From Streptomyces mangrovi (GTDB lineage: Bacteria; Actinomycetota; Actinomycetes; Streptomycetales; Streptomycetaceae), in assembly GCF_900114215.1 (NCBI RefSeq), contig NZ_FOSG01000003.1, positions 248,001 to 312,000 on the forward strand: a stretch of 64,000 nucleotides of DNA, given 5' to 3'. The notes beneath the pieces were generated by a model. The model ran no database searches. It worked only from the letters and a program-made list of their open reading frames with translations, and had not been told where the DNA came from. A program made the position numbers and the translations under genes. Positions 1 to 64,000 of this stretch are shown in pieces (the stretch's first letter is position 1; each line of letters opens with the position of its first letter).

Positions 1-396
1 CGCGCCCGAGGTGGAGACGCGGAAGCCGGCGGCGGCCAGCCCGCCGATCACGGTGGGGCCGCTCCAGCCGGGGCTGGGATGGGCGGCCACGCCGATCGGC
101 TTGGCGACGACCACGATGTCGTCGTCGTCGTGCACGATCTCCATGCCCGCCACGGGCTCGGCCACCACCTTCACCGGTGCGGGCGGCGCGGGCATCTCGA
201 CCTCGATCCAGGCTCCGCCGCGCACCCGCTCGGACTTGCCGACCTCGCCGCCGTCGAGCCGGACCTTCCCCGTGGCGGCCAGCTCGGCCGCCTTCGTACG
301 GGAGAAGCCGAACATCCTGGCCAGGGCCGCGTCTATGCGCTCGCCCTCCAGGCCGTCGGGTACGGGCAGGGTGCGGATCTCGGGAAGCTGGCTCAC
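1..396 (-). CDS. rluD: RluD-family 23S rRNA pseudouridine synthase, N-terminal part
   Basis: The gene runs off the left edge, so only about 132 N-terminal residues are present. They show an S4-like RNA-binding start (ERIDAALARMFGFSRTKA, then KVRLDGGEVGKS) and the first part of the synthase domain (DDDDIVVVAKPIGVAAHPSPG). RluD enzymes convert uridines in helix 69 of 23S rRNA to pseudouridine; the catalytic Asp lies beyond the edge. I chose the GTG at 396 (then SQLPEIRTLPVPDGLEG) because the family has this N-terminus. It follows lspA on the same strand with about 110 bp between them, a common actinobacterial order. Sure of the family, less so of the exact RluA/RluD subtype. Confidence 0.88.
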   Translation of the reverse strand, partial: MSQLPEIRTLPVPDGLEGERIDAALARMFGFSRTKAAELAATGKVRLDGGEVGKSERVRGGAWIEVEMPAPPAPVKVVAEPVAGMEIVHDDDDIVVVAKPIGVAAHPSPGWSGPTVIGGLAAAGFRVSTSGA

Positions 397-422
397 CCGG
401 TCGAGTATGCCGGAAGCGCGCG

Positions 423-449
423 GCGCCCCCGCCCGGCGGGCGGGGGCGC
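423..449 (-). terminator. GC hairpin between lspA and rluD
   Basis: Two 12-bp arms, GCGCCCCCGCCC and its exact complement, enclose a 3-nt loop (435-437). There is no T-run. It lies 57 bp past the lspA stop and 27 bp before the rluD start, so it could end lspA transcripts, attenuate read-through or be an mRNA stability element. The structure is seen; the function is inferred. Confidence 0.4.
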
Positions 450-505
450 GCATCCGGTGGGGCTCTCCCGGCGGGCCGGGGGAGGCCCGCCGCGGCCGGC
501 TCCGG

Positions 506-1126
506 TCAGTCCTTGTGGACGGTCCCGTCGGGGTCCAGGCCCCGGAAGGACAGCAGCACGATCAGTACCCCGCCGCAGACGATCGCCGAGTCGGCCAGGT
601 TGAAGACGGCGAAGTGGGCGGGCGCGATGAAGTCCACCACATGGCCCTGGAAGACCCCGGGCGAGCGGAAGACCCGGTCGGTGAGGTTGCCCAGGGCCCC
701 GCCCAGCAGCAGTCCGAGCGCGATGGCCCAGGGAGTGCTGTAGAGCTTGCGGGCGATCCGCGCGATCACCACGATCACGGCCGCCGCGATGACGGTGAAG
801 ACGATGGTGAGGGCCTCGCCGATACCGAAGGCCGCGCCCGGGTTGCGCACGGCCTGGAACCGCAGCCAGGTGCCGATCACCTCGATCGGGTCGTGGCCCT
901 CCAGCTTCTCGACCACGAGAATCTTGGTGATCAGGTCCAGGGCGTAGGCGACGGCCGCCACGATGGCGAGTTCCACGGTCCGCCGCCGGCCGCGGGGGGC
1001 CGGCACATCGTCGCTCCCGGGTCCGCCGCCGGCCTCGGCCGCGGCCCGGCCGGCGGCTGTGTCCACGGTCTCGGTCTCGGTCTGCGCCTCGCCCGGCTGC
1101 TCGCCGGCCCGTTCCACCTCTGTCAC
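506..1126 (-). CDS. lspA: Lipoprotein signal peptidase (signal peptidase II)
   Basis: A 206-residue membrane aspartic protease that removes signal peptides from prolipoproteins after lipid modification. The two catalytic Asp motifs are present: GNLTD (D150) and FNLADS (D179), with VRNPGAAFG between helices one and two. The membrane helices fall at about 52-70, 105-127, 132-150 and 178-194. The first 48 residues are a hydrophilic Ala/Glu/Gly-rich extension, usual in Streptomyces but absent from short bacterial LspA. The GTG start at 1126 lies 7 nt behind a TACCCT hexamer (1134-1139 on the other strand) and has no clear Shine-Dalgarno sequence, so the mRNA may be leaderless. It lies between the DksA-like gene and rluD. 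Confidence 0.95.
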
Positions 1127-1181
1127 GTGATGCAGGGTACGTCACACCAGGGTGGCGGCGGGCGGCAGCGGGCGGCAGCGG

Positions 1182-1889
1182 TCAGCGGCGTTCCTGCCGC
1201 TGTTTGCACTCGACACAGAGCGTGGCCCGGGGGAACGCCTGCATCCGCGCCTTGCCGATGGGCTTGCCGCAGTTCTCGCAGACGCCGTACGTCCCGGCCT
1301 CCAGGCGGTCCAGGGCGCGCTCGGTCTGGTAGAGCATCTCGCGGGCGTTCTCCGCCAGGGCCATCTCGTGCTCGCGCGTGATGTTCTTCGTCCCCGTGTC
1401 GGCCTGGTCGTCCCCGGCCCCGTCGGCCGAGTCCCGCATCAGGCCGTCGAGGGCCTCCTCCGCGGCGTGGATCTCCACCCGCAGCCGCTCGGACTCCGAG
1501 GACAGCTCCGCGCGCGCCTCCTCCACCTCCTGCGCGGTCCAGGGCTCCTCTCCGGGCCGTACGACCAGCTCGTCGGGGGCGGCGGTGGCCGCGGCCGTAC
1601 GCGCCGGGGGGACCGGGGCGGCGTGCCCGGCGGCCCGCGCTCCCGTCGTGGACTTCTTGGCAACCACCGTCTCGGCTCCTGTCTTCCTGCCGGCCGCCCT
1701 TGCGGCGCCCGTGCTCGCCGCCGCCCTCTTCGCGGCGGACTTCCCTCCGGAGTTCTTCTTCCCGGTACTCGCGGTGTCCCCGGCGCTCGCGGCGGTTTCG
1801 GGGGCTTCGGCGCTCTCGGGGTGCTCGGGGTTCTCGGCGGGCTCCCGCGCGGCTCGTGCCCTCCTCGCTGCGGACTCCCTCGCCACCAT
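1182..1889 (-). CDS. TraR/DksA-type C4 zinc-finger protein
   Basis: 235 residues. The C-terminal third carries a DksA/TraR zinc finger (CENC and, 17 residues on, CVEC) after an acidic coiled coil (about 120-190). The N-terminal 110 residues are Ala/Lys/Arg-rich and probably disordered. Proteins of this fold bind the RNA polymerase secondary channel in proteobacteria. The actinobacterial members with long basic N-termini are less well understood, so a role in transcription control is inference. The frame stays open upstream to 2039, but the ATG at 1889 has a GAAGGGG ribosome site and begins the family-like sequence. It is divergent from ileS and upstream of lspA. Confidence 0.8.
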   Translation of the reverse strand: MVARESAARRARAAREPAENPEHPESAEAPETAASAGDTASTGKKNSGGKSAAKRAAASTGAARAAGRKTGAETVVAKKSTTGARAAGHAAPVPPARTAAATAAPDELVVRPGEEPWTAQEVEEARAELSSESERLRVEIHAAEEALDGLMRDSADGAGDDQADTGTKNITREHEMALAENAREMLYQTERALDRLEAGTYGVCENCGKPIGKARMQAFPRATLCVECKQRQERR

Positions 1890-1939
1890 GGCCGCGACCC
1901 CTTCACATATTGTGATCCTATGTATGAATCGTGACCGGA

Positions 1940-1968
1940 ACGATAAATCGGCACCGATCGTGCGGCAA
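1940..1968 (-). promoter_or_regulatory. Candidate promoter of the DksA-like gene
   Basis: On the minus strand TTGCCG (1963-1968) and TATCGT (1940-1945) are separated by 17 bp, a good fit to the housekeeping sigma consensus. The start codon lies about 50 nt downstream. This is motif reading only; no start site is known. Confidence 0.45.
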
Positions 1969-2094
1969 CAGGGCACGCCGGTCCGCTCCCGCTTCCCGGG
2001 GTGCGGCGCCGCGCCCTCGCGAAGCGTTCTGCCCTGCACCGCGGACCGAAAACCGGTCAGCCCCCATTGGGGGCACCCTTACACTTGGGCTGAG

Positions 2095-2411
2095 CGAGAG
2101 GCGTCGAAGGGGACGAGTAGCGTCCGTATGCGGCCACGAGCGACCCGGGGACGGTGTGAGCCCGGGGGCGAGCGCGGCGTGAAGATCACCCCGGAGCCGC
2201 CGGAGGAAAGCCCCCGCGCACACGCGGCCACAGCACGCGGCGCGACGGGCGGCGAGTAGAACCGGCATCGCCGCACCAATGAGAGGGCGGTGGACACGTA
2301 CCCGCGTACGCGTCCGGCGCCAAGGAGGGTGGTACCGCGGGCACCGGCGCCGACTGGCGACGGTCTCGTCCCTCCGGCGGAAGTCACCACGTCCGTTGGA
2401 GGAAGCTCACC
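2095..2411 (+). promoter_or_regulatory. Isoleucine T-box riboswitch, translational type, ultrashort stem I
   Basis: The leader of ileS holds the T-box core AGGGTGGTACCGCG (2326-2339), which pairs with the free 3' end of uncharged tRNA. Upstream, GACGAGTAGCG and a short stem I carry GAAGATCACC with the isoleucine specifier ATC at 2185-2187, the arrangement of actinobacterial ileS T-boxes that lack the distal stem I. CCTCC (2371-2375) can pair with the GGAGG ribosome site (2398-2402), so uncharged tRNA-Ile would free the ribosome site instead of blocking a terminator. A TACACT hexamer at 2080-2085 may be the -10 element. Boundaries are approximate. Confidence 0.93.
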
Positions 2412-5400
2412 ATGAGCCCGCAGCCCCCGCCCCGGTACCGTCCGGTGCCCGCCCAGGTCGATCTCCCCGCCCTGGAGCGCGCCGTGCTGGACTTCTGGCA
2501 CGAGAACAAGGTCTTCGCCCGCAGCCTGGAGCAGTCCGAGGGCCGCCCCGAGTGGGTGTTCTACGAGGGCCCGCCGACCGCGAACGGCATGCCCGGCGCC
2601 CACCACATCGAGGCCCGGGTCTTCAAGGACGTCTTCCCCCGCTTCCGTACCATGCGCGGCTACCACGTGGCGCGCAAGGCCGGCTGGGACTGCCACGGCC
2701 TGCCCGTGGAGCTGGCGGTGGAGAAGGAGCTGGGCTTCAACGGCAAGCAGGACATCGAGGCCTACGGCATCGCTGAGTTCAACGCCAAGTGCCGCGAGTC
2801 GGTGACCCGGCACACCGACGCGTTCGCCGAGCTGACGACCCGGATGGGCTACTGGGTCGACATGGACGACGCCTACCGGACGATGGACCCGGGCTACATC
2901 GAGTCCGTGTGGTGGTCGCTGAAGGAGATCTTCGGCAAGGGCCTGCTCGTCCAGGACCACCGCGTGGCGCCCTGGTGCCCGCGCTGCGGCACCGGCCTGT
3001 CCGACCACGAGCTGGCGCAGGGCTACGAGACCGTCGTGGACCCCTCGGTCTACGTCCGCTTCCCGCTGACCTCCGGCCCGCTGGCCGGCGAGGCCTCGCT
3101 GCTGGTGTGGACGACCACGCCCTGGACGCTGGTGTCCAACACCGCCGTGGCCGCCCACCCCGACGTCACCTACGTGGTGGCCACCGACGGCGCCGAGAAG
3201 CTGGTGGTGGCCGAGCCGCTGCTGGCCAAGGCGCTGGGCGAGCGCTGGAGCGCGACCGGGCAGACCTTCACCGGCCGCGAGATGGAGCGCTGGGCCTACC
3301 GCCGCCCGTTCGACCTGGTGGAGATCGAGGGCGCCCACTTCGTCCTGAACGCCGAGTACGTCACCACCGAGGACGGCACCGGTCTGGTCCACCAGTCCCC
3401 CGCCTTCGGCGAGGACGACCTGCTCACCTGCCGGGCCTACGGGCTTCCGGTGGTCAACCCCGTCCGGCCCGACGGCACCTTCGAGGAGGGCCTGGAGCTG
3501 GTCGGCGGGCAGTTCTTCAAGAAGGCCGACGAAGCGCTGGTCGCCGACCTCGACGCCCGTGGCCTGCTCTTCCGCCACCTGCCCTACGAGCACAGCTACC
3601 CGCACTGCTGGCGCTGCCACACCGCGCTGCTCTACTACGCCCAGCCGTCCTGGTACATCCGCACCACCGCGATCAAGGACGAGCTGCTGCGGGAGAACGA
3701 GCGGACCAACTGGTTCCCGGAGTCGGTCAAGCACGGCCGCTACGGCGACTGGCTGGACAACAACATCGACTGGGCGCTGTCCCGCAACCGCTACTGGGGC
3801 ACCCCGCTGCCCATCTGGCGCTGCGAGGAGGGCCATCTCACCTGCGTCGGCTCGCTGGCGGAGCTGTCGGAACTGACCGGCACCGACCAGTCCGGCCTGG
3901 ACCCGCACCGCCCGTACATCGACGACGTCGTCTTCGGCTGCACCGCCGAGGGCTGCTCGCTGACGGCCGTCCGCGTCCCGGAGGTCATCGACGCCTGGTA
4001 CGACTCGGGCTCGATGCCCTTCGCACAGTGGGGCTACCCGTACCGCAACAAGGACGTCTTCGAGAAGCGCTACCCGGCGCAGTTCATCTCCGAGGCCATC
4101 GACCAGACCCGCGGCTGGTTCTACACCCTGATGGCGGTCGGCACGCTCGTCTTCGACCGCTCCTCCTACGAGAACGTCGTCTGCCTGGGCCACATCCTCG
4201 CCGAGGACGGCCGGAAGATGTCCAAGCACCTGGGCAACATCCTGGAGCCCATCCCGCTGATGGACCGGCACGGCGCGGACGCGGTGCGCTGGTTCATGGC
4301 CGCCGGCGGCTCCCCGTGGAGCGCGCGGCGCGTCGGGCACGGCACGATCCAGGAGGTCGTCCGCAAGACCCTGCTGACCTACTGGAACACCGTCGCCTTC
4401 CAGGCCCTGTACGCCCGCACCTCGAGCTGGGCGCCGTCCGGGTCCGACCCGGCCCCCGCCGAGCGCCCGCTGCTGGACCGCTGGCTGCTCAGCGAACTGC
4501 ACGCCCTGGTCGACCAGTGCACCCAGGCCATGGAGGCCTACGACACCCAGCGCACCGGCAAGCTGCTGTCCACCTTCGTGGACGATCTGTCCAACTGGTA
4601 CGTGCGCCGCTCCCGGCGCCGCTTCTGGCAGGGTGACGCGGCGGCGCTGCGCACCCTGCACGACGTGCTGGAGACCGTCACCCGGCTGATGGCCCCGCTG
4701 GTGCCGTTCATCACCGAGCGGGTCTGGCAGGACCTGGTCGTCCCCGTCGCTCCCGGTGCGCCGGACTCCGTGCATCTGGCCGACTGGCCCGAGGCCGATC
4801 TGTCCGCCGTCGACCCGGATCTGTCCCGCGACATGCTGCTGGTGCGACGGCTGGTGGAGCTGGGCCGGGCCACGCGCGCGGAGTCGGGGGTCAAGACCCG
4901 GCAGCCGCTGTCCCGTGCGCTGCTGGCGGCTCAGGGTTTCGAGCTGCTCAGCGACGACCTGCGCGAGCAGATCGCCGAGGAGCTGAACGTCACCTCGCTC
5001 GCCTCCCTGTCCGAGGTCGGCGGCTCTCTGGTGGACACCACCGCCAAGGCCAACTTCCGGGCGCTGGGCCGGCGGTTCGGCAAGCGCACCCAGCCGGTCG
5101 CCAAGGCCATCGTCGAGGCGGACGCGGCGGCCCTGTCGGCGGCGCTGCGCGCCGGTACGGCGGCGGTGGAGGTCGACGGCGAGACCATCGCGCTCTCCCC
5201 GGAGGAGGTCATCATCACCGAGACCCCGCGCGAGGGCTGGTCGGTGGCCTCCGACACCGGCGCCACGGTCGCCCTGGACCTGGAGATCACCCCGGAGTTG
5301 CGGCGGGCGGGACTCGCCCGTGACGCGATCCGGCTGGTCCAGGAGGCGCGCAAGAACAGCGGCCTGGACGTCGCCGACCGGATCGCCCTGCGGTGGCGGT

Positions 5401-5561
5401 CGGACGACGAGGAGGTCGCCCGCGCACTGGCCGAGCACCAGTCCCTGATCGCGGACGAGGTCCTGGCGACGGACTACGCGGAGGGTGCGGGAGACGAGTC
5501 CTTCGGGGAACCGTTCGAGGACGAGTCGCTGTCCCTGGTGTTCCGGCTGCGCCGCGTGTGA
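2412..5561 (+). CDS. ileS: Isoleucyl-tRNA synthetase (IleRS2 type)
   Basis: A 1049-residue class I synthetase that charges tRNA-Ile in the cytoplasm. It has the long eukaryote-like (IleRS2) architecture: Rossmann domain, editing domain (LLVWTTTPWTLVSNTA region), KMSK loop (KMSKH, 602-606) and an anticodon-binding C-terminus. The HIGH signature is replaced by GAHH (residues 62-65, in the context MPGAHHIEAR). Altered GXHH signatures are known in some IleRS2 enzymes and go with strong mupirocin resistance. The ATG at 2412 follows a GGAGGAAG ribosome site and the T-box. It converges with divIVA; two hairpins separate them. Confidence 0.97.
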   Translation: MSPQPPPRYRPVPAQVDLPALERAVLDFWHENKVFARSLEQSEGRPEWVFYEGPPTANGMPGAHHIEARVFKDVFPRFRTMRGYHVARKAGWDCHGLPVELAVEKELGFNGKQDIEAYGIAEFNAKCRESVTRHTDAFAELTTRMGYWVDMDDAYRTMDPGYIESVWWSLKEIFGKGLLVQDHRVAPWCPRCGTGLSDHELAQGYETVVDPSVYVRFPLTSGPLAGEASLLVWTTTPWTLVSNTAVAAHPDVTYVVATDGAEKLVVAEPLLAKALGERWSATGQTFTGREMERWAYRRPFDLVEIEGAHFVLNAEYVTTEDGTGLVHQSPAFGEDDLLTCRAYGLPVVNPVRPDGTFEEGLELVGGQFFKKADEALVADLDARGLLFRHLPYEHSYPHCWRCHTALLYYAQPSWYIRTTAIKDELLRENERTNWFPESVKHGRYGDWLDNNIDWALSRNRYWGTPLPIWRCEEGHLTCVGSLAELSELTGTDQSGLDPHRPYIDDVVFGCTAEGCSLTAVRVPEVIDAWYDSGSMPFAQWGYPYRNKDVFEKRYPAQFISEAIDQTRGWFYTLMAVGTLVFDRSSYENVVCLGHILAEDGRKMSKHLGNILEPIPLMDRHGADAVRWFMAAGGSPWSARRVGHGTIQEVVRKTLLTYWNTVAFQALYARTSSWAPSGSDPAPAERPLLDRWLLSELHALVDQCTQAMEAYDTQRTGKLLSTFVDDLSNWYVRRSRRRFWQGDAAALRTLHDVLETVTRLMAPLVPFITERVWQDLVVPVAPGAPDSVHLADWPEADLSAVDPDLSRDMLLVRRLVELGRATRAESGVKTRQPLSRALLAAQGFELLSDDLREQIAEELNVTSLASLSEVGGSLVDTTAKANFRALGRRFGKRTQPVAKAIVEADAAALSAALRAGTAAVEVDGETIALSPEEVIITETPREGWSVASDTGATVALDLEITPELRRAGLARDAIRLVQEARKNSGLDVADRIALRWRSDDEEVARALAEHQSLIADEVLATDYAEGAGDESFGEPFEDESLSLVFRLRRV

Positions 5562-5575
5562 CCGCCCGGCCGTAG

Positions 5576-5612
5576 CCGGTGCCCCGGACCGCCTGCCGGC
5601 CCGGGGCACCGG
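5576..5612 (+). terminator. First hairpin after ileS
   Basis: CCGGTGCCCCGG (5576-5587) and its complement CCGGGGCACCGG (5601-5612) form a 12-bp stem with a 13-nt loop, 14 nt after the ileS stop. There is no T-run. Probably an ileS terminator or mRNA 3'-end protector. Confidence 0.5.
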
Positions 5613-5668
5613 TGCGCCGGGCCGCCGGGGTCCGGTCCGGACGGAGAAGCCGGACGAGACGGAAACAC

Positions 5669-5713
5669 CAGAGGGCCGGGCCCGGGATCTTCGATCCCGG
5701 GCCCGGCCCTCTG
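5669..5713. terminator. Bidirectional terminator between ileS and divIVA
   Basis: A perfect 21-bp stem (5669-5689 with 5693-5713) around a TTC loop lies between two converging genes. It can form in RNA from either strand and so may end both ileS and the long division transcript at divIVA. No T-tract follows. Confidence 0.75.
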
Positions 5714-5755
5714 CGATATGCCGATCCGATTCGCCCGCCGCCTACCGCGGCTGCG

Positions 5756-6886
5756 TCAGTTGTCGTCCTCGTCGATGAGGAAGCCGCGCATCGGCGAGGG
5801 CGCCTGCTGCATCGGCTGCGGACCCTGCGGCCGTACGGGGGCCATCGGCTGGGTCATCGCCGGGGACATCTGCTGCTGCCCGCCGTAGGTCTGACCACCG
5901 CCCTGGTTGTGGCCGCCGTGGCCGCCGTGACCGCCGCCAGGGCCGCCCATGGACTGATGGCCGCCCATGGTGCCGCCGCCCGGTGCGCCCGCCGATGCCA
6001 TCGAGGGGGACGGCGGCAGCGAGGCCGTGGCCGGGGTGCGCGGCGGGGCCAGGGAGTCGTCGGCCTGGTTCTCCAGCTGGCGGAGCTGGCTCTCCAGGTA
6101 CGACTTCAGGCGGGTGCGGTACTCACGCTCGAAGCCGCGCAGATCCTCGACCTTGCGCTCCAGCGTGGCGCGGGCGGACTCCAGCGAGCCCATCGCGACG
6201 CGGTGCTTCTCCTGTGCGTCCCGCTCCAGCGCGTCGGCCTTGGCACGGGCGTCCCGTTCCAGGCCCTCGGCGCGGCTGCGCGCCTCGCCGACGATCTTGT
6301 TGGCCTCCGAACGGGCCTCCGCGATCGCCTGGTCCGCGGTCTGCTGAGCCAGCGACAGCACGCGGGCCGCGCTGTCGCCGCCCGGCCCCTGGCCCTGGCC
6401 CTGGCCCTGTTGGTGCATGCCCGGACCACCGGGACCACCGGGACCACCGTGGCCGCCCATCGGGCCGGGACCACCCGGGCCGCCCGGACCGCCGGGGCCC
6501 ATCGGACCGGGACCCATCGGACCGCCCTGCGGGCCGTGCCCGCCGGGACCTGCCGGCAGCTGCGGCGCACCGCCGGGCAGCTGGGGCGGACCGCCCATCT
6601 GCCCCGGCGGGACCGGCTGCGGTCCTGATATGGCGGCGGGGACGGGACCCGGCCGTTCCTGCTGCTGCTGGGGCTCGGGTTTGCGCATGCCCTGCTGCTG
6701 GTTCTGCGCGGCGGCCCGCGTCGCGGCGGCCAGCTTGGCGCGCAGATCCTCGTTCTCCCGGAGCAGACGCGTCAGTTCGGCCTCGACCTCGTCGAGGAAG
6801 GCATCGACCTCGTCCTCGTCGTAGCCCTCTCGCAGGCGGACGGTTGTGAACTGCTTGTTCCGCACGTCCTCGGGGGTCAGCGGCAT
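5756..6886 (-). CDS. divIVA: Polar growth protein DivIVA
   Basis: 376 residues. The N-terminus ([20 protein letters not shown], then a coiled coil to about 60) is the membrane-curvature-sensing DivIVA domain. A Pro/Gly/Gln/Met-rich linker (about 65-170, with repeated PGG and GPM units) leads to a second coiled coil (about 172-275) rich in heptads and a Gly/His/Gln-rich tail ending in acidic DEDDN. In Streptomyces DivIVA assembles at hyphal tips and branch sites to drive tip growth and is a kinase target there. It is the last gene of the minus-strand division block and ends at a bidirectional hairpin. The repeats in the linker are in frame and coding. Confidence 0.97.
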
Positions 6887-6934
6887 CTCTTCACCTCAAC
6901 GTAAGTCATCGGCATATCGGCAAGACCGTATCGC

Positions 6935-7219
6935 TCACAGCCTGGCCACGACACTGATCAGGATGTAGACGATGATCATCAGTACGAAGAAGGACAGGTC
7001 GAGCGCCACGCCCCCGAAGCGCAGCGGCGGTATGAACCTCCGCAGCAGCTTGAGTGGCGGATCAGTGACAGTGTAGGTGGCCTCCAGGACGACCACCATC
7101 GCCTTGCCGGGCTGCCATGAGCGGGCGAACATGAAGACGTAGTCCATCACCAGGCGGAAGATCAGTACGACCAGGAAGACCTGCAGCACAATGAGGACCA
7201 CCTGCTGTACGACGCCCAT
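6935..7219 (-). CDS. sepG: YggT/YlmG-family membrane protein (SepG)
   Basis: 94 residues with two YggT hydrophobic segments (about 6-26 and 70-92) flanking a loop with TVTDPPLKLLRRFIPP, the family signature. YlmG proteins lie next to sepF in Gram-positive bacteria. The Streptomyces member, SepG, helps to recruit SepF and FtsZ to the sporulation septum and affects nucleoid compaction. The frame is open upstream to 7345, but the ATG at 7219 preceded by AGGGGAGAGGGAAG is the sensible start. It lies between sepF and divIVA, as in other actinomycetes. Confidence 0.9.
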   Translation of the reverse strand: MGVVQQVVLIVLQVFLVVLIFRLVMDYVFMFARSWQPGKAMVVVLEATYTVTDPPLKLLRRFIPPLRFGGVALDLSFFVLMIIVYILISVVARL

Positions 7220-7286
7220 CGTGCGCTTCCCTCTCCCCTTTGGTCGCGTCCGGCCCGTCGGCCGTCCCGTCCGGTTGCACTGACTC

Positions 7287-7931
7287 TCAGCTCTGGTTGA
7301 AGAACCCGCCCTCTGCGATGCGGGCCTTGTCCTCCGCCGTGACATCGACGTTAGCAGGAGACAGGAGGAAGACCTTCTGTGTCACCCGCTCGATACTCCC
7401 ATGGAGACCGAACACCAGACCTGCCGCGAAGTCGACCAGACGCTTCGCGTCCGTGTCGTCCATCTCGGTCAGATTCATGATCACCGGAGTGCCCTCCCGG
7501 AAGTGTTCCCCGATGGTACGGGCTTCGTTGTACGTCCGGGGGTGCAGTGTGGTGATCCGGTAGGGCTCCCTCTCGGACACGACCTTGGGCATGATCACCG
7601 GCGCGTTCTTCTCCAGGTTCTGGCGTTCGGGTGTGATGGATGACACGGGGGCAATCCTCCCGTGCCGTCCGTTTTCGGCGGCGAGCGCAGGAGCCCGCTC
7701 CCGCTCCCGGTGGGCAGGGGGGTGGACGACCCGCACCGGCTCCTCGGGCTCCTGCTCCCCGTCGGACTTCGCCACGGGGGCTGCCACAGGCTGGTGCGCC
7801 TGGTGCCGCCGGTCCCTGTCGGGCTCCGACTCGGGCTCGAACTCGTCGTCGGGGTCGAACCCCGGGCCGTCGTATCCATCGTCCTCCACGAGGCCGAGGT
7901 AGACCGCCATCTTGCGCATCGCGCCGGCCAT
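7287..7931 (-). CDS. sepF: Cell division protein SepF
   Basis: 214 residues. The N-terminal membrane-targeting helix ([18 protein letters not shown]) is followed by an acidic, Glu/Asp-rich disordered linker to about 100 and a C-terminal SepF domain (about 120-205, with [20 protein letters not shown] and [11 protein letters not shown]). SepF tethers FtsZ to the membrane; this matters because the cluster has no ftsA. The ATG at 7931 has GGAGG upstream. The frame extends 41 codons further through a repeated GC-rich leader, but that part looks non-coding. It lies between yggS and sepG. Confidence 0.96.
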
Positions 7932-7970
7932 TCTCTGCGTCCTCCGCTCTGTGGTGGTTCCCCGGCCATC

Positions 7971-8045
7971 GGCGGGGAGGCCCCGTCTCCTGCCTGCGGC
8001 GGGGAGACCCCATTCTGCCTCCGGTGCCTCCGACGGGGAGGCCCC
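7971..8045. repeat. Three imperfect copies of a 14-bp element in the sepF leader
   Basis: GGCGGGGAGGCCCC (7971-7984), GGCGGGGAGACCCC (7998-8011) and GACGGGGAGGCCCC (8032-8045) lie in the 216-bp gap between yggS and sepF. Each is a near-palindrome (GGGG-AG-CCCC). They fall 40-115 bp upstream of the sepF start, so they could form alternating hairpins in the sepF part of the division transcript or bind a protein. Function unknown. Confidence 0.7.
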
Positions 8046-8147
8046 CAAACCCAAGACTCCGTCACCGGTGCCCCTGAGCCCACGCGGTCATCCACACTGG
8101 GCGGGAATGACCATATTTTCTGCTGTGGTCCGACTTGTTTGGCGACG

Positions 8148-8915
8148 TTACCGGAGCCCGGGTCGTACTCCGAGTACCGCACTGCCGATACGCACATGTG
8201 TCGCCCCGGCCGCCACCGCCTCCTCCAGGTCCCCGCTCATCCCCGCCGAGACCATGTCCGCGGCGGGGTGGTTCGCCCGCAGGGCGGCCGAGATCTCCCC
8301 CAGCCGCTCGAAAGCGGCTCCCGGTCTTCCGGCGTACGGTCCGGACAGAGGTGCGACCGTCATCACACCCGCGAGCCGGAGGCCGGGGGCGGCGGCCACC
8401 TCCTCGGCCAACTCCCCCACCTCCTCCGGCGCCACGCCGCCGCGCCCGCCGGCCGCACCCGCCTCCCGGTCGAGCGCGATCTGCAGCAGGCAGCCGATCC
8501 GCCGGCCCTCGCGCTCGGCGGCCGAGGAGAGCGCGCCGACCAGCCGGGGCCGGTCGACCGAGTGCACGAAGTCGGCGTAGCGGGCGACGGACCGGACCTT
8601 GTTGGTCTGCAACTGCCCCACGAAGTGCCAGGTGAGGGGAAGGTCCGCACAGGTCTCGGCCTTGGGCGCCGCCTCCTGGTCCCGGTTCTCCGCCACATGC
8701 CGCACCCCGAGCCCGGCCAGCAGCCGCACATCGTCGGCGGGGCGGGTCTTGGTGACGACGACCAGGGTCACGTCCTCGCGCGCGCGCCCCGCGGTGACAC
8801 AAGCGCGGGTGATGCGCTCCTCCACCCGGGCGAGGTTCGCGGCCAGTTCGGCTCCGCGGTCCGCGCTGTGGCCGGCGCCGTGGTCCGCGCCGTGGTCGGT
8901 TCTGCGATCTGTCAC
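8148..8915 (-). CDS. yggS: YggS-family pyridoxal-phosphate homeostasis protein
   Basis: 255 residues, a single-domain PLP-binding TIM barrel of the YggS/PLPBP family. The PLP lysine is K56 in VVVTKTRP; other conserved parts are HFVGQLQTNK and, near the C-terminus, SAGMSGDLEEAV with HVRIGSAVLG. It buffers free PLP and influences amino-acid and vitamin B6 balance; no enzymatic reaction is established. The first 20 residues are a His/Asp-rich extension. Its GTG start overlaps the pgeF stop (GTGA), so the two are probably translationally coupled. Confidence 0.93.
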   Translation of the reverse strand: MTDRRTDHGADHGAGHSADRGAELAANLARVEERITRACVTAGRAREDVTLVVVTKTRPADDVRLLAGLGVRHVAENRDQEAAPKAETCADLPLTWHFVGQLQTNKVRSVARYADFVHSVDRPRLVGALSSAAEREGRRIGCLLQIALDREAGAAGGRGGVAPEEVGELAEEVAAAPGLRLAGVMTVAPLSGPYAGRPGAAFERLGEISAALRANHPAADMVSAGMSGDLEEAVAAGATHVRIGSAVLGVRPGLR

Positions 8916-9685
8916 GCGGCGGCCTCCCCGTCAGCCTCTTCCGCCCCGTCGGCGGGAGCCTCCAGCCATACGTAACCGGCCAGCCGCCCGGTGGTCCTCT
9001 CCCGGCGGTACGAGTAGTGGTCCGGGGACTCCATCGTGCAGACCTGCCGCGCCGGCGGCTCCGGCACACCGAGGCGGGCCAGTTGGGCGCGTACCCCGGC
9101 CGCGACGTCGACCGCCGGGGTGCCCCGCCTCGTGGTGGCGTACGCCTCGGGCACCGCGGCCGCGACCTCCTCGCGCATCCGTTCCGGCACCTCGTAGCAG
9201 CCCCCGCACACCGAGGGGCCGATGCGGACGGCCGTGCGGGCCGGGTCCGCGCCGAGAGACCCCATCGCCTCGACCACCGCCGGAACGACCCCGGCGACCA
9301 GCCCGGGCCGCCCGGCGTGCGCGGCTCCCACCACTCCCGCGACGGGGTCGGCGAGGAGCACGGGGACGCAGTCGGCGGTCAGCACGGCCAGGGCCAGGCC
9401 CCGACGGGCGGTCACGACCGCGTCCACGCACGGCGCGTCGCCGCCGCGCCACGGCCCGGTGACGACGGCCGCGTCGCGCCCGTGCACCTGGTTCATCCAG
9501 ACCACCGCGGCCGGGTCGAGGCCGAGCGTCCTCGCCGCCAGTTCCCGGTTGGTCCTCACGGCGCCGGGGTCGTCCCCGACCGCGCCGCCGAGGTTGAGTT
9601 CGCCATACGGAGCGGCGCTCACCCCGCCCCACCTGTCGGTGGTGGCGAAGTGCGCGCCGCTGACGATGTCGTGCTGTCCTATCAC
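8912..9685 (-). CDS. pgeF: PgeF/YlmD-family protein (multicopper polyphenol oxidase-like fold)
   Basis: 257 residues of the YlmD/YfiH (DUF152) family. The metal-site motifs are NQVHG, TADCVPVLL and GAAHAGRPG. The usual family form of the last is AHAGWRG, so the Trp-Arg pair is replaced here by Arg-Pro. Members act as purine nucleoside phosphorylase or adenosine deaminase in vitro, and E. coli PgeF guards muropeptide composition against L-Ser-containing precursors. A peptidoglycan quality-control role fits its place directly behind ftsZ, but the substrate is not proven here. The GTG start at 9685 lies 11 bp after the ftsZ stop. Confidence 0.88.
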   Translation of the reverse strand: MIGQHDIVSGAHFATTDRWGGVSAAPYGELNLGGAVGDDPGAVRTNRELAARTLGLDPAAVVWMNQVHGRDAAVVTGPWRGGDAPCVDAVVTARRGLALAVLTADCVPVLLADPVAGVVGAAHAGRPGLVAGVVPAVVEAMGSLGADPARTAVRIGPSVCGGCYEVPERMREEVAAAVPEAYATTRRGTPAVDVAAGVRAQLARLGVPEPPARQVCTMESPDHYSYRRERTTGRLAGYVWLEAPADGAEEADGEAAA

Positions 9686-9696
9686 GCTCGTGGTGC

Positions 9697-10956
9697 CTAC
9701 TTGAGGAAGTCGGGCACGTCGAGTTCCTCGGCCGAACCGTCCTGGTAGGGACGGGCCGGGGGAACCTGCGGGGCGGTGGACGGGCCGGTCTCACCGGACA
9801 GCGGCGAGGAGGAACCCGAGCCGTAGGCGGACGGGGAGTCCGCCAGCGGGACGGCCGGGGAGGGCTCCTCCTCGCGCGGGGTGACCGAGCCGAGCCCGCC
9901 GAAGGACGGGCGGTCGGGCTCGGAGGGCGCCGGACGCGGAGCGGCCGGCGCCTCCTCCTTGCCTCCGGCGTACGAACCGAGCACCTTGTCGCGGTTCTTG
10001 GCCGGCGGCTGCCCGCCGTCGAAGCCCGCCGCGATGACGGTGACCCGGACCTCGTCGCCGAGGGCGTCGTCGATGACCGCGCCGAAGATGATGTTCGCCT
10101 CGGGGTGCGCGGCCTCGCTCACCAGCTGGGCGGCTTCGTTGATCTCGAACAGACCGAGGTCGGAGCCGCCGGAGATGGAGAGCAGCACGCCGCGGGCGCC
10201 GTCGATGGACGCCTCCAGCAGCGGCGAGGAGATCGCCATCTCGGCCGCGGCCACCGCGCGGTCGTCGCCGCGCGCCGAGCCGATGCCCATGAGTGCCGAG
10301 CCGGCCTCGGACATCACGGACTTGACGTCCGCGAAGTCCAGGTTGATCAGGCCGGGGGTGGTGATGAGGTCGGTGATGCCCTGGACACCCGACAGCAGCA
10401 CCTGGTCCGCAGACTTGAACGCGTCGAGCACGCTCACCTGGCGGTCCGAGATGGACAGCAGCCGGTCGTTGGGGATGACGATGAGGGTGTCGACCTCGTC
10501 GCGCAGGGCCGCGATGCCGTCCTCGGCCTGGTTGGCCCGGCGGCGGCCCTCGAAGGTGAACGGGCGGGTGACGACGCCGATGGTGAGGGCGCCCAGAGAA
10601 CGTGCGATGTTCGCGACGACGGGCGCGCCGCCGGTGCCGGTGCCGCCGCCCTCTCCGGCGGTGACGAAGACCATGTCGGCCCCCTTGAGGACCTCCTCGA
10701 TCTCCTCCCGGTGATCCTCGGCTGCCTTGCGGCCGACATCGGGGTTGGCGCCGGCGCCAAGGCCGCGGGTGAGCTCGCGGCCGACGTCGAGTTTGACGTC
10801 GGCGTCGCTCATCAGCAGGGCCTGTGCGTCGGTGTTGATCGCGATGAACTCGACGCCCTTGAGACCGACCTCGATCATCCGGTTGATGGCGTTGACGCCA
10901 CCGCCGCCGATACCGACGACCTTGATGACTGCGAGGTAGTTCTGCGGTGCTGCCAC
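9697..10956 (-). CDS. ftsZ: Cell division GTPase FtsZ
   Basis: 419 residues. The tubulin signature GGGTGTG is at 103-109, the nucleotide-binding [16 protein letters not shown] at 12-27, and the catalytic T7 loop NLDFADVKS near 205. A Pro/Ser-rich disordered linker (about 320-405) leads to a C-terminal binding tail ending DVPDFLK, which contacts SepF. FtsZ polymerises into the Z-ring for cross-walls and, in ladders, for sporulation septa. The 276-bp upstream gap contains a promoter candidate, an inverted repeat and a BldD-box match, so the gene probably has its own developmental promoters besides read-through from ftsQ. Confidence 0.99.
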
Positions 10957-11051
10957 GTCGAAGGCCTCTCGCCTCGAGTTACGTGTCGCCGCTCCACGAT
11001 GGTTGCGGTGCGCCGACCTATGCCGAGTGGGACGGTTCGGACGCCGACCCG

Positions 11052-11076
11052 AACCCTAACGTTCAAGTTTAGGGTT
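11052..11076 (-). promoter_or_regulatory. Inverted repeat in the ftsZ leader
   Basis: AACCCTAA (11052-11059) and TTAGGGTT (11069-11076) form an 8-bp arm pair with a 9-nt loop, about 100 bp upstream of the ftsZ start. It is unusually AT-containing for this DNA. It could be a hairpin in the mRNA leader or a binding site for a dimeric regulator. Confidence 0.5.
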
Positions 11077-11112
11077 ACCAATGTCTGTCGTTCCTCGGAT
11101 TCTTTGGAACGG

Positions 11113-11142
11113 ACACTAGGTCGACAAGTGGTTCGCGTTCAA
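11113..11142 (-). promoter_or_regulatory. Candidate ftsZ promoter with a GACAC motif
   Basis: On the minus strand TTGAAC (11137-11142) and TAGTGT (11113-11118) are 18 bp apart. The plus strand reads GACAC at 11112-11116 across the -10 hexamer; GACAC is the core recognised by WhiA/WhiB at sporulation promoters, ftsZ among them. Streptomyces ftsZ is known to have several promoters. Assignment is by motif only. Confidence 0.4.
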
Positions 11143-11170
11143 TGAACACGCCGAACCTCCCGTTTTTCTT

Positions 11171-11185
11171 CTCACCCTATGTGAT
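11171..11185. promoter_or_regulatory. BldD-box-like site upstream of ftsZ
   Basis: CTCACCCTATGTGAT matches the published BldD consensus nTnACnC(A/T)GnGTnAn at every fixed position but one (A for the central G). It is an inverted repeat TCAC-N5-GTGA. BldD with cyclic di-GMP represses sporulation genes, ftsZ among them, in Streptomyces. The site lies 215 bp upstream of the ftsZ start and about 30 bp upstream of the promoter candidate. Confidence 0.5.
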
Positions 11186-11232
11186 CAGGCAACGCGGTAG
11201 CCAACCAGGGTGCTGGCCTGCACGTACGTGCG

Positions 11233-12129
11233 TCAACTCCCTGACGCCGCAGGTGCGCCGGGAACGCTCACGTCGAATCTCTCCGCATCGTCGGCGGCTT
11301 TCATCAGCAGGGTGAGCGATCCGGCCTTCGCGTCGCTGTCCTCACCGCTCCCCCACACCACCGTGCGCCCGCCGCTCATCTCCAGGGTGATGGAGTCGTA
11401 GGAGCGGACCCGGATGGTCCGGGTGTCGCGGCGTACCCGCTCGGGGAGGGCCGCGGCGACCCCGACCGCCTCCTGGCGCATCCTGGCGGGCCCGAAGCGG
11501 TGCCCGCTGGGGGATCCGGCGAGGTCCAGCGCGAGGAGGGGGACGCCCGCGGGCCGTTCGGCGACCGTGCCGAACAGCACCCCCTCGTCGTCCACCTCGG
11601 CATAGCGCCGCCCCCTCGTGCCGTCCTCGTCCCCCCCGCCTTCCCCGTTCCGGGCGTCTTGCACCATCACGACCACGGCTTTTCTCTCCCTGACCGTCAA
11701 CTCCACACCGTGCGGCCAGGAACGGGCCGCCTCCACGGAGTCGATCCGCGGCAGCGCCTCCAGCAGCCGCCGCTCCACCTCGCCGGGATCGACCGAGACC
11801 AGGGGGTCTCCGAGGGGGATGTCGGCGGCGTCGAGGATCTGCCGCTCCGTCAGCACGCTCCGGCCGGCGACCGTGACGCCCTCCACCCGTAGCCACGCGG
11901 AGCCGTAGAGCAGCCACAGGGCGAGGCCGCCGATCAGCAGCGCCGGGCCGAGTGCGAGGGCGAGCAGCAGGCGGCGGCGCCCGCGGCCCTCCGGAAGGCG
12001 GGGCGCGCGGAAACGCCGGGGCCACCGGCCCGCCGGCGGGGCCGTCGGCGGGCCCGAGCCCGCCGACGGCCCGCGCCGGTCACGCTGGTCGCGGCCGCCT
12101 CGCCCGGCGGCCGTCGTCCGTCCGGCCAC
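11233..12129 (-). CDS. ftsQ: Cell division protein FtsQ
   Basis: 298 residues: a basic cytoplasmic N-terminus to about 52, one membrane helix at 53-75 (LLLALALGPALLIGGLALWLLY), a POTRA domain (about 80-150, WLRVEGVTVAG, PRIDSVEAARSWPHGVEL) and a FtsQ beta domain. Residues about 159-175 are a Gly/Asp/Glu/Arg-rich stretch that looks like an insertion in the beta domain. I chose the GTG at 12129 (MAGRTT...) because it has GGGAG upstream and the family has this N-terminus; the frame is open further, into murG. FtsQ joins FtsL and others to activate FtsW/FtsI. Confidence 0.95.
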   Translation of the reverse strand: MAGRTTAAGRGGRDQRDRRGPSAGSGPPTAPPAGRWPRRFRAPRLPEGRGRRRLLLALALGPALLIGGLALWLLYGSAWLRVEGVTVAGRSVLTERQILDAADIPLGDPLVSVDPGEVERRLLEALPRIDSVEAARSWPHGVELTVRERKAVVVMVQDARNGEGGGDEDGTRGRRYAEVDDEGVLFGTVAERPAGVPLLALDLAGSPSGHRFGPARMRQEAVGVAAALPERVRRDTRTIRVRSYDSITLEMSGGRTVVWGSGEDSDAKAGSLTLLMKAADDAERFDVSVPGAPAASGS

Positions 12130-12161
12130 GCTCCCTGCTCTCCCGCGTCCCGCCTGCGGCC

Positions 12162-13256
12162 TCAGCCCCGGCGGTGTGCCGCGATCGCCTCGTACACCAT
12201 GCCGACCAGCAGTTCGTCGGCGTCCCGGCGCCCGAACTCGGCGGCGGCCCGCGACATGTCGTACAGCCGGTGCGGGTCGGTGAGCACCGGCAGGACGTTG
12301 GACTGGATCCACTCCGGCGACAGCTCGGCATCGTCGACGAGGAGCCCGCCGCCCGCCTTGACCACCGGCTGGGCGTTCAGCCGCTGTTCACCGTTGCCGA
12401 TCGGCAGCGGGACGTAGGCGGCCGGCAGTCCGACGGCCGACAGTTCGGCGACCGTCATCGCGCCCGCGCGGCAGAGCATCATGTCGGCCGCGGCGTACGC
12501 CAGGTCCATCCGGTCCAGATACGGCACCGGGACGTAGGGCGGCATCCCGGGCATGTTGTCCACCTGCGGCAGCTCGTTCTTCGGGCCGACCGCGTGCAGG
12601 ATCTGGACGCCGGAGCGCTGGAGGTTCGGGGCGATGGCCTGGACGACCTCGTTGAGCCGCCGGGCGCCCTGGGACCCGCCGGTGACCAGCAGGGTGGGCA
12701 GGCCGGGGTCGAGGCCGAAGGCGGCCCGCCCCTCGGCGCGCATCGCCGCCCGGTCCAGGGTGGCGATCGAGCGGCGCAGCGGGATGCCGACGTAGCGGGC
12801 GTTGCGCAGCTTGCTGTCCGGGGTGGAGACGGCGACATAGCCGGTGTAGCGGGAGCCGATCTTGTTGGCCAGGCCCGGGCGGGCGTTGGCCTCGTGGATG
12901 ACGATCGGCACTCCGAGCCGCTTGGCCGCGAGGTAGCCGGGCAGCGCCACGTAGCCGCCGAAGCCGACCACGCAGTCGGCCTTGGTCCGCTCCAGGACCT
13001 GCTCCGCGGCCTTGATGGTGCCGCGCAACCTCCCCGGCACGGTGATCAGCTCGGGAGTGGGTTTGCGCGGCAGGGGCACGGCCGGGATCAGCTCCAGCTC
13101 GTAGCCCCTCTCCGGGACGAGCCGGGTCTCGAGTCCGCGCTCCGTGCCGAGTGCCGTGATCCCCACGGTCGGGTCCTGCCTGCGCAGGGCGTCCGCGAGG
13201 GCGAGCGCGGGCTCGATGTGGCCGGCGGTCCCCCCACCGGCGAGTACGACATGCAC
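12162..13256 (-). CDS. murG: Lipid II synthase MurG (UDP-GlcNAc transferase)
   Basis: 364 residues, a GT-B glycosyltransferase that adds GlcNAc to lipid I at the inner membrane face, making lipid II. The N-terminal lipid-binding loop [19 protein letters not shown] and the donor-site motifs [14 protein letters not shown] and [11 protein letters not shown] plus [11 protein letters not shown] are all present. The length is normal. It follows ftsW with 6 bp between stop and start, and ftsQ starts 32 bp downstream. There is no murC or ddl between murG and ftsQ, unlike the E. coli cluster. Confidence 0.98.
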
Positions 13257-13262
13257 CGAATT

Positions 13263-14861
13263 TCACCGCTCTCCGGACGGGCGCCGTACGGCGCTCCGTC
13301 CCGTCGTCTTCCGTCTCACCCCAGCCAGCTTCTTTCTCACAGCAGGCTGCCGCATGGCCAGTGCCGCCTTCGCGGCGGGTTCCGATCTCGCGGCGGAGAT
13401 CAGCAGCCCGACGGCGAACATCGTCGGCAGCAGGGCGGAACCTCCGTAGGAGAACAGCGGGAGCGGGACACCGGCGATCGGCAGCAGGCCGAGCACCGCA
13501 CCGATGTTGACCACGGCCTGGGCCGTGATCCAGGTGGTCACACCTCCCGCGGCGTACCTGACGAAGGGGTCCTCCGTGCGTCCGGCCACGCGGATACCCG
13601 CATAGCCTAGAGCGGCGAAAAGGGCGAGCACCGGCAGCGTCCCCGCCAGGCCGAGTTCCTCCCCGGTCACGGCGAAGATGAAGTCGGTGTGCGGTTCGGG
13701 CAGTTGTCCCCATTTCTCCATGCTGTCGCCCAGTCCCGTACCGAACCATCCGCCCGACGCCAGGGCGTAGATGCCGTGGACGGCCTGCCAGCACTGGTCG
13801 TTCGGGCCGGGATCGGTGGCGCCCAGGCAGGCGAACCGGGCCATCCGGTTGCCGCTGGTCGCGATCAGCAGCGCTCCCAGCGCCCCGGCGACGGCGAGCA
13901 CCCCGGCGAACAGCCGCAGCGGCGCGCCGGCCAGCCAGAGCAGTCCGACGAGGATCGCGGCGAGGATGAGCGAGGTACCCATGTCCCGGCCCAGCATGAT
14001 CAGGCCGAGCAGCAGGAAGGCCACGGGGACGAGCGGCACCAGCATGTGCTTCCACTGGTTCAGCAGCCGTCTGTCGCCCTTGCGCGCCAGCAGGTCCGCC
14101 CCCCACAGCACCAGGGCGAGCTTGGCGAACTCGCTGGGCTGGAACTGGAAGGGACCGCCGAGCTGGATCCAGTTCTGGTTGCCCTTGACCTCATGCCCGA
14201 TCCCCGGCACCTGGACCAGGCAGAGCAGGAAGACGGAGACGGCCAGCAGCGGGTACGCCAGCCCGCGCTGGAGGGCCACCGGCATCCGGGCGGCCGCCAG
14301 CAGCAGAACGCCGCCCAGGACGGCGGCCAGCAGCTGTTTGCGGAAGTAGTAGGCGGAGGGCAGCCCGGAGCCCAGCGCCTCGATCTGCGAGGCGGAGAAG
14401 ACCATCACCAGGCCGAGGCCGAGGATCATCAGGCTGCCGCCGAGGATCAGGTAGTAGGCGGTCAGCGGCCGGTTCCAGGCGTGCTTCGCCCGCAGGTACA
14501 GCCCGCGGGCGCCGTCCGCGGCACGGCGCGGGCCGCGTCCCGGGCTTCCCGGGCGCCCCGGGGCGCCCCGGGGCGCGGATCGTCCGGTGCCGGGCGTCCG
14601 GGGCGCGGGGGCCGGGCGGGGGGCGCGCGGGCTGCCCGGGCGCGCCGCGCGGGGGCCGGGGCGGGAGCGCTGGGTCTCGCGCAGCACGGCGCCGTGCCCC
14701 GGGCGCCCCGGCGGCGTCACGGCCGTACCCGCCGCCGCCGGGGCGGGCCGGGCGGGTACGGCCGAGGCGGCCGGTACGACCGCGGCGATGGCCGCCAGGA
14801 CACGGCCCACCGGGCCGGCGGCGGTCGCCGCCGCGGGTGGTACGGGTCGCTCGGCCGTCAT
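13263..14861 (-). CDS. ftsW: Septal peptidoglycan polymerase FtsW (SEDS)
   Basis: 532 residues. A Pro/Ala/Arg-rich N-terminal extension of about 130 residues precedes the first membrane helix, giving a longer cytoplasmic tail than in E. coli. The SEDS core has about ten helices and the conserved loop PEPHTDFIFAVTGEELGL, whose Asp is the one implicated in polymerase activity, plus FSYGGSALL near the end. FtsW works as a glycosyltransferase with FtsI. I chose the ATG at 14861; the frame is open upstream to 15155 but overlaps murD there. The C-terminus is basic (KKLAGVRRKTTGR). Confidence 0.95.
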   Translation of the reverse strand: MTAERPVPPAAATAAGPVGRVLAAIAAVVPAASAVPARPAPAAAGTAVTPPGRPGHGAVLRETQRSRPGPRAARPGSPRAPRPAPAPRTPGTGRSAPRGAPGRPGSPGRGPRRAADGARGLYLRAKHAWNRPLTAYYLILGGSLMILGLGLVMVFSASQIEALGSGLPSAYYFRKQLLAAVLGGVLLLAAARMPVALQRGLAYPLLAVSVFLLCLVQVPGIGHEVKGNQNWIQLGGPFQFQPSEFAKLALVLWGADLLARKGDRRLLNQWKHMLVPLVPVAFLLLGLIMLGRDMGTSLILAAILVGLLWLAGAPLRLFAGVLAVAGALGALLIATSGNRMARFACLGATDPGPNDQCWQAVHGIYALASGGWFGTGLGDSMEKWGQLPEPHTDFIFAVTGEELGLAGTLPVLALFAALGYAGIRVAGRTEDPFVRYAAGGVTTWITAQAVVNIGAVLGLLPIAGVPLPLFSYGGSALLPTMFAVGLLISAARSEPAAKAALAMRQPAVRKKLAGVRRKTTGRSAVRRPSGER

Positions 14862-14913
14862 CCGTCCCCTCCTGTCTCCCCGGCCGCCGGTCCGCGGCGC
14901 GGGGACCGGCGGG

Positions 14914-16359
14914 TTATCGCTCCCGCGCCGCGGGGCGGTCCGCGGCCAGGTCGCGGACCGCGGCGGCGAAGGCCTCCCCGCGCGCGTGGTAGTTGGTGAA
15001 CATGTCCATCGAGGCGCAGGCCGGAGCCAGCAGGACGGTGTCCCCCGGGCGGGCCAGCCGGGCGGCCTCGCCGACCGCCGCCGCCATCGCCCCAGTGTCG
15101 GTCCGGCCGAGATCGACGACCGGGACATCCGGGGCGTGTCGCGCCAGCGCTTCACGGATCAGGTGGCGGTCCGCGCCGATCAGCACCGCCGCGCGCAGCC
15201 GCTTCGCGGACCCGGCGACCAGTTCGTCGAAGACGGCTCCCTTGGCCAGCCCCCCGGCGATCCACACCACCGGGTCGTAGGCGTTCAGCGACGCCTCGGC
15301 GGCATGGGTGTTGGTGGCCTTGGAGTCGTCGACGTAGGCCACCTCCTCCACGTCGGCGACATGCTCGATGCGGTGCGGGTCGGGCCGGAAGGCGCGCAGG
15401 CCGTCGCGTACCGCTCCCGGCTCCACGCCGTAGGCGCGGGCCAGGGCCGCGGCGGCCAGGGCGTTGGCGATGTTGTGCGGGGCGGGCGGGTCGACGTCCG
15501 CGACCTCGGCCAGCTCCTGGGCCTGCCTGCGCCTGTCGGGGACGAAGGCCCGGTCCACCAGTACGCCGTCCACGACGCCGAGTTGGGACGGAGCGGGGGC
15601 GCCGAGGGTGAAGCCGATCGCCCGGCAGCCCTCCACCACGTCGGCGCGGCGCACCAGTTCCTCGGTGCGGGGGTCGGCGGTGTTGTAGACGCAGGCGACC
15701 TCGTTGCCCTCGTAGATACGGCCCTTGTCGGCGGCGTACGCCTCCATCGAGCCGTGCCAGTCGAGGTGGTCGGGCGCCAGGTTGAGCACCGCGGCCGAGT
15801 GGGGGCGCACCGAGGTGGACCAGTGGAGCTGGTAGCTGGACAGCTCCACCGCGAGCACGTCGTACGGTTCGCCGCCCAGGACCGCGTCCAGCAGCGAGAC
15901 GCCGATGTTGCCGACCGCCGCGGTGCGCAGCCCGGCGGCCTCCAGGATGGAGGCGAGCATCCGCACCGTGGTGGTCTTGCCGTTGGTGCCGGTGACGGCC
16001 AGCCAGGGCGCGGCGCCGGGGCCGCGCAGCCGCCAGGCCAGCTCCACGTCGCCCCACACCGGCACCCCGGCGGCCGCGGCCGCCGCGAACAGCGGCTTGT
16101 CCGGCCGCCAGCCGGGTGTGGTGACGACCAGTTCGGTGCCCTCGGGCAGGGTGGCCCCGTCGCCGAGGCGCACCGCGGCCCCCAGCTCCTCCAGTTCGGC
16201 GGCCTGCCGCCGGGCGCGCTCGTCCTCGCCGTCGTTGACGACCGTCACCTCCGCGCCCAGGGACCGCAGTACGCGCGCGGCGGGGATCCCGGAGACGCCG
16301 AGGCCGGCGACGGTGACGTGCTTCCCGGCGAACTCCTCGCCGACGTGGCCGCGCGTCAT
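14914..16359 (-). CDS. murD: UDP-MurNAc-L-alanine:D-glutamate ligase MurD
   Basis: 481 residues. Mur ligase order: N-terminal Rossmann-like domain (VTVAGLGVSGIPAARVL), central ATP-binding domain with VTGTNGKTTTVRML, then the conserved NLAPDHLDWHGS, and a C-terminal Rossmann domain with DDSKATNTHAAEAS and LAPACASMDMFTNYHARGE. It adds D-Glu to UDP-MurNAc-L-Ala in the cytoplasm. Its ATG overlaps the mraY stop by 4 bp (ATGA), which points to coupled translation. A 52-bp gap separates it from ftsW. Confidence 0.98.
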   Translation of the reverse strand: MTRGHVGEEFAGKHVTVAGLGVSGIPAARVLRSLGAEVTVVNDGEDERARRQAAELEELGAAVRLGDGATLPEGTELVVTTPGWRPDKPLFAAAAAAGVPVWGDVELAWRLRGPGAAPWLAVTGTNGKTTTVRMLASILEAAGLRTAAVGNIGVSLLDAVLGGEPYDVLAVELSSYQLHWSTSVRPHSAAVLNLAPDHLDWHGSMEAYAADKGRIYEGNEVACVYNTADPRTEELVRRADVVEGCRAIGFTLGAPAPSQLGVVDGVLVDRAFVPDRRRQAQELAEVADVDPPAPHNIANALAAAALARAYGVEPGAVRDGLRAFRPDPHRIEHVADVEEVAYVDDSKATNTHAAEASLNAYDPVVWIAGGLAKGAVFDELVAGSAKRLRAAVLIGADRHLIREALARHAPDVPVVDLGRTDTGAMAAAVGEAARLARPGDTVLLAPACASMDMFTNYHARGEAFAAAVRDLAADRPAARER

Positions 16360-17417
16360 TTCCCGGCCGCCCAGCCGGCGTAGAACAGGCCGATTCCGAC
16401 GATCACGCACATGCCCTGGATGATCCAGAAGCGGACCACGACCAGCACCTCGCTCCAGCCCTTGAGCTCGAAGTGGTGCTGGAGCGGCGCCATTCTGAAG
16501 ACCCGCTTGCCCGTCAGCCGGAACGAGCCGACCTGGATGACGACGGACATGGTGATGAGGACGAACAGGCCGCCGAGCAGGGCGAGCAGCAGCTCGGTGC
16601 GGGAGACGATGGCCAGACCGGCCAGCGCGCCGCCCAGCGCCAGCGAGCCGGTGTCGCCCATGAAGATCTTGGCGGGCGAGGTGTTCCACCACAGGAAGCC
16701 GAAGCAGGCGCCCATCAGCGCGGAGGCGACGACGGCCAGGTCGAGCGGGTCACGCACCTCGAAGCAGCTCGGGCTGCCGGTGATGGCGCAGGAGTCCTGG
16801 TACTGCCAGACCCCGATGAAGGTGTAGGCGCCGAAGACCATCACCGAGGCGCCGGTGGCCAGACCGTCCAGGCCGTCGGTGAGGTTCACGCCGTTGGACA
16901 TCGCCAGGATCATGAACAGCGCCCAGACGACGAAGAGCACCGGCCCGATCGACCAGCCGAAGTCCTCGGTGAAGGAGAGCTTGGTGGACGCCGGGGTCTG
17001 GCCGCGGGCGTCGGCGAAGTTCAGCGACAGCACCGCGAAGGCGATGCCGACGATGAGCTGGCCGAGCATCTTGGCCTTGGCGCGCAGGCCCAGGCTGCGC
17101 TGCTTGACGATCTTGATGTAGTCGTCGAGGAAGCCGACCAGGCCCATGCCCGCCATCAGGAACAGCACCAGCACGCCGGAGAACGACGGCGACTGGCCGG
17201 TGACGACCTTGGTGAGGGCGTAGGCGATCAGGGTCGCCAGGATGAAGGCGATGCCGCCCATGGTGGGGGTGCCGCGCTTGCTGTGGTGGTCCCGCGGGCC
17301 GTCGTCGCGGATGTACTGCCCGTAGCCCTTGCGGGCCAGCAGTTTGATCAGCAGCGGAGTGCCGATCAGGGTCAGGAAGAGCCCGATGACCCCGGAGAAG
17401 AGGATCTGCCTCATCAT
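16356..17417 (-). CDS. mraY: Phospho-MurNAc-pentapeptide transferase MraY
   Basis: 353 residues with about ten membrane helices. It transfers phospho-MurNAc-pentapeptide from UDP to undecaprenyl phosphate, making lipid I. Conserved sites seen: the metal/substrate Asp pair in FLDDYIK, NLTDGLDGLA, MGDTGSLALGG, and the C-terminal PLQHHFELKGW. The start is ATGATG at 17417 or 17414. The first codon overlaps the murF stop, and murD overlaps the other end, so mraY is coupled on both sides. Confidence 0.98.
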   Translation of the reverse strand: MMRQILFSGVIGLFLTLIGTPLLIKLLARKGYGQYIRDDGPRDHHSKRGTPTMGGIAFILATLIAYALTKVVTGQSPSFSGVLVLFLMAGMGLVGFLDDYIKIVKQRSLGLRAKAKMLGQLIVGIAFAVLSLNFADARGQTPASTKLSFTEDFGWSIGPVLFVVWALFMILAMSNGVNLTDGLDGLATGASVMVFGAYTFIGVWQYQDSCAITGSPSCFEVRDPLDLAVVASALMGACFGFLWWNTSPAKIFMGDTGSLALGGALAGLAIVSRTELLLALLGGLFVLITMSVVIQVGSFRLTGKRVFRMAPLQHHFELKGWSEVLVVVRFWIIQGMCVIVGIGLFYAGWAAGK

Positions 17418-18844
17418 CGGCCGGCGACCTCTCCCCTGCCTTCGGCGGACAGACCCCTGCCCTCGACCAGCGCGAGCGCCACCTTCTCCAGGCCGGCCGA
17501 CCTGGAGGCCTTCACCAGCACGACATCCCCCGGCCGCAGATCGTCGCGCAACAGGTCGATTGCCGCCTGCGCGTCGGACACGTGCACCGACTCCTCACCC
17601 CACGAACCCTCGTTCTTGGCGCCCATGTCGATCCAGCGGGCCTCCCGGCCGCCGACCGCCACGAGCTTGCTGACGTTGAGCCGGACGGCCATCCGTCCGA
17701 CCGCGTCGTGCTCGGCGAGCGACTCCTCGCCGAGCTCGGCCATCTCGCCGAGCACCGCCCACGTGCGACGCCCCTTGCCCATGGCGGCGAGCGCACGGAG
17801 CGCGGCCCGCACGGATTCGGGGTTCGCGTTGTAGGCGTCGTTGACGACGGTCACGCCGTCCGAGCGCTCGGTGACCTCCATCCGCCAGCGGGAGAGCGTG
17901 CCGGCCTCGGAGAGCGCGGTGGCGATCCCGTCGGCGGGCATGCCCAACTCGTGGGCTACGGCGGCCGCGGCGAGCGCGTTCGACACGTGGTGCTCACCGT
18001 ACAGGCGCATGGTCACATCGCTGCACCCGGTGGGGGTGTGGAGGGTGAAGGCGGGCTGCCCCTTCGGGGTGAGACGGACATTCTCGGCACGGATGTCGGC
18101 CTCCTCGGCCTCGCCGAAGAGGAGGACGCGTGCCTCGGTGCGGGCGCGCATGGCACGCACCAGGGGGTCGTCGGCGTTGAGGACGGCGACGCCGCCCTCG
18201 TCCGCCGGGGGGAGGGACTCCACCAGCTCGCCCTTGGCCAGGGCGATCTGCTCCCGGCCGCCGAACTCGCCGATGTGCGCGGACCCGACGTTGAGGACCA
18301 CGCCGATGCGCGGCGGGGTCAGTCCGGTCAGGTAGCGGATGTGGCCGATGCCTCGGGCGCCCATCTCCAGCACGAGGTGGCGGGTGCCCTCCTCGGCGCT
18401 CAGCGCGGTCAGCGGCAGACCGATCTCGTTGTTGAGCGAGCCGGGGGTGAAGACGGTCGGGCCCAGCCGCCGCAGGAGCTGGGCGATCAGGTCCTTGGTG
18501 CTGGTCTTGCCGGCGGAGCCGGTGAGGGCGACGACGGCGGTGCCCAGCCGCCGCACCACGTGGCGGGCCAGGGCTCCCAGGGCGGCCTCCACGTCGTCGA
18601 CGACGATCGCGGGCACACCGACGGGCCGGGCGGCCAGCACGGCCGCCGCACCGTCGGCGACGGCGCGGGCGGCGAAGTCGTGGCCGTCCACCCGGGCCCC
18701 GCCGAAGGCGACGAAGAGCGCGCCGGGGCGCACCTCCCGGGAGTCCTTGACCACGGGACCGGTGACGGTCGGCTCCGGGTCCGGTATGTCGTGGACCCGG
18801 CCCGAGACGATGCCGGCGATCTCTGTGGGGGTCAGCGGGATCAC
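17414..18844 (-). CDS. murF: UDP-MurNAc-tripeptide:D-Ala-D-Ala ligase MurF
   Basis: 476 residues. The N-terminal substrate domain (VVKDSREVRPGALFVAF) is followed by the ATP P-loop GSAGKTSTKD, SLNNEIGLPLTAL, LEMGARGIGHI, NVGSAHIGEFG and NDAYNANPES, all MurF hallmarks. It adds the D-Ala-D-Ala dipeptide, finishing the cytoplasmic pentapeptide precursor. The ATG overlaps the murE stop (ATGA at 18841-18844). The length is normal and nothing is missing. Confidence 0.98.
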   Translation of the reverse strand: MIPLTPTEIAGIVSGRVHDIPDPEPTVTGPVVKDSREVRPGALFVAFGGARVDGHDFAARAVADGAAAVLAARPVGVPAIVVDDVEAALGALARHVVRRLGTAVVALTGSAGKTSTKDLIAQLLRRLGPTVFTPGSLNNEIGLPLTALSAEEGTRHLVLEMGARGIGHIRYLTGLTPPRIGVVLNVGSAHIGEFGGREQIALAKGELVESLPPADEGGVAVLNADDPLVRAMRARTEARVLLFGEAEEADIRAENVRLTPKGQPAFTLHTPTGCSDVTMRLYGEHHVSNALAAAAVAHELGMPADGIATALSEAGTLSRWRMEVTERSDGVTVVNDAYNANPESVRAALRALAAMGKGRRTWAVLGEMAELGEESLAEHDAVGRMAVRLNVSKLVAVGGREARWIDMGAKNEGSWGEESVHVSDAQAAIDLLRDDLRPGDVVLVKASRSAGLEKVALALVEGRGLSAEGRGEVAGR

Positions 18845-20559
18845 GGCGCGCTCTCCCCGCTGTCCCCGTCGCCCGCCGCGTTCCGCCGGGCGGCCATGGC
18901 CTGCTCGACGGCCTCGCGCAGCACCTCGCGGTCATCGAAGGGGCGGACCACCCCGGCGATGTCCTGGCCCACCTCGTGGCCCTTGCCGGCCACCAGCACC
19001 GTGTCCCCGGGCTCGGCCCGGGCTACGGCCGCCGAGATGGCCGCGGCCCGGTCCTCCTCCACCAGCACGGTGCCGCGCTCGTGGATCGGGACCTCCGCCG
19101 CGCCCGCGAGCATGGCGGCGAGAATGGCCAGCGGATCCTCCGAGCGCGGGTTGTCGGAGGTCAGGACGGCGGTGTCGGCCAGCCGGGCCAGCGCGGCGCC
19201 CATGGCGGGGCGCTTGTGCGGGTCGCGGTCGCCGCCGCAGCCGAGCACCGCGTGCACCCGGCCCTCGGTGACCTTGCGCAGGGCGCGCAGCACGGAGTCG
19301 ACGGCGTCGGGCTTGTGCGCGTAGTCCACGACCGCCAGGTACGGCTGGCCGGCGTCCACGCGCTCCAGACGGCCCGGTACGCCGGGCACCGCCGCGACGC
19401 CCTCGGCCGCGGTCTTCAGGTCGATCCCGGCGGCGACCAGAGCGGTGATGGCCGCGAGCGCGTTGGCGACGTTGAACGGGCCGGGCAGGGGGGCACTGGC
19501 GCGGGCCGTCTCGCCGTCCGGTCCGATGACGGTGAAGGTGGAGCCGAGCGGGCCGATCTCCACGTCGCTCGCGCGCCAGTCGGCGTCCGGGTGACCCTCG
19601 GCGGAGAAGGTGGTGACGGGGACCTCGCTGACGCCGGCGGCCAGCCGCTGCCCGTACTCGTCGTCGATGTTGACCACTCCGGCGCGGGAGCGGGCCTTGG
19701 TGAACAGCTGCGCCTTGGCCCGGAAGTAGTCCTCCATGTCCGGATGGAAGTCCAGGTGCTCGGGGCTGAGGTTGTTGAAGACGGCGATGTCGAAGACGCA
19801 GCCGTCCACCCGGCCCAGCACCAGCGCGTGGCTGGAGACCTCCATGGCCACGGAGCGCACCCCGCGCTCGCGCATCACGGCGAACAGCGCCTGGAGCTCG
19901 GTGGCCTCCGGGGTGGTGCGCTCGGACTTGATCCGCTCGTCGCCGATGCGGGACTCGACCGTGCCGATCAGCCCGGTCGGCTCTCCCTCCTTCGCCGCCG
20001 CACGCAGCCCGCCCTCGATGAGGTAGGCGGTGGTGGTCTTGCCGGAGGTGCCGGTGATGCCGATCTGCAGCAGGTCCCGGCCCGGCTCGCTGTAGATGGC
20101 GGCGGCCAGGTCGCCCGTCACCTCGCGCGGCTCGTCCACCGTCAGCACCGGCAGACCGGTGGCGGCGGCCCGCTCGGTGCCCGTGGGGTCGGTGAGCACC
20201 GCGACGGCGCCCAGGCGGGCCGCCTGGACGGCGAAGTCCGCGCCGTGGAAGCGGGCGCCCGGACGCGCGATGTAGACGTCGCCGGGGCGTACGGCGCGCG
20301 AGTCGTGGGTGATGCCGGTGACGGCCGCGTCGCCCTCGGGGGCCGCGACCCCCAGCCGCCGGGCCAGCTCCGCCAGCGGTACGGGACGGACCCGCTCCGG
20401 GCGGGGCGGGGCGGGCAGGGATGGGGTCTGATCAGCGTGTGGCACGGCGGTGAGCGTACCCGCCGTTCCGGGGCCGCCGCGAAGCGAGGGGCCTGGTGTG
20501 CCGGGCGCGCCGCCGGTGGCGCCGGGGCTGTTGCGGGGGAGGTCGTCGATGGTTCTCAC
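18841..20559 (-). CDS. murE: UDP-MurNAc-dipeptide:diaminopimelate ligase MurE
   Basis: 572 residues, longer than E. coli MurE because of a Pro/Gly-rich N-terminus of about 60. ATP P-loop GITGTSGKTTTAYL, NLSPEHLDFHPDMEDYF and the amino-acid pocket motif DNPR (469-472), which marks diaminopimelate-adding MurE as opposed to lysine-adding enzymes. Streptomyces walls contain LL-diaminopimelate, so that isomer is the likely substrate. I kept the ATG at 20559 because the stretch GTLTAVPHADQ is also seen in relatives. It lies 25 bp after ftsI. Confidence 0.96.
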   Translation of the reverse strand: MRTIDDLPRNSPGATGGAPGTPGPSLRGGPGTAGTLTAVPHADQTPSLPAPPRPERVRPVPLAELARRLGVAAPEGDAAVTGITHDSRAVRPGDVYIARPGARFHGADFAVQAARLGAVAVLTDPTGTERAAATGLPVLTVDEPREVTGDLAAAIYSEPGRDLLQIGITGTSGKTTTAYLIEGGLRAAAKEGEPTGLIGTVESRIGDERIKSERTTPEATELQALFAVMRERGVRSVAMEVSSHALVLGRVDGCVFDIAVFNNLSPEHLDFHPDMEDYFRAKAQLFTKARSRAGVVNIDDEYGQRLAAGVSEVPVTTFSAEGHPDADWRASDVEIGPLGSTFTVIGPDGETARASAPLPGPFNVANALAAITALVAAGIDLKTAAEGVAAVPGVPGRLERVDAGQPYLAVVDYAHKPDAVDSVLRALRKVTEGRVHAVLGCGGDRDPHKRPAMGAALARLADTAVLTSDNPRSEDPLAILAAMLAGAAEVPIHERGTVLVEEDRAAAISAAVARAEPGDTVLVAGKGHEVGQDIAGVVRPFDDREVLREAVEQAMAARRNAAGDGDSGESAP

Positions 20560-20584
20560 GGTCGCTTTCCGGTCGGTTCCCGGG

Positions 20585-22540
20585 TCAGTCCCGGGGGTCG
20601 AAGGTGACGGGCAGACGCGGGGGCTCGGCGCCGGTCGGGGGGATCCGCAGGGCCTTGAGCGCGTACTTCATGACCTGCTGGTACACCGGGCCGCACACCT
20701 GGCTGCCGAAGTAGCTGCCCTTCTTGGGGTTCTGCACGGCGCAGTAGACGGTGACGCGGGGCGCGTCGGCGGGGGCGAATCCGGCGAAGGAGGAGGTGTA
20801 GCCGTTGTAGCGGCCCGTTTCGGGGTCCACCCGGTTGGCCGTGCCGGTCTTGCCCGCCACCCGGTAGCCGGGGATGCGCGCGGTGGTGCCGGTGCCCTCC
20901 ATGTCCGCCACCACCGACTCCAGCATGGTGGCGAGCGTCGTGGCGGTCCTCTCGCTGACGACACGGCTGCGCTGCGGCTTCGGCGCGGGCTTCCACTCCC
21001 CGTCGGGCCCGGTGGTGCCGCGCACCAGGGACGGTTCGACGCGTACGCCCCCGTTCGCGACGGTGGAGTAGACCGAGGCCGCCTGGACGGCGTTGATCGA
21101 CAGGCCCTGTCCGAAGGGGATGGTGTACTGCTGCGAGGCGTTCCAGTCCCCGGGGTCGGCGAGGATGCCGGGGGTCTCGCCGGGGAAGTCCAGCCCGCTC
21201 CTCCGCCCGATGCCGAACTCGCGCAGGTAGGAGTGGAGGATCCGGTTGGCCTCCGCCTGGGTGTCGCCGAGCTGCTCGACGGCCAGGATGGTGCCGATGT
21301 TGCTGGACTTGGCGAGCACCCCGTTGAGGGTGAGGTACCAGGTGGGGTGGTCGACGTCGTCGGCGAAGCTGCGGTCCGCGCGCGGCAGCCGGTTGGGCAC
21401 CACGACATGGGTGCCCGGGGTGGCCGCGCCCTCCTCCAGGACCGCGGCGATGGACATCACCTTGCTGGTGGAGCCGGGCTCGTAGGCGTCCTCCACGGCG
21501 CCGTTGCGCAGCGCCGAGGCGCTGGCCGTGGACAGGTCGCCCGGGTCGTAGCCGGGCGCGTCGGCCATGGCGAGGATCTCGCCGCTGCGGACGTCCTGGA
21601 CGATCACGTAGCCGCTGTCCGCGTCGGACTTCTCGACCTGCTCCTCGATTGCGCTCTGCGCGGCCCACTGGATGTCGCGGTCGAGGGTGAGCTCCACGTC
21701 CGACCCGGGGCGCGCGGGCTGCTCGTGCTCGCCGGCGGTGGGCACCTGGCGGCCGCCGGACTGGGCGTAGGTGATCTTGCCGTCCTTCCCGGCCAGCACC
21801 TTGTCGAACTTCGCCTCCAGGCCGCCGCGGCCCTCGCCCTCGGAGTTGACGAAGCCGAGCACGGCGGCCGCGAGCTCCCCTCCCGGGTAGACCCGCTTGG
21901 CGTGCTCCTCGGAGTACACCCCGGCCAGCACGTGGTGGCCCCCGCCGGCGCGCTGCCGTCCGGCCAGCACGCGCTTGAGGTCGGTGATCTGCCGCCAGAC
22001 CTGCGGGGACTGCTGCCGGGCCAGGAGGACGTAGCGGGTCCCCTCCCGGGAGAGCCGCTCGGTGAGCGTCTTCTCGTCCACGCCGAGGACGGGGGCGAGC
22101 AGCTCGGCCGCCTGGGCCGGCGCGTCGGGGACCTTCGTCTGCTCGGGGGTGAACAGATAGGGGTCGGCGGTGATGTCGTACGCGTCGACCGTGGTGGCCA
22201 GGGCGACGCCGTCGCGGTCGGTGACGGTGCCGCGCTCGGCGGCGAGCGGGACGGTGATGTAGCGGTTGACGTCGGCCTTGGCGGCGTAGGTGCTCGCGTC
22301 CACGGCCTGCACCTGGAACAGCCGCACGGTGAAGGCCAGCATCACCAGGGCCAGCAGAACGCCGAAAAGCCTCAGCCGGGGCCGGGGGCTGCCCAGCCGT
22401 ACGGTGCCCGGCCTGGGCCTCGGCCTGGGCGCGCGGGCGGCGGGCCGTGGCTCACGGGCGGAACGGGACGCGGCGGAACGCGGGGCGGCGGAACGCGGGG
22501 CGGGCCGCGTACGGCGGGGACGCTGGGGGCGCTCGCTCAC
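20585..22540 (-). CDS. ftsI: Septal transpeptidase FtsI (class B PBP)
   Basis: 651 residues. A basic, Arg/Ala/Pro-rich cytoplasmic tail (1-56) with RSAAPRSAASRSA-like repeats, one membrane helix (57-77), a dimerisation/pedestal domain starting RGTVTDRDGVALA, and a transpeptidase domain with the three active-site motifs STSK (S357, K360), SSN (412-414) and KTGTAN (564-569). It crosslinks septal peptidoglycan with FtsW as partner. No PASTA domain follows. The ATG overlaps the ftsL stop (ATGA at 22537-22540). Confidence 0.97.
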   Translation of the reverse strand: MSERPQRPRRTRPAPRSAAPRSAASRSAREPRPAARAPRPRPRPGTVRLGSPRPRLRLFGVLLALVMLAFTVRLFQVQAVDASTYAAKADVNRYITVPLAAERGTVTDRDGVALATTVDAYDITADPYLFTPEQTKVPDAPAQAAELLAPVLGVDEKTLTERLSREGTRYVLLARQQSPQVWRQITDLKRVLAGRQRAGGGHHVLAGVYSEEHAKRVYPGGELAAAVLGFVNSEGEGRGGLEAKFDKVLAGKDGKITYAQSGGRQVPTAGEHEQPARPGSDVELTLDRDIQWAAQSAIEEQVEKSDADSGYVIVQDVRSGEILAMADAPGYDPGDLSTASASALRNGAVEDAYEPGSTSKVMSIAAVLEEGAATPGTHVVVPNRLPRADRSFADDVDHPTWYLTLNGVLAKSSNIGTILAVEQLGDTQAEANRILHSYLREFGIGRRSGLDFPGETPGILADPGDWNASQQYTIPFGQGLSINAVQAASVYSTVANGGVRVEPSLVRGTTGPDGEWKPAPKPQRSRVVSERTATTLATMLESVVADMEGTGTTARIPGYRVAGKTGTANRVDPETGRYNGYTSSFAGFAPADAPRVTVYCAVQNPKKGSYFGSQVCGPVYQQVMKYALKALRIPPTGAEPPRLPVTFDPRD

Positions 22541-22980
22541 GGGGTGTCCTCCCCCTCGGGCCCCCCGGGTGCGGCGGGGGCCGGTTCGGGCGCGCCCCGG
22601 ACGGTGCCGTCCCGGAGGATGAAGGCCGGGTTCCCGCCGGGCACCATGTCCAGCTCCCGGGCCCGTTCGGCCAGTGCGTCCGGCGCGGAGAATGAGTCCA
22701 GCTCCTGCTGGAGCGCCTGTTCCTCGTCGGCCAGCTCCCCGGCCCGTTTCTCCAGCTCCCTCAGTTCGAAGGACCCCTGGTTGACGGACGCGTTGAGCAG
22801 CAGCAGGGTCAGCAGCCCGGAGCCGAGCAGCAGGACCACCAGCAGCACGAAGGGAGCGCGGGCCGGCGCGGAGGGGTCGCCCGCGGGGACCAGTCGCGCC
22901 AGCCGCGCCAGCCGCTGCTGGGGTGTCGGGTAGGCCGGTCTTCCGGTGGCCCGGGGTGCGGCCTTCGGCGTGTCCTTCAG
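22537..22980 (-). CDS. ftsL: Cell division protein FtsL, apparent CTG start
   Basis: 147 residues with the FtsL/DivIC-type layout: basic tail, one membrane helix at 44-63 ([20 protein letters not shown]), a leucine-rich coiled coil about 70-110 ([20 protein letters not shown]), and a Pro/Ala-rich end. It bridges FtsQ and FtsW/FtsI. Between the rsmH stop and the helix this frame has no ATG, GTG or TTG. The CTG at 22978-22980 overlaps the rsmH stop as CTGA, in the same geometry as the ATGA overlaps elsewhere in the cluster, and GGGAGGAG lies just upstream. The product is certain; the start codon is inferred. Confidence 0.85.
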
Positions 22981-23933
22981 GGCTCCTCCCGGATGCGCTC
23001 GGCGCCGCGCAGCCGGGCGGGGGCGGCGCGGCGGTTCTCTGCGACCTCTTCCTCGGCGGGGAGCTCCGCGCCCCGGGTCAGCAGCCTCAGCCGGGGCTGG
23101 TAGCGCTCGGGGACCACCGGCAGCCCCGGCGGCGCGGTGCTGGTGGCGCCCGCGGCGAGCACCTGCTTGACCAGGCGGTCCTCCAGCGAGTGGTAGGACA
23201 GGACGGCGATCCGGCCGCCCACCGCCAGCGCGGCGACGGCCGCCGGCAGCGCCCGCTCCAGCACGGCCAGTTCGCCGTTGACCTCGATGCGCAGCGCCTG
23301 GAAGGTGCGCTTGGCGGGATTGCCCCCGGTCCGCTTGGCCGCCTGCGGCAGCGCCTCGCGGATCAGCTCGACCAGCCGGGCGCTGCCGGCGAACGGTTCC
23401 TTCTCGCGCTCGCGCACGATCGCGGAGACGATCCGCCTGGCCTGCTTCTCCTCGCCGTAGGCGCGCAGGATGCGCACCAGCTCGCCGGGCGGGTAGGTGT
23501 TGAGGACCTCCGCGGCGCCGACGCCCCTGCTCTGGTCCATCCGCATGTCCAGCGGCGCGTCCCTGGAGTACGCGAAACCGCGCTCGGCCTCGTCGAGCTG
23601 CATGGAGGAGACACCGAGGTCGAACAGGACCCCCTGGACGCGCGGCACGCCGAGCCGCTCCAGCACCTCGGGCAGTTCGTCGTAGACGGCGTGCACCAGG
23701 GTGGCCCGGTCGCCGAAGCGGGCCAGGCGCTCGCCGGCCAGCCCCAGCGCGGCCGGGTCCCGGTCCAGGCCGACCAGCCGGACGTCCGGGAACTCCGACA
23801 GCATCGCCTCGCTGTGCCCGCCCAGCCCGAGGGTGCAGTCCACGACGGTGGCGCCGGGCTCGCGCAGGGCGGGGGCGAGCAGGTCCAGACAGCGTCCGAG
23901 CATGACCGGGACGTGCCGCTCGTTGGTGCTCAC
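22977..23933 (-). CDS. rsmH: 16S rRNA (cytosine-1402 N4) methyltransferase RsmH (MraW)
   Basis: 318 residues. SAM-binding motif [16 protein letters not shown], then [47 protein letters not shown] and [13 protein letters not shown], all typical of RsmH. It methylates C1402 of 16S rRNA in the decoding centre. The GTG at 23933 ([11 protein letters not shown]) has AAGGAGAG upstream; the frame is open to 24020 but this start fits the family. It is the first gene of the division cluster here, with no mraZ ahead of it. Its stop overlaps the ftsL start. Confidence 0.97.
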
Positions 23934-24351
23934 TGGACTCTCCTTGAGCGGGCCCGTACGGCCTGGTCCCCGCCCGCTCGTGAAGGGGAAGACCGGCGGC
24001 CGGCGCCGGGGAAGGGGCACCGGCCGGCCGGGAGCGGGAGGAGGCCGGGCCGTACGCGGCCGTACGCGCGCCCGCGCACATGGGATTCTGGGGTTCGACA
24101 GGGGAGCCCGGCACTTGCCCGGCTCCCGCTTCGCGTCACTTTAGCCCACTCGTCCCCCCGGTCAACCAACTGGTCAGGCGCGTCCCGGCCGCTTCCCCGC
24201 GCGGGCGTGCCGCGGATCCCGGCGGCCGGTTCCACCCGCACGGGGGGCCACGCACCACCCGTGTGGCTTACCTCACACACCATGCGCGTTGACCGGCTTT
24301 GCCCTGCCCCACTCCGGGCCGGACCCGGGCGGGGCGGTTACGGTCATAGGC
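23934..24351. other. Intergenic region between rsmH and the carbonic anhydrase gene
   Basis: 418 bp between divergent genes. It should hold the promoter of the whole division cluster. I see an imperfect hairpin GGGAGCCCGGC / GCCCGGCTCCC (24102-24127), in the rsmH leader if transcription starts further up, and an imperfect palindrome GTGTG-N9-CACAC (24261-24279). A TACGGT hexamer (24339-24344) lies 7 nt before the carbonic anhydrase ATG and may drive a leaderless mRNA. I see no mraZ, no MraZ-box repeats and no coding frame I would trust. Confidence 0.6.
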
Positions 24352-24882
24352 ATGCCATCGTCTTCCTCCGAAGGGCCGGTCATCGACCGCCTCGTCTCAG
24401 CCAACCAGCGTTACGCAGCCGAGTTCACCGACCCGGGAATGGATGCCCGGCCGGTGCTGAAGGTCGCCGTCGTCGCCTGTATGGACGCCCGGCTGGACCT
24501 CCACGCCGCCCTCGGCCTCGAACTCGGCGACTGCCACACCATCCGCAACGCCGGCGGCGTGGTCACCGACGACGTCATCCGCTCGCTGACCATCAGCCAG
24601 CGCGCCCTGGGTACGCGCGCCGTCGTGCTGATCCACCACACCGGCTGCGGCCTGCTGAATCTGACCGAGGACTTCCGGCACGAGCTGGAGCTGGAGGTCG
24701 GCCAGCGCCCGTCGTGGGCCGTCGAGTCCTTCAAGGACGCCGACCAGGACGTGCGGCAGTCGATGGAGCGGGTACGTACTTCACCGTTCCTGCTGCACAC
24801 CGGCGACGTACGGGGCTTCGTCTTCGACGTCACCACAGGCCTGCTCCGGGAGATCGACCCGGCGAACGGCCCGGAATCGTGA
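24352..24882 (+). CDS. Beta-class carbonic anhydrase
   Basis: 176 residues. The zinc ligands of the beta class are present: C43 with D45 and R47 in ACMDARLD, and H96/C99 in HHTGC. It interconverts CO2 and bicarbonate in the cytoplasm, supplying bicarbonate to carboxylases. The short form without an N-terminal arm is common in actinobacteria. I chose the ATG at 24352; an in-frame ATG at 24289 is possible but crosses the TACGGT hexamer. The gene stands alone between two operons and is followed by a hairpin. Confidence 0.92.
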   Translation: MPSSSSEGPVIDRLVSANQRYAAEFTDPGMDARPVLKVAVVACMDARLDLHAALGLELGDCHTIRNAGGVVTDDVIRSLTISQRALGTRAVVLIHHTGCGLLNLTEDFRHELELEVGQRPSWAVESFKDADQDVRQSMERVRTSPFLLHTGDVRGFVFDVTTGLLREIDPANGPES

Positions 24883-24924
24883 CGCACGGGGCTGTGTAAG
24901 TGAAGAATGCCTGAGTGACGGCTC

Positions 24925-24951
24925 TCCCCCGCGGGCACCTCCCGCGGGGGA
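24925..24951 (+). terminator. Terminator hairpin after the carbonic anhydrase gene
   Basis: TCCCCCGCGGG and CCCGCGGGGGA form an 11-bp stem with a 5-nt loop (24936-24940), 43 nt after the stop and 74 nt before the moxR start. It probably separates the two transcripts. Confidence 0.6.
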
Positions 24952-25024
24952 CGCGCCGGTTGTTCGGGGATGGGTCGGCCCGCCGCGGGGCGGACCGGCC
25001 CGTGAGCGGGCCGAGGAGGGCCGG

Positions 25025-26050
25025 GTGACGACCTATGACGAACGAGCTGATCTCAGCGATCTGACCGCCACGGCGGACCGGGTGCGCCGGTCGGTGGAGA
25101 GCGTGATCGAGGGCAAGCCGGAGGTCGTACGGCTCTCGCTGACCGTGCTGCTGGCCGAGGGGCACCTGCTGATCGAGGACGTGCCGGGCGTGGGGAAGAC
25201 CATGCTCGCCAAGGCGCTGGCCAGATCCGTGGACTGCTCGGTCCGCAGGATCCAGTTCACCCCCGACCTGCTGCCCTCCGACATCACGGGGGTGAGCGTC
25301 TACGACCAGCAGCACCAGGAGTTCGAGTTCAAGCCGGGCGCCATCTTCGCCCAGGTCGTGATCGGCGACGAGATCAACCGCGCCTCCCCCAAGACCCAGT
25401 CGGCCCTGCTGGAGTCGATGGAGGAGCGGCAGGTCACCGTCGACGGGCGCAGCTACGAGCTGCCCGACCCGTTCATGGTGGTGGCCACCCAGAACCCGGT
25501 CGAGATGGAGGGCACCTACCCGCTGCCGGAGGCCCAGCGCGACCGCTTCATGGTGCGGGTGTCGATCGGCTACCCCTCTCCCGAGGCCGAGCTGCGGATG
25601 CTCGACGTGCACGGCGGGATCTCCCCGCTGGACGACCTGCAGCCGGTCGCCCACGCACACGAGATCGCCAAGCTGGTGGAGGCGGTGCGCGGCGTGCACG
25701 TCTCCGAGCCGGTCCGCCGGTACGCCGTCGATCTGGTCGCCGGCACCCGCAGCCACCCCGAACTGCGCCTGGGCGCCTCGCCCCGGGCCACCCTGCACCT
25801 GCTGCGGGCGTCGAAGGCGGCGGCGGCCCTGGCCGGCCGGAACTTCGTGCTGCCCGACGACGTCCAGGCACTGGCCGTGCCCGTGCTGGCGCACCGGTTG
25901 CTGCCCACCGCCCAGGCCCAGCTCGGCGGGCGCGTCTCGGAGCAGATCGTCCTCGACATCGTGCGGCGCGTCCCCGTGCCCGTGTCCAACTACCGGGAGG
26001 CGACCTCGCGGCCCCCGCTGTACGGCCGGCCCTCCCAGCGGGAACTGTGA
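25025..26050 (+). CDS. MoxR-family AAA+ ATPase
   Basis: 341 residues. Walker A PGVGKT (54-59), Walker B in VVIGDEINRA, sensor region VVATQNPVEMEGTYPLPEAQRDRF, and the C-terminal lid. MoxR ATPases are chaperone-like and often help to assemble or activate complexes together with von Willebrand or DUF58 proteins. The GTG at 25025 has GAGGAGGG upstream. Its stop overlaps the next start (GTGATG), and the DUF58 and transglutaminase genes follow, making the widespread three-gene MoxR-DUF58-TGc unit. The client is unknown. Confidence 0.95.
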   Translation: MTTYDERADLSDLTATADRVRRSVESVIEGKPEVVRLSLTVLLAEGHLLIEDVPGVGKTMLAKALARSVDCSVRRIQFTPDLLPSDITGVSVYDQQHQEFEFKPGAIFAQVVIGDEINRASPKTQSALLESMEERQVTVDGRSYELPDPFMVVATQNPVEMEGTYPLPEAQRDRFMVRVSIGYPSPEAELRMLDVHGGISPLDDLQPVAHAHEIAKLVEAVRGVHVSEPVRRYAVDLVAGTRSHPELRLGASPRATLHLLRASKAAAALAGRNFVLPDDVQALAVPVLAHRLLPTAQAQLGGRVSEQIVLDIVRRVPVPVSNYREATSRPPLYGRPSQREL

Positions 26051-27435
26051 TGGACGGCCCCGGCACGGCCGCCCCGGACGCCGGCAGAGGCACGGACGGG
26101 GGCGCGGACGGGGGTCCGTGGGCACAGGAGCGCCGGGGTTCGCTGCGCGCCGCGCTCGCCGGGCTCACCACCCGGGGGCGCTCGTTCCTGGCCGCGGGAG
26201 CGGCCGCGGTGGTGTGCGCCTACGTGCTGGGCCAGGGCGACCTGCTGCGGGTGGGGGTGCTGCTGGCCGCACTGCCCCTGGTCTGCGTGATCGTGCTGTA
26301 CCGCACCCGCCACCGCGTGGCGGTCTCCCGGCGGCTGTCCCCGGCCCGCGTGCCCGCCCGGGAGGAGGCCCTCGTGCACCTGCGGCTGGACAACGTCTCG
26401 CGGCTGCCGACCTCCCTGCTGATGCTCCAGGACCAGGTCCCCTACGTCCTGGGCCCGCGCCCGCGCTTCGTCCTGGACCGGGTGGAGCCGGGCGGCCGGC
26501 GCGAGGTCTCCTACCGGGTCCGCTCCGACCTGCGGGGACGCTATCCGATAGGTCCGCTGCAGCTGCGGCTGACGGATCCGTTCGGCATGGTGGAGCTGAC
26601 CCGGTCCTTCAGCTCCCACGACACCCTCACCGTCGTGCCCCGGACCGAGGAACTGCCCCCCGTACGGCTGGCCGGGGAGGCGGCCGGACTCGGCGAGGGG
26701 CGGCACCGGTCCCTGGCCACGGCCGGCGACGACGACGTGATCCCGCGCGGTTACCGCCACGGCGACGACCTGCGCCGGGTGCACTGGCGCTCCACCGCGC
26801 GCCACGGGGAGCTGATGGTGCGCCGCGAGGAGCAGCCGCAGCGGCCGCGCTGCACCGTGCTGCTGGACACCCGCCGGGCGGCCTGGGCCGGCTCCGGTCC
26901 GGAGTCGGCGTTCGAGTGGGCGGTCTCGGGAGCCGCCTCGGTCGCCGTGCACCTGCTGGAGCGCGGCTACGCGGTACGGCTGCTGACCGACACCGGCGCA
27001 CCGGTGCCCGGACCGGACGGTGCCGGTACCGACATCGCCGCCCTCGACACCGCCGGGCTGCTCCTGGACACCCTCGCGGTGGTGGAGCACTCCGGCGAAC
27101 CGGGCCTGGCGCGGGCGTACGAGGTGCTGCGCGGCGGCAGCGGCGGTGGCGGGCACGAGGGACTGCTGGTGGCCTTCCTCGGTTCGCTGGACGGCGAGCA
27201 GACGGCGCTGGCCGGCCGGATGCGGCAGCGCGCGGGAGGCGCGGTGGCCCTCCTGCCCCGCGGGTTGCGCGAGCCGGCCGCACAGGAGGAGGGGGAGGGG
27301 GAGCGGCTGCTGCGCGAGGCGGGCTGGACGGTGCTGCCGTACGTGCCCGGGGAGGCGCTGCCCGATCTGTGGCGGCAGGCGGACCGGTCCTCGGGCGGGG
27401 CGCCCGGGCGGACGGCGAGGAGCGGAGGACGATGA
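26050..27435 (+). CDS. DUF58 domain protein, membrane-anchored
   Basis: 461 residues. A short Asp/Gly-rich start, two adjacent hydrophobic segments (about 45-63 and 66-83), a beta-rich middle, then the DUF58 signature RGYRHGDDLRRVHWRSTARHG, followed by a von Willebrand-like alpha/beta fold. DUF58 proteins are thought to act with MoxR ATPases; no reaction is known. I took the ATG at 26050, which overlaps the moxR stop (TGATG); a GTG directly before it (26047) is possible. The 3' end overlaps the next gene by 4 bp. Confidence 0.88.
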   Translation: MDGPGTAAPDAGRGTDGGADGGPWAQERRGSLRAALAGLTTRGRSFLAAGAAAVVCAYVLGQGDLLRVGVLLAALPLVCVIVLYRTRHRVAVSRRLSPARVPAREEALVHLRLDNVSRLPTSLLMLQDQVPYVLGPRPRFVLDRVEPGGRREVSYRVRSDLRGRYPIGPLQLRLTDPFGMVELTRSFSSHDTLTVVPRTEELPPVRLAGEAAGLGEGRHRSLATAGDDDVIPRGYRHGDDLRRVHWRSTARHGELMVRREEQPQRPRCTVLLDTRRAAWAGSGPESAFEWAVSGAASVAVHLLERGYAVRLLTDTGAPVPGPDGAGTDIAALDTAGLLLDTLAVVEHSGEPGLARAYEVLRGGSGGGGHEGLLVAFLGSLDGEQTALAGRMRQRAGGAVALLPRGLREPAAQEEGEGERLLREAGWTVLPYVPGEALPDLWRQADRSSGGAPGRTARSGGR

Positions 27436-29783
27436 GCGGACAGGCCCGGCTGGCGTTCTGTGCCTGGGCGGCCACCCTGGCGGCGGCGTGCGCGCTGCTG
27501 CCGCTGGTCGCCCCGGCCGGCTGGCTGTTCCAGGCCGCCCTGCTGCTGGGCGTCCAGAGCGCGGTGGGCGCGGTGGTGCGGCGTACGACACCGGCCGGAC
27601 CGCCGGCGGTGGCGGCGCAGGCGGTGGTGTCGCTGCTGGTGCTCACCTTCGTCTTCGTCCGCGGCGACGCCGTGCTCGGGGTGCTGCCGGGCCCGGACGC
27701 CGTCGAGGCCTTCGGCGCGCTGCTGGCACAGGGCACCGCGGACGTCGGCCGGTACTCCATCCCGGCCCCGGTCACCGACGGCATCCGGCTGCTGCTGGTG
27801 GGCGGCGTGGTCGTCATCGGCCTGCTGGTGGACCTGCTCGCGGTGACGTACCGTGCCGCGGCCCCCGCCGGACTGCCGCTGCTGGGGCTGTCCCCGGAAG
27901 GGGGGAGCCGGCTGTGGTTCCTGTGCGCGGCCGCCGGCTATCTGCTGCTGCTCCTGGCGGAGGGCCGGGACCGGCTGTCGCGGTGGGGCCGGGTGTTCGG
28001 CGGCGGGGCAGGTGCCGCACGGCCCGGCCCCACCGATCCGCCGCCGGTGCGCACCGGGCGGCGGATCGGCGCGGTGGCGCTGGGCATCGCCCTGGTGGTG
28101 CCCGCGGTACTGCCGTCGCTGGGCGGCGGGCTGCTGGACGCCGCGCGCCAGGGGCGGGGCACGGGGGACGGCGGCGGCACGATCTCGGCGGTCAATCCGC
28201 TGGTCGCGCTGCAGGACAGCCTGAACCAGCCGGACAACCGCACGGTGCTGACGTACACCACCGATGCCGGGAGCACCTCGGACATGTATCTGCGGATCGT
28301 GGCGCTGGACCGGTTCGACGGCACGTCCTGGAAGCCCTCGGAGCGCCGGATCACCGATCTTCCGCGACCGCTTCCGCCGGTGCCCGGGCTGTCGCCGTCC
28401 GTCGCCACCGAGCGCGTCACCACCTCGTTCCGGGCCGCCGGCTGGTACGCCCAGAACTGGCTGCCCATGCCGTACCCGGCCGCCGAGGTGCGCATCGACG
28501 GGCGCTGGCGTTTCGAGCCGGAGGGCCGCACGCTCGTCGGCGACCGCGGGCAGACCACCCGGGGCGTGCGGTACGAGGTGGACAGTCTGGTCGTGCGGCC
28601 GACCGCACGGCAGTTGGCGCAGGCCCCGGCGCCCCCGCCGCAGATCATGGAGGAGTACACCGGCGTACCGGATTCGCTGCCGTCCGTGGTGGCCGAGATG
28701 GCGCGGAACGTCACCGAGGGGGCGGCCGGCGACTACGAGCGGGCCGTGAGGCTCCAGGACTGGTTCTCCTCCCAGGGCGGCTTCCGCTACGACACCCAGG
28801 TGAAGGCGGGCAGCGGCAGCGCGGCCATCGCCCGCTTCCTGGAGGACCGGGAGGGCTTCTGCGTCCACTTCGCCTTCTCCATGGCCGCCATGGCCCGCAC
28901 CCTGGACATCCCGGCGCGGGTCGCGGTGGGGTTCACGGCCGGGGCGTCCGACGGCAGCGGCGGGATGACGGTGGGACTGCAGGACGCGCACGCCTGGCCG
29001 GAGCTGTACTTCGAGGGCGTGGGCTGGACCCGCTTCGAGCCCACCCCGAGCCGGGGCAGCGTGCCGGAGTACACCCAGCCCGACCTGCCCTCCCCCGAGC
29101 AGTCGGACGTTCCCGAGCCGCGCCCGGACGACAGCGCGCAGCCTCTTCCGGAGCCCTCGCGGTCCGAGGAGTGCGTCCCGGGGCAGGGCACGGAGGACTG
29201 CGGCGCGGCGGCCCTCCCGCACGGCGGCGAGGCCGCCGGCGGCGGCTTCCCGGTGGGCAGGGCCCTGCTGGTGGCAGCGTCGGTGCTGCTCGCCGCGGGG
29301 ATCCTGGCGCTGCCGGCCCTGTGGCGGAGCAGGGTCCGCCACCGGCGGCTGGGGGGCGGCGGCGGCCCGGGCGTCCGTACGCTCGCCGCCTGGCGGGAGG
29401 CGACCGACTCCGCCTGGGACCTGGGCGTCCTCCCGCAGGAGTCCGCCACCGTGCGGACGGCCGCGGCACGCGTCGTACGGCTGGGGAGGCTGGAGGGCGA
29501 GGCCGCCGGGGCCGTGCACCGGCTGGCCGCGGCGGCCGAGCAGGCGCTCTACGCCCCCGAGCCGCGGTCGGCGCAGGGGCTGGCCGAGGACGTGCGGCTC
29601 ATGCGGGCCGGGCTGTGGGCGGCCGCCGGGCGCGGCGCGCGGCTGCGGGCCCTGCTGCTGCCGCGGTCGGCCGTACGGGCGGTGTGGGCCGTCTCGGAGC
29701 GCTGGTCGGCCTCGGCCGGTCGGTGGAGCGGCTCGGTGCGGCGGGCGCTCGCGCGGGTCAGGCCGTCGCGGCAGCGGGTCTGA
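27432..29783 (+). CDS. TgpA-like transglutaminase-domain membrane protein
   Basis: 783 residues. About six N-terminal membrane helices (DUF3488 type), an extracytoplasmic transglutaminase-core domain with the Cys (C477, EGFCVHFAFSMAAMAR) and His (H520, QDAHAWPELYF), then WTRFEPTPSRG, a Pro/Glu/Ser-rich spacer, one more helix near 610 and a cytoplasmic DUF4129-like tail. The usual third catalytic Asp is not obvious; FEPTP takes its place. Likely function: transamidation or proteolysis outside the membrane, substrate unknown. It is the third gene of the MoxR unit and ends 59 bp before a 58-bp palindrome. Confidence 0.88.
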   Translation: MSGQARLAFCAWAATLAAACALLPLVAPAGWLFQAALLLGVQSAVGAVVRRTTPAGPPAVAAQAVVSLLVLTFVFVRGDAVLGVLPGPDAVEAFGALLAQGTADVGRYSIPAPVTDGIRLLLVGGVVVIGLLVDLLAVTYRAAAPAGLPLLGLSPEGGSRLWFLCAAAGYLLLLLAEGRDRLSRWGRVFGGGAGAARPGPTDPPPVRTGRRIGAVALGIALVVPAVLPSLGGGLLDAARQGRGTGDGGGTISAVNPLVALQDSLNQPDNRTVLTYTTDAGSTSDMYLRIVALDRFDGTSWKPSERRITDLPRPLPPVPGLSPSVATERVTTSFRAAGWYAQNWLPMPYPAAEVRIDGRWRFEPEGRTLVGDRGQTTRGVRYEVDSLVVRPTARQLAQAPAPPPQIMEEYTGVPDSLPSVVAEMARNVTEGAAGDYERAVRLQDWFSSQGGFRYDTQVKAGSGSAAIARFLEDREGFCVHFAFSMAAMARTLDIPARVAVGFTAGASDGSGGMTVGLQDAHAWPELYFEGVGWTRFEPTPSRGSVPEYTQPDLPSPEQSDVPEPRPDDSAQPLPEPSRSEECVPGQGTEDCGAAALPHGGEAAGGGFPVGRALLVAASVLLAAGILALPALWRSRVRHRRLGGGGGPGVRTLAAWREATDSAWDLGVLPQESATVRTAAARVVRLGRLEGEAAGAVHRLAAAAEQALYAPEPRSAQGLAEDVRLMRAGLWAAAGRGARLRALLLPRSAVRAVWAVSERWSASAGRWSGSVRRALARVRPSRQRV

Positions 29784-29842
29784 GGCCCGGGGAGCCGGGA
29801 GGCCGCCTGCCGACGGCCCGCGGAAGGAGGCCTCCCGGGGCG

Positions 29843-29900
29843 CGACAGCGGGCGGCGGGGGAGACCGGGGATCCCCGGTCTCCCCCGCCGCCCGCTGTCG
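29843..29900. terminator. 58-bp perfect palindrome between convergent genes
   Basis: Bases 29843-29871 are the exact complement of 29872-29900: 29 bp per arm and no unpaired centre (AT at the axis). It begins CGACAGCGGGCGGCGG. It lies between the transglutaminase gene (+) and the DUF3040 gene (-) and would fold in RNA from either strand, so I read it as a bidirectional terminator. There is no T-tract. Zero-loop symmetry is unusual even for this DNA. Confidence 0.8.
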
Positions 29901-30021
29901 TCGGTCCTGGCTGACAGGTCGTGCCGGTCGTGCGGAGGGGGCGGTACGGCGGCGCTGTCGGGTCGCGGTGGCCGTGCGCGCCGCCCACCGCCGAAGGCGC
30001 AGGCAGCGCGTGAGCGGACCG

Positions 30022-30432
30022 TTACTGCTGCTCGTCCCGGCGGCGCTGCCAGCGGTCCTCGATACGGTTCATCATCGAGCGGCGCGGCCTGCCCTGCCTT
30101 CGCGGATGCGGACGGCCTCCGGCGTCGTGACCCTGGTCGGCGGAGGGCTGCTCACCCGGCTTGGGAGTCTTGCGCCAGCCCGTCACCGCGAGGACTGCGC
30201 AGCCGAGCATCACCAGGAAGCCCAGCACACTGACGATGACCAGCTTCGCGACCATCCCGGCCATGAGGAGCGCGACGCCCACCAGAAAGCCCGCGACCGC
30301 CTGGTAGACCCGTCGCCGGGTGTACGTGCGCAGCTCGCTTCCCTCGAGCGCTGTCGCGAACTTGGGGTCTTCGGCGTACAGCGCTCGCTCCATCTGCTCG
30401 AGCATCCGCTGCTCGTGCTCAGAGAGCGGCAC
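30022..30432 (-). CDS. DUF3040 small membrane protein
   Basis: 136 residues. The N-terminal MPLSEHEQRMLEQMERALYAEDPKFA is the DUF3040 signature. Two helices follow (about 43-62 and 64-84), then a basic, Arg/Gln-rich tail. The function is unknown; the family is restricted to actinobacteria. The ATG at 30432 has AGGAGGA upstream. A TTTCAC / TATCCT pair with 17-bp spacing (near 30480-30510, minus strand) could be its promoter. Confidence 0.9.
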   Translation of the reverse strand: MPLSEHEQRMLEQMERALYAEDPKFATALEGSELRTYTRRRVYQAVAGFLVGVALLMAGMVAKLVIVSVLGFLVMLGCAVLAVTGWRKTPKPGEQPSADQGHDAGGRPHPRRQGRPRRSMMNRIEDRWQRRRDEQQ

Positions 30433-30655
30433 GGAGTCCTCCTACTCGTCGGTCGCGGGGGCGACCGGATGCGACCCTTCAAGGATAGGCAGGGATTCGC
30501 CCCCGTGAAACCCGCCCCTCTACGCCAGTTCGTGCCACCGGGACCGGGGGCCGGGTGGCGGTGTCGGGCTTCTCATTCCCCCGCCGCCACGCCGTCATGC
30601 CGGTTGGTGTGCTTCGATCATACGGCGGGTAGCCGCCGTTCGGGTCGCCTGTGGC

Positions 30656-31438
30656 CTACCGCACCTCGCCGGCGGACGGCGCGGCGCCCTCCCGGGTACG
30701 CGCCAGTACGTGGAGGTGCGCCGCGACGGTCCGGAAGGCGGGCAGTTCGGCCACCGCCTCCTCCAGTGCCGCCAGGGCCTCCGTGGCACCGGGCTCGGCG
30801 TCCAGCAGCGCGCCCGGCACCAGGTCCGCGAAGACCCGCACGCCGTGGACCGCGCCGACCTCCAGCCCGTTGGCGGCCACCAGGGACTCAAGCCGCTCGG
30901 GGGTGAAGCGCCGGGGCACCGGGTCCCCGCCGCCCCACCGGCCGTCGGGATCGCTCAGCGCCCGGCGGGCTTCGGTGAAGTGCCCCGCCAGGGCCCGGGC
31001 GAGCACCGCGCCGCCCAGTCCGGCGGTGAGCACGCTCAGGGTGCCGCCCTGGGGGCGCAGCGCGGCCGCGACGTTGCGCAGTCCCTCGGCCGGGTCGTCG
31101 ACGTACTCCAGGACCCCGTGGCAGAGCACCACGTCGTAGCCGCCGCGCTCGGCCACGTCGAACAGCCCGTGCGCGTCGCCCTGCACGCCGCGTACCCGGT
31201 CGGCCACGCCCTCCTCCGTCGCGCGGCGCTCCAGCGCGAACAGCGCGTCGGGGCTGGGGTCCACCACGGTGACGCGGTGACCCAGCCGGGCGACGGGCAC
31301 GGCGAAGTTGCCGGTGCCGCCGCCGGTGTCCAGGACGTCGAGCGTCTCCCGGCCCGCGGCCCCGGCCCGGTCGTCGAGTGCTTCCCGCAGGACCTCCCAG
31401 ACCACGGCGGTGCGGAAGTGTGCGTGGGGGCGGGACAT
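30656..31438 (-). CDS. Class I SAM-dependent methyltransferase
   Basis: 260 residues. Motif I is LDVLDTGGGTGNFAVPVA (DTGGGTG at 37-43), motif II VTVVDPSPDAL, and LCHGVLEYVDDP corresponds to the post-II region. It resembles tRNA/ubiquinone-type class I enzymes (SmtA/UbiE-like), but nothing fixes the substrate. I chose the ATG at 31438 with AGGAG 8 nt before it; an upstream in-frame start at 31477 lacks support. The HEPN gene lies 106 bp upstream on the same strand, so the two may share a transcript. Confidence 0.85.
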   Translation of the reverse strand: MSRPHAHFRTAVVWEVLREALDDRAGAAGRETLDVLDTGGGTGNFAVPVARLGHRVTVVDPSPDALFALERRATEEGVADRVRGVQGDAHGLFDVAERGGYDVVLCHGVLEYVDDPAEGLRNVAAALRPQGGTLSVLTAGLGGAVLARALAGHFTEARRALSDPDGRWGGGDPVPRRFTPERLESLVAANGLEVGAVHGVRVFADLVPGALLDAEPGATEALAALEEAVAELPAFRTVAAHLHVLARTREGAAPSAGEVR

Positions 31439-31544
31439 GGCGGACGCTCCTAGGCGGCTCGGACGTGGCTGGCCCAAGCCTATTGCGTCACCGCCGCGGC
31501 CCGGCCGGCCGGGCCGCGGGGAGGAACTCCGCCCCCGGGGAACC

Positions 31545-32054
31545 TCAGCCCGCTCGCAGCCGCGGCCCCCCGCCTTCCGGGCGGCCGCGCTCCCCCGGCT
31601 CCCCCGGATCCCGGGGAAGGGGCAGCACGGGCTGCCTCACCAGCATCCGCTCGACGATGCGCAGGAACATCCCCGCGTCGCGTACCAGGTCGTCGCAGTC
31701 GCGCCGGCCGGCCGCGCCGGCGATGCCCGCCTCGGCGCGGGCGCGCTTGGCCGCCCCGGCGGCGAACAGCCTGCACCACTCGTCCAGCTCGGGCGCCACC
31801 TCGGGCAGCACCTCCCAGGCGCTGCGTATGCGCCGTCTGGCGCGTGCGGTGGACTCGGGACGGCCGCGCACGGCGAGCACCGCGGCGGCGGTGCGCAGGG
31901 CGGCGAGATGTGCGGTGGCGTACCGGTCGTTGGGGTGCTCCAGCTCCGCCGCCTCGTCGAGGCCGCGCCGCGCCTGGGCGAGCAGGTCGAGTGCGGCGGG
32001 CGGGGCCGACGCCCTGCGCAGCACGGGGTGGACATCCTCCGGGGGCCCGTTCAT
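31545..32054 (-). CDS. SAV_6107-type HEPN domain protein
   Basis: 169 residues, mostly helical, with a HEPN active-site pattern R-x4-H (RYATAH, R44 and H49) after LDEAAELEHPNDR, then helices with RRRIRSAWEVLPEV and a Pro/Gly/Arg-rich tail. I recognise the sequence as the SAV_6107 HEPN family of streptomycetes. HEPN domains are often RNases in toxin-antitoxin and defence systems, but this family is core and no MNT-type antitoxin lies next to it. Start: ATG at 32054 with AGGAGG 7 nt upstream. RNase activity is inference from one motif. Confidence 0.82.
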   Translation of the reverse strand: MNGPPEDVHPVLRRASAPPAALDLLAQARRGLDEAAELEHPNDRYATAHLAALRTAAAVLAVRGRPESTARARRRIRSAWEVLPEVAPELDEWCRLFAAGAAKRARAEAGIAGAAGRRDCDDLVRDAGMFLRIVERMLVRQPVLPLPRDPGEPGERGRPEGGGPRLRAG

Positions 32055-32654
32055 CTGCGAACCTCCTGTCATCGTCATGACCGTCACGGCTGTGCTGTTC
32101 GCGTGCTGTCCGCCGTGCTGTCCGCACGTGCGGATCGCGACCGGCGATCGCGATGGGAACATCGTTGCGCACGCCACTGACAATCGGCCCCGACCTGGGC
32201 AAACGCCTCCTGTCGGGGCTCGTCCGGCGTACCGGGGGACAGCGCCCGGCAGGCCGCGCGGGACCGGCGGCACCGGAGCCGGCCGGGCCGGGCCGGACGG
32301 TGTTCCGGCCGGAGGGGCGGCCGCAGGAGGTTCCCGGCGCGCCGGCGCGGCTGCCGAGCGGGCGGAACGGGGGAGCAGGTGAAACGGCGGGAGCGGACGG
32401 CCCGGCCGATCCGCCGTTCCGCCCGCTCCCGTCCCCCGTGTCCCCCGAGCGTTCCCCCTACAGACGGCCGCCGCGCCGCTCCGCCGCCCCGTGCCGGCGG
32501 TGCGGCGCCGCGTTCCCGTCGTCTCCGACTCTGCCGTCCACGCCTGGTGAAGACCATCCGTACGGCTACTCAGAACCGGACTCAGGTACTTCTACTCATC
32601 TACTGCGTACGGCCCTTCGAAGCTGTTACCGCACCCCGGTTAGAGTGCCTGGCC
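32055..32654. other. 600-bp intergenic region with alternative hairpins
   Basis: The region lies between the divergent HEPN gene and the flavoprotein gene. At 32356-32431 two stems compete: GAGCGGGCGGAACGG (32356-32370) with 32414-32428 (15 bp), and CGGGAGCGG (32388-32396) with 32423-32431 (9 bp). They share 32423-32428. A TAGAGT hexamer (32641-32646) lies 8 nt before the flavoprotein ATG. Open frames here have no family resemblance and I do not call them genes. Confidence 0.5.
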
Positions 32655-34166
32655 ATGGCACGGACTGTGGTGATCGGCGCCGGTATGGGCGCCATGGCCG
32701 CCGCCGCCAGGCTGGCCGTGGCGGGCCACCGGGTGACGGTGTACGAGCGGGCGCGGACCCACGGCGGCGCGGTGCGCCGCCTGGAACGGGAGGGATTCGG
32801 TTTCGACACCGGTCCCGGGCTGCTGTACCTGCCCGCCGTCTGGCGGGACCTCTTCGTCAAGACCGGCCGCGAGCCGCTGGAGGAGTGCGTCACGCTGACC
32901 GAGGTGGATCCGGCCGTACGCCACGTCTTCGCCGACGGCACGTCCGTCCTCCTGCCCGGCGGGTCCCGGGCGGGCACGGTCGACGCCCTGGACACGGCCC
33001 TGGGCGCGGGCGCGGGAGAACGGTGGAGCGAGCTGCTGAGCCGCGGCCGCCGGGCGTGGGAGGCCACCCGGCGCCCGCTGCTGGAGGAGCCGCTGACCGA
33101 CGCCGGCGACCGCGCCCGGCTCGACGCCGACCCGTATCCGGCGCCGCGACGCGGGCTGCTGCGCCGCCGCGCACCCTTCCTGTCCGAGATCGCCCGCGCC
33201 GAGCTGCGTGACCCGCGGCTGGTGGCGCTGCTGGAGAGCCATGCGCTCGCCCACGGCCTGGACCCGCGCCGCGCCCCGGCGAGTGCCGCCGTCCTGCCGT
33301 ATCTGGAGCAGACCTTCGGCGCCTGGTACGTCGGCGGGGGGATGCGCGCGCTGGCGGACGCGGTGTACCAGCGATGCCTGGCACGCGGGGTGGAGTTCCG
33401 GTTCGGCACGGCGGTGTCCCGGATCACGGTGGAGGGCGGCCGGGCCGCCGGGGTGGAGCTGGCCGACGGGTCGCGGGTGGCCGCGGACACCGTGGTCTGC
33501 GGAATCGACCCCCGGCCGATGTACGGCGGCCGGGCCAGCGCGGCGGACGGCGGCCCCGGCTACGCGGCGGGACGGCTGACCGTGCTGCTCGCGCTGCGCG
33601 GAGCCCGGCCCGGGGGGACCGTCCACCGCACCGTGGTGCACACCGCCGGGCCGGGCGGGACGGCTCGCACCGTCACCGTGCTGCGGCCCGGCGACCCGGC
33701 GCTGGTCCCCGGTGCGGAGTGCGAGTCGGCGGTGCTGTCGGTGGCCGTTCCGCCGCACCGCGCGGGGGCGGCCGGCCCGTCGTCCGGCGGGGCCGGCGCG
33801 GGGAGTGAGGACGGCGGGGCCGTGGACTGGACCGCGCCGGGCGCGGCCGAGCGGGCCGCGGACGAGGCGCTGGCCGCCGCGGACACCGCCGGGCTCGGCC
33901 TGGGCGGGCGGGTGCTGTGGCGTGAGGTGCGCACCCCGGCCGACACCGAGCGGGAGACCGGGGCGCCCGGCGGCGCGGTGCCCGCCCCCGCCCTGGCGGG
34001 GGCGGACGGGGCCTTTCTGCGGGCGGCCAACTCCACGGGTACAGCCGGGCTGTACCGGGTGGGCGGCTCGGCCCATCCGGGCGGCGGGCTGGCACACACC
34101 GGGATGTCGGGGGCCCTGGCCGCCGGGCTGATCGTCGAGGGGGACGACTGGCGCGGATCGCGGTGA
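32655..34166 (+). CDS. Phytoene desaturase-family FAD-dependent oxidoreductase
   Basis: 503 residues. N-terminal dinucleotide fold RTVVIGAGMGAMAAAARLA with VTVYERARTHGGAVRR, the FDTGPGLL motif of the carotenoid desaturase/isomerase family, and the C-terminal FAD site YRVGGSAHPGGGLAHTGMSGALAAGLI. Relatives act on carotenoids or other polyprenoids. No crtB, crtE or crtY lies near, so a true carotenoid role is uncertain. A Gly/Ala/Glu-rich insert (about 375-395) precedes the C-terminal part. The ATG at 32655 has no clear ribosome site and a TAGAGT 8 nt upstream, which suggests a leaderless mRNA. Confidence 0.85.
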   Translation: MARTVVIGAGMGAMAAAARLAVAGHRVTVYERARTHGGAVRRLEREGFGFDTGPGLLYLPAVWRDLFVKTGREPLEECVTLTEVDPAVRHVFADGTSVLLPGGSRAGTVDALDTALGAGAGERWSELLSRGRRAWEATRRPLLEEPLTDAGDRARLDADPYPAPRRGLLRRRAPFLSEIARAELRDPRLVALLESHALAHGLDPRRAPASAAVLPYLEQTFGAWYVGGGMRALADAVYQRCLARGVEFRFGTAVSRITVEGGRAAGVELADGSRVAADTVVCGIDPRPMYGGRASAADGGPGYAAGRLTVLLALRGARPGGTVHRTVVHTAGPGGTARTVTVLRPGDPALVPGAECESAVLSVAVPPHRAGAAGPSSGGAGAGSEDGGAVDWTAPGAAERAADEALAAADTAGLGLGGRVLWREVRTPADTERETGAPGGAVPAPALAGADGAFLRAANSTGTAGLYRVGGSAHPGGGLAHTGMSGALAAGLIVEGDDWRGSR

Positions 34167-34220
34167 CGCGGCCGGGCGGAGGCCGGGGCGGCCGGAGGGG
34201 ACGAGCCGGGCCGGGCGGCC

Positions 34221-34265
34221 GGGCGGCTCAGTGGCGGGCGGCCCAGTGGCGGGCGGCTCAGTGGC
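34221..34265. repeat. Three tandem copies of a 15-bp unit at a gene 3' end
   Basis: GGGCGGCTCAGTGGC occurs at 34221-34235, 34236-34250 (one change, C for T) and 34251-34265. The last copy contains the stop codon of the minus-strand membrane protein gene (34258-34260). The other two lie just past it and would encode AARHW/AARH, ending again in stop, if read through. It looks like a slippage-prone minisatellite that does not alter the product. Confidence 0.85.
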
Positions 34266-35226
34266 GGGGCTGCTCGCCGTAGGGGTGAGCGGCTCCGGTG
34301 GCCGGGTCGTACCCGGCCTCGCCGTAGCCGTATCCGCCGTACCCGCCGTCCTCGGCGTACTGTCCGGACTGTCCGGGCTGTCCGGGCTGCGGCTCGGAGT
34401 CGCGCTGCTGGGGCACCCAGACCCCGCCGGGCGGAGTCTGCCCGGCGTACGGGTCGGCGGGGTGGCCGGTGCCGTATCCGTCGCCGTAGGAGGGGTCGGA
34501 GGCGTAACCCTGGCTACTCTGGTTGGTCTGGTCGCCCCGGCCGCCCTGCGCGTCGTAGGCGGGCCCGCCGGAGGCGTCGGCGTACGGGTCGTAGTAGGCG
34601 GCGTACTGCTGCTGCCCGTCCCCCGCGCCGTAGCCGTAGTCGTACGACCCGGCGTACTGGCCGCTCTGCTCGTAGCCGGGATAGCCCGTGTAGTCGCCGG
34701 TGGTGTACGGGGCGGAGTGGGCGGGTTGCTGTCCCTGCTCGCCGTACCGGTCCTGCTCGCCGTACCGCTCCCCCTGCTGCCCGGAGGAGGCGCCGCGCTC
34801 GTAGACGCCGTAACCGCCGGTGTCGTCGGGCAGCGGCTCCGGGCTGTACGCGGGGGGCTCCGGCTCGTGGACCTCCAGCCCGGAGACCTCCAGGTGCGGA
34901 TCGGCGTCCTGGGGCGGCATGGGGCGCACCTCGCGGCGGCGCCTGCTGGTGCCGGGCATGCCGCCCAGCGCCCAGCCCGCGGTGAAGCCGCGCCGGTAGG
35001 AGAGGGTGACGAAGGTCTGGCCGACCGTGAAGGCCGCTCCGCCGAGCGAGATGACCGTCAGGGACAGCGGCACCGAGGAGATCGCCACCACCCCGAGGAC
35101 CACCATGGCGAACCCGCCGAAGGCCAGCAGCCGCCAGCGCAGTCTCGCCTTGTACTGCAGCAGCACCTCGGCCAGCAGCCAGATCGCGACGACGCCGAAC
35201 GCGATGTAGAGGAGCGTCCACCCCAT
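34258..35226 (-). CDS. Membrane protein with Tyr/Gly/Gln-rich low-complexity tail
   Basis: 322 residues. Three hydrophobic helices in the first 75 residues (GWTLLYIAFGVVAIWLLAEV; LLAFGGFAMVVLGVVAI; LTVISLGGAAFTVGQTFVTL), a basic stretch (TSRRRREVRP), then about 190 residues dominated by Tyr, Gly, Gln, Asp and Ser in short units such as RYGEQ and GYGYG. I do not recognise a function; actinomycetes have similar proteins beside metF. The tail resembles a prion-like or phase-separating segment. ATG at 35226, 22 bp downstream of metF on the same strand. Confidence 0.8.
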   Translation of the reverse strand: MGWTLLYIAFGVVAIWLLAEVLLQYKARLRWRLLAFGGFAMVVLGVVAISSVPLSLTVISLGGAAFTVGQTFVTLSYRRGFTAGWALGGMPGTSRRRREVRPMPPQDADPHLEVSGLEVHEPEPPAYSPEPLPDDTGGYGVYERGASSGQQGERYGEQDRYGEQGQQPAHSAPYTTGDYTGYPGYEQSGQYAGSYDYGYGAGDGQQQYAAYYDPYADASGGPAYDAQGGRGDQTNQSSQGYASDPSYGDGYGTGHPADPYAGQTPPGGVWVPQQRDSEPQPGQPGQSGQYAEDGGYGGYGYGEAGYDPATGAAHPYGEQPRH

Positions 35227-35248
35227 GTACGTCCTCCCACCCCGTCTT

Positions 35249-36166
35249 CTAGCCCCGCCGGTGCAGGCCCAGATTCTCGTAGATCTCCAGCGTCGCCGTG
35301 GAGTGGTTGAGGGTGATGAAGTGGAGTCCGGGGACGTCCTCGGACATCAGCCTCGCGCACAGCTCCGTGGCGTACTCGATTCCCAATGAGCGTACAGCGG
35401 CCGGATCGTGCTCCACCGCGAGGATGCGCTCGGCCAGGTCCGGAGGGAAGGTCGCGTTGCTCAGCTTCGCGAACCGCTCGATCTGCCGCACGCTCGTGAC
35501 GGGCATGATCTCCGGAATGATCGGGACGTCGCAACCCGCCGCGGCCACCTTGTCGCGCAGCCGCAGGTAGTCGTCCGCGTAGAAGAACATCTGCGTGATG
35601 GCGTAGTCGGCGCCGGCCCGGCACTTGTCGACGAAGTGGCGGATGTCGCTGTCCCAGTCGGGCGAGCGCGGGTGCATCTCGGGGAAGGCGGCCACACCGA
35701 CGCAGAAGTCCCCCGACTCCTTGATGAGCCGGACGAGCTCGGCGGCGTAGGTGATGCCCCGCGGATGCGGTACCCACTCGCCGGTGGGGTCGCCGGGCGG
35801 GTCACCGCGGACGGCGAACATGTTGCGGATGCCGGCGTCCGCGTACTGGCCGATGACGTTGCGCAGCTCGGCCACCGAGTGGTCCACCGCGGTGAGGTGG
35901 GCGACGGGGGTGAGGGTCGTCTCGGTGGCGATCCGCTCGGTGGCGCGCACGGTGCCCTCCCGGGAGGAGCCTCCGGCGCCGTAGGTCACCGACACGAAGG
36001 TGGGGGCGACGGCCTCGACGCGGCGGATGGCGTTCCAGAGGGTGCGCTCGCCCTTCTCCGTCTTGGGCGCGTAGAACTCGAAGGAGTACGAACGCTCGCC
36101 GGAGGCGAGCAGCTCGCGGACGGTGTGCGCGCGATCCGTCCTGGTGGAAGGGGTACCGAGGGCCAT
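35249..36166 (-). CDS. metF: Methylenetetrahydrofolate reductase
   Basis: 305 residues, a flavin TIM barrel that reduces 5,10-methylene-THF to 5-methyl-THF for methionine synthesis. Conserved parts: [19 protein letters not shown] at the N-terminus, [27 protein letters not shown] and [18 protein letters not shown]. The length is typical. The ATG at 36166 lies 6 nt behind a TAGCCT hexamer (36173-36178, minus strand) with no ribosome site, so the mRNA is probably leaderless. The membrane-protein gene follows closely and may be cotranscribed. Confidence 0.97.
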
Positions 36167-36275
36167 GTCGGCAGGCTAACCGGCGCCCCGGCCACGCACC
36201 GCATCCCCGGGGCGATATGCCCGTTTGGCCCGCTTGCCGTCCAGTGGGTGGACACCCGCCCCGGGCGGGGCCGCC

Positions 36276-36923
36276 TCAGACCGACCGCAGGCGTGCGGCG
36301 AGGTCCGCGGCGGCGGCCCCCGGGTCCTCCGCCCCGGTGATCGCGCGGACCACCACGACCCGCCGCGCCCCGGCCTCCAGCACCTGCTCCAGGTTGGAGG
36401 CGTCGATCCCGCCGATGGCGAACCAGGGCCGCTCGGGCCGCAGCCGCGCGGCGTACCGCACCAGGGAGAGCCCCGGGGCGGGGCGGCCGGGCTTGGTGGG
36501 GGTGGGCCAGCAGGGGCCGGTGCAGAAGTAGTCCACGCCCGGCTCTGCCAGCGCCGCGTCCACCTCGGCCTCGGTGTGGGTGGAGCGGCCGATCAGGACG
36601 CCGTCGCCCAGGATCGCGCGGGCGGCCGGCACCGGCAGATCGCCCTGCCCCAGGTGCAGCACGTCCGGGCCGGCGGCGTGGGCGACGTCCGCCCGGTCGT
36701 TGACCGCCATCAGCTTCCCGTGGCGGCGGCAGGCGTCGGCGAGGACGGCCAGATGCTCCAGCTCCTCGCCGGCCTCCAGGGACTTGTCGCGCAACTGCAC
36801 GATGTCGACGCCGCGGGAGAGCACGGCGTCCAGGAACTGGGCCAGGTCGCCTCGCTCCCGGCGGGCGTCCGTGCACAGGTACAGACGGGCGTCGCCGAGC
36901 CGCTCGCGTGCGGTCGCTGCCAT
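36276..36923 (-). CDS. thiE: Thiamine-phosphate synthase
   Basis: 215 residues, a TIM barrel that joins HMP diphosphate and the thiazole phosphate to thiamine phosphate. Motifs: [57 protein letters not shown] and [15 protein letters not shown]. The gene lies about 2 kb from the thiO-S-G operon on the opposite strand and has no TPP riboswitch of its own; only 21 bp separate its start from a strong hairpin, so its leader must be short. The ATG at 36923 has GGGGGGAT upstream. Confidence 0.96.
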
Positions 36924-36944
36924 GCGGGAATCCCCCCGGAACGA

Positions 36945-36990
36945 GGCGTGCGGGCCCCGGCGCCCTGGTGGGCGCCGGGGCCCGCACGCC
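36945..36990 (-). terminator. Perfect hairpin between the Rv2175c-like gene and thiE
   Basis: A 21-bp perfect stem (36945-36965 with 36970-36990) has a TGGT loop. It lies 68 bp past the stop of the DNA-binding protein gene and 21 bp before thiE, both on the minus strand, so it probably insulates thiE from upstream transcription. No T-run follows. Confidence 0.75.
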
Positions 36991-37058
36991 GGTGATCGGT
37001 CGTACGGTTCGCCGTGTCCGGCCCTGCCGGGCCGGGTCGTCCGCGGTGAGCGCGCCGC

Positions 37059-37424
37059 TCAGACGGCCAGCGCCTGGGCGCGCCGCTTCACCTCGGTGCC
37101 GCGATTCTCCCGCAGGGCCCGCGCCGGGGTGCCGGGCAGGGTGTCATCGGGCGTGAACAGCCACTCCAGCATCTCCTCGTCGCTGAAGCCGTCGTCCCTG
37201 AGCAGCGTGATCGTCCCGGTCAGGCCCTTCACCACCCGGCCCTCGCCGATGAAGTCGGCGGGCACCTGGAGCACCCGGTTCTCACCGCGGCGCACCGCGA
37301 TGAGCTGGCCCTCCCTGACCAGCTGCCGCACACGCGTCACCTCGACGCCGAGCCTGTCGGCGACATCGGGGAGGGTGAGCCAGGCCGGGACGAGAGCATC
37401 GGTCTTCGCGTCAATCTCGTTCAC
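37059..37424 (-). CDS. Rv2175c-family DNA-binding protein
   Basis: 121 residues with a winged helix-turn-helix (LTLPDVADRLGVEVTRVRQLVREGQL), then AVRRGENRVLQVPADFI and a conserved end VKGLTGTITLLRDDGFSDEEMLEWLFTPDDTLPGTP... and EVKRRAQALAV. The M. tuberculosis member binds DNA and is phosphorylated by kinase PknL at an N-terminal Thr, which stops binding. Here a PASTA kinase gene lies 4 kb away. I chose the GTG at 37424 (NEIDAKTDALVPAW) from resemblance to relatives; a GTG 24 bp further up (37448) is also open. Confidence 0.87.
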   Translation of the reverse strand: MNEIDAKTDALVPAWLTLPDVADRLGVEVTRVRQLVREGQLIAVRRGENRVLQVPADFIGEGRVVKGLTGTITLLRDDGFSDEEMLEWLFTPDDTLPGTPARALRENRGTEVKRRAQALAV

Positions 37425-37457
37425 GGGAACCAGCCTGCCATCTGCCACCGACAGTCA

Positions 37458-38708
37458 CTAGCGGGCCGCGCTCTTCAGGGGGACGGAGGGATCGGCGGCC
37501 CGCACCGGGTCCAGGGCCGTGCCGCGCTCGATCAGCTTCCGCCCCTGGGTCAGATCGCGCGGACGGCCCACGGCCAGCAGGGCGCGCAGCACACCGTCGC
37601 GCAGCCAGCACACCGTCCAGGCCGCGTCCGCCGGATCACCGCGCCACAGCATCTCGTCCTCGCCGGCGTGGTGGCCCGCGTACTGGACGAAGCGGCCGAA
37701 CTGCTCGGACCAGAAGTACGGCACCGGGTCGTACACCGGCGTCTCGGCCTCTCCGGCGACCAGGCCCGAGGCGACCGTGCGCGGTCCCTGGAGCGCGTTG
37801 TCCCAGTGGTGGACCAGCAGCCGGCGGCCGTAGCGGGCCGACGGGTAGGAGGCGCAGTCCCCGACGGCGTGGACACCGGGGACGGAGGCGCGCAGGTACT
37901 CGTCGGCGAGGACCGCGCCGTCCTCGCCCAGCGCCACGCCGGAGCCCGCCAGCCAGTCGGTGGCCGGGCGCGCGCCGATCCCGGTGACGACCGCGCCCGC
38001 GGTCAGCACCGAGCCGTCGGACAGCGCCACCTCGCACACCGGGTCCTTCGGCGTGCCGGCGGCGGCGACGCCCGTGACGGCGCACCCGGTGCGCAGCTCG
38101 GCGCCCGCCTCCTCGTACCAGGCGCGCATCCGGGCCGCGACGGACGGCGGCAGCGCTCCGGCCAGCGGCTGGTCCGCGGCCTCCACCACGGTCACCCGGC
38201 ACCCGGCCTCGCGGGCCGCGGTGGCGAACTCCGCGCCGATCCAGCCCGCTCCGACGACCACCACCTCCCGGCGCCCGGCGAGCACCGGCCGCAGCCGCTC
38301 GGCGTCGTCGAGGGTGCGCAGCAGATACACCCCGGGGACGCCCTCGGCGCCGGGCAGGGGGACCGGCTCGGCGCCGGTGGCGAGGACCAGACGGTCGTAG
38401 GGCAGCGGGCCGGCGTCCGTGTCCGCCTCCCGGTCGCCGGTGCGCAGCCCGGTGGCGGCCGTGCCCAGGCGCAGGTCCACCTCCAGGGCCCGGAAGTCGA
38501 CGTCGAAGGCGGATCCGGCCGCCCTGCCCAGCAGCACGGCCTTGGACAGCGGCGGCCGGTCGTACGGCCGGTGGGACTCCTCGCCGACCAGGGCGATCCG
38601 CCCCGGCCAGCCCTGCTCGCGCAGCTGTACGGCGGTCTGCACCCCGGCCATCCCGGCGCCGACGACGAGGATCCGCTGCCTGCTCTGCTGCTCGGTTCGC
38701 ACGCTCAC
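37458..38708 (-). CDS. NAD(P)/FAD-dependent ferredoxin-reductase-like oxidoreductase
   Basis: 416 residues. FAD fold ILVVGAGMAGVQTAVQL, YDRPPLSK, a second dinucleotide fold VVVVGAGWIGAEFATAA, and VHAVGDCASYP near the C-terminus: the layout of rubredoxin/putidaredoxin-type reductases with a C-terminal reductase-like domain. It would pass electrons from NAD(P)H to a ferredoxin; none lies nearby. The start is a GTG at 38708 (SVRTEQQSRQR) or a GTG two codons on. It is divergent from thiO, sharing the 293-bp gap with the TPP riboswitch. Confidence 0.88.
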   Translation of the reverse strand: MSVRTEQQSRQRILVVGAGMAGVQTAVQLREQGWPGRIALVGEESHRPYDRPPLSKAVLLGRAAGSAFDVDFRALEVDLRLGTAATGLRTGDREADTDAGPLPYDRLVLATGAEPVPLPGAEGVPGVYLLRTLDDAERLRPVLAGRREVVVVGAGWIGAEFATAAREAGCRVTVVEAADQPLAGALPPSVAARMRAWYEEAGAELRTGCAVTGVAAAGTPKDPVCEVALSDGSVLTAGAVVTGIGARPATDWLAGSGVALGEDGAVLADEYLRASVPGVHAVGDCASYPSARYGRRLLVHHWDNALQGPRTVASGLVAGEAETPVYDPVPYFWSEQFGRFVQYAGHHAGEDEMLWRGDPADAAWTVCWLRDGVLRALLAVGRPRDLTQGRKLIERGTALDPVRAADPSVPLKSAAR

Positions 38709-38898
38709 GCGCTCACTGTAGGAGGTCGGGGCGGGCCGCCGGGCGGCCCGGCGGCCCGGCCCGGTGAGAGCCCCGCCACAGCCGCCGGGGCCGAAGGGGG
38801 GGCCGGGGCCCGGCTCCCCTTCAGCCCCGGCGGGCGCGCGGATAGGGTGGTCGGCGTCCGGGGGACGGGAAGGCCCCGGGACGAACCGGCGAACGACA

Positions 38899-38989
38899 AG
38901 CGCGGGAGCCCGGCGCACCGGGCTGAGAGGGAGGCTTGCGCGGCCTCCGACCGTACGAACCTGATCCGGGTCATTCCGGCGAAGGGAGG
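38899..38989 (+). promoter_or_regulatory. TPP riboswitch (THI box) ahead of thiO-thiS-thiG
   Basis: The conserved aptamer blocks are present: CTGAGAGG (38923-38930), ACCGTACGAACCTGATC and CCGGGTCAT (ending 38974), then the closing GCGAAGGGAGG (38979-38989), whose GGGAGG also looks like the ribosome site. TPP binding would hold the ribosome site in the aptamer stem, a translational control common in high-GC bacteria. It lies 12 bp before the thiO ATG. Confidence 0.95.
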
Positions 38990-39001
38990 AGCACCGCACC
39001 C

Positions 39002-41189
<2,188 letters not shown>

Positions 41190-41330
41190 GCGGGCTTCGG
41201 GCGAGCGGTCTTCGGGCGGCCGTCCGCGGGCTTTCGTACCGATGTCGCGGCGCGGCGGCGGTTTCGTCACCGTTGTGCCGCACTCCGGTGCGCCTGCGCC
41301 GGTGCGGTCGGCCGTGCGCACGGCGGCTCG

Positions 41331-41344
41331 TAGACTCTGCGCCG
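41331..41344 (+). promoter_or_regulatory. -10-like hexamer directly before the PASTA kinase start
   Basis: TAGACT (41331-41336) is followed by 7 nt and the GTG start at 41344. There is no Shine-Dalgarno sequence. The geometry fits transcription starting at the GTG itself, that is, a leaderless mRNA. I see no convincing -35 element. Confidence 0.5.
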
Positions 41345-43341
41345 TGGACACGACCCTTCGGGACCCGTTGATCGGGCACGTGCTCGACGGCCGGTACCGC
41401 GTGGAGGCGCGGATCGCCGTCGGCGGCATGGCCACGGTCTACCGGGCGATGGACACCCGGCTGGACCGGGAGCTCGCCCTGAAGGTGATGCACCCCTCCC
41501 TCGCGGCCGACGCCTCGTTCGTCGACCGGTTCATCCGGGAGGCCAAGTCCGCGGCCCGTCTGTCCCACCCGAACGTGGTGGGGGTCTTCGACCAGGGCGA
41601 GGACGGCGGCTACGTCTACCTCGCCATGGAGTACGTCCAGGGCTGCACGCTGCGCGACGTGCTGCGCGAGCGCGGTGCGCTCCAGCCGCGCGCCGCGCTG
41701 GACGTCCTGGAGGCCGTGCTCGCCGCGCTGGGCGCCGCCCATCTGGCCGGTCTGGTGCACCGCGACGTGAAGCCGGAGAACGTCCTGATAGGGGACGACG
41801 GGCGGGTCAAGGTGGCCGACTTCGGCCTGGTGCGGGCCGTGGGCTCCCAGACGTCCGCCTCCACCGGCTCGGTGCTGGGCACCGTCTCCTACCTGGCGCC
41901 CGAGCAGATCGAGCACGGCACCGCCGACGCCCGCGCGGACGTCTACGCCTGCGGCGTGGTGCTGTACGAGATGCTGACCGGCTCCAAGCCGCACGCCGGC
42001 GGCACCCCGGCCCAGGTGCTCCACCAGCACCTCCACCAGGACGTCCCGGCCCCCTCGGCCGCCGTGCCCGATCTCGCCCCCGCCCTGGACGACCTGGTGG
42101 CCCGTACCGCCGCCCGCGACCCCGGACGGCGGCCGGCCGACGCCGTGGAACTGCTCGCCGAGGTCAAAGCCGTGAAGGAGACGCTGACCGGCGAGCAGCT
42201 GGACGCGCCGCCCCCGGCCGCCGCCGGCCGGAACGGCTCCTCAGCCTTCTCCGCCTCCTCCGTCCCCGCCGGCTCCGAGGAGAGCACCACCGTCCTCCCG
42301 CGCGGCGGTACGCCGGGAGCGCCCGCCGGCGGCGCCGGCCCAAAGGAGGGCGGGGAGGCGCTGAACCGCACCTCCGTCCTGCCCCGGCCGGCCGCCGTAC
42401 GGGCGGAGCCGGGGGAGGCGGGTCCGCCCGGGCCGGGCGCGCGCCGGCGGCGGGGGGCGGGCCGCGGGCCCATGCGTTCGGTGCCGGCGCTGGTCACCGC
42501 CGCCCTGCTGGTCCTCGGCGCGGTGCTGGGCGTCTGGTACATCAACTCCGGACAGTTCACCAGGACACCCGGGGTGCTCGACATGACCGAGGACCGGGCC
42601 AAGCGGACGGTCGAGGAGGCCGGGCTGGAGTGGCGGATCGTCCGGGACTACAGCGACACCGTGGAGCGGGGCCATGTCATCGGCACCGACCCCGACCGCG
42701 GTGAGCGCATCCGCGGCAACGGCACGGTGACCATCACCGTCTCCCAGGGCCCGGAGCGGGTCGAGGTCCCCGACGTGACGGGCGACACACCGGACGAGGC
42801 CCGCCGGAAGATCAAGGCCGCGGGGCTGGAGCCAGGCATGGTGACCAGGGAGTTCTCCGGGAAGGTGGAGCGGGGCTCGGTGGCCCGCACCGAGCCCGGG
42901 GCGGGCAGCGTGCGCCGTCCGGGCACGGCCGTGGCGCTCGTGCTCTCCAAGGGCGCGCGGGTCGAGGTGCCCGGTGTCGTCGGTGAGGACGAGGGAACGG
43001 CCCGGCAGCGGCTGGAGGAGGCCGGGCTGAAGGTCCGCACGGCCCCGGAGCGGGTCTTCTCCCAGGAGGAGGAGGGCACGATCGCCCGGCAGTCGCCCCG
43101 TGAGGGCGCGGTCGCCGCCGAGGGCGACACCGTCACGCTGACCGTCTCCAAGGGCCCGGAGATGATCGAGGTCCCGGACGTGGAGGGGCTGGCGGAGGAC
43201 GAGGCCAGGCGGGCCCTGGAGGACGCGGGCTTCGAGGTGAAGATCCGCAGGGTCTTCTTCACCGGCACCGTCTTCGACCAGTCCGTCGCGGCCGGCGAAC
43301 GGGCCCCGCGCGGCTCGGAGATCACCGTCTGGGTGCGCTGA
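41344..43341 (+). CDS. PASTA-domain Ser/Thr protein kinase (PknL/PknB type)
   Basis: 665 residues. Kinase domain 1-280 with VAVGG-type glycine loop (IAVGGMATVYRA), K47, HRD at 139-141 (HRDVKPEN), DFG at 159-161 and APE at 185-187. A Ser/Pro/Gly-rich juxtamembrane linker (about 285-375) precedes one helix (379-400) and four PASTA repeats, each opening with a VPDV/VPGV-like strand. PASTA domains sense muropeptides or lipid II outside the cell. The likely partner nearby is the Rv2175c-like protein. All catalytic residues are intact. GTG start at 41344, probably leaderless. Confidence 0.95.
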   Translation: MDTTLRDPLIGHVLDGRYRVEARIAVGGMATVYRAMDTRLDRELALKVMHPSLAADASFVDRFIREAKSAARLSHPNVVGVFDQGEDGGYVYLAMEYVQGCTLRDVLRERGALQPRAALDVLEAVLAALGAAHLAGLVHRDVKPENVLIGDDGRVKVADFGLVRAVGSQTSASTGSVLGTVSYLAPEQIEHGTADARADVYACGVVLYEMLTGSKPHAGGTPAQVLHQHLHQDVPAPSAAVPDLAPALDDLVARTAARDPGRRPADAVELLAEVKAVKETLTGEQLDAPPPAAAGRNGSSAFSASSVPAGSEESTTVLPRGGTPGAPAGGAGPKEGGEALNRTSVLPRPAAVRAEPGEAGPPGPGARRRRGAGRGPMRSVPALVTAALLVLGAVLGVWYINSGQFTRTPGVLDMTEDRAKRTVEEAGLEWRIVRDYSDTVERGHVIGTDPDRGERIRGNGTVTITVSQGPERVEVPDVTGDTPDEARRKIKAAGLEPGMVTREFSGKVERGSVARTEPGAGSVRRPGTAVALVLSKGARVEVPGVVGEDEGTARQRLEEAGLKVRTAPERVFSQEEEGTIARQSPREGAVAAEGDTVTLTVSKGPEMIEVPDVEGLAEDEARRALEDAGFEVKIRRVFFTGTVFDQSVAAGERAPRGSEITVWVR

Positions 43342-43706
43342 CCGGAGCTCGCCGGCCCGGCCGGACCGAATCGTGCGTCACCGTCCGGGTGCGGAGGGTC
43401 GCTTGAGCGGGCAGCCGTTGTGAAGCGCCCCATAGGACCCAGGTCACCTACGTAGCCGCATAGTGGACATCGCGGCGGCCCGGACGGCCCCGAGCGGCTC
43501 CGATCGCCTTCCGGAGATCACTTCCGCCGGATATCTACTATATCGGGTCGTATGTCACGCCTTTGTCCTCATAAGTTCCGGCCGCTAACAATGCAACGGT
43601 CGCCAGCGCCGAGGAGAGGAACCCGGCGCAACCTCGCTCGGCCCCATGGCCGGCCCGGCTGATCCGGCTCCGCGACGCAAGCGATCGGAAGAGGTTCTCC
43701 TCCCCC
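43342..43706 (+). promoter_or_regulatory. 365-bp leader of the transglycosylase gene with a ydaO-like (c-di-AMP) riboswitch candidate
   Basis: No gene is seen between the kinase stop and the transglycosylase ATG. An AT-rich stretch (43529-43575) with TACTAT may hold the promoter. From 43581 the sequence reads CCGCTAACAATGC, then GCGCC-N13-GGCGC enclosing GAGGAGAGGAACCC, then GGCTGATCC. This recalls the order CGCTAA...GGGGAACCC...GGGTGAATCC of ydaO riboswitches, which in actinobacteria precede cell-wall hydrolase genes. The usual 3' block GACAGCTAACC is not found, so the assignment is tentative. Confidence 0.4.
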
Positions 43707-44492
43707 ATGTCTGTGTTCCGCGTTCTCGACCAGTTCCGCGTGTCCGGCACCGCCCGTATGACCGGCACCCACAGGTTCTCCGCCATCGGTGTCGCCGCGG
43801 CCACCGGCGCCGCCACCCTGGCGCTCGGCCTCGCCCCGGCGGGCGCCGAGCAGGCCGCCCCCTCGGCCGAGCCGAAGCCCGCCCCCGCACCGGTCTCGCT
43901 CCCGGTGGAGCCGGCCGCCCAGGCCGAGGACATCGCCGCCGGGCAGGGCGGCCTGCGGGCGCAGTTCTCCGGCTCCTACCAGCAGGCCCAGGCCGACGCC
44001 CGCGAGGCCGCCGCCGAGGAGGAGCGCAAGGCAGGGAAGGCCGAACGCGAGGCCGCCGCCGACCGCTCGCACGACCGCGGCGGCTGGGGCGACGGCGGCA
44101 ACTGGGGCGAGCGCGACAGGGGGTCCCTGGAGCGGGCATACGAGCGCGAGCGGCGCGAGGCCGCCTCGTACCCGGACAACCTCGACGGGTGGATCCGCCA
44201 GGCCCTGGCCATCATGGAGCGCGAGGGCATCCCCGGCACCTACGAGGGCATCCACCGCAACATCATGCGCGAGTCCAGCGGCGACCCGCGGGCCGTCAAC
44301 GACTGGGACGTCAACGCCCGCAACGGCATACCCTCCAAGGGGCTGCTCCAGGTGATCCAGCCCACCTTCGACGCCTACCACGTCGAGGGCACCAAGTACG
44401 ACCTGTACGACCCGGTGGCCAACATCGTCGCCGCGTGCAACTACGCCGCCGACCGGTACGGCTCCATGGACAACGTCGACTCGGCCTACTGA
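43707..44492 (+). CDS. Secreted lytic transglycosylase-like protein (SLT domain)
   Basis: 261 residues. An N-terminal signal segment (about 20-48, ending LAPAGAEQA), a Pro/Ala linker, a charged Ala/Glu/Arg coiled coil (about 85-150), and a C-terminal transglycosylase-like domain with IHRNIMRESSGDPRAVNDWD, SKGLLQVIQPTFDAYH and ANIVAACNYAADRYGSMD. The Glu of RESSG is the likely catalytic acid. It would cleave glycan strands outside the cell during growth or spore germination. ATG at 43707, after a long leader that may be a riboswitch. A hairpin follows. Confidence 0.9.
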   Translation: MSVFRVLDQFRVSGTARMTGTHRFSAIGVAAATGAATLALGLAPAGAEQAAPSAEPKPAPAPVSLPVEPAAQAEDIAAGQGGLRAQFSGSYQQAQADAREAAAEEERKAGKAEREAAADRSHDRGGWGDGGNWGERDRGSLERAYERERREAASYPDNLDGWIRQALAIMEREGIPGTYEGIHRNIMRESSGDPRAVNDWDVNARNGIPSKGLLQVIQPTFDAYHVEGTKYDLYDPVANIVAACNYAADRYGSMDNVDSAY

Positions 44493-44518
44493 CCGGCCCG
44501 AAGGCGACCCCCCCCACA

Positions 44519-44559
44519 CGGCCCGGCGGCCCGTTCACCACGAGCGGGCCGCCGGGCCG
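44519..44559 (+). terminator. Terminator after the transglycosylase gene
   Basis: CGGCCCGGCGGCCCG (44519-44533) and CGGGCCGCCGGGCCG (44545-44559) form a perfect 15-bp stem with an 11-nt loop, 27 nt past the stop and 30 nt before nfo. No T-run. Confidence 0.65.
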
Positions 44560-44589
44560 TGCGCCGCGGGGGCCTGGCACCCTCGACGT

Positions 44590-45540
44590 GTGAGCACCGC
44601 ACCTTCCCCGCACGACGCCCCACCCTCCCCCTCCCCTTCCTCCGCGGACGCGGGCGGGGCCGCCCCCGCCTCCCGCCGCGCCCGCAACCCCGTCGGCAGC
44701 CATGTCGCCGTCGCCGGCGGACTCGCCGCCAAGGGCCTGGCGTACGCCCGTGAGATCGGCGCCGAGGCCGTGCAGGTCTTCGTCGCCAACCCGCGCGGCT
44801 GGGCCACCCCGGCGGGCGACCCGAGACAGGACGAGGCCTTCCGCACGGCCTGCGCGGACGAGGGGATCCCCGCCTACGTCCACGCGCCCTACCTGATCAA
44901 CTTCGGCTCGCACACCGAGGCCACGGCCGAGCGGTCCGTGGCCTCCCTGCGCCACTCGCTGCGGCGCGCCCGGCACATCGGCGCCCTGGGCGTGGTCGTC
45001 CACACCGGCTCGGCCACCGGCGGACGGGACCGCGCCACGGCGCTGGCCCAGGTGCGCGAGCGGATGCTGCCGCTGCTGGAGGAACTGGACCCCGGCGAGG
45101 GGTCGCAGGACCCGTGGCTGCTGCTGGAGCCGACGGCCGGCCAGGGCGCCTCGCTGTGCGCGCGGGCCGCGGACCTGGGCCCCTACCTCGACGCCCTGGA
45201 GCGCCATCCCCGGCTCGGGATCTGCCTGGACACCTGCCACGCCTTCGCCGCCGGGCACGACATGGCGGCCGAGGGCGGCATGAAGGCGCTGCTGGACGAG
45301 GTGGTGGCGGTGGCCGGCGAGGGGCGGCTGCGGCTGGTCCACGCCAACGACTCCAAGGACGTCGCCGGCGCCCGCAAGGACCGCCACGCGAACATCGGCG
45401 CGGGCCACATCGGCGCCGGGCCGTTCCGCGAGCTGCTGCGCCATCCGGCGACCGGGGGCGTGCCCCTGGTCATCGAGACCCCGGGCGGCAGGGAGGGGCA
45501 CGCGGCGGACGTGGCCCGGCTGAAGGAGCTCAGGGGCTGA
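44590..45540 (+). CDS. nfo: Deoxyribonuclease IV (endonuclease IV)
   Basis: 316 residues, an AP-endonuclease TIM barrel with a trinuclear zinc site. The family blocks are present: NPVGSHVAVAGGLA, VHAPYLINFGS, VVVHTGSATGG, LLLEPTAGQG, ICLDTCHAFAAGHD, LVHANDSKDVAGARKDRHANIGAGHIG and VIETPGG. It incises DNA at abasic sites in base excision repair. The first 30 residues are a Ser/Pro/Ala-rich extension. The GTG at 44590 lies directly after the terminator of the previous gene. Confidence 0.95.
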   Translation: MSTAPSPHDAPPSPSPSSADAGGAAPASRRARNPVGSHVAVAGGLAAKGLAYAREIGAEAVQVFVANPRGWATPAGDPRQDEAFRTACADEGIPAYVHAPYLINFGSHTEATAERSVASLRHSLRRARHIGALGVVVHTGSATGGRDRATALAQVRERMLPLLEELDPGEGSQDPWLLLEPTAGQGASLCARAADLGPYLDALERHPRLGICLDTCHAFAAGHDMAAEGGMKALLDEVVAVAGEGRLRLVHANDSKDVAGARKDRHANIGAGHIGAGPFRELLRHPATGGVPLVIETPGGREGHAADVARLKELRG

Positions 45541-45639
45541 CGCGGCTCCCGGACGGCGGGAGGGGCCGCGCGAAGGAATGCGCGGGGGCTGCGCGAAGGG
45601 ACCGTGCGAAGGGGCCGCGCGGACGGGCCGCGGGCCCGG

Positions 45640-46263
45640 TCACAGCCCGGGGCCGTCGCCCGGCTCCTCCTGGTACGAGTAGCGCTGCTCGTGCCAGGGG
45701 TCGCCGATGTTGTGGTAGCCCCGCTCCTCCCAGAAGCCCCGGCGGTCGGCGGTCATGTACTCCACGCCCCGCACCCACTTGGGCCCCTTCCAGGCGTACA
45801 GATGGGGTACGACCAGCCGCACCGGGAAGCCGTGCTCGGCCGTGAGCGGCTCGCCGGCGCGGTGGGTGGCGAAGAGCGTGTGGTCGGCGGTGAAGTCCGC
45901 CAGCCGCAGGTTGGCGCTGTAGCCGTACTCGGCCCACACCATCACATGGGCGACCTCCGGCGCGGGCGGCACGAGTTCGAGGAGGGTGCGGGTGCGCACC
46001 CCGCCCCATTCGACGCCCAGCATGCTGAACCGGGTGACACAGTGCAGGTCGGCGACCACGGTCTCGTGGGGCAGCGCCGAGAACTCCTCGTGCTTCCAGC
46101 GGTGCGTGCCCCCGTCGGCGGTGGCCCCGAAGACGCGGAACTCCCAGCGCTCGGGCCGGAACCTGGGCACCGGGCCGTAGTGCGTCACCGGCCAGCCGCG
46201 CTGGAGCCGCTGCCCCGGCGGAAGATCCAGTAGCTCCCCTTCGCGGCTTTCCGGCTGAACCAT
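45640..46263 (-). CDS. Sulfite oxidase-like molybdopterin-dependent oxidoreductase
   Basis: 207 residues of the SUOX/MsrP (YedY) fold. The molybdenum-ligand Cys is C75 in VVADLHCVTRFSML, followed by VEWGGVRTRTLLEL, VWAEYGYSANLRLADF and LVVPHLYAWKGPKWVRGVEYM. There is no signal peptide, so it is probably cytoplasmic; the substrate is unknown. No molybdopterin or haem partner gene lies nearby. I chose the ATG at 46263 with GGAGA close upstream; a GTG at 46284 is an alternative. It converges with nfo; short GCGCGAAGG repeats fill the gap between them. Confidence 0.88.
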   Translation of the reverse strand: MVQPESREGELLDLPPGQRLQRGWPVTHYGPVPRFRPERWEFRVFGATADGGTHRWKHEEFSALPHETVVADLHCVTRFSMLGVEWGGVRTRTLLELVPPAPEVAHVMVWAEYGYSANLRLADFTADHTLFATHRAGEPLTAEHGFPVRLVVPHLYAWKGPKWVRGVEYMTADRRGFWEERGYHNIGDPWHEQRYSYQEEPGDGPGL

Positions 46264-46341
46264 GTCTCCATGGTGACAGACCACGGCCGTGCCCGTGACC
46301 GCGCCCCGGTCCGCACGGGAGAGCGGGCCGGGCACGCGAAA

Positions 46342-46386
46342 GGCGCCGTGGGGCGCGGATCGCTGTGATCCGCGCCCCACGGCGCC
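46342..46386 (-). terminator. Perfect hairpin after the DAHP synthase gene
   Basis: GGCGCCGTGGGGCGCGGATC (46342-46361) pairs exactly with 46367-46386 (20 bp) around a 5-nt loop, 63 bp past the DAHP synthase stop and before the oxidoreductase start. Probably the terminator of the aroH transcript; no T-run. Confidence 0.75.
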
Positions 46387-46448
46387 GCTGTGTGCCGGTG
46401 CTCATCGGCGCGTGCCGGTACCCGCCGGTGCGCCGGAGTGCCCGCCGT

Positions 46449-47807
<1,359 letters not shown>

Positions 47808-47897
47808 TTACGGGGTGGGGCCGGCCGCTCCGCGCGCCTGACCGATGGGTGAGACGGAACCTGCGGGGACGATCGGGGCGGGGGTAGGGTGCGGGGC

Positions 47898-47984
47898 ATG
47901 CACACGCAGACGACGGTTTCGGCCGTGACGGCCGCAGCCTGGTGGTGGCCCGCCTCTTCGGCGGCCCGCCGGCGCGTGCACTGA
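47898..47984 (+). CDS. trpL: Trp leader peptide with three consecutive Trp codons
   Basis: A 28-codon frame starting ATG CAC ACG and ending GTG CAC TGA, with TGG TGG TGG at 47940-47948 (residues 15-17). Three Trp codons in a row next to a Trp biosynthesis gene mark an attenuation leader peptide: shortage of charged tRNA-Trp stalls the ribosome there. A TAGGGT hexamer (47885-47890) 7 nt before the ATG and the lack of a ribosome site suggest that the peptide is translated from a leaderless 5' end. Confidence 0.92.
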   Translation: MHTQTTVSAVTAAAWWWPASSAARRRVH

Positions 47985-48021
47985 ATCCGTACGACGCGAA
48001 GGCCGCCCGAGGGGCGGCCTT
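47950..48021 (+). promoter_or_regulatory. Trp attenuator: protector, antiterminator and terminator stems
   Basis: Three competing pairings are visible. CCGCC (47950-47954) with GGCGG (47960-47964) is the 1:2 hairpin. GGCGGCC (47960-47966) with GGCCGCC (48001-48007) is the antiterminator. AAGGCCGCCC (47999-48008) with GGGCGGCCTT (48012-48021), loop GAG, is the terminator. Stalling at the Trp codons just upstream would block 1:2 and favour the antiterminator. The T-run after the terminator is weak, as is usual in this DNA. Confidence 0.85.
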
Positions 48022-48087
48022 CCGCGTTCGCGCCGGCAGTCGGCGCGCGGGCCGTTCCCTCTCCCGACAGGAAGGAACGGACCCGCT

Positions 48088-50061
48088 GTGAGAGACCGCA
48101 CCGGCACCCCCGAGACCCCCGGCACCGTCACCGCGAGCGCCCTGGTGGAGCGCCTGCTGGCCGACGACTGCCCGCCCTTCGCCCTGCTGCTGCGCCGCAC
48201 CCCCGGCCGGGACGGGCGCACCGTAGAGGTGCTGATCGGGCCGGTCGGCGAGGTGGAGCGGCTGGCCGACATCCCCGCCGACGGGCCGGCCGCCCTCGCC
48301 CTGGTGCCGTTCCGGCAGATCCGCGAACGCGGCTTCGAGGCGACCGACGACGGCACTCCGCTGTCGGTGCTCGTCCCCGACGAGATCCACGAGGTGCCCC
48401 TGGACGCGCTGGCGGCCGCGCTGCCCGGCTACGCGGTCCGCGTCACCGGCGGGGGCTTCGATGTGGGCGACGGCGCGTACGAGGAGATCGTGCGCCGGGT
48501 GGTCGAGGACGAGATCGGCTCCGGCGAGGGCGCCAACTTCGTCGTCCGCCGCACCTACCGGGGCGTGGTCGAGGGCTACGGCAGGGCCGACGCGCTGGCG
48601 CTGTTCCGGCGGCTGCTGGCCGGGGAGCGCGGCGCGTACTGGACGTACGCCGTGCACACCGGCGAGCGCACCCTGGTGGGGGCCAGCCCCGAGGTCCACG
48701 TCCGGATGAGCGGCGGGACGGTGGTGATGAACCCGATCAGCGGCACCTACCGCTATCCGGCCGGCGGCCCGTCCGCGGAGGGTCTGCTGGAGTTCCTCGG
48801 CGACCGCAAGGAGACCGAGGAGCTGTCGATGGTGGTCGACGAGGAGCTGAAGATGATGTGCGCCGTCGGCGACATGGGCGGTGTGGTGGTCGGGCCGCGG
48901 CTGCGGGAGATGGCCCATCTGGCGCACACCGAGTACGAGCTGCGCGGCCGCAGCACCTGGGACGTCCGCGAGGTGCTGCGCGAGACGATGTTCGCCGCGA
49001 CCGTCACCGGCAGCCCGGTGGAGAACGCGTGCCGGGTGATCCGGCGCCACGAGGAGGGCGGGCGCGGCTACTACGCGGGGGCGCTGGCGCTGATCGGCCG
49101 GGACGGCGGCGGCGCGCAGACGCTGGACTCCCCCATCCTCATCCGCACCGCCGACATCGACGCGGCCACCGGCGAGGTGCGGGTTCCGGTGGGCGCCACG
49201 CTGGTGCGCGCCTCGAACCCGGCGGGCGAGGTCGCCGAGACCCATGCCAAGGCCGCCGGGGTGCTGGCCGCGCTGGGGGTGCGGACCGGACCGACCCGTC
49301 CGGCGGGACTGGCCGGGACCGCGGGAACGGCCGGGACCGCGGGAACGGCCGGCCGGCCCCGCCTGGCGGACGACCCGCGGGTGCGGGCCGCGCTCGACGC
49401 GCGGCGCGCGGACCTGGCCCCGTTCTGGCTGCGGATGCGCACGTCCGCCCCCGGCGCCGGGTACGGCGCGGTGCGCGGCCGGGCGCTGGTGGTGGACGGC
49501 GAGGACTCCTTCACCGCGATGCTGGCCCATCTGCTGCGCTCCACCGGCCTGGAGGTGACGGTGCGGCGGTACGACGAGCCGGGCCTGCGCGAGGCGGTGC
49601 TCGCCCACCCGGGCCCGGTGGTGCTCGGCCCCGGCCCCGGCGATCCGCGCGACGCCGCCGACCCGAAGATGCGGATGCTGCGCCCGCTCGCCGCCGAACT
49701 GCTGCACGGCCACCGCCACGGGCTGCTGGGGGTCTGCCTGGGACACGAGCTGATCGCCGCCGGGCTGGGGCTGGAACTGCTCCGCAAGGACGAGCCGTAC
49801 CAGGGCGCGCAGGAGCGGATCGACCTGTTCGGAACGGAGCGGACCGTCGGCTTCTACAACTCCTACACCGCCCGCTGCGGCGCGGAGCGGGAGCGGGAGC
49901 TGGCCGCGGACGGAGTGGAGCTCAGCCGCGATCCGGCCCGCGGGGACGTCCACGCGCTGCGCGGGCCGCACTTCGCCGGAGTGCAGTTCCACCCCGAGTC
50001 GGTGCTGACGCTGGAGGGGGTGCGGATCACGGCCGATCTGCTGGCCGCCGTCCTGGTCTGA
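48088..50061 (+). CDS. trpE: Fused anthranilate synthase (TrpE plus TrpG domains)
   Basis: 657 residues. The N-terminal two-thirds are the chorismate-utilising subunit (MNPISGTYRYPAGG, KETEELSMVVDEELKMMC, FAATVTGSPVENACRVI). After a Gly/Thr/Ala-rich linker with GTAGTAGTAG-like repeats (about 405-425) comes a class I glutamine amidotransferase with C550 (LGVCLGHEL), H635 and E637 (FHPES). It makes anthranilate from chorismate and glutamine. Fused enzymes of this type also occur as PhzE in phenazine clusters, but the Trp leader argues for tryptophan. GTG at 48088 with AAGGAACGG upstream. Confidence 0.93.
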   Translation: MRDRTGTPETPGTVTASALVERLLADDCPPFALLLRRTPGRDGRTVEVLIGPVGEVERLADIPADGPAALALVPFRQIRERGFEATDDGTPLSVLVPDEIHEVPLDALAAALPGYAVRVTGGGFDVGDGAYEEIVRRVVEDEIGSGEGANFVVRRTYRGVVEGYGRADALALFRRLLAGERGAYWTYAVHTGERTLVGASPEVHVRMSGGTVVMNPISGTYRYPAGGPSAEGLLEFLGDRKETEELSMVVDEELKMMCAVGDMGGVVVGPRLREMAHLAHTEYELRGRSTWDVREVLRETMFAATVTGSPVENACRVIRRHEEGGRGYYAGALALIGRDGGGAQTLDSPILIRTADIDAATGEVRVPVGATLVRASNPAGEVAETHAKAAGVLAALGVRTGPTRPAGLAGTAGTAGTAGTAGRPRLADDPRVRAALDARRADLAPFWLRMRTSAPGAGYGAVRGRALVVDGEDSFTAMLAHLLRSTGLEVTVRRYDEPGLREAVLAHPGPVVLGPGPGDPRDAADPKMRMLRPLAAELLHGHRHGLLGVCLGHELIAAGLGLELLRKDEPYQGAQERIDLFGTERTVGFYNSYTARCGAERERELAADGVELSRDPARGDVHALRGPHFAGVQFHPESVLTLEGVRITADLLAAVLV

Positions 50062-50069
50062 GGGATCCG

Positions 50070-50108
50070 CGGCCCGGCCCGGCGCGGTGCGTCCGCCGGG
50101 CCGGGCCG
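50070..50108. terminator. Hairpin between convergent trpE and pfkA
   Basis: A 15-bp stem (50070-50084 with 50094-50108) and a 9-nt loop lie 8 nt past the trpE stop and 8 nt past the pfkA stop on the other strand. Probably shared by both transcripts. Confidence 0.65.
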
Positions 50109-50116
50109 TCCAGGGG

Positions 50117-51154
50117 TCAGCCGAAGAAGACGCCGACCTCCTCGTACAGCGACGGGTCGACCGTCTTCAGCGTGGAGGTCGCCTCCGCCAGCCGTACGCG
50201 GGTGATCCGGGTGCCCTGCAGCGCCGTCATCGAGCCCCAGTCGCCCTGGTGCACCGCGTCGATCGCGTGCAGGCCGAAGCGGGTGGCCAGCCAGCGGTCG
50301 AACGGGCTGGGAGCGCCGCCGCGCTGGATGTGGCCGAGCACGGTGGTGCGGGACTCCTTTCCGGTGCGCCGCTCGATCTCCCTGCCCAGCCACTCGCCCA
50401 CCCCGGAGAGCCGGGCGCGGGGATCCGCGCTCGGCAGCGGCGTGGTGCCGCGGTGCAGGGTGATCTCGCCCGACTCGGGCAGGGCGCTGTCGGCGATGAC
50501 GACGATCGGGGCGTAGGTGGCCCGGAAGCGGGACTCGACCCACTCGCACACCTGCTCCACGTTGAAGGGCTGCTCGGGGATGAGGATGCAGTTGGCCCCG
50601 CCCGCCAGGCCCGAGTGGAGGGCGATCCATCCGGCGCTGCGCCCCATCACCTCCACCACCAGCACCCGTTTGTGGGACTCGGCGGTGGTGTGCAGCCGGT
50701 CGATGGCCTGGGTGGCGACGCCGACGGCGGTGTCGAAGCCGACGGTGTAGTCGGTGAGGGGGATGTCGTTGTCGATGGTCTTGGGCACGCCCACCAGGGG
50801 GACGCCGTGGTCCTCGGCGAGTCGGGCCGCGGCGCCGAGCGTGGCGGTCCCGCCGATCACGATCAGGGCGTCCAGCCGGTGCCGGGCGAGGGTGCCCAGC
50901 ACCCTGTCGGCCCCGTCCTCCTGTGCCAGGGGGTTGGTGCGCGAGGAGCCGAGGATGGTGCCGCCGCGCGGCAGGGTGCCGCGCACGGCCCGGATGTCGA
51001 GCGGCACGGTCTCGTCCCGCAGCACACCGCGCCAGCCGTCGCGGAACCCGGTGAACTCGTCGCCGTACTCCTGCACCCCCTTGCGGACGATCGCGCGCAG
51101 CACCGCGTTGAGTCCGGGGCAGTCGCTGCCGCCGGTCAGCACTCCGACCCGCAT
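50117..51154 (-). CDS. pfkA: Phosphofructokinase-family protein with altered nucleotide-site residues
   Basis: 345 residues, a full-length group III PFK fold: catalytic loop PKTIDND (124-130), MGRSAG (170-175), ETxGR-like LGHIQRGGAPSPFDR and the C-terminal LKTVDPSLYEEVGVFFG typical of Streptomyces PfkA. Three usually invariant positions differ: the N-terminal GGGD is GGSD (S10), the GGD/EG-T nucleotide motif is GGTAT (T103, A104), and the Glu of the substrate loop AEG is ADS (D222). So it may be a weak or altered kinase. ATG at 51154. It converges with trpE and lies downstream of macRS. Confidence 0.88.
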   Translation of the reverse strand: MRVGVLTGGSDCPGLNAVLRAIVRKGVQEYGDEFTGFRDGWRGVLRDETVPLDIRAVRGTLPRGGTILGSSRTNPLAQEDGADRVLGTLARHRLDALIVIGGTATLGAAARLAEDHGVPLVGVPKTIDNDIPLTDYTVGFDTAVGVATQAIDRLHTTAESHKRVLVVEVMGRSAGWIALHSGLAGGANCILIPEQPFNVEQVCEWVESRFRATYAPIVVIADSALPESGEITLHRGTTPLPSADPRARLSGVGEWLGREIERRTGKESRTTVLGHIQRGGAPSPFDRWLATRFGLHAIDAVHQGDWGSMTALQGTRITRVRLAEATSTLKTVDPSLYEEVGVFFG

Positions 51155-51334
51155 GAGTCTCCCTTCTCCGCCCGGTTTCCCGGTTTCCGGCCTCCTGCGG
51201 CGGGTTCCCCGATCCGGCGGAACCACCGGCCGGCCGCTCCGGCCACGCTAGCGGTGGTACGGGCGGCGGGAGCGGCGGAACGCCGGAACGGACGGCGGGC
51301 GGTGGCCCGGCGGCGGACGGCGAGTGCGGCGGGC

Positions 51335-52048
51335 TCAGGCGTCGTCCAGGCCGCGCTCGATCGCGTAGCGCACCAGCTCCACCCGGTTGTGGAGCTGGAG
51401 CTTGCCCAGGGTGTTCTGCACATGGTTCTGCACGGTGCGGTGCGAGATGACCAGCCGCTCGGCGATCTGCTTGTACGACAGCCCCTTGGCGACCAGCCGC
51501 AGCACCTCGGTCTCCCGCTCGGTCAGCCGGGGCGCGCCGGGCTCGTCGCGCCCGCGCGGCGCGGGGTCGCCGGCCAGCCGCCGGTACTCGCCGAGCACCA
51601 GCCCGGCCAGCCCCGGCGTGAACACCGGATCCCCCTCCGCCGTGCGGCGTACGGCCTCCAGCAGCTCCCGCGTGCTCGCCGACTTCACCAGATAGCCCGT
51701 CGCACCGGACTTCACCGCCTCCAGCACGTCCGCGTGCTCGCCGCTGGCGGAGAGCACCAGGACCCGGGGTCCGGCGGGCTCGCCCCCGGGCCCGGAGCCG
51801 ACGAGCTGTCGGCACACCTCGACGCCCGGCAGTCCGGGCAGGTTGAGGTCGAGGACGAGGACGTCCGGCCCGACGGCCCGCGCCCGGCGCACCGCCTGGG
51901 GGCCGTCCCCGGCCGTGGCCACCACGTCGAAGCCCGCCTCGGCCAGGTCGCGGGCGACCGCGTCCCGCCACATCGGGTGGTCGTCGACGACCATCACCCG
52001 TACGGCCCCCTCGCCGCGTCCGCCGCTGCCATCGGTCGTACTCGTCAT
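51335..52048 (-). CDS. macR: LuxR-family response regulator (MacR-like)
   Basis: 237 residues. Receiver domain with D22/D23, phospho-acceptor D67 (LVLDLNLPG) and K122, then a LuxR-type helix-turn-helix (LTERETEVLRLVAKGLSYKQIAERL, SHRTVQNHVQNTLGKL). Its ATG overlaps the kinase stop by 4 bp, so both are made together. Gene order and sequence fit MacRS of S. coelicolor, which affects morphology and actinorhodin production by controlling membrane-protein genes. The assignment to MacR is by resemblance. Confidence 0.9.
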   Translation of the reverse strand: MTSTTDGSGGRGEGAVRVMVVDDHPMWRDAVARDLAEAGFDVVATAGDGPQAVRRARAVGPDVLVLDLNLPGLPGVEVCRQLVGSGPGGEPAGPRVLVLSASGEHADVLEAVKSGATGYLVKSASTRELLEAVRRTAEGDPVFTPGLAGLVLGEYRRLAGDPAPRGRDEPGAPRLTERETEVLRLVAKGLSYKQIAERLVISHRTVQNHVQNTLGKLQLHNRVELVRYAIERGLDDA

Positions 52049-53292
52049 CGCTTGGGCACCCTCAGCTCGACTTCCGTCCCCTGTCCCGGCACCGACAGCA
52101 GCTCCGCGCTGCCGCCCAGGTCCCGCAGCCGGCCGCGGATGGACAGCGCCACGCCCATGCGGCCCTCGGCCTCCGCGTCCTCCAGCCGTCCGGGCGGGAT
52201 GCCGGGTCCGTCGTCCCGTACGGTCACCACCACGGCGTCCGGCTCGTCCTCCAGCAGGATCCACGCCTGCGCCTCCTCGCCCGACGGCCCCTGTGCGTGT
52301 GTGCGCACATTGTCCAGGGCGGCGCCGACCGCCGCGGCCAGTTCCCGGGCGGCCGCCGCGGGCAGCCGCACCGGCGCACCGGGCTCGGCGAAGGAGACCC
52401 TGCTCCCGGCGTACGCGGACAGCAGCGCGCGCACATCGCACTCCCCGCCGTCCTCCCCGTCCCCTGCGCCCCTGCCCTGCGGCGGCACGGCGGCCGCGGG
52501 GACCGGGGAGCCCGGAGCAGCCGGGGAGCCCGGAGCGGGGCCCCCCGCGGCGCGGGACGCGGAGGCCTCGGGCACCACACCACTGGACACCAGCGTGCGC
52601 AGCGCCGCCTCCTGCTCCCCCGCCAGCCGTCCCAGTTCGGCCGCCTCCCCGCCGATGGCGGTGCCGCGGCGCTGCACCATGGCCAGCACCTGGAGCACGC
52701 TGTCGTGGATGTCCCGGGCCAGACGCTCCCGCTCGCGGGTGGCCGCCTCGATCCGGAGCGCACGCGCCAGGGTGCGCTCACTGGCGCGGGCCACCTCGAC
52801 GACGTAGCCGATGGCGACGCTCGCGATACACACCAGCAGCACGTTGTGCACGGTGTCCTGCGCGAAGCCGCCCGCGGCGGCCACATTGGCGGCGCCGACC
52901 AGCAGCGAGGCCGCCGCGGCCCAGCGCCAGCCCTTCTTGATCGCGAAGCCGAGCACCGCGCCGGCCGTCCATATCGACGGCAGGGTGGGGCCGCCGGCGT
53001 CGATGCGCGCCTGGGTGTCCACCACCGGTGTCAGCAGGATGCCGGCGAGCGCGACGGCCAGCTCCACCGCCAGGAAGGGCGGTGTGCAGCGCTCGGCCGA
53101 GGAGACCCGGCGGACGGTCGCCAGCGTCCACACCGCCAGGACGGCGAGGTAGGCGCCCGCACCCAGCGGATGGACGTACTCGCCGTACGCGTGGGCGTAC
53201 AGCGCCAGCGCGTACCCCATGGTGAGCACCCGATAGGCCGTCAGCGCCCTCCACAGCGGCTGCTCGACGGACATCCCCGCGGCCATCGCCAC
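52045..53292 (-). CDS. macS: Sensor histidine kinase (MacS-like)
   Basis: 415 residues. About five membrane helices within the first 168 residues form an integral sensor; then a HisKA_3 dimerisation helix with H196 (RLARDIHDSVLQVLAMVQRRG), a Gly/Pro/Ala-rich insert (about 245-280) and an ATPase domain with AALDNVRTHA (N-box), VRDDGPGI and GVALSIRGRLRDLGGSAELLS. There is no large extracellular loop, so it may sense the membrane itself. Start ATG at 53292; an internal ATG (SVEQPLWRALTAYRVL) also fits. First gene of the macS-macR pair. Confidence 0.9.
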   Translation of the reverse strand: MAMAAGMSVEQPLWRALTAYRVLTMGYALALYAHAYGEYVHPLGAGAYLAVLAVWTLATVRRVSSAERCTPPFLAVELAVALAGILLTPVVDTQARIDAGGPTLPSIWTAGAVLGFAIKKGWRWAAAASLLVGAANVAAAGGFAQDTVHNVLLVCIASVAIGYVVEVARASERTLARALRIEAATRERERLARDIHDSVLQVLAMVQRRGTAIGGEAAELGRLAGEQEAALRTLVSSGVVPEASASRAAGGPAPGSPAAPGSPVPAAAVPPQGRGAGDGEDGGECDVRALLSAYAGSRVSFAEPGAPVRLPAAAARELAAAVGAALDNVRTHAQGPSGEEAQAWILLEDEPDAVVVTVRDDGPGIPPGRLEDAEAEGRMGVALSIRGRLRDLGGSAELLSVPGQGTEVELRVPKR

Positions 53293-53317
53293 GCCCCCGT
53301 ACCTCCCCCGGCGGCTC

Positions 53318-54160
53318 CTAGGCCGCTCTGTCGTCGCCCCCGCCGTCGCCGGCGGCCTTACCGGGCCCCCCGGCTCCCCCGGGCTCCCCGTTCTCCCGGG
53401 CGCCGTCGCCCCCGCTGTCCCCGTGCGCCTTCCCGGCCCTGTGCCGCGCGGCCCGCTCGGCCTTCTCCGCCTTCTCCCGCTCCGCGATCTGCCGCTTGGC
53501 GGCCGTGGCGTACATGTCGACGTACTCCTGGCCGGACAGTTTCATGATCTCGTACATGACCTCGTCGGTGATCGACCGCAGGACGAAGCGGTCGCCGTCC
53601 ATGCCCTGGTAGCGGCTGAAGTCCAGGGGCCTGCCGATCCGGATGCCGGGCCGCATCAGCTTCGGGACGACCTTGCCCGGCGGCTGGATCTTCTCGGTGT
53701 CGATCATCGCGATGGGGATGACGGGCGCGCCGGTGGCCAGCGCCACCCGGGCCAGTCCGCCCGGCTTGCCGCGGTAGAGGCGGCCGTCCGGGGACCGGGT
53801 GCCCTCGGGGTAGATGCCGAACAGCTCGCCGCGCTCCAGCACCTGGATGCCGCTGCGGACCGCGGCCTCGCCCGCGCCCCGTCCGCCCGAGCGGTCCACC
53901 GGGAGCTGGCCGATGCCCTTGAAGAACGCCGCCGTCAGCCGGCCCTTGACGCCCGGAGTGGTGAAGTACTCCGCCTTGGCGATGAAGGTGACCTTGCGTT
54001 CCAGGACGGCGGGCAGGAAGAAGGAGTCGGAGAACGACAGGTGGTTGCTCGCGAGGATGGCCGGCCCCTCGGCCGGGATGTTCTCCAGGCCCTCCACCCA
54101 GGGACGGAACGCGAGCCTGAGCCCGTTCCCGAGGGAGAGCTTCATGACGCCGTACAACAA
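53318..54160 (-). CDS. PlsC-type 1-acylglycerol-3-phosphate acyltransferase
   Basis: 280 residues. Acyltransferase motifs: NHLSFSD (H40 and D45, the HX4D pair), FIAKAEYF, GELFGIYPEGTRSPDGRLYRG and PVIPIAMIDTEKI. It should acylate lysophosphatidate in phospholipid synthesis, although several paralogues are usual in Streptomyces. The last 60 residues are a charged then Gly/Asp-rich disordered tail. The start is a TTG at 54160 (TTGTTGTAC) with AGGAGG 8 nt upstream; there is no better codon nearby. It lies 25 bp upstream of macS. Confidence 0.9.
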   Translation of the reverse strand: MLYGVMKLSLGNGLRLAFRPWVEGLENIPAEGPAILASNHLSFSDSFFLPAVLERKVTFIAKAEYFTTPGVKGRLTAAFFKGIGQLPVDRSGGRGAGEAAVRSGIQVLERGELFGIYPEGTRSPDGRLYRGKPGGLARVALATGAPVIPIAMIDTEKIQPPGKVVPKLMRPGIRIGRPLDFSRYQGMDGDRFVLRSITDEVMYEIMKLSGQEYVDMYATAAKRQIAEREKAEKAERAARHRAGKAHGDSGGDGARENGEPGGAGGPGKAAGDGGGDDRAA

Positions 54161-54338
54161 CCGAGGAACCTCCTGTGTCTGCCGGTAAGACCATATCCCG
54201 CCGGCGCCGGCTTCCCTCCCGCTTCCGCTCCCGCGCGGGCCGTCCGGCCTACCCGGTCACCGCGCGCACGCGTAGGGTGGCAGCACCCCCGCCCGTGCCG
54301 GGCGCCCCACCGAGTCGACCACCGAACGGAGATCCACG

Positions 54339-55109
54339 GTGCCCCTGCTCCCCGGTGCCGAACCGCTGCGCCATGACGGCGGCGAGGTCGGCGTCCTGCT
54401 GTGTCACGGTTTCACCGGCTGTCCGCAGTCGATGCGCCCCTGGGCCCGCTATCTGGCCGACCAGGGCCTGACCGTCTCGCTGCCGCTGCTGCCCGGCCAC
54501 GGCACGCGCTGGCAGGACCTGGCGGTCACCGGCTGGCAGGACTGGTACGCGACCGTCGAGCTCGAACTGCGCCGGCTGCGCGAGCGCTGCGAGCAGGTCT
54601 TCGTCTGCGGTCTGTCGATGGGCGGGGCGCTCGCGCTGCGGCTGGCCGCCCTGCACGGCGACGCGGTCAGCGGGGTCGTGGCGGTCAACCCGGCCGCCAC
54701 CCTCCCGCGGATCCAGGGGTACGCGCTGCCCGTCCTGCGTCATCTGCTCCCCTCCACCCGGGGCGTCACCGGCGACATCGCCAGGGAGGGCGCGGTCGAG
54801 GTCGGCTACGACCGGGTGCCGCTGCACGCCGCCCACTCCCTGTACGACCTGCTGCGGACGGTGCGCGGGGAGCTGCCCCGGGTCACCCGGCCGCTGCTGC
54901 TCCTGCACAGCCGCGTGGACCACGTCGTGTCCCCCTCGGACTCGGCGCTGATCCTGGAGCGGGTCTCCTCCCGCGACGTCACCGAGACGGTGCTGGAGCG
55001 GAGCCTGCACGTGGCCACGCTGGACCACGACGCGGAGCGGATCTTCGCGGACTCCTACGGATTCATCACCCGCCTCACAGCGAGGAAGACGGCACGTGAC
55101 GGAGCGTGA
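54339..55109 (+). CDS. Alpha/beta hydrolase (carboxylesterase / monoacylglycerol lipase-like)
   Basis: 256 residues. Nucleophile elbow GLSMGG, oxyanion region LLCHGFTGCPQSM, the acid in LLLHSRVDHVVSPSDS and the His in HVATLDHDAERI. This is the pattern of Est30-type carboxylesterases, which hydrolyse short to medium acyl esters. Next to an acyltransferase on the other strand it may take part in lipid turnover, but that is inference. GTG start at 54339 with GGAG 7 nt upstream; the end overlaps the next gene by 14 bp. Confidence 0.88.
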   Translation: MPLLPGAEPLRHDGGEVGVLLCHGFTGCPQSMRPWARYLADQGLTVSLPLLPGHGTRWQDLAVTGWQDWYATVELELRRLRERCEQVFVCGLSMGGALALRLAALHGDAVSGVVAVNPAATLPRIQGYALPVLRHLLPSTRGVTGDIAREGAVEVGYDRVPLHAAHSLYDLLRTVRGELPRVTRPLLLLHSRVDHVVSPSDSALILERVSSRDVTETVLERSLHVATLDHDAERIFADSYGFITRLTARKTARDGA

Positions 55110-55719
55110 GCAGGGCCGCGGCGAGGGCCCGGAGCCCCTGGACGAGGAGGCCGCCTGGGCCCAGATCGTGGCCGCCTACGGGGAGGAACCCGCGAGCCCT
55201 CCGGAGGAGGAGCGGCGCGGCGGCGGACCCGGCGGGACCGGCGGAGCCGGCGGAACCGGCGAGGAGGACAAGGCCGGCGGAACCGGCGTACCCGGCGGGG
55301 AAGACGGGACCGAAGGCCCCGGCGGGACCGGCGAGGGGGGCGGCGAGCGCTCCGGGCCGGAGGCCGGCGGCCTCCCGGTACGCGGCTTCACCGTGTACGC
55401 GGCCGGCTCCGGACCGCGCGACTGGAGCCCGGCCGAGCCGTCCGACGACGACCTCGGCGAGGACGACGAGGGCCACTTCGTGCCGCCCGAGCCCCCTCCG
55501 CTGCCCAAGGGGGACCCCGCGAGCCGCTTCGCCTGGCTGGCGGTCCTGGGCGGCCCGCTGCTGCTGATGCTGACCATCCTGTTCCAGCAGCCGGTGACGT
55601 GGTGGATCGCCACCCTGGGCATCGGCGGGTTCCTGGGCGGTTTCGCGGCGCTGGTGACGCGGATGCGCGACGACGAGGACGACGACTTCGAGGATCCGGG
55701 GCGCGGCGCCGTGGTCTGA
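55096..55719 (+). CDS. Hypothetical membrane protein with acidic Gly/Glu-rich region
   Basis: 207 residues, not assigned to a named family. Residues 1-135 are hydrophilic, with many Gly-Gly-Thr/Glu units and FTVYAAGSGPRDWSPAEPSDDDLGEDDEG-like acidic sequence. Two adjacent helices follow (about 146-165 WLAVLGGPLLLMLTILF and 168-188 TWWIATLGIGGFLGGFAAL), and an acidic end (RDDEDDDFED). Similar proteins sit behind this hydrolase in actinomycetes. The GTG at 55096 overlaps the hydrolase, so the two are coupled. Confidence 0.75.
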   Translation: MTEREQGRGEGPEPLDEEAAWAQIVAAYGEEPASPPEEERRGGGPGGTGGAGGTGEEDKAGGTGVPGGEDGTEGPGGTGEGGGERSGPEAGGLPVRGFTVYAAGSGPRDWSPAEPSDDDLGEDDEGHFVPPEPPPLPKGDPASRFAWLAVLGGPLLLMLTILFQQPVTWWIATLGIGGFLGGFAALVTRMRDDEDDDFEDPGRGAVV

Positions 55720-55768
55720 CGGGCCGGCCGGACCGGTGGTGGGCCCGGGCCGTGCGGGTGGGCCCGGG

Positions 55769-56611
55769 CTACGCGGCGGGTACGCGCAGGGCGGCCAGGA
55801 CCGGCAGATGGTCGGTGGCCGCCTTCAGGTCCGCGTCGGTGACGCCCGGGAGGCCGGCGGGCACACCGCAGCCCAGCACCTCCACCGCCCCGGTGGCCAG
55901 CACGGCGTCGATGCGCTTGCGGGGCTCGGCCGCGGTCGAGGTGAGTTCGCCGCCCCACGCTCCGGTGGTCCAGCCGTCCTGGAGATCGGCGGCCAGACGG
56001 CGGAAGGCCCGGCCGTCGGGCTCGTCGTTGAGGTCGCCGGCCACCACCGCGGCGTCCGCCCCCATGCCCGCCAGGTGGTCCAGGACCATCCCGGCCTGGG
56101 CGTACCGCTCCTTCTCGGCCAGGCTGAGGTGGCAGCAGACCACCGCCAGCCGGGCGGCGGGACCGAAGCGCAGCACCGCCGTGGCCAGGCCGCGGCGGTG
56201 CAGGCCGGGGGTGCGCGGCAGCAGTACGTCCTCGCTGCGCTCCACATGGGCGCGGAGCGAGGACAGGATCATCGGCCCGGTGGCGGTCGCCCCGCCCGTG
56301 ACGTGGACCAGGCCCGTCTCCCGGGCGAGGCGGGCCGCGTACTTGCGCCAGCGGAAGAAGCGGGGCGCCTCCTGGACGCAGAGGACGTCGGGCGCGCAGG
56401 CCCGGACGACCCGGGCCAGCGCGTCCGTGTCGTCGCGCATGGAGCGGATGTTGTAGCTCATCAGCCGGACGACGGCCGAGCTGTCGGGCTCGGTGCGGGA
56501 CGCGGGCAGGTCCCCGGGCGCCGTGCGTCCGGGGACCTGCCCGGACCCGGGCTCGGGCTCGGGTCCGGTTCCGTTCCCGGGGGAGTCCCCGTTTCCGGCG
56601 GCCTCGCTCAC
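55769..56611 (-). CDS. Endonuclease/exonuclease/phosphatase-family protein
   Basis: 280 residues. EEP fold: RLMSYNIRSMRDD, DVLCVQEAPRFFRWRKYA (metal-binding Glu), VVCCHLSLAEKER, VVAGDLNDEPDG and KAATDHLPVLAAL (final Asp-His). This superfamily includes nucleases, sphingomyelinases and inositol phosphatases; nothing here fixes the substrate. The first 55 residues are a Pro/Gly/Glu-rich leader. I chose the GTG at 56611 (SEAAGNGDSPG) with AAGGGGGA upstream. It lies 19 bp downstream of glkA. Confidence 0.85.
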   Translation of the reverse strand: MSEAAGNGDSPGNGTGPEPEPGSGQVPGRTAPGDLPASRTEPDSSAVVRLMSYNIRSMRDDTDALARVVRACAPDVLCVQEAPRFFRWRKYAARLARETGLVHVTGGATATGPMILSSLRAHVERSEDVLLPRTPGLHRRGLATAVLRFGPAARLAVVCCHLSLAEKERYAQAGMVLDHLAGMGADAAVVAGDLNDEPDGRAFRRLAADLQDGWTTGAWGGELTSTAAEPRKRIDAVLATGAVEVLGCGVPAGLPGVTDADLKAATDHLPVLAALRVPAA

Positions 56612-56630
56612 CCGCGTCCCCCTTGCGCCG

Positions 56631-57572
56631 TCAGCCCTGGCGGGCCAGGTCGGCCGCGCCCACCAGACCGGCCCTGCCGCCGAGCTGGGCGGCGAGCACC
56701 TGGGCGTGCGGGCGCCACTGGCTGCCCACCAGCCAGCGGCGGAAGGACTTGCGGATCGGTTCGAGGACGAGGTCGCCCTCGTCCGAGACGCCGCCGCCGA
56801 CGATGAACGCGGAGGGGTCGAAGAGGGAGGCCAGGTCGGCCAGCCCCGCTCCGGCCCAGCGGGCCAGCTCGCGGAAGGAGTCGACGGCCACCGGGCAGCC
56901 CTGCCGGGCGGCCTGGCTGATGTGCCGGCCCTCGATGCCCTCCGGGGTCCCGTCGCCCAGGGCGAGCAGGATCTTCGCGTTCTCGGGGGTGGCGTTGGCG
57001 CGCTGGCGGGCGTAGCGGACCAGGGCACGGCCCGAGGCGTACTGCTCCCAGCAGCCCTGGCTGCCGCAGCCGCACAGCAGGCCGTCGGGCACGACCCGGA
57101 CGTGGCCGAACTCCGCCGCGACGCCGAACCGTCCGCGGTGGAGCTTCCCGCCGATGATGATGCCGCCGCCCAGTCCGGTGCCGAGCGTGATGCACACGAC
57201 GTCGTCGTGGCCGTGGCCGGCGCCGAAGCGGTACTCGCCCCAGGCCGCGGCGTTGGCGTCGTTCTCGACGACGACCGGGAGGCCGACGCGCTGCTCGACC
57301 TTGTCCTTGAGCGGCTCGTTGCGCCACTTGATGTTGGGGGCGAACAGGACGGTGGCCCGCTTGTCGTCGACGTAGCCGGCGGCGCCGATGCCGACCGCCT
57401 CGATCTCGTGCCCGGTGCTGACGGTGCGGACCGCCTCCGCGATGGCGTCGATGACGCCCTCGGCGGTGGGCGGGGTGGGCACCGTGCTGGTTTCGAGGAT
57501 CGCGCCCTCTTCGTCGACCACGCCGGCCGCGATCTTCGTACCGCCGATGTCGACGCCGATGGTGAGTCCCAT
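56631..57572 (-). CDS. glkA: ROK-family glucokinase
   Basis: 313 residues. ATP site VDIGGTKIAAGVVD, catalytic VVENDANAAAWGEYRFG, TLGTGLGGGIIIGGKL, and the ROK zinc motif CGCGSQGCWEQYASG. In Streptomyces GlkA phosphorylates glucose and is needed for carbon catabolite repression. The length equals that of the family. The ATG at 57572 has GAGGGA upstream; the frame is open to 57671 without support. An 11-bp tandem repeat lies about 150 bp upstream. Confidence 0.96.
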   Translation of the reverse strand: MGLTIGVDIGGTKIAAGVVDEEGAILETSTVPTPPTAEGVIDAIAEAVRTVSTGHEIEAVGIGAAGYVDDKRATVLFAPNIKWRNEPLKDKVEQRVGLPVVVENDANAAAWGEYRFGAGHGHDDVVCITLGTGLGGGIIIGGKLHRGRFGVAAEFGHVRVVPDGLLCGCGSQGCWEQYASGRALVRYARQRANATPENAKILLALGDGTPEGIEGRHISQAARQGCPVAVDSFRELARWAGAGLADLASLFDPSAFIVGGGVSDEGDLVLEPIRKSFRRWLVGSQWRPHAQVLAAQLGGRAGLVGAADLARQG

Positions 57573-57717
57573 GTGTCCCTCAGTTACTCGGTCGATCCCC
57601 GCTGTGCACAACCGTACCGGAGGGCGGAGGCTTGAACGGACCGACTGCGAAACCCAACCCGGTCCGTACAAGGCCTGAACACCGTCCGAACGGCATCCGA
57701 AGGGTTCCCCGGCCTGG

Positions 57718-57749
57718 TTCCGGCCGGCTTCCGGCCGGCTTCCGGCCGG
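57718..57749. repeat. Tandem 11-bp repeat upstream of glkA
   Basis: TTCCGGCCGGC at 57718-57728 and 57729-57739, and TTCCGGCCGG at 57740-57749. It lies just past the DUF5304 gene stop and upstream of glkA. Each unit contains the palindrome CCGGCCGG. It may be a slippage array or a weak terminator. Confidence 0.8.
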
Positions 57750-57769
57750 GGCGGGAGCCGGAGCGGAGG

Positions 57770-58315
57770 TCAGTCGAGGTCGATCCGCTGGGATCCGGCG
57801 GGGCCCTCCCCCTCGCCGCCCCGGCCCTTCTCGTCCCGGCCCTTCTCGTCCTTCTCGTCCGTCTTCTCGTCCTTCTCGCCCCGGGCTTCGCCGCCGTCCT
57901 CCGCCGCGCCGCCGCCCGCTCCCGCCCGGGTCCAGCGCCCCTCCTGGTCCGTCACCGCGGCGCGGTAGGCGGCCAGCAACTCGCCGCCCGCGGCGGCGAG
58001 GTGGTCGAAGACCTCCGGGTTGCGTTCGACGACGGGTTCCACCGCCGCTCTGGCGCGGTCGGCGAAGTGGGCGAACTGCCGCACCGCGCCCCGGGCGGCG
58101 GGGCCGGCCAGCGGCCCCCCGAGTTCGGCGAGCTTCCCCGTGACCGCCTCGGCCAGCTTGAGCAGCTCCTCGGCGGCGCTCCCGGGCGGGGTTCCGTACC
58201 GCTCGCGGCGGCGCTCGCGCTCGGCGGCGAGGTCCTCCTCGCAGGCGGTGGCCCAGGCGTCGGAATCGGCGCCCGGGTCCGCGTCGTGGGAGGGGCGCTC
58301 GGTGGCATCACTCAT
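57770..58315 (-). CDS. DUF5304-type hypothetical protein
   Basis: 181 residues. A conserved helical middle (EELLKLAEAVTGKLAELG, ARGAVRQFAHFADRARAAVEPVVERNPEVFDHLAAAGGELLAAY in sense) matches what I know as DUF5304, found in streptomycetes beside glkA. The tail has repeated EKDEK/DEKGR units and is highly charged. No function is known. ATG at 58315 with AGGAG upstream. Confidence 0.8.
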   Translation of the reverse strand: MSDATERPSHDADPGADSDAWATACEEDLAAERERRRERYGTPPGSAAEELLKLAEAVTGKLAELGGPLAGPAARGAVRQFAHFADRARAAVEPVVERNPEVFDHLAAAGGELLAAYRAAVTDQEGRWTRAGAGGGAAEDGGEARGEKDEKTDEKDEKGRDEKGRGGEGEGPAGSQRIDLD

Positions 58316-58457
58316 GGCGGGCTCCTGGGGCGGTGGCTGCGGCGGGGCCGCGGCGGTCCGCGGCGTGTGGCGGAGGGGCGCCCGGCGGGCGGTCCCTCCT
58401 CCTCGACGTTACCCGAACGCCCCGGCGGCGCCCGGGGCGTCGGACGGGCTCCCTCGG

Positions 58458-59747
58458 TCAGTCCCGCGCGGGCCACAGCCCGGGTTCGGGCTCGAAGCGC
58501 ACCGTCAGCTCGCCGTCGGCCAGCCGGGCACCGGCCACCGCGCAGCGGCACAGCGCGGCGGGCAGCGGCAGCACCCGGCGGAACGGCCCGGTGGTGACGA
58601 CGACCTCGTCGCCGCGGCGCACCAGGGACAGCGTCTCGCGGACGGCGCCGGGCAGCAGCAGCCGCCACAGCAGGACGCCCTCGTCCGCCAGCCGGTCCTC
58701 CACCGTCCACGGGTCCTCGGCCCGGTCCCCGCCCGGGGCGGCTCCGGACGAGGGGCCGGGCGGTGGGACGGGCGGGAGCCGCTCCGCCAGTTCGCCGAGG
58801 TCGGCCGCGCCCTGCGGCTCCCGCCCCAGGTGCGGCAGCTCGCACACGGCCGCCGGGCCGGACGGGCAGTCGTCCAGCAGATCCTTGAGCGCCTCCTGCT
58901 GGCGGGACGCCAGGCCCGCCAGCCAGGGGTCGGGCGAGGCGGTGGGCAGCAGCCGGTTGGCGACCACGGCGTCCGGCACCAGGCCGTGCAGCGCGAGTCC
59001 GGCCCGGGCGGCGCGCAGCGCGCGGACGGCGGCGGGGCCGGGCTCGACGACCAGCCGCACGGTCGTCCCCGGCGACTCGACCACCGCCTGTACGGCGGCG
59101 AGTTCGCGGTCCAGCCGGCCTGCGGCCTCGTAGAGCGAGCGGGCGGGCATCGGCACCCCGGCGAGCTGGGCCAGCACCGGCCGCAGCGCTCGGGCGGCCT
59201 GCCGCTCGGGCGGCAGCAGCCGCCGCAGCCAGCGCCGGGTGTGCTCGGGCAGCGCCAGGGTGCGCACGGCCGGCCCGACCGGCGGCATGTCGGCCACGAC
59301 CAGGTCGTACGGGCCGCCCCCGGCGGGGTCGTGCGCGGCCGGGTCGTGCGCCGAGCGCAGGGCGCGCAGCAGGGCGAAGGCGTCGGCTCCGGGCGGCTCG
59401 GCCAGCTCGTCGTCCTCCAGCGGCTCGGCGCCCAGTAGGTCCAGGGCGGAGCGGGCGCGTTCCTGGAGGGCCACGGCGCGGGCCCGGAAGTCGGCGCCGG
59501 AGTCGAGACGGGACAGGACCAGGCCGGGCGCGACCTCGCGGGAGGCTCCCTCCCCGCACACGCCGTCCGCGCCGCCCGTACCGTCCGTGCCGAACAGCGC
59601 CCCCAGCAGCGCCGGGTCCTCGGCGCTGAGCAGCAGGGTGCGGCGGCCGCTTCCGGCCGCCGCCAGCGCGGTGGCGGCGGCGACGGTGGTGCGTCCGCCG
59701 CCCCCGCCGCCGGTGACCAGGACCGTGCGCGTCCGGGTGCCCTCCAC
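58458..59747 (-). CDS. ArsA-like ATPase with Arg in the Walker A motif
   Basis: 429 residues, related to ArsA/Get3 (anion-transporting ATPase fold): N-terminal P-loop TGGGGGGRTTVAAA, YDLVVADMPPVGPAVRTLALPE (switch/Walker B region), and conserved LRRLLPPERQAARALRPVLAQLAGVPMPA. The P-loop lysine of GKGGVGKTT is R19 here. A C-terminal domain of about 100 residues resembles a small beta domain (VVTTGPFRRVLPLPAALCRC). Arsenite pumping is unlikely. The GTG start at 59747 lies 2 bp after the SRPBCC stop, so the two proteins are coupled. Confidence 0.82.
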   Translation of the reverse strand: MEGTRTRTVLVTGGGGGGRTTVAAATALAAAGSGRRTLLLSAEDPALLGALFGTDGTGGADGVCGEGASREVAPGLVLSRLDSGADFRARAVALQERARSALDLLGAEPLEDDELAEPPGADAFALLRALRSAHDPAAHDPAGGGPYDLVVADMPPVGPAVRTLALPEHTRRWLRRLLPPERQAARALRPVLAQLAGVPMPARSLYEAAGRLDRELAAVQAVVESPGTTVRLVVEPGPAAVRALRAARAGLALHGLVPDAVVANRLLPTASPDPWLAGLASRQQEALKDLLDDCPSGPAAVCELPHLGREPQGAADLGELAERLPPVPPPGPSSGAAPGGDRAEDPWTVEDRLADEGVLLWRLLLPGAVRETLSLVRRGDEVVVTTGPFRRVLPLPAALCRCAVAGARLADGELTVRFEPEPGLWPARD

Positions 59748-59749
59748 GC

Positions 59750-60199
59750 TCAGGACTTGGCGCCGCTCTCGACGCGCTTCTTCAGCCCGTCCAGAGCGCG
59801 GTCGATGATGACCTTCTCGGCCTTGCGCTTGATCATGCCGAGCATGGGGATCTTCACGTCCACGGTGAGCTGGTAGGTCACCTCGGTGCGGCTGCCGCCG
59901 TCGAGGGCCCGCAGGCGGTACACGCCGTCCAGGGTGCGCAGCATCTGCGACCTCACCAGGGACCAGCGGACCTCCTCGGGACCGGCCCACTCGTAGGCGA
60001 GGGTGTGCTCGTCCCGGATGGCCCCGGCGTCGAGCAGCAGCCGTACCCGCTCGGCCCGGCCGCGGTCGTCGGTGGAGAGCACCTCGGCCTCCTTGACCTC
60101 GCCGGTCCACTCCGGGTAGCGCTCGAAGTCGGCGATCACCTCCATCACCTCGGCCGGTGCCGCCTCGACGATGATGCTCGACCTGGTGTGCTCGGCCAT
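59750..60199 (-). CDS. SRPBCC-family (polyketide cyclase/START-like) protein
   Basis: 149 residues. Pattern of the START/Bet v1 lipid-binding fold: SSIIVEAAPAEVMEVIADFERYPEW, then alternating beta strands and a long C-terminal helix (KRKAEKVIIDRALDGLKKRVES). It probably binds a hydrophobic ligand; no catalytic residues are evident. The ATG at 60199 follows a GGAGGAGCCA-like site. It is linked to the ArsA-like ATPase gene by a 2-bp gap, a pairing also seen in other actinomycetes. Confidence 0.85.
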   Translation of the reverse strand: MAEHTRSSIIVEAAPAEVMEVIADFERYPEWTGEVKEAEVLSTDDRGRAERVRLLLDAGAIRDEHTLAYEWAGPEEVRWSLVRSQMLRTLDGVYRLRALDGGSRTEVTYQLTVDVKIPMLGMIKRKAEKVIIDRALDGLKKRVESGAKS

Positions 60200-60347
60200 C
60201 CCTGTGGCTCCTCCGCGTTGCTGCGCCCGGCTCGTGGTCCGCCGCCGTCTGCGGGGGAAGGCTATCGCGCGCGGACGCGGCGGACCGCCCGCCCCCGCCT
60301 CCCCGCGCGCTTCCCCTCCCGTCCGCGTTCCCGTCCGCCCGGCGCCG

Positions 60348-61109
60348 TCACCACTCCAGGACCCAGGGCCTGCCGGTGGCGTTGAAGTGGCCGACGTTCA
60401 CGCATTCGGTCCGGCCGATCCGCGTGCGCCGCACCAGGGGCTGGTGGACGTGGCCGAAGAGGGCGTACCGGGGCCGCACCGCGTGGACGGCCTCCAGCAG
60501 CGCCTCGCTGCCGCGCTCGAAACGGCGGGCGACGGTGTCGTAGCACAGCTCGGGCACCAGGGGCGGGATGTGGGAGCACAGCACGTCGACCTCGCCGAGG
60601 GCGGCGACCTTGGCCGCGTACGTCTCCTCGTCGACCTCGAAGGGCGTGCGCATCGGGCTGGGCAGCCCGCCGCCGACGAAGCCGAAGCGCAGGCCGCCGA
60701 TGTCGGCCGTCCGCCCGTCCAGGACGGTGGTGCCCTCACGGGCGTACTCGGGCCACAGCGCGGGGAGGTCCACGTTGCCGTAGGTGGCGTAGGTGGGGGC
60801 GGGGAAGGCCGCGAACAGCTCGGCGTACTGGCGGCGCACGGCCGCCTCCACCGCCCCCGCCTTGTCCACGTCGGCCCAGAGCCGGGCCGACAGCTCGCGG
60901 GCCTCGTCGAAGCGGCGCGCGGTGCGCAGCCCGACGTACCGGGTGGTGTTCTCCGCGCCGAAGAGGTCGGGGAAGATGCCGCGGGTGTGGTCGGCGTAGT
61001 CGATGAACAGCACGAGATCGCCCAGGCAGACCAGTGCGTCCGCGCCCTCGCCGGCCGCGGCCAGGTCCCGGCTGTTGCCGTGTACGTCGCTCACCACATG
61101 GACTCGCAT
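60348..61109 (-). CDS. Metallophosphoesterase
   Basis: 253 residues with the calcineurin-like motifs in order: DVHGN, GDLVLFID, TYGNVD (GNxD for the usual GNHD), CSHIPP and GHVHQP. It should be a two-metal phosphodiesterase or phosphatase; the substrate is unknown. The Asn-Val-Asp instead of Asn-His-Asp removes the usual catalytic His, which is notable but occurs in some family members. The ATG at 61109 lies 6 nt behind TAGGGT (61116-61121, minus strand), so it is probably leaderless. Confidence 0.87.
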   Translation of the reverse strand: MRVHVVSDVHGNSRDLAAAGEGADALVCLGDLVLFIDYADHTRGIFPDLFGAENTTRYVGLRTARRFDEARELSARLWADVDKAGAVEAAVRRQYAELFAAFPAPTYATYGNVDLPALWPEYAREGTTVLDGRTADIGGLRFGFVGGGLPSPMRTPFEVDEETYAAKVAALGEVDVLCSHIPPLVPELCYDTVARRFERGSEALLEAVHAVRPRYALFGHVHQPLVRRTRIGRTECVNVGHFNATGRPWVLEW

Positions 61110-61403
61110 GAGGCCACCCTAGAACCCGCGCCAGAACCCGCGCCCCGGCGCGCGGAGGGCCCGCGCGCACCCCCTTGGACCTGCGGCTCCCTCGTTGCCG
61201 CCGGGTGGGTGGACTACCCTGCTGGTGACAGTCCCGTGGTGTGTGACGCACCGAACATCTCGGCGCCACCCCCTATCCCGAGCCCCGTACCGGTGGGTAA
61301 CGTCCGTGGCCGTCCACCCTCAAGACGCTACGTCTTGGGCCAGAGCCGACGGAGGTTCCGTTTCCCGGCGGATCCGCGGCGGCGCCGATGAGGAGCATCA
61401 GTT
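61110..61403. other. Upstream region of the acyl-CoA ligase gene
   Basis: 294 bp between divergent genes. Near the metallophosphoesterase start is a duplicated AGAACCCGCGCC (61121-61144). An inverted repeat CAAGACG-CTA-CGTCTTG (61321-61337) lies about 70 bp before the ligase start and could be an operator for a TetR-like regulator. TTGCCG (61195-61200) and TACCCT (61215-61220) are present, but 14 bp apart, too close for a normal promoter. I see no gene. Confidence 0.45.
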
Positions 61404-63197
61404 TTGCGCGAGTTCAGCCTTCCGGCCCTGTACGAGGTGCCCGCGGACGGAAATCTGACCGATCTCATCCGCCGCAACGCCGCACAGCACCCCGACCTCC
61501 CGGTCATCGCCCGCAAGGACGCCAAGGGCGGCTGGGAGGACCTGACCGCCCGGGAGTTCCTGGCGGAGGTGCGGGCCGCCGCCAAGGGCCTGATCGCGGC
61601 GGGCGTGCGCCCCGGTGACCGGATCGGCCTGATGTCGCGCACCCGCTACGAGTGGACGCTGCTGGACTTCGCCGTCTGGAGCGCCGGCGCGGTGACCGTG
61701 CCCATCTACGAGACCAGCTCTCCCGAGCAGATCCAGTGGATCCTGTCCGACTCCGGCGCGGTCGGCTGCGTCGTGGAGAGCGGCGCCCACGCCGCCGCTG
61801 TGGAGTCCGTGCGCGACCGGCTGCCCCGGCTGGCGGACCTGTGGATCATCGACGACGGCGCGGTGCGGAAACTGGCCGACTCCGGCACGCAGATCACCGA
61901 CGCGGTCCTGGACGAGCACAGCGGCGCCGCCGGCGCCGACGCCCCGGCCACCATCGTCTACACCTCCGGCACCACCGGCCGTCCCAAGGGCTGCGTCCTG
62001 TCCCACCGGGCGTTCTTCGCCGACTGCGGCAACGTGGTCGAGCGGCTCAAGCCGCTGTTCGTCCCCGGCGAGGGCTCGGTGCTGCTCTTCCTGCCGGTCG
62101 CCCACGTCTTCGGCCGCATGGTGCAGATCGCCGCCGTCATGGCGCCGATCCGGCTCGGCCTGAGCCCCGACATCAAGCAGCTCACCGACGACCTCGCGGG
62201 TTTCCGCCCGACGCTGATCCTGGGCGTGCCGCGGGTGTTCGAGAAGGTCTACAACTCGGCGCGGGCCAAGGCCCAGGGCGAGGGCAAGGGGCGGATCTTC
62301 GACCGGGCCGCCGACACCGCGATCGCCTACAGCCGCGCGCTGGACACCGCCTCCGGCCCCTCGCTGGGCCTGAAGCTGAGGCACAGACTCTTCGACAAGC
62401 TGGTCTACGGCAAGCTGCGCGCGGTCCTCGGCGGCCGGGCCACCCATGCCATCTCCGGCGGCGCGGCGCTGGGCGAGCGGCTGGGGCACTTCTACCGCGG
62501 CATCGGCTTCACCGTGCTGGAGGGCTACGGCCTGACCGAGTCCTGCGCGCCCACCGCCTTCAACCCCTACGACCGTCCGAAGGTCGGCACGGTCGGGCAG
62601 CCGCTGCCGGGCTCGACGGTCCGCATCGGCGACGACGGCGAGGTGCTGCTGCGCGGCGAGCACCTGTTCAGCGGCTACTGGAACAACGAGGCCGCCACCG
62701 CCGAGGCGATGGAGGACGGCTGGTTCCACACCGGCGACATCGGCACCCTCGACGAGGACGGCTACCTCACCATCACCGGCCGCAAGAAGGAGATCCTGGT
62801 GACGGCGGGCGGCAAGAACGTCGCCCCGGCCGTCATCGAGGACCGCATCCGGGCCCACGCCCTGGTCGCCGAATGCATGGTGGTCGGCGACGGCCGCCCG
62901 TTCGTCGCCGCGCTGATCACGCTGGACGAGGAGTTCCTGCCCCGCTGGGCCGAGGAGCACGGCAAGTCCGGCCTGTCCGGGGAGCGGTTGCTGGAGGACC
63001 CCGAGCTGCTGGCGGCCGTCCAGCAGGCGGTGGACGACGGCAACGCGGCCGTCTCCCGTGCGGAGTCGGTGCGCAAGTTCCGCCTCCTGGCGGCCCAGTT
63101 CACCGAGGACTCCGGCCATCTGACGCCCTCGATGAAGCTCAAGCGCGGTGTGGTCGCCAAGGACTTCGCGCAGGAGATCGAGGCGCTGTACGCGTAA
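61404..63197 (+). CDS. fadD: Long-chain fatty acid CoA ligase (AMP-dependent synthetase)
   Basis: 597 residues of the ANL superfamily. AMP-binding motif IVYTSGTTGRPKGCVLSH, LEGYGLTESCAPTAFN, DGWFHTGDIGTLDEDGYL and the C-terminal ITGRKKEILVTAGGKNVAP, with K in MKLKRGVVAKDF. It activates fatty acids by adenylation and thioester formation with CoA. The start is a TTG at 61404 (then REFSLPALYEVP) with GAGGAG 9 nt upstream. A 21-bp hairpin follows the stop. The gene symbol is by function; several paralogues are usual. Confidence 0.92.
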   Translation: MREFSLPALYEVPADGNLTDLIRRNAAQHPDLPVIARKDAKGGWEDLTAREFLAEVRAAAKGLIAAGVRPGDRIGLMSRTRYEWTLLDFAVWSAGAVTVPIYETSSPEQIQWILSDSGAVGCVVESGAHAAAVESVRDRLPRLADLWIIDDGAVRKLADSGTQITDAVLDEHSGAAGADAPATIVYTSGTTGRPKGCVLSHRAFFADCGNVVERLKPLFVPGEGSVLLFLPVAHVFGRMVQIAAVMAPIRLGLSPDIKQLTDDLAGFRPTLILGVPRVFEKVYNSARAKAQGEGKGRIFDRAADTAIAYSRALDTASGPSLGLKLRHRLFDKLVYGKLRAVLGGRATHAISGGAALGERLGHFYRGIGFTVLEGYGLTESCAPTAFNPYDRPKVGTVGQPLPGSTVRIGDDGEVLLRGEHLFSGYWNNEAATAEAMEDGWFHTGDIGTLDEDGYLTITGRKKEILVTAGGKNVAPAVIEDRIRAHALVAECMVVGDGRPFVAALITLDEEFLPRWAEEHGKSGLSGERLLEDPELLAAVQQAVDDGNAAVSRAESVRKFRLLAAQFTEDSGHLTPSMKLKRGVVAKDFAQEIEALYA

Positions 63198-63254
63198 CGC
63201 GGCGTCCGCCGCGCGCGTTTCGCGCGGCTGCGCGTAACGCCCCGGGACACACGG

Positions 63255-63302
63255 ACCGCCCCGGTCCGGACGGAAGTCCTTCCGTCCGGACCGGGGCGGT
63301 TT
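63255..63302 (+). terminator. Terminator after fadD
   Basis: A perfect 21-bp stem (63255-63275 with 63280-63300) with a GTCC loop, followed by TTT (63300-63302). It lies 57 nt past the stop. It is among the best intrinsic terminator candidates in the window. Confidence 0.8.
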
Positions 63303-63760
63303 GGCGTTCGCCGTCCTCTCCGGGGTGGGCCCGTCCGGCCGGGAGGCAGCGCCTTCCGCGCGCGCCCGGAAGCGGGGGAGCCCGGAAGCGGGCCCCGGCC
63401 GCCGCGGCCGGGGAGAGTACCGCGCGGTGACGCACAGGGCAGGCGGGGCCCGGCCCCGATGCGGTCGGCGGCCGGAAACTCTTCGACGCCCCTCGTCCGG
63501 TCGTACGCCGGACGTTTCCTCTCCACCGCCACGGGCGCGCGGCCGGGCGGGTCGAGACGGCCGTGCCCGGTGCCGCTGCCGGCACAGCAGGCTCGCGGAG
63601 GAGGGCCGGGTGCGGGCAGGAGGATCCGTGGGCCGCCCCCCGCCCGCGTCGGTCCGGCGGCGGGATCAGGGCGAGGCCTGCCCTCCACCTTCCAGGGCCA
63701 CCGGGCCGGTCCTCGTCCGGAGAGCCGGGCGGCGCGGCGGCGCGGCGGCGCGGCGGCGCG
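63303..63760. other. Region without an evident gene between fadD and the glycosyltransferase gene
   Basis: About 460 bp past the fadD terminator and before the stop of the minus-strand glycosyltransferase gene. Open frames cross it, but they have Arg/Pro/Gly-rich compositions with no family resemblance and no coherent ribosome sites, so I call none. An 8-bp repeat lies at its right end. Confidence 0.5.
63731..63760. repeat. Tandem 8-bp GC repeat at the glycosyltransferase 3' end
   Basis: GGCGCGGC occurs three times in a row (63731-63754) plus GGCGCG (63755-63760), directly against the TAG stop (63761-63763) of the minus-strand gene. A slippage array outside the coding sequence. Confidence 0.8.
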
Positions 63761-64000
63761 CTAGAGCAGTGCCCGCAGCCGCTCGGCCAGCAGGTCCCAG
63801 CGCCAGCGCTCCTCGACCCACGCACGGCCGCGCTCGCCCATCCGGCGGCGCAGCGCGGGGTCCTTGAGCAGATTCACGATGCGGTCGGCCGTCTCGGCGG
63901 CCGCCTCGCCGCCCGGGGCGCCGCCACGCACCACCCAGCCGGTCTCCCCGTCCAGCACGGCGTCGGGAGCGCCGCCGGAGTCGCCGGCGACGACCGGCAG
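63761..64000 (-). CDS. GT4-family (PimB-like) glycosyltransferase, C-terminal part
   Basis: The gene enters from the right edge; about 79 C-terminal residues are visible. They include LPVVAGDSGGAPDAVLDGETGWVV, the donor-binding motif of GT4 enzymes, then a helical end (ALRRRMGERGRAWVEERWRWDLLAERLRALL). The sequence resembles actinobacterial mannosyltransferases such as PimB' that act on phosphatidylinositol mannosides. Because most of the protein is outside the window, the exact enzyme is not certain. Confidence 0.8.
   Translation of the reverse strand: MPVVAGDSGGAPDAVLDGETGWVVRGGAPGGEAAAETADRIVNLLKDPALRRRMGERGRAWVEERWRWDLLAERLRALL

Follow-up and report, generated by a model that had tools for sequence, protein, structure and literature searches.

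The stretch of Streptomyces mangrovi DNA analysed here (64,000 nucleotides, hereafter the window) carries on its + strand genes matching the Pfam families DUF58 and MoxR-type AAA, ahead of a tgpA-like transglutaminase gene (27369-29783, +; Pfam TgpA_N, Transglut_core and DUF4129). On the - strand, a methyltransferase gene identified by Pfam precedes a DUF3040 gene (30022-30432, -; Pfam PF11239), which is convergent with the tgpA-like gene. The two stops are separated by a gap of 238 nt, the gene borders being approximate as they were set by a simple codon-usage script, and this gap contains a 58-bp perfect loopless palindrome (29843-29900, assigned to neither strand). The tgpA-like stop (29783) precedes it by 59 nt, whereas 121 nt separate it from the stop of DUF3040 (30022). 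An earlier note had placed it exactly between convergent transcripts: the genes do converge, but the palindrome lies off the midpoint. Its description as a 58-bp palindrome with 29 of 29 pairs and no spacer was confirmed twice, by an inverted-repeat search in which the 29-nt arms (29843-29871 and 29872-29900) were 100% complementary with a spacer of 0 nt, and by a separate scan of the whole 64 kb, which recovered it identically as the longest palindrome of the window. The chance level was set with the 423-kb contig, the longest arm in five first-order Markov copies of it being 15. A second, imperfect inverted repeat (29795-29838, assigned to neither strand; 18-nt arms, 89% complementary, 8-nt spacer, -33.4 kcal/mol) sits between the tgpA-like stop and the palindrome.

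RNA of either strand at 29843-29900 is predicted to fold into a hairpin of 27 pairs with a 4-nt loop (-69 kcal/mol, z -12 relative to 200 shuffles). The 10 nt past the stem include three U on the + strand but lack U altogether on the - strand; a hairpin followed by a U-rich tract, as in canonical intrinsic terminators, is found on neither, and a canonical terminator scan of 29600-30200 called no site. Both strands do display the combination that characterizes the bidirectional 3' ends (Bi-TEPs) of S. clavuligerus, namely a long stable stem with a short loop lying in a gap between convergent genes. An Rfam search over 29500-30500 returned seven matches, all to microRNA families and all below the gathering score, which we took as chance hairpin matches and rejected as a family assignment. 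A search of the genome with 29780-29960, which would overlook diverged copies, recovered among the 40 of 203 candidates scored the site itself on both strands and one 41-nt match of 83% on contig C14. Occurrence elsewhere in the genome had been proposed as a check, and no close second copy was thus detected among these 40 candidates; a REP or other multi-copy palindromic element was rejected on the same result. A joined query against this genome and two relatives (G407 and G230) matched only the site in this genome, a result of little weight since it also missed the known G230 ortholog.

The palindrome belongs, as judged by sequence, to a class of repeats found at gene ends. On contigs C20, which carries the window, and C14 of this genome (G000; 819,675 bases in total), we detected 96 inverted repeats with arms of at least 14 nt and loops of at most 10 nt: 43 in convergent gaps, 45 in tandem gaps, one in a divergent gap, six in predicted genes and one at a contig edge. 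These compartments represent 13.3 kb for convergent, 60.7 kb for tandem and 32.6 kb for divergent gaps, and 713 kb for predicted genes. When gaps of about 30 nt or more were counted on the same two contigs, a repeat was present in 38 of the 92 between convergent genes, in 46 of the 309 between tandem genes and in 1 of the 110 between divergent genes. The order of density, convergent above tandem above divergent, was the same in all seven stretches of six genomes (G000, G407, G230, G005, G007 and G013), if only narrowly in G013 (0.52 versus 0.35 per kb). Within the 64-kb window, the next-longest perfect repeats have arms of 20-22 nt and loops of 2-5 nt, and lie in one convergent gap (5669-5713) and in three tandem gaps (36945-36990, 46342-46386 and 63255-63300). 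Outside the window, a tandem gap of C20 holds a 74-bp perfect loopless palindrome (84944-85017), and the 58-bp palindrome is hence not unique even within its own contig. The absence of a loop is itself no rarity, as the 61 repeats with arms of at least 17 nt in these 820 kb include 12 without one. An excess of loopless repeats relative to five other genomes was unsupported both at this arm length (12/61 versus 8/66, Fisher p 0.33) and at arms of at least 14 nt (16/96 versus 14/147, p 0.11). On C14, two long hairpins stand adjacent in a single convergent gap (375384-375435 and 375447-375493); one of them is rich in GC and has no loop, the other has a lower GC content and a loop of 5 nt.

DUF3040 matches were obtained in 40 of the 41 genomes searched, and 140 DUF3040 loci were gathered, of which 128 were kept after dropping one where the gene was not found, four that were too short and seven duplicates. 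Two further loci bearing N in the first 300 nt downstream, including the N-masked L027, were excluded from the hairpin counts, leaving 126. An inverted repeat with arms of at least 12 nt was present within 300 nt downstream of DUF3040 at 90 of these 126 loci and absent at 36; arms reached at least 17 nt at 60 of the 126, and 10 of the 90 hairpin-bearing loci were loopless. Controls gave at most 3 of 128 upstream of DUF3040 and 0 to 2 of 128 in five shuffle sets. The conservation check that had been suggested therefore came out positively, the position of the hairpin being kept in most relatives. Of the 124 loci whose sequence was long enough, 112 had a long opposite-strand open frame ending within 400 nt of the DUF3040 stop; this hints only weakly that relatives usually have the convergent arrangement too, as long frames also arise by chance in GC-rich DNA. 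In other Streptomyces, hairpins at this site often share a GAGGGG core, present at 57 of 91 loci (L027 included), and 36 hand-picked loci align with seven invariant columns; the arms of the window's palindrome lack this core and differ from the common form. In another genome (G024, locus L013), the same site holds a 58-bp loopless palindrome of different sequence, with the centre GGATCC common to both. Among the 36 loci, 13 of 17 pairs had changed on both sides and none on one side only; it is to be noted that this set was hand-picked from 41 named loci, that its arms were required beforehand to be perfect and that G-U pairs are absent from it by construction, so that the covariation table was not used as evidence.

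The closest named record, S. barkulensis (DUF3040 proteins 96% identical), is identical over the 300 nt behind DUF3040 to G407, which is labelled "same species" as the window's genome. G230, the closest outgroup identified (87% identity across 951 bases), carries an orthologous hairpin of 57 bp, its 26-bp arms separated by a loop of 5 nt; it shares the outer nine pairs with the window's hairpin, two further pairs bear clear mirrored substitutions, and the inner stem has been rebuilt symmetrically. The palindrome is absent from the conspecific S. barkulensis record (loci L034 and L115), where the DUF3040-side arm keeps its first 14 nt and the remainder is gone together with flanking bases; the residual sequence folds at -33 kcal/mol, a value reached by 7 of 200 shuffles. 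Because the outgroup G230 has the palindrome, loss in S. barkulensis would be the simpler history, an assembly gap in that record being also possible. In L034, several copies of a short CTGTCACCACGA-like unit stand in tandem past the DUF3040 stop, next to where the palindrome would be expected.

In order to describe how such stems change, we compared orthologous gaps between these genomes, counting only orthologs that contain a stem, which biases the counts toward mirrored (paired) changes. Between C20 and G407, an orthologous gap was available for 35 of 58 stems, with a recognisable homologous stem in 30 and none in five; across 536 stem pairs there were 13 mirrored, 21 one-sided and one unpaired double change, while simple arithmetic from these counts predicts about 0.4 mirrored changes if the two arms changed independently. 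Between C20 and G230 we counted 22 mirrored, 28 one-sided and three unpaired double changes, with 16 of 45 gaps lacking a recognisable stem, and between G407 and G230 there were 23 mirrored and 16 one-sided changes, with 13 of 39 orthologous gaps lacking one. At the 74-bp palindrome of C20:84944-85017, in the window's genome, the right arm copies the whole left arm, whereas the G407 ortholog has most of the left arm with a short and imperfect right arm, and the G230 ortholog is short and imperfect. From this comparison it looks newly completed by copying of one arm onto the other, and a single template switch would be the simplest account, since many separate point changes would otherwise be needed. 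Another repeat, C20:80144-80198, has its centre in inverted orientation in G407, apart from one mismatch. Loop inversion is a footprint described for template switching (PMC8794818), and a systematic count of inverted centres or loops, misses included, gave 1 in 38 repeats between C20 and G407 (core), 0 in 52 between C20 and G230, and one inverted 3-nt loop among 36 repeats between G407 and G230; an inverted 2-nt loop at C20:311255-311300 relative to G407 was seen by eye and missed by this count.

The arm copying and the inverted centre belong to other sites of the genome, and 29843-29900 itself displays only paired changes relative to G230. Template switching at the palindrome is accordingly something we infer from what is seen elsewhere in the genome. 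We also considered whether the long palindromes arose because the SbcCD palindrome nuclease was lost, and set this aside, with no sign of such a loss: the SbcD model scored over its cut-off in the window's genome, the only one searched with it, and SbcC-type matches adjoining SbcD were present in all six genomes searched, all below the model cut-off, as are those of 13 of 14 control genomes. These comparisons bear on two further statements of the earlier note. It had argued that perfection and the missing loop reveal selection, which our counts do not support, given that 12 of 61 long-armed repeats are loopless and that mutation can make perfection, the 74-bp palindrome looking as if completed by arm copying. 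It had also described such sequences as unstable and usually lost. One probable loss, in S. barkulensis, agrees with the first part, but "usually lost" appears overstated at this size, strong palindrome instability in E. coli concerning lengths of roughly 100-150 bp and more.

We further examined mismatches within stems. Counted on the sense strand in tandem gaps, G-U outnumbered A-C mismatches 27 to 13 (binomial p 0.038, uncorrected), versus 18 to 15 in convergent gaps; these figures were obtained after settings were relaxed and three genomes added to a stricter first run, which covered fewer stretches and gave 6 versus 3 in tandem and 10 versus 9 in convergent gaps. Such a pattern would be expected if the transcribed RNA matters, with both strands counting in convergent gaps, and it points weakly to the RNA level.

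Hairpins of this kind, and their likely function, are already known in Streptomyces; the one described here is ordinary in kind and extreme in length. Compared with 3' ends in general, the bidirectional ones mapped by Term-seq in S. clavuligerus show reduced read-through and combine longer stems with shorter loops (PMC8269248). The palindrome resembles these Bi-TEPs in offering one hairpin to opposed transcripts, and in its longer stem, shorter loop and higher folding energy, but the 55 sites reported there (PMC8269248) were measured, whereas the palindrome described here has 29-bp arms without spacer and its 3' ends are predicted. Streptomyces terminators are reported to contain few U, to form the longest and most stable hairpins of the species compared and to covary (PMC12207403), and in S. 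avermitilis about 25% of 3' ends carry a U-rich motif, stem formation being described as the major determinant (PMC8780764). U-poor Streptomyces 3' ends have also been ascribed to Rho or to processing (PMC8780764, PMC12207403). The U-tract-free, I-shaped terminators of GC-rich bacteria (Mitra et al. 2009, cited in PMC8914203) share the stable GC-rich hairpin seen on the - strand but differ from the + strand, which has three U within 10 nt.

Taken with its position and its conservation, this likeness leads us to consider that 29843-29900 is probably a bidirectional 3'-end hairpin or terminator with at most a weak U-tract, which would owe its length and perfection to template switching acting on a selected hairpin; termination, proposed from the start, is still the best guess on the sequence evidence. 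Transcription of the tgpA-like gene (+ strand) and of DUF3040 (- strand) would both end at the palindrome, which would keep either polymerase out of the gene facing it. The 27-bp hairpin, formed in the nascent RNA of either strand, would pause or dissociate RNA polymerase and protect the 3' end, and selection would maintain a strong hairpin at this site. During replication, template switching (quasi-palindrome correction) would copy one arm onto the other in single events, giving the length, the perfect match and the absent loop, so that the sequence would turn over fast and would sometimes be deleted. Template switching combined with selection for a hairpin explains the perfection better than selection for a loopless palindrome would. 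Published template-switch hairpins likewise have perfect stems, simultaneous paired changes and inverted loops, but they concern rRNA and other RNA genes such as microRNAs, in a paper whose main text does not use the word terminator (PMC8794818). A narrow open-library search found no work combining template switching and Streptomyces terminators by title.

Instead of terminating transcription, the hairpin could serve RNA 3'-end processing or protection, as a substrate of RNase III or as a barrier to exonucleases after Rho termination further on. Such a role fits position and conservation equally well; the RNA would be a long perfect duplex, U is absent from the 10 nt that follow the stem on the - strand, Rho is present in the window's genome, and most U-lacking 3' ends of S. 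avermitilis are considered likely to be Rho or processing products (PMC8780764). We nevertheless regard it as unlikely, the lower read-through at bidirectional ends of S. clavuligerus pointing to termination (PMC8269248). Binding of a dimeric protein to the DNA, or formation of a cruciform by it, would account for the perfect dyad symmetry of 29843-29900 and for the return of GGATCC at the centre of the otherwise different G024 palindrome, while the GAGGGG core and the invariant columns might reflect either a sequence-specific role or common descent. This DNA-level explanation appears very improbable: the window's palindrome does not carry that core, its arm sequence varies within its own clade while the symmetry stays, and the long repeats differ from gene to gene, with a single one of the 96 in a divergent, promoter-containing gap.

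Two explanations would deprive the palindrome of any function. Template switching might make and remake palindromes as a purely mutational by-product, with no role at this site, in agreement with the arm copying at the 74-bp palindrome, the inverted centre and the S. barkulensis record without palindrome. It would, however, leave unexplained why repeats lie behind genes and not in divergent gaps, and why a hairpin recurs at one site in 90 of 126 loci, and we grant it very little probability. As the genome is a draft of 56 contigs, an assembly fold-back artefact also comes to mind, and it is the most improbable of all: a separate assembly, G230, has the homologous hairpin with the same outer nine pairs, the flanks are unique and collinear, and similar though shorter repeats occur in long single contigs of G005, G007 and G013. 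Ordinary sequencing reads, moreover, are longer than 58 bp. A bidirectional 3'-end hairpin remains our preferred reading.

Prediction of terminators in GC-rich bacteria is difficult because U-tracts are often absent; long arms that pair downstream of genes, and that are most concentrated in convergent gaps, may allow many terminators to be recognised from sequence alone. The most promising lead is the abundance of very long arms in the window's clade. Repeats with arms of at least 20 nt numbered 18 and 11 in 423 and 396 kb of the two contigs of G000, 13 in 256 kb of G407 and 9 in 400 kb of G230, compared to 3, 0 and 1 in 400 kb each of G005, G007 and G013. This corresponds to 22-51 per Mb versus 7.5, 0 and 2.5 per Mb in the three other Streptomyces, a difference of about three-fold or more among six genomes whose regions were not matched gene by gene and of which the three high ones are near relatives. 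We tentatively propose, as a possibility that falls short of even chances, that in this clade (the window's genome, S. barkulensis and G230) template switching lengthens and symmetrises gene-end hairpins, acting as a mutational engine that refreshes bidirectional terminators. If so, hairpin sequences would change fast while their symmetry stays perfect. Mirrored turnover this fast is in any case natural material for asking whether perfect hairpins originate and persist by selected point changes or by single-step template switching.
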